This document shows, in pieces, positions 1 to 64,000 of a DNA stretch of 64,000 bases (within the stretch, counting starts at the first letter, position 1; each line of letters begins with the position of its first letter). The stretch covers positions 1-64,000 of the forward strand of contig JADHZB010000341.1 in assembly GCA_015657535.1 (NCBI GenBank). Reading direction: 5' to 3'. The stretch is from Nephromyces sp. MM_2019. Its lineage: Eukaryota; Apicomplexa; Aconoidasida; Nephromycida. Made by a program: the position numbers and the translations under genes. The notes beneath the pieces are model-generated. The model worked only from the letters and a program-made list of their open reading frames with translations, did not search any database and was not told where the DNA came from.

Positions 1-19
1 TATATATATATATATATAT
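1..19. repeat. TA dinucleotide repeat at window edge
   Basis: Alternating TA from the first base. It lies in the intron after the last visible exon of the left-edge gene. Confidence 0.9.
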
Positions 20-3000
20 GTGTAAATGTCTAAAAGATGTTATGAACTTTAATAAAGGGTGTATCAAACATACCGAAATAAGAGGTATAGCTTTATGATC
101 ACATGTATTTTGTGTGTAACCACTTTCTTGTGTAGTAGTAGTTTTGTTATCGCCTGTATTATGATCAGTATTTATAATACTCATATTACTAGAACCACTA
201 TCAGGATAAGTAGAGCTGATATTCTCACCACTATTATTAGATATGTCTATATTATTATTGGCTGAGCTTAGGCGACCTAAGCGTGAAGTATAATCACTTA
301 TACGCCTTGAGCCATAACTTTCACGACTTCTATTTTGTGTGTGGCTTGTGGGTTTACCCAAAATATGTGTAGAAGGTGGTGAGGAATCAAGGAGAGTGTT
401 GGTGTGTGCGAACATTGATGTGTAACTCCTTCTCTGTGTAGGTAAAGTATAATTATGATGTAGTAATAACGAGCTCGGTGTGTGATATGGAGGGTCCACT
501 GTCAATTTGAGTGAGCTTGTTAATAATTGACTAATTTGGGGTGAAATTGAATCCGATCTATTTATATTTTCAGAATCAATATGTGCAGAAGGTAATACAG
601 TATTAGGTTCATAAATTGTTAGTTTTATAGTATCATCATATGTCGTAGAATGGGTGTCAAAAGTAGTAGAAATTTGAGGAGTTGATTCTTCTTTCTTATG
701 TGTAAGTGCAGTTGAATCACTGTGCAATGAATTGTTAAGTATTAATAATACCGAAATTTTTATTTCACTTTCATTATTCATCTAAGATAAGATATATATA
801 TATATTGAGAATATCATGTATAACTTGCATAAATATACATTTGTCAAGGATGTGAAAAAATACTTGTTTGGAGTATATTTATAAGTAAACAATTTTCAAA
901 TTTAAACAAAAGTATAGTAATTACAAATGTGATCATTAAATTTAAAATAAATAGATATATATACATCCTGAGAGTACACACAGAAAAGGCAATACATACA
1001 TACATGTATATAAGTGTGTGTGAATAGGCTAACTTTAGCAGGGGTGTTATCCACATCACCATAAGATCGTGATGTTTGGTCTGGTAAATTAATTCCCAAG
1101 GGTTTCTCTCGTTGTTTAATTATTTCAGAATCTTCAAGTACACACATATACATATATATATGAATGTAGGTATGTGTATAAGAGAAAATAAGTATTGAAA
1201 TTTACAATGTTGTTTATATTTAGAAAATTATTTCTTTACATACCTGATAGAGTATCTGTAGAATTATCACCACTGAAAATTTAAATTATATGATTATAAA
1301 TGAGTGAATGATAGATTGGTATGTTTAATTTAAAGTGTGTAATGCTAATGTATATGAAATTCGAATATTCGTCTAATTTGAGTTTTATAGGGAGTTAATA
1401 ATATATGTTTGTATTTGTATGTATTATCCAATTGTTTTTATGTACATATGATATTATTAGATATTTAATTTATTTAAGAGTAACCATTTTAAGGCTAAAT
1501 ATAGAAATATAATAAACATATATATATTAAGAGTTTCCCCCAGGCCCTATAATTGACATACATATTATTTACAAAAGTGTAGGGGGGTTCCAATTCATGA
1601 TTGTTTTCGAAGTATGAAGGTGATTGATTTTCATTGTTTGGTGAAAAGTGTGATTTTAAATTAAATTTTTTATAAGGTTCACTATCGTGTGTAAAATCGT
1701 CAATAGATCTCCTACGTCTTGTGTTAAAACTGGAAGAAAAGGGTTGAGAGAAGGAAATAAAATCACGCTTTGGGGTGGTATTTGATGTAGGCCAGGGTGT
1801 AGTTGTTGTAGAGTTTGATATTTGGCTGTAACTGGTAGTTTGGTGTAATTTTGACTTTAATTTGCTACGCTTTGATTGGCTAGGAGTAGAGTTATTTGCG
1901 TTACTCTTAAGCTTCTTGGTAGGTGAGCTATCCATGGCTTGGGTATCAGTACCTGAGTAAAGGGTATAGAATTATGGTTCATTCTGAACAATTTGATTGA
2001 TATATAATAGGATATAGGGGCACACAGAGCATATTCAAATTATTCCTCCATTTTCATATATTCTTTTTACTGTACGTACAGCTAAGCTCTAACTTTCGCT
2101 TTCTATTTTTAATTAAATAGCTCAATTTATATGTTTCAATATGGTATATACTCGTAATTAGATTAGTTTTATGTATATATATCCAGATGTATTTCAAATT
2201 AGAAACTAACCTATAGAACTTGAACTTTTCACAGAATTTGAATCGACCAATCCTGCATGCTTGGGGGAAACTTTCATCAACCGTGCACTCCTTCTCCTCC
2301 CAAAATTAAGCTCCTGTGAAAATGTGATAGATGGAGACTCATTTGTGAGGTCTTCTTCTTTTGAGTGGCCATTTTCTATAATAGTGTGTGTATCCCCAAA
2401 TTTCTTTTTATTATTCCTTTTGTTATTGATTTCCTCGGTGTAATTTGTTTCTCTATGTTCCCTTTTGCTCTGATGTGTAGGTGAAGGATGAAGATCATTA
2501 GAATCGGGAATAGGTTGAGGTAGCTCTATTATTTTCAGTAGGAGTTTTTCGCTGCAGGGATCTGCGCTGTCATTTCCTAAGGTCAGAAATTGATGGGTAA
2601 ATTAATGAATATATAAATAAAAAGTTGTTTGTAAAGTTTATATATATATATAGAGCTAAAAGTATGTATTTATGAATTTATCCACCTTCCTTAACCTGTG
2701 AGACACAATCAATTCCTCTGAGGACTTCACATATACTAACTATGGTATGAACCTTACTCAACCATGTTGAAAGACATAGAGAATTTTCATGTAGACAAAT
2801 AGCTAATCCCAACATAATCAGAATAGCTCTAATCATTCATGGAAAAACCATATTTTCAAGCAAAAATTACATTCAGGCACACATATCAAAAATTATTAGG
2901 TACATCTTGAAAAGCAGCAAGTATATTCGGATTACCTATGAAACGACATTCGTCATGGTAATCAAGTTCCACCGGGGAGTAGAACTCCTCAGAAATATTT

Positions 3001-3065
3001 TCCTCTGATTCCCCTGGGTCCTTTTGAGAGAAGTATTCATCTTTTTCCTTCATATTTGATTTCAT
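1..3065 (-). CDS. hypothetical Ser/Asn/Thr-rich protein, partial (runs off left edge)
   Basis: I do not recognise this gene. Six exons join in consistent phase on the minus strand: 3065-2936, 2576-2211, 1952-1562, 1272-1244, 1131-1034 and 781-74. All have AG acceptors, and donors are GTAATC, GTTAGT, GTATGT or GTTAGC. Together they give 574 residues. The 708-base sixth exon stays open to a GTATGT donor at 73, and the next intron starts with the TA repeat at the window edge, so the gene continues to the left. The start is the first ATG of exon 1 (3065); a second ATG lies four codons on. The protein is hydrophilic and low in complexity: acidic at the N-terminus (residues 6-35), basic in the middle (RRRSARLMK near residue 150, TKKLKSN and SKRSKLKSKL early in exon 3), then Ser/Thr/Asn-rich. 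I see no membrane segment or enzymatic motif. The basic patches would fit a nuclear protein, which is inference only. Confidence 0.62.
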
Positions 3066-4315
3066 TACAAATCAAACAAAGGTAAATTTTTTAGTGAAAC
3101 TACATCAATGGAGTAGTTGGCATGTAAATAGTTAGGTATATGCTAGATACGAAGCTTAGGTAGAGGATGAGGTTGGAAACTGGTTTTAATGTCTCAAAGT
3201 AGCTAGAATTACTAACGGTATTAGTCTTTTATCAATATTATGTTATTATAGTTGAATATACACACAAAAATGACTTATGTGGCATTAGAACGAAATGGAG
3301 ACAAGCAAGGTATATGTAAGAGTTGTTGCTGCGTGTGCGGATATTTTGTTGTGTATATGTGAATAGGTGAGAGATGTTTTTGATTAAGGTTCAGAATATT
3401 AAAAAGGTAATATTATTGCATTATATAGGTATTGTGTGTGTGCATTTCAAACGTACACAGTTTTTCCAGTTTGTAAAGTGTATAAATTGATTTAGGAGTG
3501 TCTAGTTTGCGCGCTTAAACAGATTTTCTAGTATTAGTGTAAACATAATGTGAATAATCAAGCATTTCTTGAAGGAGTTATCCACTATGCTTCAAATTTA
3601 AAGGGAAATAAAACAAGTTGCAACTTGTGTGGTTTATTTTAACCTTTTTTAATTTAAATCTCAAGTTCAAGGAATATTACTGACCTTGGTTGACCTGTCT
3701 GAAAAGCGCTATATAGTTGATCAACCTTCGTCGAGAGTTTTTTTAGGTTGCAATGAGTTGTATACATGCTATTTTAAGTTCATTTATAATTTTAGGGTGT
3801 GCTATATTTAATTAGCATACATAGTCTGTAGATTTTTACAAGAAAATGAATTTCAATGCTGAAAAGGCTATGTGTGCAGTTTTAATTTATAGAATGAAGC
3901 ATTTGTGCAAGATACAAACTAAATTTGTAAAGTGTGTACAACTTATGTGTAGGTGAACACGCTGTTTCAGATTTTATCTTGATCACTACCAGCTTTACAA
4001 TTTAATTAACCTAATGTGAAATTGTCATATTTAGCTTGTTGAACAAGATCGCACTACACCTCTAAATTTAGTCTAAGCACACATGTATAATACACACAAA
4101 CGAGCAAATATATATCTTTTACAGACACAAAAGACTATATATATATATATTATTGACGCTTGATCACAACTTTTAACATACTCAAATAGTTGCAAAATAA
4201 CGAATCTAACGGACAAATTCAAACGACTTCAACAATTAGCATTTCAGCTGTCTACGCTATACATTTTTCTTAACTTTAATTGTTCAATAATGCTCAAAGC
4301 AATAAACTCTTTTGG

Positions 4316-4347
<32 letters not shown>

Positions 4348-5275
4348 AGGTTCCAGTGAAACTTTAAGTGAAATCACAAATAGTTTGTTGAACAATTCTT
4401 AATCAATTAGATCAATATATCTTATATAAGCTATCCTAAATTTCCATTGTATATTTCAAATTGTGATTAAATCAATGGTAAAAAGTCAGCCAATAAAAGT
4501 AAATCGACCTATTTCTTGGGGTTCAAAAAATTTTCTAATTATTTTTGTTTTGATTTTATTCAGCTTAGCAATATGAATAAGTCTATTTTAAAGTTGCTTT
4601 GAAAAACTTAACCAAGCAATTTTTTATCCTTATAAATCAAATACTTCACACACTAAAATTGACATCGATCTTACAAATCATATTAAGTAAAATAATCGAA
4701 ATTCAGCCAAGTTAGACCTCTGAACCAAAAATATACAGCCAAAGATAAATTTTTATAATGCCATAATAAAAATGTATAATTTTACAAGAATAAGTTAATT
4801 TCTAAATAATTAGTCACTAAGGGGTAAAGCTAAAGACACTGATGTTTAAGAATTTTGTGCTTAGCTGATATAATCAAGTCCTAAAGCAAAAATATTTTAT
4901 AACACATGTGTGTTGCAGATATGAAACACGCTAAGTTGGAGATGGCCTTTACAGTCTTGGTGTATCTAACTTGATATGATAAACTTTGATAATTATTTAA
5001 TCTGATAACTACCTGCTCTGACAAAATGCTTCATTTATACACCACTCAATTAAGAAGATTATAGATTTAAACATTGGATATTACTCTTTTCAAAAATTAA
5101 TCATAATTTAGCTTTAAGAAAATTACTATTCATACAACTGCCAAATAATAATTATTAAATTTACCAAATCTATTGAGCAGTATTATTTTCCAATATCAAT
5201 TAAATTTTATTATCCGTCTTAATTACACTTCTAAACATATTATAGTTACTCTACAAAGGTATTTTATTTCTAATA
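3066..5275. other. intergenic region between divergent genes
   Basis: About 2.2 kb between the left-edge minus-strand gene and malate dehydrogenase. I found no exon with coherent splice sites and no RNA gene. It holds two TA microsatellites (about 4136-4151 and 4316-4340). Both promoters must lie here, but I see no recognisable element. Confidence 0.6.
4316..4340. repeat. TA microsatellite
   Basis: About 25 bases of uninterrupted alternating AT in intergenic DNA, with a shorter tract at 4136-4151. Confidence 0.9.
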
Positions 5276-6922
<1,647 letters not shown>

Positions 6923-7509
6923 ATATTAAATATTTATGACAATCTAATTAATAATTTTATTATATCTTTTATTATTTTTCAAGTTTTTTCAAAACTCCCG
7001 ATCAACCTATTAAGGAATTGACTTATGAGTAGCCTAATTTTTAATCAATGCACTTTTAAATACATATATTTCTAAATATAAATTCAAACTATGTCTTCGG
7101 TAAAACTATACATCTTTTTATTATAGCTTCTTAATTCGAGATTATCCAATACTATCTTGAATTTATTTTCGTCTACGATAACATTGTTAACTATAAATCA
7201 AGCTTATTTTTTATCCACACAGAGCCAAATTATAGAGTTCATGGGATCCTAGAATATCCTCTTGCACATGATCTTCATTTTAATTATCAAAGCATTAACA
7301 CCAAAATTAATTTCAAGCTTGTTTCAGTTCAAATCACTCCGACTTAAGAAGATTATACTCGAGCTCCCTTATAGAATCATGTCAAATTTGATCACAAAAG
7401 TATTATTTATTGAAATTGGTATAAAAAATTCAAACTCAACAAAACACAATTACCACATACTTCTACATTAGTGTAATATTTTCAAACTAATTTATTTTTT
7501 AGCACAAAC
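6923..7509. other. intergenic region between convergent genes
   Basis: About 590 bases between the stop of malate dehydrogenase and the stop of the minus-strand B-box gene. AT-rich 3' ends only; no gene seen. Confidence 0.6.
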
Positions 7510-10500
7510 TTAGATTTTTTTAAAATAATATTTTCTCAGTGTAAAAGGGTGAGTGTATGTATATAATCCGTTTTCGATTGTTATGCTTTTTGAATTGCTT
7601 TGTGGCACAACTATTGTACTCGTTGGGTATTTGAATTCTGTATCTCCACTAATATTTGATATTGTCCCAGATACCATCGATAGCGAAAAATATTTTGAAA
7701 AATCTTCATTAGAAATTTCCCCGGTTACTTGATCTGTAAAACTACTATTCGAAATATTATAAGCATCTGAGGCTTCATAAGAAACTTGTCTTGGATTCAT
7801 TAAGCTATGGTTTGTTTGGTACTTGAATGTTTTAGCATCTTGGCTAAAATCTAAGTTGTCACTACTTTTATTATCTACTTCATTAAACACTTCACCAGCT
7901 GTTGCTATTGTGCTATTATGAGCTTTTTCTACAATAGAATCACTGGGGAAATAAGAATAGTAATTTAGCTTTGAAATTTTTTATACTAATCAATAGTCAA
8001 AAACTTTACTCAACAGCAGTTTCCTCAAACTCTTCTTTTTCATCTCTATTTGCTGTAAACCCTGAAAGACTAGTTGGCAGCACTTTTGCTTTACTTTTTT
8101 TAACACTTTTAGGTGATTTCACTTGAGCTGGATTTGCATATCTGGTCTCTGTAATAGATAATTTAAAGCTTTACTAAGTGGATCCATTAATAAGGAACGG
8201 AATTTTTTTTTAAATTTTTAATTTTCTTTGAATACAATTACCACTGGTTTTATTAAAATTCATTTTAGCTGGTACTTGTTTCGTTTTAACTTTTGATTTT
8301 ACCACAATATGCCCTGGATCCATTTTTCCTATCTGATGATGTTTATTCGAACCGTGATTTATACCTTTTAAAATTTGCAAATTTTTGAACGAGATTCTTA
8401 TAAGCTTACTCATTATCTTTCTTACTTTTATTTCCAGAGCTTTCAGGCATTATTGAATCCGAACCTTTCTCGCCAGTATTTGAATTGAGATCTAACTCAT
8501 TTCTATTTGGTTTTTTTCCTAATTGTTAAGCATTATTTTATTAATTGCTGAATTGTCAATCTAAATTTTATAATAAATTTCACCTTGAGACGTAGGGACA
8601 TCATCAAATTCAGCACTTTTGAGTACTGTAAGTGTATCACTTCTTGTTTGCTGGTCATTTTCCAAAATTTGGGAATTAGTAACATTTTTTGCTACATCAC
8701 TTGCAATTTCTGAGCTAGGTTGATTAACCGTGTCCTCTAAAGTTGTTCTCTCAAGCTTTACATTTTTTTCACCATTATTAGGTATTTCTATATGCTTTTT
8801 CGCCATATCAGTTTCATTTGATGCGGAAAAGGATCCTTTTTTATCTATTACTTTCTCTAATAAATCTTTAGCAAACAGGCTATTCTCTTGGATCTGCAAC
8901 TGCCCACCATGACTCTGTCTAGTCCTTTCTTCTGCCGAATCAACTCTATTTGGGGATGACAAAGATTCAGTATTATCTTTCGCACCTTGCAGGGCAATTT
9001 TGCTGGATGATTTAATCTGGGGGGGGACCATTGAAAAGAGGTCTTGGTTTTTACTGCTTTTATCTGGGTGTGTCGAAGTATAGGTAGATGTGACTTCTTT
9101 ATTTCCTTCATTCTTTTCATCAGGGAGCTCTAAACTTCTAAAACAAATTCAAGTAAAGTTTATCTAAAACTCAAAATGTGTTTATTAAGAGCTTTAACCT
9201 AGTACTTTTTGGCTCATTTTTCAAAGTTTCATCAGTATTTGAAACAATACTTTCTTCATGCTTTTCAATTGAAATATTTGAAACATTTGCTTGATCATCT
9301 TTTACTTCCACTGAATGATCTTTTGAGCCATAAATACTATTCATGAAAACCTGTTTAGTTAAAACAAAAGACTACTGAAAATCCTCTTAAATTCTTTTAT
9401 ACCACTTTTCAACCTGCGATTTTGGATCAGTATTAACTATACTCGTTTTTTCTGTGACTTCATCAACATCTGATTGTTTAAACACCTTAGTTGATTGACA
9501 AAGTTCTTCATTCATAGATGGCTTATTTGAAACTTCCAAGTCACTCTTTGTTTCTTTTAAATCAGCAGACTTAGCACCTATCCCTTATTAATTTAGAACA
9601 TTTATAGGAAATTGTCGAATTGTTAGAAATAAACACTATCAGGAATAATTTTTTAACCTCTATTACTAACTAACATATAATTTATTTAGCTATCGAATCA
9701 ATTATTTCATAGACTTAGACGCTATTATTTCAGACCATAGAATATTAGTTTTTTTATCTAACCTTCCATGTGTTCATCTTCATTAAAATCATATGCATGT
9801 GCCTCTGTTTCAGGTTTAATATGAGCACCTTCAAAGTTGTAGCATCAGAAAATATAGTTTAATTTATATAAATTTTTTCAAGTACTGAGTCTTAAATTAC
9901 TTTTCTCTTGTTCACTTAAGCCAACCATTCCTACTTTTAAGGTACCTTCAGCTTTATACTTAGATAGTACATCACACCAAACTTTAACCTTGTCACTGTT
10001 TTTGCTCGCAATTAACCAAAACCTGAAAAAATTCATAAAACAGTAGCTTTAATCTTTAATTAATTTTTTAATTCATGAATCGCATTTGTAAATGATAATT
10101 ACCCAATTAATTCATTATGCGCATTATAACGAGTAAACTCAATACCAAATGGGAATTTCTTCATCTCAACTTTAGTTATAGCGGATGTATAAGGGTCCTT
10201 AAATTCATGCTATAGATTGTATTAATTAGTTATTCAAATGTTTTTTGACTTACATTAAAACTTCTAATTTCTGCATCTTTTATCCTAAATTTTGATTCTA
10301 ATTTTTTATTTTTTCTATCGTATATGTAAAGATAAGGTGGATCGAAAACCATTTGACAGAGGTCCCAGTCTTGGTGCATGTAATCACTTAAAACAAAAAT
10401 AATAGATAATTATTCTCCTTTAAAAACGAATTTTTTGGCTTACAGTCTGAAGAATTGTGTCGGTATGCCTATATAAAAAATCCATCAATATAAACTAATA

Positions 10501-13324
10501 CTGAAGTGATCTCTAAGTAAGTAAAAGGCTTTGCATTGTTCATACCTTGGACATTTGGCAAAGTATCAATGATGCCTATTTTAGAACTCATGGTTTTCAG
10601 CTGCTTCAGGCAGCTATGAGCAACCTCACCAGAACTAGGATAATCCTTATTTGACTTAGCTATTGATAGCTCACTAAATGCTTGTATTATTTTGTATAGC
10701 TCACCAGATACTTGTTGTACATCTTGAGTCGAGTTTTTTATAAACTGTTCAAAAGATTATAACAATTATGTAATATTATGAAGTATTTAAATTGTAAAAA
10801 CGACTATTACCTTTTCCTCCAATGATAAGATCCCACTAAGATTTGAATTTCTAAGCTGATAATGTGGGTACTCTAAACTTTCAACCATATCTAGAGTCGA
10901 CATGAAAGTCAATTACAAAATCTCAAATAGATTCACTCTATTTAAAAGAGTTTACTAACAAAGACCAAGCACAAATATCTTGTTAAAACATTTTACTAAG
11001 TTTAATACTATAATCAGCCTAATTCATTTCCCTCTTGTCAGCAACAATGCTTAATTTGAGACTCTAAAATATATTCATTACTTAAATTACTTTTAAGTAT
11101 ATTTTGAAGTACGCCAACTAATGATACACAAACAATAAATATCTTGGAGACTTATAGATTATTCTAAGCAAACACATGCACTCTAGAATAGCCTTGTTAT
11201 CAGGCAGGCACACATTTGCCTAATTTTTTCTAACTTCTCTTATCTAGTTAAAGTATGCTTACCAAGCAATTGTAAGTCGGGATTTTCGAGGAATGCCATT
11301 TTATCTCTCATTTTAGCATAAAAATCCAAGCCAACAGAGGCATCTTTATTTCCCAAATCCTTTAGCTTTTCGATTTCACATAACTTTGCATATAGGTATT
11401 TCTTAAATTTATGACAATTTCTATTTATTAGCCTATAAATAAATAAATTAGAAATTTTAGATCGAATCATAAATCTTGTTTAGCAATTTTTACTTACGTC
11501 AGGCTTCTTTTATTTCTCCTTTCTAGTTCTTCCAAAGATTTTATAATATCTTGGCTTTTTTCAAATAAGGTTTGTTCCAAGTTCTATGAGTTTATGATAA
11601 AACTACAAATAAATTTTAATCCCTTATGATAGAAATATCATACCTCGTAGGCCATATCAAGTTGCTTTTTGGATTCTGATCGTCTTTTTAGAGTCCTTTT
11701 CTAATGAACAATTAAATTTAATCTCAAATATATCATTTTAAAAGCAACAGACCACCCCCTATGCTCATTAGATTGAAAGGACACACTTATTTTTAAAAGT
11801 GGTTTAAAGAGTACGCAAATATAAAAATTTCTAGCTAATTATGAGTTTTGTTTCTTACTTTTGTTTCGATAATTTCTCTTTCAGCTCTCTGTAACTGATT
11901 TAATTGATTCGCTAATTGGTAATATTTCCCATTTAGCTGAAAGTTTACACATTTCAAATTTACATATTTTAGGTTTCCTAATTTTTATTTTTATTCATGT
12001 AATTACTAAAGTTTTACGTATAGTAGAGTTGATCAAAAACACTTAACCATCTCTAAGACTAAAGGAAAAATCTCTGACACTGGTTGAACAGCATGGTTTT
12101 TATGGTCACCTTCAAAAGCCCATATTTATTATGACTAGCATAAAATTATATCATAGCTTTGAATTTAATACCTGAAAGTAAGCAATCTTTACAAATTGGT
12201 GCAAAGTTGCACACAACACATGAGAGTCTTAGCTTCTGATTTGGATGCTCCTTGCATAAGGATTCCCTGAAGATTACATTTTTAATATCGTTTATAGTAA
12301 GATCAATCATTGAGATAATTTTAGAGGAAATTATATTTAATTAACTTCTAAAATAGTTCATAGGAAATAATTTCAGTTTAGAAAATTTTTAAAAATTACA
12401 TTTTCTCTTTTAGATAATTATCAAACTCGATAGTGCATGGCTCAGGAAAATGTTTTGAATGGTCTCTAGTGAAATCATCAAAGGCATAAGCTTTTAGGCC
12501 AGTATTTGCTGTTGTTATCACATGGTTTTTAAAACTTGGTCGTGAGTGCGTCCTGGAAATACATGCCCCACAAAACAACTTATTACAATTTTGACAAAAC
12601 AATGTCCCTAGTTGTTCCCAACACTCCATGCATTTTCGATCATGTTGTCCCCCCGGAGAAGCTTCATTTCAAAATCATTCCATATGTAAAAATGTTAATT
12701 AATAAGTTTTATCAAAAATTTCATATGTAAATAATTTATGGAAAGAGACATTTCAACAACTTTGTCATTTTGCGAGTTTTGGTGCTAAAAAATTGACTAA
12801 ATTCTAAGCCTTAAAAAACCCTGTCATAAACCTTAAGCTATTCTATTATATCTGTTGGTTATGGGCTCATATATAAAGATATATTTGAGCTAATTGTAGA
12901 AGATAATAATTCACATCTAAGTTATACAGCTAAAGCCAAACTAACGATTTCTATGCATTTGACATTACTTTTCTATTTTTATTAATTAGCACTTACAAAC
13001 TAGACTCTCTATAACTCTAGGTATGCCCTCGTCAAAATAGTATGGCAACGGAGAGTTTTTGAGTAGTAACTGTGATGGGGGATGTGTTTTCTTTTCTAAG
13101 TCCGATACGTGCTTTGTATCTACAAGTGGGAGACTAAACAAAGGCAACGTTATTGGACTATTCTTAATATCTGAAAAATCAGGCACATCTAGCCTATCAT
13201 TTTTTGGAGCATCTAAGGGCTCGATCTGTTCTAAGCCAAGGTTACCAAGAAAATCTTTTTGTATTTCTCCTTTAGTGCAATATATTGGCTTCATTAATTT
13301 TGGGAATATGTCTTGGTCATCCAT
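7510..13324 (-). CDS. TRIM-like protein: tandem B-boxes, coiled coil, PH domain, long low-complexity tail
   Basis: A multi-exon gene of roughly twenty exons. The first is taken from ATG 13324 (MDDQDIFPKLMKPIYCTK); an upstream in-frame extension to 13417 or an acceptor near 13356 is possible. After a linker, exon 12662-12411 encodes a type-1 B-box (CMECWEQLGTLFCQNC, then CGAC and two His). It joins in phase to the exon near 12266 with a type-2 B-box (LCKEHP, SCVVC, CKDC, DHKNH). Exons around 11940-11240 encode heptad-like helices (YQLANQLNQLQRAEREIIET; KFKKYLYAKLCEIEKLKDLG). Exons 10400-9920 look like a PH domain ending in FWLIASKNSDKVKVWCDVL. The C-terminal third (9850-7510) is Ser/Asn/Glu/Lys-rich and ends ...TLRKYYFKKI. 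No RING finger precedes the B-boxes, so it need not be an E3 ligase. A scaffold or trafficking role is inference. The exon count of the tail is uncertain. Confidence 0.68.
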
Positions 13325-14890
13325 CTTATATAATGCACTGGAGTGTTTTATACCAATGCTGGAGAGATAAGCAGTTATATTTATGAATGAAAATGTTGAT
13401 CTACAGTGTATTAGCATTATATTCTAACATATTCTTAGTTATAATTAATAATTCTCATATATTAAGGCATTTTGTTATTGTAAAAGCTCCTAGGATGCTT
13501 AGTTGTCCTTGATACTCTTGTATGTTTCCTACTAATATTATGTTTATAATAAAATGTTTTTATAAAGCAATTAAAGCCTTATGAATTGGGATTAAGTCTA
13601 AAAAATATAATATTTTTTAAAGATGAGGAACGTAAAAGGAAAATTTCATACCTCTCACTATTTATATGAACTTTAAAACAACAAATCGGTTAATAACAAA
13701 AATTTTTGTTTTATAATTGAAAGAATGTAATTTTAATTGAAATAAAAAATCAAGAAATATATATAGGTATGAAATCACTCAATTAAACCACCTCAAAATG
13801 TAGGATGACGTTTTTTCAAGGATTTATTTACATTTATGTTTTAGACATGTATTTAAGTTACTTGGTAAAATACTAAGTATACTAAGCTACTTGTATAATT
13901 CCAAGCGAAACAAGTAAACTCTTTAGCTTTTACAAAAATTATTTCTTATATGAAAATGTGTTAAGTTTCTATCTGATTTAAATCCAAACAGATGTTATTT
14001 AACAAAATTAATAGCCTACCTGTATGGTTGATTAATTCAAATATGTATAAATTACTTACTCTATTATGATTATAATTTCATACTAATTTTAAATAAAAGT
14101 CAATTTATTTTATTTTTAAGGTAATACATTTGAGTTCATTATGAAATGATCCAAATGCAACATGAGAACAAATGAAAACACTTCAGTTTATGAACTTTCA
14201 CCTAAATAGTTATTCAATCATACTTGTAGCCTACCTACTATAGAAAGGTTGAGCAAGTTGAACGCCATTCTAGAATAATGGTGCATGCATTTTCAAGAGT
14301 GTTTAATTGGCAACTGGAAAGCGTCGCTAACCCTTTTTTTAATCAAAATACAACAGCTACAAGCTCATGCTACTAAATAGTAATAGTAGTGACAGTAATT
14401 TTGACAATAGCAGACAGTTTTAATAACTAAATAGCTTAGCTCTTCTTTGCTTTTTTATGTATTACTAGCAACTGAGTTATTGTAGTTACAGTGTGATATT
14501 TTTAGAGGACACCAGTGAATAAATAATAAAATTTGACATTTAAGTTTAGACAACTATCTAATTAAATTATAGCAAAACAATAAGCTACACTTCACTAACA
14601 ATTGATCACTCAATATATACCTATTGTTAATAATAGTATGTAAAATAAAGCAAATCTCATACTAACAATATGTTAGAGCCCTGATCTATGATTAAGCTAT
14701 AACAGAAACATAACTGAATTTTGTTAAAAAGCATTCACATTATGTTTTAAATAATCATGCCTTTAAGTTCTTTTTTACCCTCACTACTATGTAATTAGAT
14801 TTAACACATGAATTAATCTTTAAGCCTATTGAATTGATTATAACTAACCCAACTACTTCTGAATATACTTATCAATTTAAAACAACTACG
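13325..14890. other. intergenic region between divergent genes
   Basis: About 1.55 kb separating the B-box gene and the Nop9-like gene, which are transcribed away from each other. I find no exon, RNA gene or notable repeat. A non-ATG open frame continues upstream of 14891 to 14834 and is probably 5' leader. Confidence 0.55.
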
Positions 14891-17800
14891 ATGAAAGCTG
14901 TACACCGAGATTCACAGCTACTTCAATATGTTGGTGGGCTCAAGCCCTTTTTCAAAAGCACCAGCAATAATGAATCTAACAACACATCTCAACCGGTGTT
15001 GTACAGAGAACTTTTTGCAGCCCAGCAACTCCTTGAAGAAATCTCTAACAAAGTAAATTGATATCAATTACAATCTTCACACATGTTTTAGAACTCTTGA
15101 ATCCTTTAACTACGTAATAGACACAATATACATAATAACCTCTGACAACTAAACCAAATAAACGTAATAGCTTAAAGGTACTTGCTCACACTTGAATGAC
15201 TTAGAGGCTACCTTGATGTTTTTCGTAGAATCTTGTTTTTAAGTCTATCATGGTACTATTGTGGCATTAGTACAAGCTTGTTCCTCAGCATATATTATTT
15301 TAAAACTTACTTGATTGTATGTGACTCCTAATACAAAATTTGAACTCTTTTTACATTACATTTATTAACATTGATTAATGATTTAAATACTCTAAGATTA
15401 ATTAATGTCTTATCAAAACTCAACAATGACTACCAAAGTCTATGTTTATTGACTGAATCTGCTAATCGTTTAAAAAAATATACTACTTTTTAAATTCAAA
15501 ATTTGCTACTGCTTATCCAAATTTTGAATTTTTTTATCTCACAGGAATGGACCATTGCATTTGATCAAAAATGTAGTAAAATCTTAGAGAATGCACTATT
15601 TTTTCTATCTGAAGGAATGAGCCCCAAAAATAATAACAGAAAAGAAACGATCTCTGATGTTGACCGATCCGCGCAGGAAGGCGAGATGCTAACTTTCGTT
15701 GAATTATTTGTACAATTTTATAAGAGGCTAATACGAAAGGCCTATGACCTTTCCACCTCACAATATTCTTCACACGTACTCCAAACACTCCTTAGTTTAC
15801 TTCCCACAGTCTATAGCGCTTCTAGTAAGCTGAAATATTACTTCTTGCCACTTTATCAATAACATATTTACATCCTATACTTACACCAAACTCAGCTAAG
15901 GATGATACTTTAAGATGCCAAACTGAAAAACTCCCACGACTCTATTTGGATGCTCTAAGGTTACCTATAAACTTAAGCATTTTAAAACACCATATTAATC
16001 TTAAGAAGTAACTTTTATCAATCAGAGAAGCACCTTCTAGTATTACAAGCCTTATTTCTAACCCATGTGCCTCTCATGTTATGCGTACATTTCTTATATC
16101 TTGCCTTGGATACGAACAAAATCTAACAGCAGATAAAATAGGTTAGGATACTTAAATCCATATACAGAAATTTTAACCAATCACTAAGCTAAGAAAAACT
16201 AGACTTATCTTCCCTACGAATTGTTTATCATGTCACTATTTATACACAATCTTTATTATTAAGGGCACCGTGATTCAAAAGCAAAAAAGAATAAGCAAAA
16301 TGAGGTAGGTTTTCAATTTTTTTGGGGTATAATTTTGACCTTTGCATGGATAATCTAAAATACTCAGATTTTACCTACAAAAAGAATTGAAGTATCTGAT
16401 GAATACTTCTCATGCTTTCAAGAAATTTATGAGGATATCCTCATATGCTTAACCAACGATCCATTACATCTTTCACTGGACCCTTACGCAGCCCCTCTAC
16501 TGATTATCTTATTAAAAGCACTCCGTGATTCAAAAGCACAAGGTAAAAGAATATCACTTATAGTACTCTCAACTCATCCATCTATAATACTTGTTACCTC
16601 ATAACAGATCAACTAGATCAACTAGTCAGCACTATACTACCTCTAAGCGACCAATCCCAGGTTCTAAGAAAAATCATAAAAAAATATTAGATCAAAAACC
16701 CCTTATTTTCTCTGCAGAGCACTATTTACCGGCAAAGTATTGATGAAACTAAATTGGAACTTATATCTACTCAAGCTAGTAGGTCTACTATAAAGCATTA
16801 TGAACTTACACATTTTAATATTGTTCCCTATAGATAAGCTTGCAGAAAGTCCTATAGGAAGCAACCTAATCGAAAACTTACTTCAGGATCTTTCTCAAGA
16901 GCAATTTCATGTTCTATTTACCAAATGGCTTATCCCTAATATTAATAACCTTTCCACAGGTAATTTTGCTTAAAAGCCAAATATCTTGGAAATCCATCCT
17001 AAATACCATTTACCTCTTACAGGTCAATATGGCAACTTTATCATCCAAAAGATCTTGTCATCTGATTTACTTAATAGCTTCAATTTCAAAATATTTTTAC
17101 AAAGTAGGTATTTCAAAACCTGTCGAAAGAGCCACTTTTGAACTAAATTAGAATTTGATTCATAATTAGTTTAGTTTCAGTTTAAAGCCACATTATCTTC
17201 ACTATTTATCAAACAGACATCGACCTACAGCACTGCTTAATTAACCAACAAACCGGAGTTATCTGGAAATGTGCCGAAACATGTAGACGCCTACAATCAA
17301 ACTATAAACTCTACATTAGGAAATTATTGGAGGCTTTTAATTTATTGGACTCTCAAAAGAGACCATTGACATGGTATTGCCTACTCTCTATGAGGTCTTC
17401 CGATGAGCAACCCTTTACCCATCTATTATCGAAGCTATCCAAAAAGAAGAAATCACTAACAAATGAAGAGCAGGATCAACTAGATATGAATGATCCTACA
17501 CCTGAACAAGAAAGCTTTGAAATGACCAGATTTCATCCTTCTGGATACTCTTTGCTTTTCTGCCTCATGAAATTCCCAACAGAAGAAATTCCTCAGCTGA
17601 TAGCGACTTTCAAATACTTCATCAAACTTTGCACCCTCAAACTAGAAAATAATGATAATAACAAGTAAATATTCTCGCTATTTTACTTATGTTCGCATGT
17701 TCTGGGTCCATAATCACCTATGCGTGCATTGTTATACCCCAGAAGTTTTTTCCTTACTTATTCTCGATAAAGCTTACTTTTGAGCTCATTTAAATAAAAA

Positions 17801-19010
17801 CAATAATATAGTGATAAACAGTTTACAGTGACTTATAATTATACTCCACACATTCTTATACACAAGAAAATTAATAATTTATTTCAAATGAAAAACAGAT
17901 TTTTTATAACTGTCGCTAAAGATCGAACAGGATCACATTTCCTTCAATCTGTTGTAGCACCGGAATCTCCAATACCTACATCTCTAATTAACAAATTAGT
18001 TAAAAACTTCAAAGGTATAACAATTTTATTCATTCACCAATATTTTATACTATAGTTTGTTCCTCTACCTTTTTAGGCTCTTTTCAAAACCTCAGCCTTC
18101 ATACAACAAGTGGTTTTGTTTTGACATCATTCTACAAGGCCTCTCCGGTTAGTGAAATAATAAGGAGCACTTAGAAACTTATTATAAAACTTTACACAAC
18201 GCTTCTTATCTACATAATTGTCAGATTGAATTGAAAACATTAATTGCTAATGAACTAATTGAAATAAAAGATGAATTGAAGACCAAGAACTACCCTGTAT
18301 ATAAGATATGTGAGATAAACAAGTACCTCGAGGATAAAGAAAAATGGTCTAACGAACAAACAAAGAAAAGCAAACCTAGAGAATTTTTTAAACATATCTT
18401 ATCAGAAAAGATTACCCCTAACACAGATAAGAATTATAGCAATAAAAATTTTAAGGATCGCTTAACAAACTGGAAAAATAGGGTAAAGAGACTACAGGGT
18501 GACAATAGCCAACTTCACGGTAAAATAATTCAATTTCTAATGAATATACCCTGAAGTTATTTTTTCAACTTTAAATTTTCACTTCTAGATAATCTTAATG
18601 TTGAGAAACCTCAGAAAAATCAGGTATATTATTTTATCGACTATACCAATTTATGAAAATTCATATTTTTAACAAATTCGCTTAACCTTTTAATTGTAAA
18701 AAGGAATTATAGATAAAAACAACAAAATAATCCCAGAAACTTAATAATATTTTGAACTCAAACTAAATTATATCACAACTTTGCTAGGCTGAAACTGAGA
18801 ATAAACCTGATGATTCGTTATTGGATGCTGTACTTCTCTCTATTGAGGGTACAGCTCACCCCTCTGGTAAAACCAAATCTGTTAGGAAAAGAAGAAAGAT
18901 AGAGGTACTTATGCGAAATTAAGTTATTATTTCACAAAGATTATATTGAATCTAAAATATAAACACTTACTCAGAAGGAAAAAATTAATGAGGTACTACT
19001 TTCAAAATAA
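14891..19010 (+). CDS. NOP9: Nop9-like PUF-repeat RNA-binding protein
   Basis: Nop9 proteins are nucleolar Pumilio-like proteins that bind pre-18S rRNA during small-subunit assembly. I assign this one by a chain of degenerate PUF repeats spread over many small exons: QYSSHVLQTLLSLLP (exon from 15545), NPCASHVMRTFLISCLG (about 16060), DPYAAPLLIILLKALRD (about 16480), SPIGSNLIENLLQDLS (about 16850), QYGNFIIQKILSS (about 17025), RTGSHFLQSVVAPES (about 17930) and LHTTSGFVLTSFYKASP (about 18100). The SHV.(R/Q)TL pattern and the basic C-terminus (KSVRKRRKIEKEKINE) fit Nop9 better than classical Pumilio, whose eight repeats are more regular. The start is the first ATG (14891, MKAVHRDSQLLQYVGG). Exon junctions checked at 15824/15892, 15959/16026 and 18901/18975 are in phase. 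The last exon 18975-19010 ends in TAA. Some internal junctions near 16550-17330 were not fully resolved. Confidence 0.7.
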
Positions 19011-20723
19011 AGAAGGAAGCATTATCAATATGATTAGAGTTTAAATATTTGTTTTTTGTCAGTATAATGTCTTATTTAATTTTTTTTTTATAAATTTAAT
19101 CTACCAATAATTCGCATATATTTTGTGTTGGACATCTACTTTCGATTCCTCCCACGTTAAGTTTACTCAAACCTACTACTATTGAATCACCAACATTAAT
19201 TAAAGTTCAAATAAAAATTCATTGAACACTATTGAATACTGCTTAGGGAATCCTATAAAACCAAACTTTAGCAATAAAACAACCCCATTTCCAGTATTCT
19301 TGCTTTATTCAGAAAAATTGATTTGGAATTGAATTCATCATTTGGTTTCTATTGACAACATTTTAAGAAATAAGTAACAAAGAAATGTCTAATGACATAG
19401 AAAAATTGATTTTTTCTTAAAATGAAAGTTTTGTTCACTTTACAAACCTCAATTAAAGGAAAGTATCTGCTATAGCAAATACAATGTCGGCACTTCCCAA
19501 TATTTAAGTTTTTGAATAATAATCTGCTAGATGAATTCTAATTCCTAAGTTTGCTTCAATTATAAAGTTTTGATTATTAACAGCTTAAAAAATTCTACTT
19601 AGCAATGAATCTTACTCAGCTTGATGTATTTTCAAATTTAAGCATACAGCACGTAATTAAAATTTACAAATGAACTAAATTACCCTGGTAAGCAATCTGC
19701 CTACATTTCAAAGCTAATTAAAACTGAAAACTGTATTTGTAAAAAAGCCCCATGATTTCAAAACATAATTTTCATTATGTATGATCTTGCAACAAAGTAG
19801 ACCACTTCAATATAAACATCTACTAAAATTAACAAGATAGTTTCTTCAATTCCTTGAGCTCGGAAAGTTTGCCTTTGATCCATTTAAAATTTAATTATAA
19901 TGAAAAATAAGTAATTTGGTATCTTGAGAATATCATAAAAGTTTAGCTCATTTCAATTTTACAAAAATCAATAATGATGTAACATTTATACATCAAAAGG
20001 TATCAGTGAATGATTGTTAGAAAACTTTATGGTTTAAACTTTATGTGATACCACCCAAAACGAAACTATTATTTAAACAGTTTACACATGTAATACTATA
20101 AGCTAGAAATTCAAGAGCTATAACCTTATGCTGGGCTAAAATGATGGTTTTAGCACATATACCTAAGCTGCTTGTTATATAACATGTGTGCTCATTAAAA
20201 GATTGTGTGTTGAGTAAATGTATGTGTACATATCAAATGTACAATAAAACGTCATACTATTTATCTACACATTATGACCACATTTATATTAAATCACTAG
20301 TGTCCACACGCACACTAATGTTTTTGATTTTGAGTTTATCTCAATTTTAAGACAAAGTATCAGATTTCAGATCCCAGCAAGATGTAATGTTTTTAAGTGT
20401 TTTTCTTTTTTCTCTGATGAATGGTAGGTAGCTGATGTGGAGAAACCGCTCATATTTGACATGTTATTCCACCTAACTTATATACTCAAATGGGCAATCA
20501 CTTTCATATTATGTCATACATCTACCTAAGATTTTCACTCCAACCTATACCCTACCAATTATCTGTACCTAATACCTGTACCAAACACCTGTTGATACAC
20601 TTTTAAAAATCCTTTAACTAACAAACTCCCTCCTTTTATTCAAATTTTTAGTCTTATCGACTGGTAAATTTAAAAACGTCTGTGCAAGCCTTGAGAAGTG
20701 ACTAGGTATCTAATTTGGCTCTA
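19011..20723. other. intergenic region
   Basis: About 1.7 kb between two plus-strand genes. Very AT-rich, with frequent stops in all frames; no coherent exon or RNA gene seen. The last 500 bases are presumably promoter and 5' leader of the CW-domain gene. Confidence 0.55.
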
Positions 20724-23700
20724 ATGTCAAATCACCAGCTCCCAAACCTCAAAAATGTTAATCTTAATTCTCCAGCTAATGAACGTCATGACCTTTGGGT
20801 ACAGTGTGACTCATGCGACAAGTGGAGGAGACTACCTGGTTGTACCGATGAAGAATATAAAAAAATTGAAGCCCACGAAAAATGGGTTTGTAATATGAAT
20901 ATATGGGATATTCATCACGCAAGTTGCTCAATTCCAGAGGAGCAGGAAACTGAAACCTTTGCAAGCCTAACATCTCTCTCACAAATATCAAAGCCCGTAC
21001 AAAAATTAAATACCAATCTGGCTCATGAAGCCCCACCTTCACGCCAAGTACATAACAAGCAGCAAGCTGAAGAAAACCTTCAGAGAAATATTGCACAGTC
21101 TTCATCAACTTCCCAATCTGATAGATCTAGAACCTCCAGCAAGCAAAGAAAAAAAAGGCCTCCTCCCGAGGCATCAATTCATAACACAGATTTGAAAAGT
21201 ATCAACAACGCAACTGAGAAGCCCACAGACTTAAAACAAAATTCTTCAGAATCTATCTTACCAGACAATTCCGTTCAATGCGACTCATACACTAAATGGA
21301 GGGGACACCCATCGGATACCATTTCACAGCCTCCACTAAAGAAATTGACCCACCCAATTCAGCCTCATGCTAATCTTAAAATCAGCTCTGAGAATCGTAA
21401 GTGCATAGTACCTTTCTATATGAGATAATAGATTTGAAGTTTACTAAAATATAAGAATTAAATTTATACTATTTTGCAGAAACATCCTCACCTGAACTAC
21501 ACAATGATCACAGTACAGTTAGCACATCTGAAAAGATCAAGCTGGAAAACTTGATGAAAAATACTTCCGACACAACCTCAAGATCGATAAGCCCATCTTC
21601 TAAGAAGGCAACAAGCCCTCCTCTATCTCCAAACCGGACACATTTGATTCGCTCTTTAAGTCCCAGAACAAGCGATTCCTCAAAATGGATGAAAAAAATT
21701 GCCAACAATGATCAGATTCCCCCACATTTGAAACATTCTAGCCACGATACTCCTATAAATATTAAAGAAGTTAACCAAGCTTTGACTTCACTATTAAAAG
21801 AAAGAGATTTGATTTTATTACAACACAGGACCCAAACGTTACTGATCCCATCTCCACATTCCCAATCACGCCAGCCATTATCAAATATCAGTACTCCATA
21901 CGCTCGAACTCCGACTGATCAAACACCATCTCGTAAATCATTCTCTAATCCCCCTTCTCTTGTGGAATCTCCATGTGAGGTCAATTCATATGAAGGGAAC
22001 AGCTCATCACCAGAACTTTCACCTAATCAAAGCCCTGCAACAATTATTTCGGGGAGTAGCCAAACAAATAAATCAAACACCCCAAATACACCCGCCTTAC
22101 TATCAAGTTCTGAAGAAAGACCCACAATTCCACCTCCCACTATGATGATCACTCGCAATAAGGACAAGGATTTGAGGAAAGTACAAGATTTTGTCGACAA
22201 TACTGACGTGGCACCACCAACTAGAGCTCCTAAGTCAACTCCAAGAGTGTCCCCACAAAAGCAGAGCAATATTAATCCTATAAACACCGATCAAAATGTT
22301 CTCAATTGGGTTCAATGTGAAGAATGTAAAAATTGGAGAAGGTTACCCCCCGAAATTTCGCTTGATTCACTTCCTGATATATGGTATTGCTCAATGAATA
22401 CTTGGGATAAAAACTACAACAATTGCGAAGCAGAAGAAGAAGACTCAACTTTACTTCTGAAGCCTCCTAATAATCAAATTTTTAACTACCAGCTAAGTAC
22501 GGCTAAGAATTTAGAATCAACATCAATTACAATTAATCAGGCTGAAAATCTCGAAGAACTAACTCTCGATGCTACCTATAGAAAAGCTATGGATCCCTCC
22601 AATTATAACAAGCTATCTATGGAAGCTAATACTCAAGCAAACATTTTTAATAAAACTAACACTATAGATAAACCTCCATCTATGAGGAGAGAAAAGAGAA
22701 CATTTTCTAAGGATGACTTGACCCACAACACTACAACACCAAACAATCCGGTCTCAAGCTTACAGAAAAATGAGTCCTTAGCTGATCCAATTGCTTTAAG
22801 TAAATCTCTCGTTGATACTCTAAGCCCTATCTCCGGAGTCACTATGGATAATAAACTCAGAGACAATTCAATACCTATGGCTATACTTAACATATCAAAT
22901 ACAGCTGTCACTGATAAAGGTTAGGTTGGCAGTTTTGATTTTATATAATACCTGAAGAAAGTAACATCAAATATAAAGATTCATAACCTTAAGAATAATT
23001 ATTCAATTCATCAAAACTTAATTTTGAAATTTTATTAAAGTATCTAAATTGTTGCCACTTATCCCATTACTTCAGATTAAACTTTAGAACTAATCATTAA
23101 CTTTGTACTTTCATTTACGTACTTTTTACACAGATATCTCTCATGAAATACCTCAAATAACACGGAACACTCCATTTGAACTACCGGAAAAGTTATCATC
23201 TGAAAGCATGGTAAATGGAATCATTAAAGCAAATTTACATTAATATTTATAAAATATAGTTCAGTAAACACTCCTATCCCTTGTATTCCTAAAACTTAGT
23301 ATTTTAATGGCATCAAAACATACAAATATTTATCTACTTTTAAATTCTTGTATAGAGAATTTCAATTATAAAAGATCTGAGGAACCTTATGGCGACTCAG
23401 CATCCATTAGCCCATCGATTGATAGTTTTTGCTTTAGGAGACGGTAAACTTACTATAAAAACTTTTAACTATCTTTCGAATAATGATTAATGCTTCTTAT
23501 AAATGTGTTATTAACTTGTTCGTAAGGCTTTCACAAAATAAGTAGGATTTAATAATTTTTTATAACCTTTTAAATCCAATATTTCCAATTTATTACTTAC
23601 TAACAGCTACTTATAGCCCCTTCGAGGTTATCAAATTACCCTTTGATACTGCTTATTTGAAACTCTATGATCCTCCCAAAAAAGATTTCAAACCAACCCA

Positions 23701-24738
23701 AATGAATTATGTTCCTTCCAAGCTTGATGATTTGTCTCTTTTAAAAAAATTAATAAATCGCGAATCTACATTAGCGTCCCCAGAAGAAAGGATTAAAAGC
23801 AAAGATATCCTCAACAACATATTTAAGCCCTCTTCTTCTGCTTCAAGTGGATCATGTATTTCTTTTGATATCATAGCAAGAATTCCTAGGGAAGAAGAAG
23901 GAATAATCTCCTCTGATGATGATTCAGTTGATGTTACCAACACAGAGATATCTGACCTGATAAAGGAAACTATTGAAATCTGCCCAAAACTAAAAAATCA
24001 AGTAATTAATAAATTATAAATCAAACATTTGATTCAATTTTTTATGTGCTCAAATACCAAGTCAAGTACAAGTGATTTAATTATGATGACCTCACTTTCT
24101 ATGTTTAATAAATAATAAAACAAAAGCACATATACTTAAATTCTAACATATTCGAACTTTAATATCAGATGGTAAATCCATGCGATTTAAAAACACCTAA
24201 AGGCTCTGGGGACAAGGTTAAAAGATTCCAATCACCCTTTTCACCACTTACTGATAAAACAATTAAACCCTACCACATCGTCGACCTCAAACAATCTCTA
24301 CAAACTGGAATTTTGTTAAAAGAGCCCAACATATTAAGTAAGGAAAAGCAGGGGTATAGCTCTTTAGCCGAAGCTTCTATTAACAAGCCAAGTATGACTA
24401 GTTTTCATTCTAGCAACACTGAAATTGACTTATCAACAAACTTTTATGATCCTAACAATGATGCAATGACAAGGCCAAATAGCCAGATAGTAAAGCGGTC
24501 CCATCCATCTCGATCTTCATCCTCTTCAAGATACTCTCAGAATGACATCCTTTCTTCACTAAATGATAGTAATAGTTTAAGATTAACAACTACTAATTCT
24601 CCGCCTAAATCTCAATTGAGGCATGAACCAATTTCAGAATTTCAAAACATCCGAAAGCGAGAAATTTCTAATAGTGCATTAGAACTTGGAAACAGCTTAA
24701 GCACACATGGTCACTCTCAAAAGCGAATTTCTTCGTGA
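20724..24738 (+). CDS. CW-type zinc finger protein with two CW domains
   Basis: Six exons (20724-21396, 21480-22919, about 23135-23209, about 23357-23442, about 23609-24003, 24169-24738) give about 1,080 residues ending in TGA. The first CW domain is near residues 27-70: WVQCDSCDKWRRLPGC, then WVCNMNIWD and CSIPEEQE. The second is near residues 500-545: WVQCEECKNWRRLPPE, then WYCSMNTWD and NCEAEEED. Each has the four zinc-binding Cys and the conserved Trp residues of the family, which typically reads histone H3 methylated at Lys4. A degenerate copy, VQCDSYTKWRGHPSD (about 21270-21315), has lost its second Cys and has no partner Cys. Between and after the domains the chain is Ser/Pro/Asn-rich and disordered, with serine-proline sites. 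The later exons (IIKDLRNLMATQHPLAHRL; LPFDTAYLKLYDPPK) are unrecognised. A chromatin role is inferred from the domain only. Confidence 0.82.
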
Positions 24739-26021
24739 TCTTATTCCAAGAATTTTTCTCAATATTCTTAAGAGTAATTTATACCCTTCCAACTATTAAC
24801 ATATATGTACTATAAGCTCTCAACTAAACTAAAATTTGACTATTCTCTTAGGAAACCAAACTTATCACTCATAAAAATGTCTGAAAAGATAGCTTTAAGT
24901 TTAAACAATTTCATACCTACACAAGACATTAAATTACCGAGTAGCCCTACAATGAAATTGGCTTAACGTAAAGCCAAAATAAAAATAAATCTCTAACTCT
25001 TCGAGACTTGAAATTTACAAAGAATTTTTCATTAAATATTTGATCCAACCATTAATATATTAAGATACATTTGCTACAAAAATTTTCTAATTACTGTTCC
25101 CTAAGCTAAAAGTAACATCAACACTTTCACTAAGCTTTATAAAAATGTTTTTAAAAATTCTTTACGGTACACAAGCATAAAAATCAAGCATCTTCCTTAG
25201 ATAAATCATTCGAACATACTTCGATCTCAAGTTTTCAAGTTCACTAGATTAAAAAAGTTATTCATAGTATTAAAATACCTTGTCTCGCTTGAATTGAACA
25301 AGTTTATGTTCCAATAGAACTTTAAGATTTAAGTCCAAGTTTCACGCATTTAAACATTATTAGCAATTGATAAGGAACGTCATTTCAATGTTAAGATACC
25401 CCCCTATGGATGCGTACAATTTAAACAATGCTTGATGGGTTGAGGAGTATGGATAGTACATTCCAATTTGGTAAATTCCTTAACTTATCACTGCAACAAG
25501 CACTTTGAAATAGCTGATAACCGATTGTATTAAAAATTTTACAAATTAAAAAATATTTAAATTATTAGAATGTAATTTTGAATGCTAAGACTTTCCGATT
25601 AATCTTTTGACACTTGTTATATATATAGTTTGACTTATTATTGTGTTGCATTGATTGAAATTAATAAAATTTTTGATTGAGTTGTGATAAATTATTTAAA
25701 AACGATTGCTTGGGTAATTACTGAGCCTGTGATATATATGAGAAATGATACGACTGTAAAGCCAGCATGTTTTGTTTAAAAATCTCTATAATTAAATGCT
25801 CTGTGTTGTACTTTCTAGTAAAGAGTCAATTTATCTGGATTATTTTTAAAATACACTTTGTGCATTGTTTATCAATTTCATATGTTTAAATTTGATCAAA
25901 AACACTTGCTTGGGATTTTATTGCTGTAAAGCTTTTTTTTAAGTATAATAGTTTATTATAGAAAAATAATAATATGATTCTTGAGACTCTCAGAAGCAAG
26001 AATCAACTTTTGTACAAAACT
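24739..26021. other. intergenic region
   Basis: About 1.3 kb downstream of the CW-domain gene. AT-rich, with no supported exon or RNA gene. Confidence 0.5.
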
Positions 26022-26589
26022 CTAAAGAATCTTTAGGGGAAACTCGGTGCCATTAATAATGCTCTCAGCCTCTTTAAACATCTCTAATGTGATGAATTTT
26101 CGCAGAATCCTTATTCTTAAGCTTTGCAAGTGTTTCATTACTAGGGAAATCACTTGCATATGTAACCTAAACTTAAGAGTTCGTTCTACTAGTTACTTTT
26201 TAAGTTGATCAATGAAATTACTCTTACTGTAATAGCTAACTAAAAATGTGCATACCGACAACTGGAGTATTGGTATCAATATTTTTATGAGCTAGCATTG
26301 CTTGTTTCGTGCCCACATTTCTACTACCAACGAATAAATGCAAGGTGGTATTTAAATTATTCATCATGGGCATGTTTGTTAATGTCGGAATTGAAACACT
26401 TTGGTAATTTTGTGACCGAATTAATCATAAGTTAAGCTGCTTATAAAATAATTCCATTAGTCTCTTGGGAGGTATTAGTATTAGAGTAGGTCGGCTGTGT
26501 GGAGGAGGTATCGTCTTCAATTTTGCTTTCAATTTATACTCAAGATATTTTAGTATGAAAAAATTTGGGCGCCACAAACTTCTCAGTTG
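26022..26589 (-). pseudogene. possible small gene with in-frame stop and frameshift (L51/S25/CI-B8-like?)
   Basis: The minus strand reads as protein but not as one clean frame. From a TTAG acceptor at 26590 a frame opens as QLRSLWRPNFFILKYLEYKL and runs to ELFYKQLNL, where an in-frame TGA lies at 26427-26425. The same frame continues beyond it (SVSIPTLTNMPMMNN, TLHLFVGSRNVGTKQAMLA, NIDTNTPVV) to a GTATGC donor at 26255. The next exon from 26166 reads VTYASDFPSNETLAKLKNKD and stops at 26076. A shift of frame midway gives the equally protein-like TLEMFKEAESIINGTEFP to a TAG at 26024-26022. The strand, beta pattern and small size recall the thioredoxin-like L51/S25/CI-B8 domain of mitoribosomal proteins, but that link is weak. 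It is either a decayed gene or an assembly with two base errors. Both are consistent with what I see. Confidence 0.35.
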
Positions 26590-27757
26590 CTAACGTATTT
26601 AAATTAATATTGACCAAAATTGTACTTAATGAATTTTTAAAATACCATCTTAAGTCTTAATGGTTTTATTAAGATTAGGTGTCTTTATCCAATTTTTTCA
26701 ATTTCTTAGAAATGATACTTTTTCCGTATCATCTAAGAATAACAATGGATTAATTTTACCTTTAAATCGAAAATTTATCTATGCCTTTGAATAGATCAAT
26801 TAACGGTGTGATCGAGTAAATTGTTGTTTTATAGTTTCAATTCTCAAAAATTCATCAGTCTATCCACAAAGTAATTTAAAATTATATTTGATGTGAAATG
26901 TATCTATTATATTTTGCAATCTCTAAACTGTTATGTGCCTTATGATAATAATGCGTCTGTCAAATCTAAAAGTAGTGATTATAAACAAAATTTATATACG
27001 TATGTTGATATATATATATAAGGAATCACTCGTCGATCATAAGCTGGTAGCTCATATATAATTTGAACTGAGTCATACTAAAGCTTGCAAAAAGGGCAAA
27101 ATAAGTAGATTTAATCTTATAATGCTTGCATATCTGTTTAGTAAGTACTTTGAATGTAGCTGGTTGCCTAGTTTGAACTGTCAGTATTGCTATCTCTTGA
27201 GTTTGTTTTTGAATTAAGATTTTGTTACCGGTTACATGGATAAAAAGTAGTCTACAAGCCTATTCAAGTGCATCTTTCTACCTTCAACGTATACATATAA
27301 TTCAAGTACCAAAGCACAGGTATATAAGGTGTGTGTACATACATCAAATATAGGTTCCCACTTGATAATTTTGCTTAAAATTTGTACATATGAACACAGC
27401 AGCTCTAAGATTATACTAGCAGTTTTTAATAGCAAATGTGTACACATCTTATTCAAGTGTAATTTTCCCTCTTCTTATTTTTAATTTGAACTGCGAGTGC
27501 TCTTGTTTTGCGCTACCTATTTAAGTAGCAAATGTTATGATAAAAGTCGATGCAAATATATAACAAATATATATCTACATTTAGATCAATAAATTTCACT
27601 CAATCACGTGTGTAGTAAATAAATCCTCTTTTTCTTTATTATAGCCTGTTCATTATTTGTTTAAATTTTTTATTTTCCTACTCAACTAAAAAAGCAATTT
27701 TTTATATTTTAACTTTCCCCCAATATCACTATTTATTAAAAATCGAATTGGGTAAAA
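26590..27757. other. intergenic region upstream of ATP synthase alpha
   Basis: About 1.2 kb. A possible first exon for the broken gene (MIRKK, near 26745) precedes it on the minus strand. Otherwise I see only AT-rich DNA and a short TA tract near 27009-27021. The ATP synthase alpha promoter should lie in the distal part. Confidence 0.45.
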
Positions 27758-30577
<2,820 letters not shown>

Positions 30578-32025
30578 TTTTGAATTTCTGTTTTACAATT
30601 TGTAAGTACATCCTATGGAATACCATGATTTCATCAATTTGAAATCCTTATAACTGTAACTTAACTTGTATATCTTCATATAAATTTTTCTAGAATAATT
30701 ATATCTATTTACTGAATAATCCCAAAGTTTGATGAGCCATCAATATATTTTTTCTAAATTATTTATATATGAACTATTTCAGATGTACTACCAATTGACC
30801 TTCAGTACCCTCTTTAGCACATATCCATCAGAATTTAATCCTTATAGCAATTTTTTTACGAGAACACAGAAGCTTAATAAATGTGAACACTCCTATTAAA
30901 TTGAACCATTTTTAGAATTTATATCAGTGCTTTGACAGTGATCTTTTTTAATCTTCAAGAAAAGATTTATAAAACAATCATAAATAAAGGGATTTTATAA
31001 CTATATGAACGCATATATAGCATGATAATAAACGATTCCATTATCCCAGTAGAAAACCTTCATATCGCTTGACAATAAATTTTAAATATTTAATTCACCA
31101 TGTCTATTTCAGTATCTTTTCATATACATTTTTAATACATAATTGTACACATAAATATATAAATGGAATATAAAATTCTTATATTGAAGTGTTTCATACT
31201 TAAATAACAGTAGTTTTGCTAAATATATAAATGGGAAATAACTAACACAAGAGTTAGAACTTTACATTAGCTTATCTTAGAGCATCTCTTTTTCATCTCT
31301 ATCCTAGTTTAATTAAGAAAATTTAGATGACGCATAAAAGCTAATATTTATTTTATATTTGTAAGCTGATTTTAATCACAAACAAAATTATAATCAAACT
31401 CCTTGTCACCTGGTCTTATTAATCATACTCTAAGTACATTAAAGTTATGCAATTGAAGATGCTTTGGATTAAAATCCTGGCTTAAGTGAAACTCTAAAGT
31501 AGAAGTAATTTAATATAATAAACAATCAGATATGATATGCGACACTAGTAGTGTAAAAATACCAATATAATATAAATAATTAAAAATAAAGCTAGTAAGG
31601 TGCCTTATGTTAGCTTGGTAAAAGTGTTACAAAAAAGTTCAAAACGTTGAATTTTTCACAATTGCTGTGCAAGTCCAGACCTATTGTGCATTGTTTATTA
31701 TGCAAAGTAGAGAGAAATGCTACACAACTTTATGACAAATAGATCAAAGTATCTAAGCAAGCTACTAAGCTACGAAAAATCGAGTTGAGTTAAGCACAAG
31801 CTGACATGGCTCGCTTAAATCTTTGTCCACTCTAAAACATAAAAGGACACAACAAGTGCGCCCTTTAAAATTAAAGATAAAGCTATGACTCTCCTATTTT
31901 TTCTATTTTGTGTATAACATACCTGATAGTAATAATAAGGGTAACATTCACTTAAGCAAAAACTACCTTATATTTATAACATCATATTAACTATTTCCAG
32001 AATTCCCCTCAGTCAGCATTCGACA
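30578..32025. other. intergenic region
   Basis: About 1.45 kb between ATP synthase alpha and the Sec12-like gene, both on the plus strand. No exon or RNA gene supported. Confidence 0.55.
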
Positions 32026-35000
32026 ATGTCTAAGTTTGTCCAATACTTACCTTACCCCATTTATTCGGTGATTATATTCCCATACTCTATACTTTTACTA
32101 TAAAATTTACTTGTATTTCAATTTTAGTATACTCATTAACTAAATAGATTGTTATTATTATCTATAACAAACGGACTATTGCCTTAGATTGTTAAGCTAA
32201 AAAAATATTTTATATTACAAGCACACATAAAAAAAATTAAATTAGTTATACTATATCCCTACTAAAAAAATCTATCTGAGCCAATTCATAGAACGATTTA
32301 TTTGATTCGGTATATTTTCTAATTTGAATTGCTCAAATCCTATCCTTCAAAACATTTGTTGACTGTTCACACTATTTCACACTAGGGAATTTCGATATTT
32401 CCAATTAATTATATTTTTAACATTGAAACATCTCATTATCATTATCATTACTATTAGATCGCTTCAAATGGCAATTGGGTTTTGACCTCAGGTGGTGGTG
32501 GAGGAAAAGCTTATGGCATAGAAGACCTACTTGTAAAATTTATGCATCTTTGTACATATATATATATGCATACATATATATATAGGCATGCATACATTCG
32601 AATTGATAAATAACTATTATAAATATAACAAAACACACTTCGATCATATTTTACAAGTAGAACTAAATCACGTATATTACACATCATGAATAAACACTAT
32701 TATAATATTAGTAGTAGATTTTGATATTAATTTGTTATACTCTTAGTTGTATAGATCCATATTAGTTAGATAAAGTTTTTATTGAATACCTTTTATTTTC
32801 CCAAAGCAACTTAATTCATCGAAATACGACATCTTTATATAAGCTGCCAAAACTTTTATTTATTTATTATAATTTTATTGCACTTTTACAATTAAAGTTT
32901 ATCAAACTCTAAACTATTCTAATAGGAGGTACATAAAGTCAAGGCATCAAGTCAACTTTCTAAAATTTATACTACCTCTAGTCAAGATGGCATCTTTGAT
33001 TCATTGAAATATTCAGAAACGGTACTTGCCCTTCCTCAGTACTAATTTCAATAACTTACCCAACACTAAGACAAAGGATTGAATTGTATCCCCAGATAGT
33101 TCAAAAATTGAAAACCCATTTGATTTACGAATAATCTACTATTATCATCTTTTTTAAATATCTCTTTAAATTACAACACCCTTAGTTCAATTTGATGCTT
33201 TGAGAAATAATTCATATCGACCTGTCAAATCACTATTAGTAATGATTTCATTGTTTTTGTAGCTTAAATCTTGGTATGGATCCATCAAATCATCTGTTAT
33301 ATTCTTCCGTATTGACGAAAATGTTGGGTATGAATACTCCTTGACAATTTCTTTAAAGATAAAATTCTACTTTATTTATACCTTATAATTATTTATAATT
33401 GAAAAATTCATGTTAAACTAACCTACCACTTATAGCCCCATAATTGATTTGAAGATACCTATAAAAACTTCACCCGACACTCGAAAGGTAATCTGGTGAT
33501 ATATTTTTTAAATGTATAACTATATAGAAAAATTTGCACTTCAGATGCTTGTTCACTTATCGGAGAAAGGTGATACATTGGTAACAGGGGAAGATGGTGG
33601 ACAATTCTGGTAACCTTAGCTTAAATTGCATTTATCTTGACTGATTAATTTGATTAACCCTAATTATTTAGCCATTTTATTTGTATATTATAAATTATTT
33701 CTCTAATCAATTTTTGAATTGAACACTTTTTTAGTGCCATGAAAATCAATTTCAAGGGGGACTCACAAACAAATACATCTGATAAATCACCTCTTTTGAA
33801 GATTGACACCAAAAACGTATAGTATTTAATTAGCATCCAAATATTGGATCCATCACTAATTCTTCCATTTTTTATTTTACCTAGCCCATCTCAGCTCCTG
33901 CAACATTTTCACAGGATAAAGCTGAAGTAAAAGATTTTGCAATAAGCAAAGATAGCAAATTAGTAAGTCCATTTCTTATAAGACTCAGCATAGATAGCTT
34001 TGATTTTCTATTTGTGCTTAAATACACAATTGAAATTGTTGCGATTTTTTATATTAAAGCTAGTTAGAATAAATAAACAACGCCATTTCCAATCCTACTC
34101 CTGTTTCTGTTTTAAAACACTGAACAGCTAGCCATCTGTTCATCTGACTTTAGCATTAATCTATGGAACCTGACTGATAAAAAGTTTATTAAATCGCAGG
34201 TCTATTATTTTTGAAACATTTCAAAACATCTGTTATAATCTCGACTCCTCAGCATATAAGATAATTTCACAAATATTATATTTCTGAAAATAATTACAAA
34301 ATTTCAAGTTTACTTATCTAATTATTCAGAAACTTCAAGGACCTGAGTTTAAAAATTTAACAGGTTCATTATCTTTGAGATGCTGTCGGTATGTTTATAT
34401 ATAAGCTTTCTTAATATAAAGAACACTCCATTTTATTACTATTCTTAGCTTCCTGAACACCAGCAACCCAAATCAGTATGAATTACTTGCAATTGGGACT
34501 ATAAACAGGGGCCCATCGTATGCTCTAAATTGGTTATTCTAATTGTCTATTAATAATACCTTTAAAGAAACTTACAATCTGTTATTTAACTTGTTTGGGT
34601 AGACTTTAAGCTAATCTTAAGATCTTTTTAATGACATTTTAGCATGGAATTAGTACTAAAATAATTTGCTCAATTTCAACATTAACCACTCTCTTAATTA
34701 ATTGCAGGCAGATAAACCTTAGCCAGGATTCATACAATTTTTCGCTAAAATATATGAAGAAAATTGGCAAGCAACCTTGTTGCTGTTTAGACATAAGGTT
34801 AGTTTTAAAACTTAAACACTTTATCAACCCATTAACAACATATTTCAATTCTCTATGAATTTAAATACTATCAAAGCCCTGATCAAAAGCACTTTGCCAT
34901 AGGGTTTTCTGATGGAGAATGCAAAATATTCAACCACAAGTAATTTTTCATAAACACAATTTACACATAATTTGCGATAGCTTAATGGATAACCTATCAC

Positions 35001-36369
35001 AAGATTAATTTCAACAAATGATTTATGTTGTGAAAAGCACAAGAAATATATTAATATTTTTCATAAAAGTCAAATTGAAACTTCATTTCCTTTTTTCAGC
35101 ATTAAAATACTTAGTTCGCATCATCTTAATAGTTGGACAGTAACTGGAATTTGCTTTATTAACAAGTAATAGCTGATTCAAAAAAAATTTTTAGAAACTA
35201 AATAATTACCCTCAAATTCAACACTTCAGCGGTGAATCAATTGTTTCCTGCAGTGCTGACTATAGCCTCTGTGTAAGATTAGCTTTGAACATATGAATAA
35301 AACTAAAAATTAAATCTAGATTAAGCTAATAAACTCTGATTACTAATAAGCAGCTCAGCTAAATTTTTACAAGTGAATCATTGATAGCTCAACTTTTTGA
35401 TCTTATTCCTTTTAGACATTCTATTGGAAACAGAAACCACCAAGCCTTATCAAAAGCATGCTCCATACCCTTTTTATGCTTATAATACTAACTTTCTTTT
35501 ACTTCCTTATGGAAGATCTCGAATATATAGGCAGAAAGCAAGCCTTTATTGAGAGAATAAATTCATTAAAATCACAATTCCCCTATCAAGAATTCAAAGC
35601 AAGCAAGATTTCCAAGTTTTCGGCTACTTTTATTGAACCAGAAAGCATAGGGGTAGACCAAGAATTAGACCTGAGAGAGCAAAATATCCCACCTTCAATC
35701 CAAGGCTTGAACAAAGCATCAAATATCAACAATATACAAAACACTTTGAATGAAATTTCCTTCAATAGCTCAGGATCAGAAATAAAGGCTTCAGATTCCG
35801 AGTCAAGTTCTCAATCTTCCACTACCGGCTACCAAAATAAAATTGAAAATCCTTCTGAAAAAAACTCGAAGCAAGCTTCTCAGGTCCCCCCCCCCAAAAA
35901 AATACTTGAAGAGCTCAATTTAACACAATCAAATAAGACTGACTTGTATAAAACAGACAGTGAATATGATTTTACATATTTTGAAGACAAGAATAAAAAC
36001 AAATCGAATGACAAACCAATTTTAAGTCCGCACAACAATAGCGAAATATCCCAGATAAATAATGCAGGGGAAAGCCTCGAACCAATAGAACTAGAAGAAA
36101 CAGGAAAATCAGAACAGGAACTATTTAACGAGTATATAACTAAATTTAGCTTAGAAGATGAGGCTTCATCTGAGAATAATAACATTCAATTTGAGAAAAA
36201 TCTAACTGAAACTAAAGAAAAAGAAATAACAAAACCTGAAGAAATTAAAGATACTACAATTAAAGATAACATGACAAAAGAATCTCATGAGGACCCCTTG
36301 ATTAATATTAACACTAACTCAACCAAACTAAACAAAGTAAAAGATCCTCAAGAGAATGATGAGCTCTAG
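32026..36369 (+). CDS. SEC12: Sec12/PREB-like Sar1 guanine-nucleotide exchange factor
   Basis: Sec12 is the ER membrane WD40 protein that loads GTP on Sar1 to start COPII coat assembly. Exon 1 (32026-32067, MSKFVQYLPYPIYS) joins in phase to exon 2 (32458-32532), giving ...YPIYSIASNGNWVLTSGGGGG. The glycine loop after the first strand is the family hallmark that contacts Sar1. About fifteen small exons follow with WD40-like blades, for example LAICSSDFSINLWNLTDKKF, FAIGFSDGECKIFNHK and SIVSCSADYSLCTFYWK. The last exon encodes one membrane segment (MLHTLFMLIILTFFYFLM). It is followed by about 285 residues rich in Ser, Asn, Glu and Lys, ending at TAG 36367-36369. With an N-terminal cytosolic propeller this tail should be lumenal, and it is longer than usual. 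A run of ten C then seven A at 35886-35902 lies inside the tail and keeps frame. Confidence 0.87.
32555..32590. repeat. TA-rich microsatellite in intron
   Basis: Two short alternating TA tracts separated by GCATACA, in intron 2 of the Sec12-like gene. Confidence 0.7.
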
Positions 36370-36948
36370 CAAAAACACCAAGCATTATGAGACTGATATT
36401 ATTTTTTATTTTATTATAGTAGTGAGATAAAAAACACAGAGAACAAGTTTCAATAATTTGAATTTTTTTTACAAAAACTTTATAGTACTTATAAATTATA
36501 AGTTATTTTACAATATCAACTTTAGCTAATACTCTCTTAACCTTGAAAATTTAAAAAGGCCTGATAATAAAAAAATTAAACCAAACAAAAAAATATAAAC
36601 GTCTCTCACTAGTACTAATCTATCTCAGAACATTTGATTTTATTTCCGATTTAAAATTGTATTAATCGAAAGAATTGTTAATTAAGAAAGTGTGAGTGTA
36701 TTAATATAATTTTAAATAACTTATTGTATCAGATATATTATATTTTATTTTAAGAAGATTTAGCATTTGCTAATAATTATTTGTTTCATTATGGCAACAG
36801 AGTGTTAACAAATCAATAGCTTGGGCATTATAAACAAATTCTCTAGGAGAGTTGATATTTAGACATAACATATGAGTTTAAGTAGTAATTTAGACTTTTT
36901 TAAATTATCCTTATAATATTATCTTGTAGTATTTTTAAATAGCCAAGG
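36370..36948. other. intergenic region
   Basis: 579 bases between the Sec12-like gene and MRE11, both on the plus strand. AT-rich, with no gene seen; it must hold the first gene's 3' end and the MRE11 promoter. Confidence 0.55.
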
Positions 36949-39900
36949 ATGCCAAGGACTAAGAGAAATTGTTTAAAATCAACAATTACTGAAACCTCAG
37001 CTAAAACTGATAATTTTAATAAGCTTACTCAAATTAATACGGAATCATTTATACCTGAAAGCGATGATAAATTTTCGATGAACACAACTAGAGATCTCAT
37101 AAAATCGAAGCATAATGAATATTCACAAGAAACTTCGTGTTTTAATAATTTGAAAGGCAATAGGAGTTCCAAGGTCAACAATGAACATTCGGACAAGCCT
37201 ATCTTTGATAAAGAAAATACATTTCGGATACTTTTAACAACTGACACACATCTAGGTCACAAAGAGAAAGACAATGTCAGAGGTAACGATAGTTTTGATA
37301 CATTTGAAGAAATACTCAAGATTTCAAACCATTTGCAAGTTGATTTTATGGTACATGGTGGTGACCTATTTGACGAGCATAAACCTTCTCGGAAAACCAT
37401 GTATATAAACTCCAAGCATTCTACTTTCGATTTAATTATTATCCTTATACTTAAGATTAACACCCATCAATTCAAAACCTTTACACTGTTTTGCACTCAA
37501 TTATTAGGTATAATGCATTAAGCTTAATTAAGAAGTACACTATGGGTGATGGGCCTATAAATTTCGAAATCTTGAATGACATATCATCTAAACTGAGGAA
37601 TGGACTTAATTATTCCAACCCTAATTTAAACGTTCAACTACCAATATTTGCAATACATGGAAATCATGGTGAACATATTCCTGGCAATAACAGCTACAAG
37701 ATTTCTATTTTATATTAGTTTATTCCATGCAAGTTTTCTAACACATAATTCTATATTTAAAGAACCAAATTTAGTATGCTATTATTTAATTTAAATTTTA
37801 CGATAAACCAGATGATCCAGGTGAAGAAGCATTTCTTTCCGCATTAGATGTTGTTGAAGCTGCAGGATTGGTAATTTTATTTTTCATTCATTGCAATATT
37901 AAAACATAAGTTTCTCTTTGAAGATTAACTATTTTGGAAGGGCTGATAATTTGGACGACATACAAGTGGAGCCAATATTGATGAAAAAAGGAACTACTAA
38001 AGTAATACTATTTTTAAAATTGCGTTTAAGAGTTATGTGAAATTTTTGAAAACAATTTTCCTGTTCACAACGGAAATTTCATATAAAAAAATCATATTAT
38101 AACACGGAATAAATTACAAATATTAATAACTTAGTTTAATAATTGATTTAATTTAAACTAGTTCGCCTTATATGGACTTGGATGGATTCGAGATGAACGC
38201 CTGCATCATATTTTTAATTCAAATAAGGTCAAGATGATATGTGATTTCAAAATATTTGACTGATTAAGGAATTTGTTATAAAATTTGGTTATTTCATAGC
38301 ATATTACTAAAGGTCCCTATTTTCTTCAATTGTAGGTAAAGTTTGTTGTTTCCGAAGAGTTTGAAACTAGTAAATGGTTTAATTTCATGATGATCCACCA
38401 AAACAGGTTAAAAGCCTTTTTTAAACTAGATTTTATATTATTTCAGGGTAGCAGTGCTCATTGGATTTTTAATTATATGTCCCAAATAAATTTTAATTAT
38501 TTATAGGTATAAAGGAGCCGCAGGTGGAGCACCAAGAAAAAACTGTGTCCATGAATCAATGCTACCAAGCTTCTTTGATCTTGTCTTGTGGGTAAGCATG
38601 AAGATGACTGTCTGTCATAGCAACTTTAATTAAAACTGCATTGCTAGTTGTCTAATTTTTAAATTTTATTGATTATTAATCACAAAAATACTAGCTCATC
38701 ATAAGTCTAATTCATCATTTATTCCCTCACAATTAGGGTCATGAACACGATTGTTTCCCAACACCTCAAGAATCTATAAGAAGTAATTATGACATAATTC
38801 AGCTTGGGTCATCTGTACAAACTTCTTTGTCTGGGGCTGAAGCTCTACCGAAACATATTGTTCTACTTGAAGTAAAGTAAGCTTAATAAAGGCACAAAAC
38901 TTTGACATTTGTTTATTAAAGATTTTAAATCCTAAATTTTATATACTCTATCATTTGTGAATCATTACATTACAAGCTCAAGCACTCGAATAATTTTTTC
39001 TTTTTTTATGTTGCTTTTAGTAATGGTCACTATCGCACAACTTCTATCCCTTTATACACAACTCGTCCTTTTTATTTTTATGAAGTAGGTTGAAATAATT
39101 GTTTTGACAACAGCTTTAAATTTTTTCTTATTTTTATATCCGTTTAATCTGAGATATCGTTGAGCTTTGCTACCTGACTATTTGCATAATTAGTCTCTTT
39201 TTATTATATTTTATTACATCCCTTTACCCCTCTTATAAATTCTCAAACTTCGCAGCTAAACTTAACTCAGTTAAACTTAAAATCCAGCTCAGAGTCAGAG
39301 ATATGGGAAGTTTTGACAAATGTAATGTGTATATAGAGCATACATTTCGCTACAAAATGAATATATTTGCTGACTATACATATATTTTCCAGAAAATTGA
39401 AGAGATAATAGATCGATCTCATATTGACTCAAAGAAAATTGACCTTGGAAAAGCTGCAGAGTTTTTGGATGAATCGTCCATAGTACAAATTAAGAAACAA
39501 ATTTTAGAAAAATGTAAACTGCCTCTGATTAGGTAATACATGCTCAAATCTTTGAAATTGTAAAAAGATCTACCCAATTATTGAAATTTCATTTTAGACT
39601 CCGAGTAGATTACACTAACAGTTCAACAATTAACACGACAAGGTTTGGGGTGCAATTTACGAGTACGATCTATATATTGAAACAAATTACTATTATTTCC
39701 ATAGCTCATCAAAATTTATAATAACTATAATTATATTTTTCATAAGCATCAATTTAATTTAAACTCCACAATGTTTTACTATTTTTATAAATAATTTTGC
39801 ACCAGATCGTGTAGCAAACCCTTCTGAATTATTACAATTTTACAAAAAGAAAAAGAGCGAGGGGTTATCTATTTCTCATCACCCATAACCCTATACAACC

Positions 39901-41458
39901 GACATATTTAATAGACACTTCAGAATATTTGAAATAATTTGCTAGTTTCTTATCAACATTGTACATATACATTTTATATTTACTTATTTAAATGTTTTAG
40001 GAAAGTTACTAAAATAGGCCTACCTAATCTTGTAATTGAGGACTCTATTGAAGATAATTGTTCAAACTTACATGATATTGTAATGCTCAGTAAAAATGAA
40101 ATTACTATTTTCATTAGCTAATTCTGATTTGACACAACACTTGCCATTATAGAAATAAAATTTAACATTAAAATTACAGATATTCAACCTTCTCGATGAT
40201 CAAAATACACTTGACCTGATTCCCGAACCTGATATGAACATAGCTGTTCAGGATTATGTCATAAAAATGGTAAGTTTGCATAGTTGCCATAGGAGAATCA
40301 ATGGAACTGTTTCAATTATTTATATAGGATCATCAAGCAATAAGTAACTTTGTCAAAAAGGCCATAGATGAGGCAAAGGACGAAATTAGGTACTCATTTT
40401 CTATTTGGTTTAACAGTCTCTTAATCTTTCAAGCTATATGATCTTAATTCTAGTAAAGAAGTACAAAAACTAGATGATGATGCACAAGACCAATCAAAAA
40501 TTGTTGAATTGTTAAGGGTACTTAATGCACCTCGTTAAAGTTAGCTTTATTATGCTTTGATTGGCTTATCTTAATCTTTCAGAGACGAACAGAATCGATG
40601 AGAAACTCAAGACTTGAAATCTCCCAACTGGATAATTCTCGAGACTTACTAGAGGTCTTGGTGCTTTACAATACCTTATTACAGCTCATCGTTGTAAATA
40701 TTTCACAGGCTAAAGAAACGGAGCTTGAAGCTCATTTTGTCCATGATTCTGATGGTAACTATTATAAGCTGTTACCAATCTGGTTACTATAAATTACACA
40801 AAATTTATATTACTATTTATTTAGCTCATTCATCATCTGAAAATGACATATTTAGCATTATGACACCCAAGAGTGAAAAGGGAGCTCAAATTGCTTCATC
40901 CCTTAGAAGTAAATCACATAAACAATCACCTGTAATCTCACCTCCTAAACTAGCTGAAACTTCCGGGAAATTTAATAAGCATCATGAATCCAATCTTTAT
41001 GGTGACTCTGAAAATACTCCAGCATTATCAGAGGTAATTCTCACTTACTAAAAACATGTTAATTATACTTTTTTAAACTCCAACTAATGAAACTAGCTTT
41101 TCGGACTATATTCCAGGAAGATGAAATAGAATCCGAGCCGGACTTTGTAAATAACTCGAGAAGCAAAACAATAACGAAATCTAGGACAGGCAAAACCGGT
41201 ACTCGAATACATACATATTACACTTATTTTTCCTCATTTAAGCATGCTATAACAACCTTTCCATGAATGCCAAAACTTATTCCTGGACATAGAACCCATA
41301 AGAAAATCGACCCCCGCTACAAAGAAACAGCGGTCCACTCGAAACTCTAATCCTCCTCAACTTCAATCATTATTCAATCACTTTGTAAGAAAACTATTTC
41401 CTCAAACATTAAAATATGACAATACAATATCAATTTCTTTTTTCAGTTAAATAAATAA
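36949..41458 (+). CDS. MRE11: MRE11 double-strand-break repair nuclease
   Basis: Mn-dependent endo/exonuclease of the Mre11-Rad50 complex, nuclear. The start ATG 36949 (MPRTKRNCLKS) gives a Ser/Asn-rich extension of about 90 residues before the phosphodiesterase domain. Motifs are spread over exons in order: RILLTTDTHLGHK (I), VHGGDLFDEHKPSR (II), IFAIHGNHDDPGEEAF (III, restored across the 37669-37811 intron), MMIHQNR (IV), GHEHDCFPTPQES (V) and QLGSSVQTSLSGAEALPKH. The capping and DNA-binding domain follows (KIEEIIDRSHIDSKK; DRVANPSELLQFYKKKKSE). Coiled, Ser-rich exons lie after it, and the basic C-terminus (STPATKKQRSTRNSNPPQ) ends with LQSLFNHFLNK before the TAA at 41456-41458. That C-terminal segment loosely resembles a PCNA-binding box, but the spacing is not canonical. 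All metal-ligand His and Asp residues seem present. Some middle exon borders (39660-39830, 40500-40600) were not fully resolved. Confidence 0.92.
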
Positions 41459-42178
41459 AATACAAACCAAACTTAAAGGAAGCTCTCTGTTATATAAGTT
41501 TACTACTTCTACTAATTTAAAATAGCCTAATAGAACTTATTGTCGTTTGACAGCTTTTATATTAAGAATATATTTTGCCATTGAATCAAAATCCCGTATC
41601 TCTAATTTACAATAAACTTATGCATAACCAAAATCTGTTAGCTCGATTTTAAATTTATGAATATTTGAATTATCCTTTATAAGAGAATTTTACTAAGATA
41701 TTCTACCAATTCTCTAAATTAATATTTACCAAGCTTAAGGATACTAAAAAAACCGTAGTTCAACTGGTTTGTTAAAGTTACACTAATTTGGAAAATGGCT
41801 AATGATAAATTAGTAATTGTCGTAAGCCTAAAAATTTCCATATAACTGATTGTTTCAGTTTATTCACCAATATCAAATTTACAATATTTAATTATACCAG
41901 ATTGATTTTAATTATACCTTGAAAAGTTTTTGGAAATTTTACTAAATGAGATATAAGTTAGAAAACTATTTAAGTTATGTACATACAATGACTTTCTTTA
42001 AGCTATTGTAATTTGTATTACCAATATAATTTTAGCATCTAATAAATAAAAACATTTTTAGTTATTGTTCTTTATCTATCTAAATTTCAATGTAGATACA
42101 TGCTATTGTTGCTTATAAAAAACCATTTACTATTTGCAATAAATAACTTTGATTGGATTTATTTTGATCATTAAGAAT
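41459..42178. other. intergenic region
   Basis: 720 bases of AT-rich DNA between MRE11 and the small tail-anchored gene. No feature seen. Confidence 0.55.
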
Positions 42179-42715
42179 ATGTCTAAGGCTCAGGATCATC
42201 CGACTATTGTAAGCTTTTAATCTAAATATTTTGAATTGGTTTAACAAAAGTACCAGTATGATGCTGTTAATACACCAAGCATAGACATGAAATCAATAGT
42301 TAAAAAGTTGATTTCTCAGTCACAGACGATGCAGATGCAGCTAGAAAATAATGCAGTACTAGTATCTAAACCAAAGTGGTATGAGTGCTTAACGTTTTTG
42401 GAAAAGTAAAATCTCAAACTACAGTCCAAAGTGTGTCTAATAATAATATAGATGCTGTGGAGATCAAGGCTAAATCATCTAATGTTGAAGATATGAACAA
42501 CTTGCTAATTCATGAAATCCAATACTACAAGTGTAAATCTCAAGGTTAGGTCAACGATAAGTAAATCTATTTATAAATTAAAGCTTTTATCAGGTTGGGA
42601 GGAAATAGCAAGACAACATAATGATATTAAAGAAATAGAAAGAGAAATAAATCTTCTCAAGCTTATCAATGTCGTGTATATCTTCATTGGGATGTTAATA
42701 TTTTTTATATTATGA
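42179..42715 (+). CDS. small tail-anchored membrane protein, hypothetical
   Basis: I do not recognise the family. Exon 1 (42179-42208, MSKAQDHPTI) joins in phase to exon 2 from about 42255 (YDAVNTPSIDMKSIVKKLIS). A third exon contains SQTTVQSVSNNN and MNNLLIHEIQYYKCKSQ. It is spliced over an intron from about 42546 (donor GTTAGG) to 42592 (ATCAG), giving QGWEEIARQHNDIKEIEREI. The chain ends in one hydrophobic segment (LINVVYIFIGMLIFFIL) directly before the stop, as in tail-anchored proteins. The helix before it looks a little like the start of a SNARE core, but the spacing to the membrane is too short for one. The junction between exons 2 and 3 (about 42379-42413) does not resolve in phase with a consensus donor, so the middle is uncertain. 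It is convergent with eL27, 133 bases away. Confidence 0.5.
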
Positions 42716-42848
42716 AATAATTGTTTAGCTCAGATGCTTAAAAATTATTATTTGCAAAACATCAAATAAAATATTTTTTGAATAGTATGTTTTTCGTTTC
42801 ATAAATGTACTAATCTGATTGTTGAAAAGTAATTCCTGCAAAGAATAT

Positions 42849-43589
42849 TTAAAATCTCAATTTTTTCTTCAAGAACAAGAGTTCCCTTGAGACAGATCCG
42901 GTTTTCTTGCTCATTGGGTTGCTCAGTTTTTCTTTGAAGATGGATTTTAGCTGCTTTTTAGCTTCCATTCGTCCTTCTTTGGTTTTCATCTGTGTGTCAT
43001 TTACCAAATCTTTACAGTCAAATTCAGATTGAACCATATATCTGGTTGGGATTATATGGTTTACGTTCATATATTTTACGAAAGGTTTAACTGAATTTCT
43101 TTTAGAGATCTTTTTCTTGCCCATATTCTTATTAGTCTTCAAAGGAGCCTTTGCAATACCAGCAATTAAGCAATGACCAAATTTCCTTGATGAAGTACCA
43201 GAGTCAGAAGTATTGACTACGATACCTTTGTTTCCGGCCATTCTACCGGAAAGGACAATTACAACTCGACCAGCTTTAAGACTAAAAAAATAAATGAATT
43301 GTTGGGTAATGATTAATGATATTTTGAAATAATATACATAGGGTAATATAATATAGAGAGTGTCACAGTCAATAATATTCAAACCTATGGTACATAAAAG
43401 GGCGTTAAAAGTTTTTTAGCACTCTAATGTATTCTTACATTTCAAATTTCTTAAGAATAACTTATTAGCAATTTTTTATTATGTAATTAGGCTTTTTATA
43501 CTTAAAAGAGATAGAGATATAAAGTGTCAAGAAACAAGAAGATGGGGTCAATCATTGATTTTAGTTTGTTTTGCTTACAGTTTTGGCAT
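42849..43589 (-). CDS. RPL27: 60S ribosomal protein eL27
   Basis: Cytosolic large-subunit protein. Two exons: a tiny first exon 43589-43579 (MPKL plus part of the next codon, donor GTAAGC) and 43281-42849, joined in phase to 147 aa. This is normal length for the family. Characteristic segments are LLKAGRVVIVLSGRMAGNKG (a KOW-type start), HCLIAGIAKAPLK, MGKKKISKRNSVKPFVK, MNVNHIIPTRY and the C-terminal FLKKKLRF. Taking the long open frame upstream of the acceptor instead would replace the conserved start with an unrelated hydrophobic stretch, so the spliced start is preferred. A short first exon followed by an intron is common in ribosomal-protein genes. Confidence 0.96.
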
Positions 43590-44809
43590 TTTGGTTCAGG
43601 GATGAAGAAGAAGGTTGTAGAGAACTAAGAAATGTCTTTTATAGGTATCTTGTATAACTTATACAAAATTTAGTCCGGCAAGGTTAGTAAAGAATAATAT
43701 AAAATAAGAATTTTGGAGCTATTTATAACCTAATTACAGAGATTCAATATGAGGGAGTGAGAAGTTGTTAATAAAAAATCAAAAAGAGTAAGTTGTTACC
43801 TAGATTGTTATGGTCATAATTTATATGATCTGTCACACTGACCCCATGAGGATGTTTCAAAGAGTATAAAACTATTTAAAACTCAATGAAAGCTAAAAGA
43901 AGAATGCTAATGCATGATTATTCTACAGCAATTTGCTTTTGCATATTAATTAATGAAGTTTTATGTTAGTAAAATTCTAAATATTACACACTACTTAACT
44001 TCAATTCTATGTGGTAGCTATGCCATGTTACGCTCGTCTGCTTAGATAGATAGAGCATGTAATAAAAATATTAAGACTAAACTAGCTTAGAGTTTGATTA
44101 AAATAGCCAGCAAACTTTTAACTTTCATTGTCATAATAACTAAGCTAGCGTTAGTAAATTTCACTCAGGTTGCTTTCACTCACAGTTAGTGCCAATTGTA
44201 TACGTTTTCTATCTTAGTACCCGTAACGTACTCCACTTAAAATCCACTCAATCGATGACATTTAAATCTATGTATCTTAGAGCTTTTATTATCAAAAATG
44301 AACCATTATCTAATTGTCTTAAAACAATAAGAGTAATATACAGTTTGCATGCTCAAGTGCATGGCTAAACTTCTCCTAACCCCTATTTAACTACTGCATA
44401 CCACCACAACGTGTCAATTAAATTACATCTTAAGCCCCAGTTTGTGTGTAGTAAACACAATTCTACAAGATTCACCTAGCAATACTTGAAATCTAGAGGA
44501 TCTTCATTAGTTGTTAAAGTGTCTATACCCAAAAACCTGATGTAATTCAAAAACGTTTATGTTATAACTTGAGTAAAATTAAATTCCTAACTTGTAAATT
44601 TTTGTCAAGTGTATTCTTAACTAATTCATAATTATATTTTTTAATTTCGCGCTAAAAAAGTTATGCACAAACATAGCTCTGCTATGAGCACAATCCTTTA
44701 AATTTACAATAAATTATGTATACCTCTAAGATATTATTAGCAACACTTAATTATTTTTATATAAAAAACAATTAAGCCCATGAGTTTCGTATTATAATGA
44801 GTTTTAAAG
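43590..44809. other. intergenic region between divergent genes
   Basis: About 1.2 kb between eL27 (-) and the METTL14-like gene (+), serving both promoters. No supported exon or RNA gene. Confidence 0.55.
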
Positions 44810-46318
44810 ATGAATACCGAAACTCCAGACAACCAACCTCCATTATCTTCTAATGTACAGCCAAATCTAATCCCTAATAGACCTCATCATCACCATCCAC
44901 CACAAAACTATCTTTATGGCATGAAACAACACTATGGGGACGAACCTTCACCGTTTATGATGAATCAGCAAAATCAACCTACACACCCACAGCCACATCA
45001 TCATAACTATGGTCCGCCGCAAATGATGAATATGAGAGGTCCACCTATCAGTCATCACACCCCATATCACCCAAGAGGGTATGGGCCTAATTTTCATATG
45101 CAGCGGCCACCCATTAACCAGCCTCAAGGGAGCCATTGGAATGAAATTCCATATTCTCATCCCTATCCTGTGCTCCCAAGATTCAGAGAGAGCCGACCCC
45201 CACCACATAACTGGATGCATCCACAAGGAAATCTACATCATCAGCAAACTGGATATAACGACAACCCTAGGAATGAAAATACACATGATGACAAATACCA
45301 AAGTGCTTTTGACATCAATGAAAGAGGTAGAGAACGTTTACAAAATGACTATAATCAGCATTTTATAGACACTGGTGAGAGGCCACAAAACTTTGTCCGA
45401 GATGCTGATGAAGCAAAACGTTTCGAAGAGTATCCTAAACTTGAGCGTCTTATGCAACTTAAGACAGATTTAGTTAAAAAACGAGCAACTCCTGCCCAGC
45501 ACCTTCAAACTAACCTGAAAACATTTGATCTAAGCTCACTTGGAACAAAATTTGACGTTATTCTAGTTGATCCACCTTGGTCAGAATATTTTGATAGAGT
45601 ATGGGGCGATTTTTCACCTAATGAAGACCTAACCCCATGGACATTAGATGAAATGATGTCTTTGAAACTTGATCTTATAGCAGAAACTCCATCATTCTGC
45701 CTTTTATGGTGCGGAGTGACGCACCTTGAAGAAGGGCGAATGCTGTTAAACAAGTGGGGATTTCGTCGATGTGAAGATATTTGCTGGTTAAAAACCAACA
45801 AAAGAGTATCAACAAATCGTAAAAAGCTAGAAAAAGAAGGGATAACAAACAAAAGATCAAGTATTATCCATGATGATAGATCTTTTCTACAAAGAACTAC
45901 AGAACACTGCTTGATGGGCATAAGAGGCACCGTCCGCAGATCACAAGACACACATTTCATTCATGCTAACTTAGACACAGACGTGATACTAGAAGAAGAA
46001 TTTCCAGAAATTGGAAGCACAGCAAAACCAACAGAGCTATACGATGTTATTGAAAGATTCTGTTTAGGTCGGCGGCGTTTAGAACTCTTTGGTACAGATA
46101 GAAATATAAGGGATGGTTGGTTAACTGTTGGGAAAGACGTAAGCTTTAACAACTTTGACTCTCAAAAGTATTTTTCATGGTTTGAAGGTGATTTAGCTTG
46201 GCCAGAGGCTCAAAATTTTATAGGTGGCAAATATGCCGGTACTACGCCTGAAATTGAAATGTTGAGGCCTAAATCACCTCCTCGTTCTACGAAGGTAGAT
46301 GAAAGCTCAACAGAATAA
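44810..46318 (+). CDS. METTL14: METTL14-like MT-A70 family protein (m6A mRNA methyltransferase complex)
   Basis: MT-A70 protein of the METTL14/MTB group, the RNA-binding partner of METTL3 in nuclear N6-adenosine methylation. It is one uninterrupted 502-residue frame, notable among intron-rich neighbours. Residues 1-150 are rich in His, Pro, Asn and Gln (HHHHPPQ, PHHHNYGPPQMM) and likely disordered. A helix (FEEYPKLERLMQLKTDLVKK) leads into the methyltransferase fold. Motifs: FDVILVDPPWSEYFDRVWGD (DPPW at 254-257), TPSFCLLWCG, KWGFRRCEDICWLKTNK, TTEHCLMGIRGTVRRSQD, HANLDTDVILEEEFPEIG, KPTELYDVIERFCLGRRRLE and NIRDGWLTVGKDV. The EHCLMGI(R/K)GTV(R/K)RS and GRRRLELFG signatures place it with METTL14 rather than METTL3. 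Animal METTL14 has EPPL at the DPPW position, whereas this copy keeps the residues used for catalysis in METTL3. Confidence 0.93.
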   Translation: MNTETPDNQPPLSSNVQPNLIPNRPHHHHPPQNYLYGMKQHYGDEPSPFMMNQQNQPTHPQPHHHNYGPPQMMNMRGPPISHHTPYHPRGYGPNFHMQRPPINQPQGSHWNEIPYSHPYPVLPRFRESRPPPHNWMHPQGNLHHQQTGYNDNPRNENTHDDKYQSAFDINERGRERLQNDYNQHFIDTGERPQNFVRDADEAKRFEEYPKLERLMQLKTDLVKKRATPAQHLQTNLKTFDLSSLGTKFDVILVDPPWSEYFDRVWGDFSPNEDLTPWTLDEMMSLKLDLIAETPSFCLLWCGVTHLEEGRMLLNKWGFRRCEDICWLKTNKRVSTNRKKLEKEGITNKRSSIIHDDRSFLQRTTEHCLMGIRGTVRRSQDTHFIHANLDTDVILEEEFPEIGSTAKPTELYDVIERFCLGRRRLELFGTDRNIRDGWLTVGKDVSFNNFDSQKYFSWFEGDLAWPEAQNFIGGKYAGTTPEIEMLRPKSPPRSTKVDESSTE

Positions 46319-46903
46319 AATTGCTTATAATTTCATTTACATTAAAAAATTTTTAATTTTAACATTAGCGTATTCAACACATTAGCAAGCTTTTACTAAT
46401 TTCTTTTGAATGTAGATTATACCTAATCTTTTGATCGATATTGGGCTAAAAAATTACGTAATTTCAAATAAAATCTTTATGTGTTATAATAATAAGAATA
46501 ATAACCTAATAAGACCATTGATATAAAAGTTAAATTTAATATAGATACAAAGTTAATTATACCTCGACATTACATCTAATTAGCAAAATCTAAACTTCAC
46601 ATTCACATGAAATTATTAAAAGATGAAACGAACATATATCTGATTCTATATAAGCGTATTACCCAAATATATATGTAATTTAAATTATATTACATTACTC
46701 ATTTAATAAGACAAAGCACAAATAACTTCATAAAGCTATTTTATTATTTAAAATGTTTGAAAAAATATAAAATTTGGTATACAATAATTCATTTTTTAAA
46801 AAAAATTCTTGTTCTTGTTCACTTTGCTCTACTAAAATTTTTATAGGAGCTTATATTTGAAATAACAAATGTTAATCTATATTCTTGTTGATGATACATT
46901 GGA
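46319..46903. other. intergenic region between convergent genes
   Basis: 585 bases between the stop of the METTL14-like gene and the last exon of the minus-strand fusion gene. AT-rich; nothing else seen. Confidence 0.55.
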
Positions 46904-49900
46904 TCACTTATTGGAAAACTTTACAAGGGAAAATCCATCCCAAGCTGGAATTATTATCTAAAATGAGTTGAATGTGGTATGCATTAATATTAATAAACAA
47001 TATGCAAAAAGCAAGAAGCTGTTTTTATTCTATTTCATTATAAATAAGATGAAAGAGGCTTTTAAAATTTGAAAATACAGCTCACCTCTTCGATATTTTT
47101 ATCGTCCCTGAACCTTTCGTGTAATCGTTTGTTGCTTGAGTGAATTGAATTCATTCTTTGAGTGTTATGTGATTTTTGGGGTCGGTTTCTCCAGAGAGTG
47201 TTGTCGATGATGAGAAGGCCATTTTCCTTCGACAGAAGTGGTGGATTTGAATATAAGATTACGTCTATATAACTGTTGTAAGCCTTTTTATCAGCATCTA
47301 AAAATATCAAATCAAATGGTATATATGGAGAATTGTCCAACTCTTTATCGTCAAAAAATCTGCTATTTTCTCTTAAATTTTTTGAATAAGTTTTTAGGAA
47401 TGATAAAGCCTGTTCATTTACAATATTAATCTGCCTATTATACGGAGATTCTGATATGAACCTTCTGGCTAATTTCAGACAATCTTGTCCAGTTTCAATA
47501 GTAATTAATTTTGAATTCTCGGATAATCCTTCAGCAAGGTAATGCGCTAAAGATAATATTCAATTTTAAATGAAATCGTGTGAAAAATTCTTATGAGGAA
47601 CGATAGTAGCTTTATAATGAATATGGGAAATCTATAATATTTTAAGGTTATATGTGTAGTATAGGATAATTCAATAAACATTTTAAAATATAATAAGTCA
47701 GTTGGTATGAAAAATTTTGTGTGCATTACATTTTCAAGTATGATCTAAAAATTACATTGAAAGAAATTCACATATAATTAAATACAGACAAATATTTGGA
47801 GAATAAAAATAAAAGAATAAATCTGTAATAACCTGATAATCCTGTAAACGTTCCAATATCCAATATTAATTTAGGTTTAGTTAAACGGCTTAAAAATGAT
47901 AAAAAGCAACCTTTTGAAGGCTCACTAGCCATTTGACTTGAGCTTGGGTAAAGCTCGTGTGTGCTAGTTTGTAAACTTTTGATAAGGGGACTCAATGAGT
48001 TTTCTGACCATCGATTAGCCTCCATTTCCATTGTTATTGTACCAATTCCTCGTGAAAGTAAATGGCCCTTGAAATGATTATCTATAGAAATCCTTGAATT
48101 GTTGCAATAATTTTCTATGGGTGTGGGTAATCTTTGGGGTGCCGCTGCGTCTTTGTTGTTAACTTTCTCTAAAGATGATGATAGCGACTCCTTGGTATCC
48201 AAATAATCTGTTTTTAGATGTTCTAGGGAATTATCATCAGCATGTCTTACTTGTTTTGAAAGAACTTTCACTTGTTTCGAATTTTCTTCCTTACATTGTT
48301 CAGAACAGCAACCCATGTGTTTTTCATTGCATTTATAACATTGTAGGAATCTTTGGTGGCACTTACCATTATTGCAATTGATATATTCATTACAAGGTTC
48401 TCCACATTGATTACACAATCCATAAATATCATCTGTTATGCGCTCACTGAATCTATTGTCGAAAACATAATTTGATCCCTTGTATTTTGAGGTTATTTGA
48501 TTCCCCTGAGATTTTATATTTTGTATGTAATTGTGGTAGGCTACTATCCCACCATCTAATCTGTAAACATTATTGAAGCCTAGTTTCTGAATTGCAAAAG
48601 CAGCAGTCTTTACGCATCGGATACCTCCAGTGCAATACATCAAGATTTTACGGTCTTTTGGAATACCACTGAGTGCTGTTTTCAATGCACCATTTTGCCC
48701 AAATGCCTCTCTATACATCGTCGTATTTAGTGGACAAGCATCTTCAAAATGCCCTATATCAAATTCATAGTTGTTTCTACAGTCTAAGATAACTTGATCA
48801 TGTTTATTATTGATTTCTTCATGCCATTCAGGGGGTGATAAGCAATCACCTGACCTATTGAGGTCAAGTGTTTCATTCCATCCATCCGCAACTATATGAG
48901 GTCGATGGCGAATGTGTAGTGTTGTGAAGGGTGGTTGATGGCGTTTCATGTTAATAGAATTATCCTGAGGTTGTGATTCTCCATACCAATATTCATCATG
49001 TGGGATTACGCGATCTAAAGCTATTGAAAGCTTATGATCGAAAAGGATTGACAAGGCAGCGTTGAATTTATCAAGAGATGAGCATGGGATTGCTAGTTGC
49101 GCATTTATTCCTTCATTTGCAACATAAACTCTACCAAGAATTCCTAATGAGTTCCATATGTATGATAATTTTTTGATAAGCCAAGTTGGTTTCTCAATTT
49201 TGAAAAATGAATAAAAGGAAAGCATATGATAGGAGAAAGTGGTACTTATCTCCTTATGCGTGTTTAACATCAGATCATCTAAAGATTTAGGCCAATATTT
49301 GGTACACAAGTCAAGATTTAGAACCACTTTCCATTTTTCTGGATCGAATTTTATTGAGCTTCCCTTAACCTGCTTAAACTGGTTCTTAGTGTTCATTGGA
49401 ATATCTCCCACATTATCCCTAGAAATTAAATCAAAAGTGCACTCCCAAAAATATTTTATGTCCTGACTATTTTTTATCTCTTGGTGTATTTCATGAGGAG
49501 TGTGAGCTTTAATAGGGATTAGTGAAAAAGTTTTCAGAGTAGGTACTTGTGATTTTGATAATGCAGGAATTGCATCAAAGCATGCCTTATCAAGGTCCTT
49601 CGGGGCAACCTTATCATCCGAGTACAAAAGCTGATTTGAATAAAATATTCTACCCCTATGATTCCGTGATTTAATAGCCAATAAATTTTTCAACGAATTA
49701 CTCAGCTTAATCCTTATGGGTAGTAGCGGTAAGTGTTGATCAATGTTGGTGTCGTTGGATTGGTGTCCTATGATTATATATGATAACTTAGCATTGTGGT
49801 CGTTTTGAATCAGCCTTGATGAATTTTGGTTTTCATATCTTATGTCCAATGGTGGATAGTAGTCTAATTTGTGTGATATAGTGGGGTAATTAGGCTTAAT

Positions 49901-49990
49901 TTCGAATCCTCGTAAGTAATTTGAATAATATGAGGTTATCAAGATAAAGTAGTATCCAAGAATAGGTAAGTATGCGCATTCCCACTGCAT
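46904..49990 (-). CDS. TrhO (UPF0176) - O-methyltransferase fusion; candidate tRNA 5-methoxyuridine synthase
   Basis: Three exons (49990-47833, 47546-47086, 46957-46904) join in phase to 890 aa. Residues 1-25 are hydrophobic (YLPILGYYFILITSYY), like a signal or leader; 26-220 are unrecognised. Residues 221-330 match the TrhO N-terminal domain (LGRVYVANEGINAQLAIP). Residues 395-490 are a rhodanese domain (QVILDCRNNYEFDIGHFEDA) with the TrhO catalytic loop MYCTGGIRC (Cys453). Residues 526-566 are the family's Cys-rich tail (CNQCGEPC to CCSEQC). After a 110-residue linker, 660-890 is a COMT-type methyltransferase: SAM motif ILDIGTFTGLSA (709-720), LITIETG, FDLIFLDADKKAY (metal Asp), LLIIDNTLW (Asp-Asn ligands) and C-terminal IIIPAWDGFSLVKF. 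In bacteria TrhO hydroxylates U34 and TrmR, of this methyltransferase family, makes mo5U34. The fusion suggests both steps in one chain. Substrate and location are inference. Confidence 0.85.
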
Positions 49991-50497
49991 CTTAAATTCT
50001 ACGATATCCGAGTAACTTTTAGCATTTAAAAACTTTCTATTAAATGTTTTAAAAAATACATAGATGTTGCAATTTTTTTTATCATTTTGTTAACAGACAC
50101 TATATCTTAGATTCAGATCTTTTGAAATGTTTCAAGTAAGGGCCTGTAGAAACTCGAAATACTAATTGGAATAAGTGAAATTTGTAGTGAGATTAATCAA
50201 GTGTCTTCTTATCTAAATTTGCATATGTTCCAGAGGCTCAGATTTATCTTGTTGTATATATAAAGCATAAATCAAGCACAATAGTATAGTCTTATCTTTA
50301 CAAAAGGAGTCTAGAAACTAATTTTTTCCTCATCTGTTACTTTAAGTTTGAAATAATCTCAAATAAATTATTATGAAATAATAGATTTTTAGTGGCAACA
50401 TAATCAATGTTTAATGATTATGTTAAATGTATTCACTTGAATAAAATAAAACATGAAATAATATTATCTTTTCTGAATATTTTATCCATGGAATTCA
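49991..50497. promoter_or_regulatory. shared upstream region of the fusion gene and organellar RF1
   Basis: 507 bases between the start codons of two divergent genes. It is the only place for both promoters unless 5' introns exist. AT-rich; no named element recognised. Confidence 0.4.
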
Positions 50498-52861
50498 ATG
50501 AAAAGGTTTAACTTGTTCAACACAACATTTAAGCCTATAAATCTCTTATTAAATATTAAAAGTAAGGACTTTTCACATTTTTATTCTTCTAGATGCAATT
50601 ACACTTCATCATCCACACATGCAAGCAATGGACTAAAATCGTTAATAAAGAATTATGGAAAGTACTATTATCCAAATCTATCAAATAAAGAGTTACTTTC
50701 CGAAAAGTTGAACTTAAGATTCCCCCACATTCAACAGCGAAATTTCGATTCTCTAATTGATTTGATAAATAATTGTAATACTATTCAAGATGATATAAGT
50801 TTGATAAAATTTATGCTAAAGGAGCAAGCGGAAAAAGGGGGGCAATCAGATGATATTTTACTGACAACTTTAGAGATGCAGTATAATCAACAACTTGATG
50901 AGCTATCACAACATCTGATACAAAATAAAGATATGTTCCTAACATTTAAGGAAAAGAAGTATTTCGGATTACAAGTTGATCCTAATTTCCTAGTAATGGA
51001 GGTAATAGAAGCAAGTTTTATAATAAAAATTAAAACATTGGTACTTGAAATTTTATTATTTATATTTTTATCGATAAATTAAACAACTCTAAGGCTTTAT
51101 GCCGTCATATATAGACTCTTTTAAAGTTCTTTAAATCCATATAATTTTTTCATTTAAATCCTTAGATTCGCCCAGGTGTAGGTGGAGATGAGGCCTGTTT
51201 ATTCGTTAGTGATTTATTAAATATGTATAAATTAGCTTGTGAAAACTTCAAATGGAATTTTTCAGTTCTCAATTTTATAAGCAGCGAAGAAAAGGGTGGC
51301 TGCAAAGAAGCGATAATTGAAATATCTGGTTTGTATATACATAATATAAATAACTATAATTCCCAATATATTAGAAAATTTTAAGCTACCAGATAAAAAT
51401 TTTAGAAAGCTAACAAATTTATATAAAAACTAATTTATTCACACTTTGAATAATACAATTATAAAAAGTTAAATAACTATAGAAACTTCATTATCCATCA
51501 CTGGTTCGAATTCAGTAATTTGAATAATGCTAACAAGCATTATTATTTCTATGTTAAATTTGATTTAAGGTGACCAAGTTTTTTCTAAATTAAAATTTGA
51601 AAGTGGAGTTCATCGGGTGCAAAGGGTACCAATAACAGACAGACAAGGTAGGATACACACTTCAACGGCTACAGTAGTCATTTTACCCAAAGCTGATAAA
51701 CTTTCAGATGGTAAACCAATCAAATTCATCTAATCTTAGCTTCATTTGACAATATTCGGCATTGGATTTCAATCTATTTAATAAGAATTTTATTGGTTTA
51801 TTGCATCTCATTTTATGTTTTTAATTTTTATTACTTTTAACAAGCATTATTTTCGGTTTTAAGCTTCTAATTATTGATAAAACATTAGATCAATTGAAAT
51901 CTGGAGATTACAAAGTTGAGACTATGAGATCAAGTGGACCAGGTGGACAGAGTGTCAACAAATCTGAGACTGCAGTCAGAGTAATTCACATTCCAACGAA
52001 AATGTCTGTTGTTGTTAGGAAAACTTCTAGCCAGGTAATATATATATGATTCTATAAATATTTTTTATTTTAGTCAAATTTAATATGAGATAAATAAAAA
52101 ATATTACTAATTTATGGTATATATATAGTATTTATAGCGAACTTAATCATGCGTCATAATTGTTTTTAAATTGAGCTCAGATACAAAATAAGCAATTAGC
52201 AATTGAAATACTACGCTCGAGATTACTTGAAAAAGAAATGATAAAGTATCAACAGGTTGTTATATCTAAGATAACTTTTAAAGGCACCTTATATATCGAA
52301 ATAAACTATATATATTTAGATTTAAATAGAGCATCTCAATCTAGATCCAGTTTATTGCACATTGACAGGGATATAAATGTTCAATAACAATTCAATATGT
52401 TTAAAATATATACAGGCTGAAATAATAAATCGAATTACCCAGCGAGGTACAGGTGATAGAAGTGAGAAAATTAGAACTTACAATTTACCACAAAAAAGAG
52501 TTGTTGATCACCGGTGAGAATTTATATTTTTTGACTACCTCTTTTATATTAAGTACGTAATTTTATAAAAATAAATACAGTATTATTATATTCTAATGAA
52601 TCAACTTTATATTTATAATATAAATAATGTTCATAGTTCATTAAAGCCATATCCTCATACAACCTAAACTCAATAATTATATTTTCCTTGGTTTCCTTTT
52701 TGTACTAAAGCTGCAAGGCTAATTCAATTGATGCTGAAAACCTTTTAAAAACAGGAGAGGGATTAAATAATATTATCGAGGAGCTTTACAATATAGATCA
52801 AGAACATATTCTAGAGCATATCTTAGAATCATTAAATGAGATAATAGGCTCTCAAATGTGA
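50498..52861 (+). CDS. organellar peptide chain release factor 1
   Basis: Bacterial-type class I release factor that cleaves peptidyl-tRNA at UAA/UAG in an organelle. About ten exons. The N-terminus ([20 protein letters not shown], then [12 protein letters not shown]) is basic and Ser/Asn-rich, suiting a mitochondrial or plastid transit peptide. Then come a helical domain ([15 protein letters not shown]), [20 protein letters not shown], the codon-recognition segment [20 protein letters not shown] and the catalytic GGQ in [19 protein letters not shown]. The C-terminal part has [31 protein letters not shown] and a final helical exon ending in TGA at 52859-52861. The tripeptide Pro-Ile-Thr is the RF1 PxT motif; RF2 has SPF there. 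The exon after 52700 follows a less certain junction. It is head-to-head with the tRNA-modifying fusion gene. Confidence 0.9.
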
Positions 52862-53931
52862 TTAATTTGCTTGTTTTTGTCCAATTGACCTTTAGTAGGA
52901 TTATTTTTCAAAAACATTTGATTTGAAATATATAACCGAGTTGTAAATGCTTTTTATCAAAATAAGGTATAGAAATTTTTATTATTATGAAATAAGAACT
53001 TTAATACTAGAACAAACATATCAAAAACACTCAGCCATCAATTATAATCTATACTTAAAGTATCTATCTTTGTATATCTTTATGAGGTTTGAGTGTTGAT
53101 TACAAAATTTACAGATATTTATCAATAATTCATAGATTTCAATTAAATCTTTATAAAATTTTATGAAATAAAGCTAACAAGGATATTTGTCTTTTGATGT
53201 GGATATACAATGAAAGTTAAAGAATCTGTTGATAATTCAATTGAAGAGATTAGGTGTATAAGCATATCTAAGTATATATATTGACATTTATAAAATTAAT
53301 AAAAAATGTCTAATGATCATGTGTTAGTAGTATTGGATCAAAAAGTTCTAAAATTCCACTTTCATTTTCTTTTTATATTAGTAGAACACTGAAAACTTAG
53401 AAAACTAAAATTCAGGGATTCTTGAGTCCAATTTATATAAATATATAATAAAAAAAATTATTAATTTGAGTATAAAAAAATTGACTTCAATATTTAGCAA
53501 ATATTCAGTTTACATTATATATTATAAGCTACTGATTATCTCCGTACCCAAAACTTGAGAGCTCGTAAGAATAGCAATAATAAATAAATAGATTTTTAAA
53601 ACATTCAGTATGGCACTTATTATACCTCGGAGGTAAATTGAACAGTTCGAAATTCCAGCTTTCAAGTTTATACCTTCTAATCAAAAAGCTGCTTTTTGTT
53701 TAGTCTCTTGTTTATTTTTCTTACTTCTTGTACCTCATTGACTGCATTTTATCAATAGTAATAAATTGGGTTATTTCTTTTATATAATTATTAGATTTAA
53801 ATACGCATTACTTTTATATGATTCATCTAATATCTATTAAGTGTGTACACTAAGTCAATTGTATATTGTGCTTTATTCTTTAAAGGATAAATATGTACTT
53901 ATAAATATAAAGTTATATAAAAGTAGATTAA
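52862..53931. other. intergenic region between convergent genes
   Basis: About 1.07 kb between the RF1 stop and the last exon of the GEX1-like gene. AT-rich; no gene seen. Confidence 0.5.
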
Positions 53932-56900
53932 CTAAAATTCTGAAAGTTTACCAAAGTCTCTCGGGTGCTGTATTATCAAATTTCCTTGCCCAAACTTTGG
54001 TATTGCTTCAAAGTTTTTTGGCCTAGCTTTTCTCATAGGGTTTCTTCTTATTTTTTTAGGTTTTGAATCATTTAAATTAAGCCAGCTCAATTCTGTTGGT
54101 TGGTTAGTTCTCGCTCTTATTAAGATTTGGGTATTAGTATTTTAAGTTTGCTTTATATATATATGCTTTTTTTAAAAATAGTTAAGTGTTGCTAGATTTG
54201 CTTACTCTTTTACAATTTCCATAGTGTCTTGACCAAATGTATGGTTGAATAGTGAATTTTCACTGCTGATGTTAGATTCAAGGTCATTATCTAAGCAAAA
54301 ATGTTAATGATTCCCATGATCCAAATTTGATTAAAATTTATGCAGGGAATTTATTTTATATATTTTAATTATAAGGATATTTTATCTCACTATAATCTGA
54401 GTCACTTTCTATGTCTTCATTCATTTTAGAGAAATAGTCCATCCATGATTTGAACTTTGATGTTCCTAAAAATGAAAACAAAGTTTACTGGTAAGAATTA
54501 GCAGGGGGGGGGGGNGGGTTCATAGGATTCATTGTATTTATCAATTCCTGGTTTTAGATACGGCCTAAATTGCATCTTATTTACAAATTAGTTAAGTTGT
54601 GATTGAAATCGATATTCATTAGTCATAATAAACTCCGATAGCCTTTATTAAAATAATGTTAAACTTACCAGAGCTTTTGTTCAAAACCTTGACTAGGCCA
54701 TCTAGTTTGTTTTGAATATCTTGAATAGGTGACTTGTAGCTGATAAGTTTTTAAAATCCTGTGGCTGTTGGGAATTATTTTATTATTTTAAACAATTTAC
54801 CTTAATATTTTTCGAACCCAAATAAATAAGCCAAATAAAGCAAAGAGCTGAGGATTGATAAATTAGAAACAAATTTCCAAAAAGTATAAAAATCGAAACA
54901 CTAATCTGATCATTTTCTAAAACTGATCCTTATTGTCTATATCTAAATAACTTAATGGGATATCTTGTTTAATGTTTTTATAAACTTTGATAGGGAAAAT
55001 CATTAAAGTGATTGTTTTAATGTCTTATAGGTGCCCTAAATTAATTAAAAGTGCTTTTTTTGCCAAACAGCTGTATGAAAACTTGTAATTTTAAAGCTAT
55101 TCGGCTTATAACTTACAATCCTAATAAGCTTTGTCTTTGAGTAAACCTGCAGTTTAATAGTATCCCACTCAGGATCCAAGGGCTTAAAGTGTACAGCCCA
55201 CTTTTCTATCAAAACTTCCAATGATAAGCTCAAAACTAACACTGTAGATGATTTGTAAATTGACCTTCATAAATTTATTTTAAACAATACTATTAGGTTC
55301 AAAATAATAATAAATAAATTTAAATGGATATTAAGTAAATTATGTACGAAAATTACAATGAAATAGGCTACGCCTGCTTGGCCTAGCTGCCCTAGGGATA
55401 GTTAAAAAAAAGGTCACAATCAATGCCGAAGAGTAACTCAAGATAAGCTCAAAGCGCATATATGTCTCTAATTTTAAGGAGAGGATAAATAAACCCAATA
55501 ATATTAGTCAAATTGAAATAAAAAAATTAGCTTAAAATACCAGATATAATAGCTAGATAATTCTTTATTGAGTAGAGTATACCGAAAATGTCCTTTGAAA
55601 ATCAAAAATTTGTTATTAGTATCAAAATTATCTTTAAACAGGGCTGGAGTATACCTTAATGTCTTGGTTCATAACATTAAATAGGCCATCTAACCTGAGA
55701 TTGGTAAGAAACAAAGCTTAATTAACCTTTTTGTTCAGAAATTATTTCAAATTTGGGTAATTTATGTATCTTAGAGTTGTTTTTCTAGCTGCAGGTTATA
55801 TAAAAAATTTATATCAGTCATTCTATTGCGGAAATCGTTACCGACTTGGAGATTTTTTCCAGTTCTCTTCCTGCATTCATGGCTGATTTAGAAAGCCAAT
55901 CAATCTGAATGAATTACATAATATTTATGCAATGCTTTTGGTGTATGTAAAAAACCAAATTAATTCTTACATTCATTTCAGTTCTTCTGTTCCATGCACT
56001 CGAATGAAGATAAAAACAAATGTCATCTAAAAAAAAGATTTGTGACAAGGCTTGAATGTTATTATATCTAGTCATTCTACTTGAAATATTTTAAAAAAAT
56101 ATATATAACTTAAAACAGTAGTCAATAATTTCAATAATCTTCACCAATATGATTTAGGTCATTGTGATAAACTTGAAAGGCTGTGTCGGACATGACGTCT
56201 TGGCTAGTGCACCGATTTACCATAGCACTTTTGATGATATTGCATATTCTCAACCTATAGTCGTAGTGATTATGATTGTTCACTAATGGTTCCAAAAGAT
56301 TTTCACATTCATTTTCTATAATTGGTGAAGTGCAAAAACCATCAGATTGTAAATTTTTAGATGATCTTGCGCAAGGATGAGTTATAAGCCTGTTCTCAGT
56401 GTCAATGAAACATGCCCCCTCTGAGTATATATCTTCAGGGTTTATTGACGTAGTTAGACCTTGTATTAAGTTGCTTTTAGCGATAGTTTTATCCAAATCT
56501 TTCAGGTATCCCGAGGCTTCATTATAAAGCTCGTCTTCTTCATCAGAATTCTTTTCAAAATCATATTTATGTAAGTATTGCTCGATATAAGATCTGTAAT
56601 ATGGGTCATGATCCCACAAGAGTTGAGCTATTTCGCATCGCTCGAGTTTATTAACATTTAATATACAATGATCTTTTTCATCATCAGGAAATTCACGTTT
56701 GGCATTCAAAAAGTGACACCGAGTTTTGGATAATGCCATAAGCGATCTAGTGGCATCACCTAAAACATCACAACTTTCCATTGTTAAGGTTTCAAATTGC
56801 TGCAAAACGTCCTTCCAACACCCCAATTCCTTGTTATATTCATTATTAAAGGATCCATTACTAGCCCTTGATATTTTTGATTCTGCACTAATCTTAAATT

Positions 56901-57084
56901 TTATTGTTTCTTCCAATGCTAATTTTCCTTTTTCAATACGACTTTCCAAACCTGAGAGTTTTGTAGCGTTAGAATAATTTATGCTATAATAGCCAAGCTT
57001 TAAAGTATAAATTATAAAAAATAAATGATATATCAAGAAAATTCCATTCAAAATGGATGATTTAAATAAGAGATTGGCCTTCAT
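53932..57084 (-). CDS. GEX1: GEX1/KAR5/Brambleberry-family nuclear fusion protein
   Basis: Nuclear-envelope protein needed for fusion of gamete nuclei. Exon 1 (57084-56145) has a hydrophobic leader (ILNGIFLIYHLFFIIYTL) and the family Cys-rich region: GCWKDVLQQFETLTMESC, SLMALSKTRCHFLNAKREFP and CEIAQLLWDHDPYYRSYIEQ. It then has CTSQDVMSDTAFQVYHNDLN. It is spliced (donor GTGAAG) to 56026 to give HIDDICFYLHSSAWNRRTEM, which restores the conserved pattern. Later exons encode IDWLSKSAMNAGRELEKISK, DIFGILYSIKNYLAIISG, a membrane segment FELILSYSSALIVTFFLTIP followed by RAARPSRRS, and LLVLSLSLEVLIEKWAVHF. Coiled (IQNKLDGLVKVLNKSSG) and acidic (MNEDIESDSDYNNDLESN) exons follow. A strong GTAAGC donor at 54205 leads to a last exon ending KLSEF at TAG 53934-53932. 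The exon near 55760-55690 and the join into 54740 are not fully resolved. Expression in sexual stages would be expected from the family. Confidence 0.78.
54504..54518. other. poly-G run with an undetermined base
   Basis: A G homopolymer interrupted by N at 54515, inside an intron of the GEX1-like gene. It marks uncertain assembly at this point. Confidence 0.95.
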
Positions 57085-58475
57085 TTGAAATTATGTTCTG
57101 ATTGAAACCATGAAGTTTATTATTTAATTCCTCTATTTTACAAACTTTAAGAAAAAAAATTTTGAGCAACAAAATCGGGTTTTTAAAAATTATCAAAGAG
57201 AAAAAGTGTTTGATTGCTGCCAATGTTGCTTACTTTTTGATAATTTCATTGAAAACGATTAGCTAGCTTGTTTTTACAAGTTTAGCATTGTAAGTCAGCT
57301 AGCTAATCATTTGCTTGAAAATTAGTGACTACCAATTTTTTGCTTTTTTTAAAGACACAATTTTGTTTCTAATTGAAAACTTATAAACAAAGTTTTGGTA
57401 GTTTGTTTACTTCACGAGATAAAACAATGGCAAAACACAAGTCTATTTTTAGCCTACTTTTCATAGAAAGAGTTCAATGACTTATTGCTTTTTGCCTACA
57501 TTGTAATGAAAGGCCCACACTAAAGCACAAAGTGATACTTTAATAAAAATCAATACATTCCAATCTTGTTAGTCTTAAACGGAATTTTTCAAAATTTATT
57601 AATTTGTTCATTATAGATATCGCAATTGTTAGAACTTGACAAACCTGAAACAAAAATTGCGGTTGTGATTTCTTATTTTCATGCCCATCTCTCCAATAAA
57701 AAGCTTGACAAAGTTGCTAATTGTGACAATACGTAATCAATAATAACGACTTAATGAGATATAAAAATCGTTAATTTTAACTTTATGGAGTTATTAATTT
57801 TCTCGACATTGTTTTGCCAACAAAAAAACAAAATTATATTGAGCTACATTGTTGATAACTCCAGCCTACCTTTAGATTTAATAAACCACGAATAATCATC
57901 AAAATTTTAATGTCTTTTATTACAGCTAAAAATGGTATTGTATTCACGGAGTGATATAGAGATTTTTCTAATGTAATTTAATAAGGGTCTCCACACTCAG
58001 TCATCATTCTTATTTAGAAATAATTAAATTTAAAATAATACATTTAATATTTCAAAATTGATAGTCTAATTGCCTGCTAAACAATTTGGTTAGTTTTAGA
58101 AGAATACAAAATTTTTTTAACAATAATTTATTTATCAAATACTAGCATAATTTACAAATATAAATAAAATATTGAATTGAATCCTGGAGAGTTTAAACCC
58201 AGATTAATTGGAACACTATTACAAATTGATCTCAGTATGTATAAAAGACTCGATTTAGCTTAAAATAATATTTAAATCTGAGCATAGCTATTAATGTCTT
58301 TGCTCAGAAGTATTAGGTTATAGATTTTCCTAGAAATGCTCTGCGAGGAAATATGTTTATAATCTATTTCAAGCATCAGTTAGCCATAATATCAATTATT
58401 TTCCTATAAATTGTTATGGAAAATATCCAGTTAATGAATGCCTAGATAGTATTTAATGTATCTTTGGAATTATAA
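57085..58475. other. intergenic region between divergent genes
   Basis: About 1.4 kb between the GEX1-like gene (-) and the hydrolase gene (+). It contains the inverted repeat listed separately; no coding exon found. Confidence 0.55.
57257..57308. repeat. 12-base perfect inverted repeat with a nested hairpin
   Basis: GATTAGCTAGCT at 57257-57268 is matched by its reverse complement AGCTAGCTAATC at 57297-57308. The loop contains CTTGT...ACAAG (57267-57280), a second possible stem that overlaps the first arm by two bases. It lies about 170 bases upstream of the GEX1-like start codon. Confidence 0.6.
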
Positions 58476-61400
58476 ATGTCTAAAATTGCTCGTGAAAGAA
58501 TGAACTCCTCTTGTGTGGATTTCTTTAAACAAAATATATTGGGAAAGTGCTGCATTGATAATTTAACCGAAGAACAAACTAAGAAAAGGGTGGAAAATAT
58601 AAGCGAAGACCAAAGGCGATATATATATGAGGCTATAAATCCAAGCACGCTTAGAATGGGATATAAGCCATTGTTTTTCAATAAATGTGAGTTTATGTTT
58701 CCAATAATAATTAAAAATTTAAACTAGTAATATTCTACTAAAATTTTTCTTCTAGTTCGATGTTTTCTAAAATAAAAATTTAAAACTCATTTTAGGTGAT
58801 AATTTAAACCTTAATTATGAGTCGGAGGAAACAAAACAGTCATACATAAAAATGTTCGAGGATGAGGTTGAGGGACTTCTATGTGAGAACAAAATTTTGG
58901 TTAGCTGTTTAGTATCCATTTCATCACAAGTAATTTTTTATACGCTAAATAAACCCCTTGCCTGTTAGGATAACAAAAAGCGTCGCTCTTGGCAATCTAT
59001 CGCCTGTTATAGCCAAAAGAGTTTCAAAAATATGTGCTTTGATGAAATATCTTTCTATCTTAAACTTCCAAAGATATTTTCAAAAGGTTGGACAGAATTA
59101 CTATTGATACAGCTCCAAAATAATCAAGTGCGTGTTGCAAATTCATAAGTGAAAGTTATAACTCAAATCAATCACAAATTATTGTACAAAATTAACATAG
59201 AAAATCAGGGAAGACGGAAATCAATATTGTTATATACTTGGGATGGTAAAAATTCAAAAAATTATCAGATTTCCCTTAGGCTCTTGGAACAACATAATTT
59301 CTGGGCAAAAAACTTCTCAATTGGAAAAATCCTTAAAAGTGGAAATAATAGCTAACAAAACAAATCCTAATATAAGTGGTAACATGAATGATGATAAATT
59401 TCGATTGTTCGTTTTCCTTGGTGGTAAGGACATGATTGCATTAGATTGGCTACCTTTTATAGCAAGCCTGCTAGAATTTGTTTCACTGGAGACTATTAAA
59501 ACAAAACTAAACAATGAAATGTTATTAACTTTAGAAAGTCGTTACAATTGTAGCACGAGAGAAAAAACATTAATTTCATCACAAATATTAAATTCACAAA
59601 TACTTGAAGAAAATTCTTGCATTTTACCAAAAATAGCTTCAAAAATATCGCCTACAGCTAACACAAAGTATTGTAAGAATTATGAAAATGAAGATAGCTC
59701 GAAAATAGCTTCAGGAATTAATAACCTAATCAGTAACAAATTGAGAGATACTAATTATTCTGTAAGCAAAAGTCAGCCCAACACAAAAGTTTCAAACTAC
59801 CCAAAAAGTTCTAACCAGGATAAAAATCCATTGCAATTAATTGAGAGTCCTATAAAACTTTTAGAGGCATCCAATGATATAGGGGTTAAAATTCCTTTAC
59901 TTATTAGTGATGATTTTGCTTTTTTGTTAATAGATTATCCTGGATTTGGATTTAACTCAGGGGATCCCGATCCTCAATCATGTGTTGAAACCGCTTTGAA
60001 AGTGAGTCAAGAATTTTGTTTTGTTTCATATAAATTAGTGGTTGACTTTACAGCTAAAATTCGTGTTAAGATAAGAATTTACGTACCTCAAATCGTGGTA
60101 ATTATAATACAGGCACTAAAGAGAACCCTCATCAGTTTAAATCACAATTTAATAGAACTATCGATAATTGGTTATTCACTTGGAACAGCAGTAGGATTGA
60201 AGCTTATAAATTGCCTATTAAAGCATTTTTCGGCTAGAAAGTAATGATGCTTGTCATAGAACCTTCTTTTAACGAACCCATATTCAAATTCAATATAATA
60301 ATAACTCATATGGCATGCAGAAACTGTCAACTTGACGGATATGGAATTGATAAAAATTCAGATCTCTGTAATTCACGAAGTTTTATAGATTATAAGATTG
60401 AAAGTAAGTAAATAAAATTGTTTTGGTTGTCTAAAAAATCAAGGCTAGGGTAAAAGCTATATAGATATAATATCCTTACAAGTAAATTCAATATCAATAA
60501 GAAAAAGCAATCACAAAAATAGTTTATAAAAGTGCTTTCAACTTTTGTAACATTAGCTTACTGTTGCTGTTAATTTACAAGACTTGTGTGGGGTATAAGC
60601 GTTGTTGAAAATTTTTGAATTTCAGAATATTTTCTTGTGCAATACTAGTACACTTAATGAAAAACAACAGTAACCCCGCAAAAATTTTCTTGCATCTTTC
60701 TACCTTTCTAGGATATAAATGTGAGTGTGAAGTTCCAGAAATAAATTTTAACTCTTGTTCAAACCCATTATTGAATACCAGCGAAGATGATGATAATCTC
60801 TGGTATCAAATAGATACTCTATTGAAACTTGAATATAAAACAGTTAAATTTTTGATAAATACAGCCGTATATCAAGGATTTCAGACTTTTTGATGATATG
60901 TCCTTTTACGAGCATTCCAGATATAGCGTTGTCTATTTTTAAAGTCCCAAGTTTGATGGTGGGCATTTCTAAAACCATATTGAAGGCATTTCAGGAAGAA
61001 TCAACAAAGTTTGAACTGCATGAAAAAATTGACCCATAACCAGTAATTTTTATTTGCTTACTCATTGTTTTGTTATATATAATTATCAGATGGGATAATA
61101 TTTCTAGTTTGAATGAAACTCTAAACCTAATGAATAACTGTAAGATCGTATACTCACTTAGACAACGTACTGAAATTATATCCCAAGAGCTTGTCTAGGT
61201 CAAGAAATAATTAATGATCTCCAAATTCACATCTTCCATGGAACTAAAGATGATATCGTTCCAAACTGGATGATAAGCAAAATTTTTTCAACCATCAGCA
61301 CTGGTATTGAGTCTAATGGTACCAAACTAGTAAGTAGGTACAAAACTATAAAAAAGGAAAGTTGTGAGTTTGAAAATGGCATGCGTGTTGAAGTAAGTTG

Positions 61401-61605
61401 AGTAGCTTACTTGATAGTCATACATTCTATACGAACAGAGGAGAGTTAATTGTTGTATATATGTACATATTTCCAGATTAATAAAGTTGAAGATGCAGAT
61501 CATAAAACAATTTTACACAAACCTTACTCATCTGTAATATTTAAGAGCTTTGTGCCTTTGCTCAGAAGTTCTTTTTATGGGAGCTTACAAAATCGAAAAA
61601 AATAA
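58476..61605 (+). CDS. alpha/beta hydrolase with N-terminal extension
   Basis: Serine hydrolase of unknown substrate. The first exons (MSKIARERMNSSCVDFFKQN; QSYIKMFEDEVEGLLCENKI; RRSWQSIACYSQKSFKNM) form an unrecognised extension of about 150 residues. They join through introns 59128-59208 and 59246-59279 (only 34 bases) to the hydrolase part. That part starts at FRLFVFLGGKDMIALDWLPF, contains a 200-residue Ser/Asn/Lys-rich insertion, then FAFLLIDYPGFGFNSGDPD and the nucleophile elbow IIGYSLGTAVGLKL (Ser). Next are MICPFTSIPDIALSIFKVPS, the acid strand IHIFHGTKDDIVPNWMISKI (Asp) and VEDADHKTIL (His). The order and spacing match ABHD13/BEM46-like cytosolic or membrane-associated hydrolases. 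It ends at TAA 61603-61605. The exons between 60240 and 61190 are only partly resolved. Confidence 0.8.
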
Positions 61606-62136
61606 AAAAAAAATTTTGCTAAGCAAGATGTTATATACCACTAAAAGATAATACATTTTGCATGACAAATTTTTAGAATAAGTAAACAGTTTCATACTAT
61701 ATGGACCTAACCCCGAAAATTATAAATGCTTTGCTACATGCAGTGAATAGAATTGTTAAGCAGCGAATCGAGATTCTTAACTGATACACAGAGTTCGTAG
61801 AAAGTAGGTATTTAACTTCATAATGTTGCAAACTTAGCAGAGACGATTTAATTAAGTTGGTTTGCGGAGAGTAGGTGTATTATAAATCAAAACAATGGGA
61901 ATTTAACGCCCATATATTTTTACTTGTGCAATTTATACATTATTTATCATTTTTTAAAATATACTCGCTTAATTTTATAAATATCAAGCTATACAATTAG
62001 TAAGCTGACACAAAAAAAAGCTTTAATAGGTTTGATTGGTTCAACAGAAATTTTGCATTGAGTTATAAATTAAGATTTTTACAACTTTTAAGGGAAACCA
62101 CCGCTAAAACTCTATGTTCGAATAAACACTTCATTC
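61606..62136. other. intergenic region
   Basis: 531 bases between two plus-strand genes. AT-rich, no gene seen. Confidence 0.55.
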
Positions 62137-63389
62137 ATGAGCTTTCCAAGTACAATTGATTTCGTCGATTTAGGATCTTCCCAGGATGAAGACCAATTTG
62201 AACTTTTTCATAACAACTCCACAGACACATACAATTCATACGTTTCAGCTTTGAATTCAAAACCAACTTGCGCAAATATTATCAGTGAAGGAAACCAAAA
62301 TCAAAACTTTTGCTACCTACTTCGTTCTATTTCATCCAAGAATAGTTTTTACATTGGATACACAAAAGATCCCCAAAAAAGAATTGAACAGCACAATGGT
62401 ATAATTAAAAATGGGGCAAAAAAGACTATAAGGTAACGATAATCATATTTCACACTAAAGTACCTTAACTGCGTATGCTCATGCTAAATATCATAGTAGC
62501 CCTAAGCCACTTATCTATTAATATAGATATTAAACATTTGAAAGCTAATCTTTTACCCTTTAAACTAAATCCTAATATAAATTTTCTGACTTGAAGAAGC
62601 CGCCCTTGGTCCATGGAATGCATTGTCACTGGATTCCCAGAAAAGGTGGTAGCTCTACAATTTGAATGGATTTGGCAAAATCCTGGAATATCCAAGAGGA
62701 GCCGAAGCATATTTGAAAGCTGCATTTCTTGTCAACCTCATAGGCACAATTTAAAAGAAAAAAATTTATCACATTTCCGATTGAATAAGCAAACTGCTAT
62801 AAGAAGGCTGAAACAATCAAGAAGTTTGTTCTTACACCTAGCTTGGATGATTTACCTATGCTCTATGCACCCTTTCAACAATTTTCCCCTATCAGTCTAC
62901 TTTATGAATGACAATACTTTTACTTTTTACATAGATAAAGTTGCCCCTTGGCTTCCCTTTACACCATCAACCCAAACATATTTAGCCCCATTAGAAACCT
63001 TCAAATTTAAGCACCAAATTGTAGAAGTTTCTAACTCAGAGTATACGCATGTGATTAAGGGAACAGATAATTCTGATATTCAAACTTCTTCAGCATTGTG
63101 CAACTCAGACTTAATCCAAAAAAAAAACCATCCGAGCATCACACCTACAAGCCTTATTTCCTTACCCCAAAGTGCAGCAAATGAGCTAACATGCTCTTAT
63201 TGCCTTGATCCATTTTTATATGACAACCTACTTCGAAAGAAAGCACATTGTCCAAAATGTAACGCTTCTTATCATTTGACTTGTTTAGCTCGATCAAATG
63301 AGCCTTCAACCATTTTTAACTTCATTCCCAGTTCTATATTCTGTTATTGTTGCCTAGAGAAATCTGAGTGGAAACAATGTTTCAACTGA
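62137..63389 (+). CDS. SLX1: SLX1 structure-specific endonuclease subunit
   Basis: GIY-YIG nuclease that cuts branched DNA with an SLX4 partner. Two exons: 62137 to about 62433 (donor GTAACG) and about 62597-63389, joined in phase to about 360 aa. After 65 Ser/Asn-rich residues comes the nuclease domain: FCYLLRSISSKNSFYIGYTK, DPQKRIEQHNG, then across the splice RPWSMECIVTGFPEKVVALQ and FEWIWQNPGISKRSR, with the catalytic Tyr, Arg and Glu of the family. The C-terminus has the SLX1-type RING/PHD-like zinc finger: CSYCLDPF, HCPKCNASYHLTCLAR, FCYCC. It ends in TGA at 63387-63389. I saw no SLX4 candidate in the window. Confidence 0.94.
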
Positions 63390-64000
63390 GCTCATTTTAA
63401 AAATGCTTCAATACCAACGTCTATTTTATGGAATTATTTAACTTTGATTTCAATTAGCTTCTAATAATTATCTATGATTTATTGGCATTCTTATAGCTTA
63501 GTAATTCGAAATGATCATTGAGTAAAACAATTTAAAACATCAATCTCTACTCAGGCTTCAAATATTTTATAAAGCTTAAAAATTCTAATTTGATTTGAAT
63601 TGGAAAACGAGAGTCGTAAATGGTATAGGGCACATAAATAAAAGTCCTTGATCAGAGAAGATAAAATATATAATATGCCTAAATATCTTAATACTTAAGA
63701 AACAATTTGAATTAAGTCACATATTATAAGTATTTTTAGCGATAGAATTATAATTAATTAATATATTAAGCTTTAAATCAAAGCTATAATATCTATTATT
63801 GTTATGATCAAAACAAGGTTAAAAATAAACTCATTGTTGAGCACTAACAGTAGTGTGGAATTTAAGCATCAAGTAGGCAGAGCTTTGAGCAATTGAAGCA
63901 AATGAATGTGGTTTAAGAGGTGAAAAAAGAGGCCTCTTTTAAGGGAAAGTATTCAATGTTATTTTTTCAAGTTTTCTATTATTTAGCACTGCAAATACTA
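63390..64000. other. noncoding right end of window
   Basis: 611 bases of AT-rich sequence after SLX1. No exon or RNA gene identified. Confidence 0.5.

What the first reader, a model, noticed from the sequence alone, without database searches (positions are those of the whole stretch)
46904..49990. One-chain TrhO + O-methyltransferase: a predicted bifunctional tRNA 5-methoxyuridine (mo5U34) synthase
Seen: a full UPF0176/TrhO module (VANEGINAQ, MYCTGGIRC, Cys-rich tail) is followed in the same spliced chain by a complete COMT-type methyltransferase (DIGTFTG, DADK, DN). Known: in bacteria TrhO makes 5-hydroxyuridine at U34, and TrmR (YrrM), an O-methyltransferase of this family, converts ho5U to mo5U. 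They are separate proteins there. Inference: the fusion channels both consecutive steps and would be a eukaryotic mo5U34 enzyme. I know of no described eukaryotic fusion of this kind.
Basis: partly seen in the sequence, partly recalled or inferred. Interest (0 to 1): 0.9.

Follow-up and report, generated by a model that had tools for sequence, protein, structure and literature searches.

The report
Predicted one-protein apicoplast wobble-uridine modifier
An apicomplexan gene joins, in one predicted spliced protein, a TrhO-type tRNA hydroxylase and an O-methyltransferase, and would likely make the wobble base 5-methoxyuridine in apicoplast tRNAs, where one U34 tRNA often has to read a whole four-codon box; the same fusion occurs in Eimeria, oomycetes and algae, and was noted in print in 2019 for two oomycetes and a diatom.

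Summary
Three predicted exons (49990-47833, 47546-47086, 46957-46904, minus strand) give an 890-aa chain: hydrophobic N-terminus, an undescribed N-terminal domain, a full TrhO module, and an O-methyltransferase (OMT, Pfam Methyltransf_3). The fusion is not chance: 80 of 114 database hits carry both modules in this order (oomycetes, a diatom, red algae, Eimeria), as do all 11 named Eimeria and Cyclospora proteins. The novelty claim fails: Sakai et al. 2019 already reported the fusion in Phytophthora and Phaeodactylum and used it to find TrhO. The OMT half groups with Bacteroidota OMTs, not with Firmicute TrmR, in the best tree (an AU test cannot exclude TrmR); the TrhO half is also nearest Bacteroidota. 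New here: the apicomplexan members; signal-peptide-like N-termini in 8 of 12 of them against presequence-like ones in oomycetes; and a fitting substrate. Pooled over three incomplete apicoplast contigs of this assembly, seven four-codon boxes have a U34 tRNA (one doubtful other call), while 53-64% of those codons end in U. Best reading: a likely apicoplast-targeted bifunctional mo5U34 synthase. No RNA, transcript or activity was measured.

The parts
46904..49990 (-). whole spliced gene, predicted 890-aa TrhO-OMT protein
47833..49990 (-). exon 1 (2158 nt): N-terminal region, N-terminal domain, TrhO module, linker, methyltransferase up to motif I
47547..47832 (-). intron 1 (286 nt, GT..AG)
47086..47546 (-). 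exon 2 (461 nt): rest of the methyltransferase with metal ligands D803 and D834/N835 (by alignment)
46958..47085 (-). intron 2 (128 nt, GT..AG)
46904..46957 (-). exon 3 (54 nt with stop): C-terminal end, AWDGFSLVKFSNK
49916..49969 (-). residues 8-25: hydrophobic N-terminal helix, signal-peptide-like
   Evidence: Kyte-Doolittle 12-residue mean 1.87 at residue 8; helix 8-25 in the model (low pLDDT)
49307..49738 (-). residues 85-228: N-terminal domain shared with algal fusions (no Pfam family; beta-grasp/PB1-like by eye)
   Evidence: weak profile match, E 5.5e-4 among 21 sequences; same order of strands and helices in models of a relative and of the window (the window's model has low confidence there); Pfam scan without a family
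48278..49234 (-). residues 253-571: TrhO module (UPF0176_N, Rhodanese with C453-T-G-G-I-R-C, Rhodanese_C with Cys pairs)
47834..47995 (-). N-terminal part of Methyltransf_3 including DIGTFTG
47089..47538 (-). Methyltransf_3 positions 62-188, second exon

Best explanation
This gene encodes a single predicted protein with a TrhO module followed by an O-methyltransferase, and it likely makes 5-methoxyuridine at the wobble position (mo5U34) of apicoplast tRNAs in two consecutive steps. Shown by sequence: the domain order, the conserved TrhO active-site loop, the conserved O-methyltransferase metal ligands, the conservation of the fusion in coccidia, stramenopiles and red algae, and U34 tRNAs for seven four-codon boxes pooled over the apicoplast contigs of the same assembly. 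Inferred: the TrhO module uses O2 and its loop cysteine to hydroxylate U34 to ho5U; the methyltransferase uses SAM and a divalent metal to methylate the new 5-hydroxyl; the hydrophobic N-terminus sends the protein to the apicoplast; mo5U34 lets one tRNA read A-, G- and above all U-ending codons of a four-codon box. That the fusion hands the intermediate directly from one site to the other is untested; it may only keep the two activities together.
Against: No activity, no nucleoside data, no localisation. The methyltransferase half is long-branched and in the best tree not in the TrmR clade. In the 80 kept bacterial loci TrhO lies within the held flank (up to 6 kb) of the OMT gene in 1. One search, given 36 of those 80 genomes, found TrhO over the cut-off in only 20 of 36. 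In the TrhO tree the window does not form a clade with Eimeria and Cyclospora. Two unnamed proteins close to the Eimeria one (P0125, P0126; 62-65% identical over 63-64%) list no methyltransferase domain, perhaps cut short. The P. falciparum tRNA LC-MS study names ho5U as expected but not detected and does not mention mo5U in its main text; its authors consider apicoplast tRNA too dilute (PMC6171970, search of the text and section 5). 4 of 12 apicomplexan models lack a hydrophobic N-terminus. ARAGORN also calls an 88-nt tRNA-Val(AAC) on contig C318, which would not need mo5U. The apicoplast contigs come from a mixed-species assembly and two of the three contain long runs of N, so which of them belongs to this nucleus is unknown and the tRNA sets are incomplete; no single contig shows all seven U34 tRNAs.
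Confidence: 0.6

Rival explanations
1. The fusion is active only as a hydroxylase: the TrhO half makes ho5U34 and the divergent methyltransferase half has another substrate (small catechol-like molecule) or only binds SAM or tRNA.
For: The methyltransferase half sits nearer to OMTs of other kinds than to TrmR in the best tree; its best PDB sequence match is 2hnk (1e-17) against 2e-4 for TrmR 5zw3; the apicomplexan copies are long-branched. A member of the same OMT family is fused to an unrelated enzyme in P0114.
Against: The fusion is kept across distant lineages with motifs of both active sites, both halves are nearest to the same bacterial phylum, and a small-molecule OMT would gain little from sitting on a tRNA hydroxylase (inference). 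The AU test does not exclude a common clade with TrmR.
Confidence: 0.17
2. Same chemistry, other place: the enzyme acts on cytosolic or mitochondrially imported tRNA, not in the apicoplast.
For: Oomycetes have no plastid (general knowledge) and yet carry the fusion, with Arg-rich presequence-like N-termini in 7 of 10 models (by eye), so the enzyme is not tied to plastids. The window's N-terminal hydrophobic stretch is modest (1.87).
Against: Signal-peptide-like N-termini in 8 of 12 apicomplexan and 3 of 8 other stramenopile-type models; P. falciparum mitochondria lack tRNA genes (PMC6171970); cytosolic tRNAs read four-codon boxes largely with I34 (general knowledge).
Confidence: 0.15
3. Rhodanese-type sulfur transfer: the N-terminal module is a sulfurtransferase and not a tRNA hydroxylase.
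For: Rhodanese fold with a CxGGxR loop; some source annotations name such proteins 'predicted sulfurtransferase'.
Against: UPF0176_N and Rhodanese_C flank the rhodanese domain, the TrhO equivalog cut-off is passed, and the closest solved structure is a TrhO bound to tRNA. E. coli TrhO makes ho5U34 in vitro (PMC6599085).
Confidence: 0.05
4. Gene-model artefact: TrhO and methyltransferase are two genes joined in silico.
For: No RNA-seq for this organism; exons joined by inspection of splice sites.
Against: The unspliced exon-1 frame already contains TrhO plus the first part of the methyltransferase; 80 relatives, some of them single transcripts, have the same chain.
Confidence: 0.02

Closest known systems
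TrhO-TrmR (yceA-trmR) fusion of Phytophthora sojae, P. ramorum and Phaeodactylum tricornutum (Sakai, Kimura and Suzuki 2019, PMC6599085; passages and section 13 read)
   Same: Same two modules in one protein; P0043 (P. sojae) and P0038 (P. ramorum) are among the hits of the window protein.
   Different: There a comparative-genomics clue, called bacterial; the passages read report no test of a fusion protein, no apicomplexan, no targeting and no N-terminal domain. The window protein has a hydrophobic N-terminus and an extra N-terminal domain for which the ten oomycete models examined have no room (TrhO starts at residue 3-65).
TrhO (YceA/YbfQ, oxygen-dependent tRNA U34 hydroxylase)
   Same: All three Pfam domains, CTGGIRC loop, basic strand R361/R363 at the place of the tRNA-binding K/R pair (inferred from alignment), Cys-rich tail.
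   Different: Stand-alone in the bacteria examined; here fused, and nearest to Bacteroidota TrhO.
TrmR (YrrM), tRNA 5-hydroxyuridine O-methyltransferase (5zw3/5zw4, 8k1f)
   Different: The fusion's methyltransferase half groups with Bacteroidota OMTs in the best tree; sequence match of the window to TrmR is weak (2e-4).
Bacteroidota OMTs (for example L023, L059, L084)
   Same: Nearest bacterial relatives of the methyltransferase half (97/82); many of the genomes that hold the nearest OMTs also carry TrhO (20 of 36 examined).
   Different: Function not known from these calls; not fused, and beside TrhO in 1 of 80 loci.

Membership tests
TrhO | UPF0176_N, Rhodanese and Rhodanese_C in order | tested here: met
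TrhO | NCBIfam TrhO equivalog NF001133 over its cut-off | tested here: met
   175.4 against 170 bits, in two stretches
TrhO | loop residues essential in E. coli TrhO (C200, T201, G203, R205) | tested here: met
   C453, T454, G456, R458
TrhO | O2-dependent hydroxylation of U34 | not testable with these tools
   needs enzyme assay or tRNA mass spectrometry
TrmR | Methyltransf_3 domain with D/D/N metal ligands | tested here: met
   PF01596 99.9 bits; D803, D834, N835
TrmR | groups with characterised TrmR in a tree | tested here: inconclusive
   best tree groups it with Bacteroidota OMTs (97/82); constrained clade with TrmR not rejected, p-AU 0.277
TrmR | methylates ho5U34 in tRNA | not testable with these tools
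   needs enzyme assay
TrhO-TrmR fusion of stramenopiles | TrhO followed by OMT in one chain, one fusion clade | tested here: met
   80 of 114 hits in this order; methyltransferase halves of 19 of 22 fusion rows incl. window one clade 95/86; the other 3 (P0058, P0084, P0087) fall outside in that tree, but one clade is not rejected (p 0.277)
apicoplast-targeted protein | signal peptide plus transit peptide | tested here: inconclusive
   hydrophobic N-terminus by Kyte-Doolittle in 8 of 12 apicomplexan rows; no targeting predictor or imaging at hand
PB1 domain (N-terminal domain) | match to PF00564 | tested here: inconclusive
   1 of 13 members at E 0.09; fold not searched on its own

The most novel reading that the evidence does not exclude
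Eukaryotic organelles of bacterial descent run their own 5-hydroxyuridine chemistry: a three-domain enzyme, put together from a Bacteroidota TrhO and its partner methyltransferase, goes to plastid or apicoplast in algae and coccidia and to mitochondria in oomycetes and makes mo5U34, so that one tRNA reads a four-codon box. The methyltransferase half, with its Bacteroidota relatives, would be a second class of tRNA ho5U methyltransferase beside Firmicute TrmR.
Probability: 0.45. Interest if true: 0.75.

Novelty: new member of a known kind. Interest (0 to 1): 0.5.

Why it matters
Apicoplasts translate with very small tRNA sets, for which wobble and 'superwobbling' by unmodified U34 are invoked together with tRNA modifications (PMC12069591, passage). 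A resident mo5U34 enzyme would mean that some apicoplasts handle four-codon boxes by chemistry, in an O2- and SAM-dependent way, and that lineages may differ. It would place an ho5U-type modification, described as specific to bacterial tRNA (PMC10516636, start of abstract in the listing), in eukaryotic organelles, and it names a Bacteroidota OMT group as candidate ho5U methyltransferases, which is directly testable in laboratory bacteria.

Tried and rejected
Looked for a described fusion: the first literature search led to Sakai 2019, which ends the 'undescribed' claim. Searches that found no paper: methoxyuridine with apicomplexa, TrhO with apicoplast, rhodanese with O-methyltransferase, tRNA and diatom; the library is open-licence PMC only. 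Ryu et al. 2018 (TrmR) is not held.

Gene neighbourhood in bacteria as support: rejected, TrhO within the held flank in 1 of 80 loci (some loci are cut short by contig ends, and the 80 are the best of 563 in a capped list).

Independent second fusion origins: P0058/P0084/P0087 fall outside the main clade in the methyltransferase tree but one clade is not rejected, and in the TrhO tree P0084/P0087 fall inside the fusions, a join flagged there as two long branches meeting, so I do not claim it. P0099 (reverse order OMT-TrhO, source unnamed) does not join the fusions' methyltransferase clade (p 0.024) but may be a read-through or assembly artefact; not used as evidence.

N-terminal domain: PB1-like by eye, no Pfam family. 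The window's own model was not searched.

Organism: not named by any tool. Cardiosporidium cionae (57 Mb, 34.4% GC, 2,213 contigs, PMC7737231, passages) does not fit 48.3 Mb and 1127 contigs; three apicoplast genomes (SufB 72-78% identical) fit a mixed infection such as Nephromyces (guess).

Full report
What is there. Exon 1 lies in an open frame of 773 codons that runs through the whole TrhO module and into the methyltransferase as far as the SAM motif DIGTFTG; exons 2 and 3 supply the rest. Pfam finds UPF0176_N, Rhodanese, Rhodanese_C and Methyltransf_3 in that order, all above cut-off, and NCBIfam's TrhO equivalog passes its cut-off narrowly (175.4 against 170 bits). In the 48.3-Mb assembly the UPF0176_N and Rhodanese_C domains match once each, and the only two Methyltransf_3 matches are exons 1 and 2 of this gene; these searches ignore introns.

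Is the fusion real and old? A protein search gave 114 hits (only the 7988 candidates sharing most words were scored). With profiles built here, 112 of the 114 have a TrhO match, 83 a methyltransferase match, 81 both; 80 have TrhO first and one (P0099) the reverse. Named carriers include Phytophthora, Pythium, Aphanomyces, Peronospora, the diatom Mayamaea, Phaeothamnion, Ectocarpus (partial), an ochromonad, Chrysophaeum, the red algae Gracilaria and Porphyridium (name cut short in the listing) and Eimeria tenella; some rows are MMETSP transcripts, so the fusion exists as one mRNA in relatives. A second search from the Eimeria protein gave 24 rows; 11 are from ten Eimeria species and Cyclospora, all with the methyltransferase domain, while two unnamed near relatives (P0125, P0126) list none. 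Searched anywhere in the chain, the loop pattern C[TS]GG[IV]R is in 78 of the 80 fusions, a DxDK-type pattern in 78 and DN[TVMI]L in 75.

What is already known. Sakai et al. 2019 (PMC6599085; [quoted passage not shown] ramorum and Phaeodactylum tricornutum, calling them bacterial species, and they used this as a clue to the enzyme. They also note TrhO homologs in eukaryotes and suggest an xo5U-type modification there. So the architecture is not new. I found no paper on it in apicomplexans (open-licence PMC only). A survey of coconut lists two TrhO-like proteins, one of them predicted in the chloroplast, against ho5U (PMC10298058, passages).

Where the halves come from. In a careful tree of 53 methyltransferases the window joins Eimeria and Cyclospora (97/90), within a clade of 19 of the 22 fusion rows (95/86), next to 12 bacterial OMTs, 11 from Bacteroidota and one from Acidobacteriota (97/82); the four TrmR-type structures form another clade. 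A quicker tree of 77 rows agrees, with weaker support. Three fusion rows (P0058, P0084, P0087) fall elsewhere in the careful tree. AU tests do not reject a clade of fusions with TrmR (p 0.277), nor one clade of all fusions (p 0.277), so 'not TrmR' is a best-tree result only. The TrhO halves, with six stand-alone eukaryotic TrhO, join 18 Bacteroidota TrhO at 100/97 (61 rows; one locus, L116, was too short and dropped); five other rows that I labelled Bacteroidota fall outside that clade (one of them is from Balneolota), few other phyla were sampled, and the window does not pair with Eimeria there. The named bacterial rows among the best 120 hits of a TrhO-half profile are Flavobacterium, Dysgonomonas, Prevotella and a Bacteroidia bacterium (7245 hits in all). 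One search, given 36 of the 80 genomes that hold the nearest OMTs, found TrhO over the cut-off in 20 of 36 (24 of 36 at E 0.001 or better); six of the twelve without any match are Bacteroidales by the names in their record titles. The two genes are not neighbours there (1 of 80 loci). My inference is that eukaryotes took a TrhO and its partner methyltransferase from a Bacteroidota-like donor and joined them.

Place of action. The other 4 apicomplexan models lack the stretch and may be cut short. The assembly holds three apicoplast genomes: sufB by Pfam, and rpoB-, rpoC-, tufA- and clpC-like frames recognised by eye; nine of the ten fetched pieces have 13-21% GC and the tenth 30%. Their SufB proteins are 72-78% identical, so at least three lineages are mixed. 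Their detected tRNAs for seven four-codon boxes carry U34: Ser UGA and Gly UCC on all three contigs, Thr UGU on C318 and C1009, Pro UGG on C318 and C1112, Val UAC, Leu UAG and Ala UGC on C1009; Arg has ACG (C1009). Against this, ARAGORN also calls an 88-nt tRNA-Val(AAC) on C318, and parts of C1112 and C1009 read N, so no contig shows the full set. In open frames of at least 180 codons, 64%, 57% and 53% of codons of those seven boxes end in U and 1-2% in C. Such U-ending codons would have to be read by the U34 tRNA, which is what ho5U derivatives help with in bacteria (start of Sakai abstract). Neither MnmA nor MnmE was found in this assembly, which could be due to introns.

What remains open. 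The P. falciparum tRNA study names ho5U as expected but below detection and does not mention mo5U in its main text (PMC6171970); P. falciparum was not named among the hits. No activity, localisation or transcript of the window gene was tested. The N-terminal domain (about residues 85-228) matches a profile of algal fusions weakly (E 5.5e-4; Cyclospora 8e-5; E. tenella 0.012; 21 sequences), shows the same order of strands and helices in two models and has no Pfam family.

Verdict. A real, conserved fusion of known type, extended here to apicomplexans with a coherent apicoplast decoding hypothesis. The bifunctional mo5U34 reading is likely; the apicoplast placement is plausible; the claim of an undescribed fusion is withdrawn.

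Noticed in passing
G000 contigs C1009, C1112, C318 (L013-L022): Three distinct apicoplast genomes in one assembly, SufB 72-78% identical, in-frame TGA in frames of all three: a mixed-species apicomplexan sample.
   Followed up: partly
P0025/P0135 and P0062/P0136 (Pythium): Oomycetes carry a stand-alone TrhO beside the fusion by consecutive locus tags; in P. oligandrum the two share long identical stretches, as if by gene conversion.
   Followed up: no
P0105, P0107-P0111, P0113: Another eukaryote-type TrhO fusion: UPF0176/rhodanese with a pseudouridine synthase domain (PF00849).
   Followed up: no
P0099: Reverse-order OMT-TrhO protein whose methyltransferase resembles Legionella, Coxiella and Synechocystis OMTs; fusion, read-through or assembly artefact not settled.
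   Followed up: partly
P0114: A sugar-cyclase-like protein (looks like a mycosporine pathway enzyme, recalled) fused to an OMT that groups with cyanobacterial OMTs.
   Followed up: no
window 49738-49307 (minus strand), residues 85-228: Undescribed N-terminal domain shared by algal and apicomplexan fusions, strand-helix order like a beta-grasp/PB1 fold.
   Followed up: partly
whole assembly G000: No MnmA (PF03054) or MnmE (PF12631) match, although other apicomplexans are recalled to use MnmA in the apicoplast; introns may hide them.
   Followed up: no
window 44801-46318 (+) and 50477-52387 (+): Neighbours: an MT-A70-type adenine methyltransferase-like frame (DPPW motif) and, opposite to the fusion gene, a release-factor-1-like gene in exons ([10 protein letters not shown] motif); both identified by eye only.
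   Followed up: no
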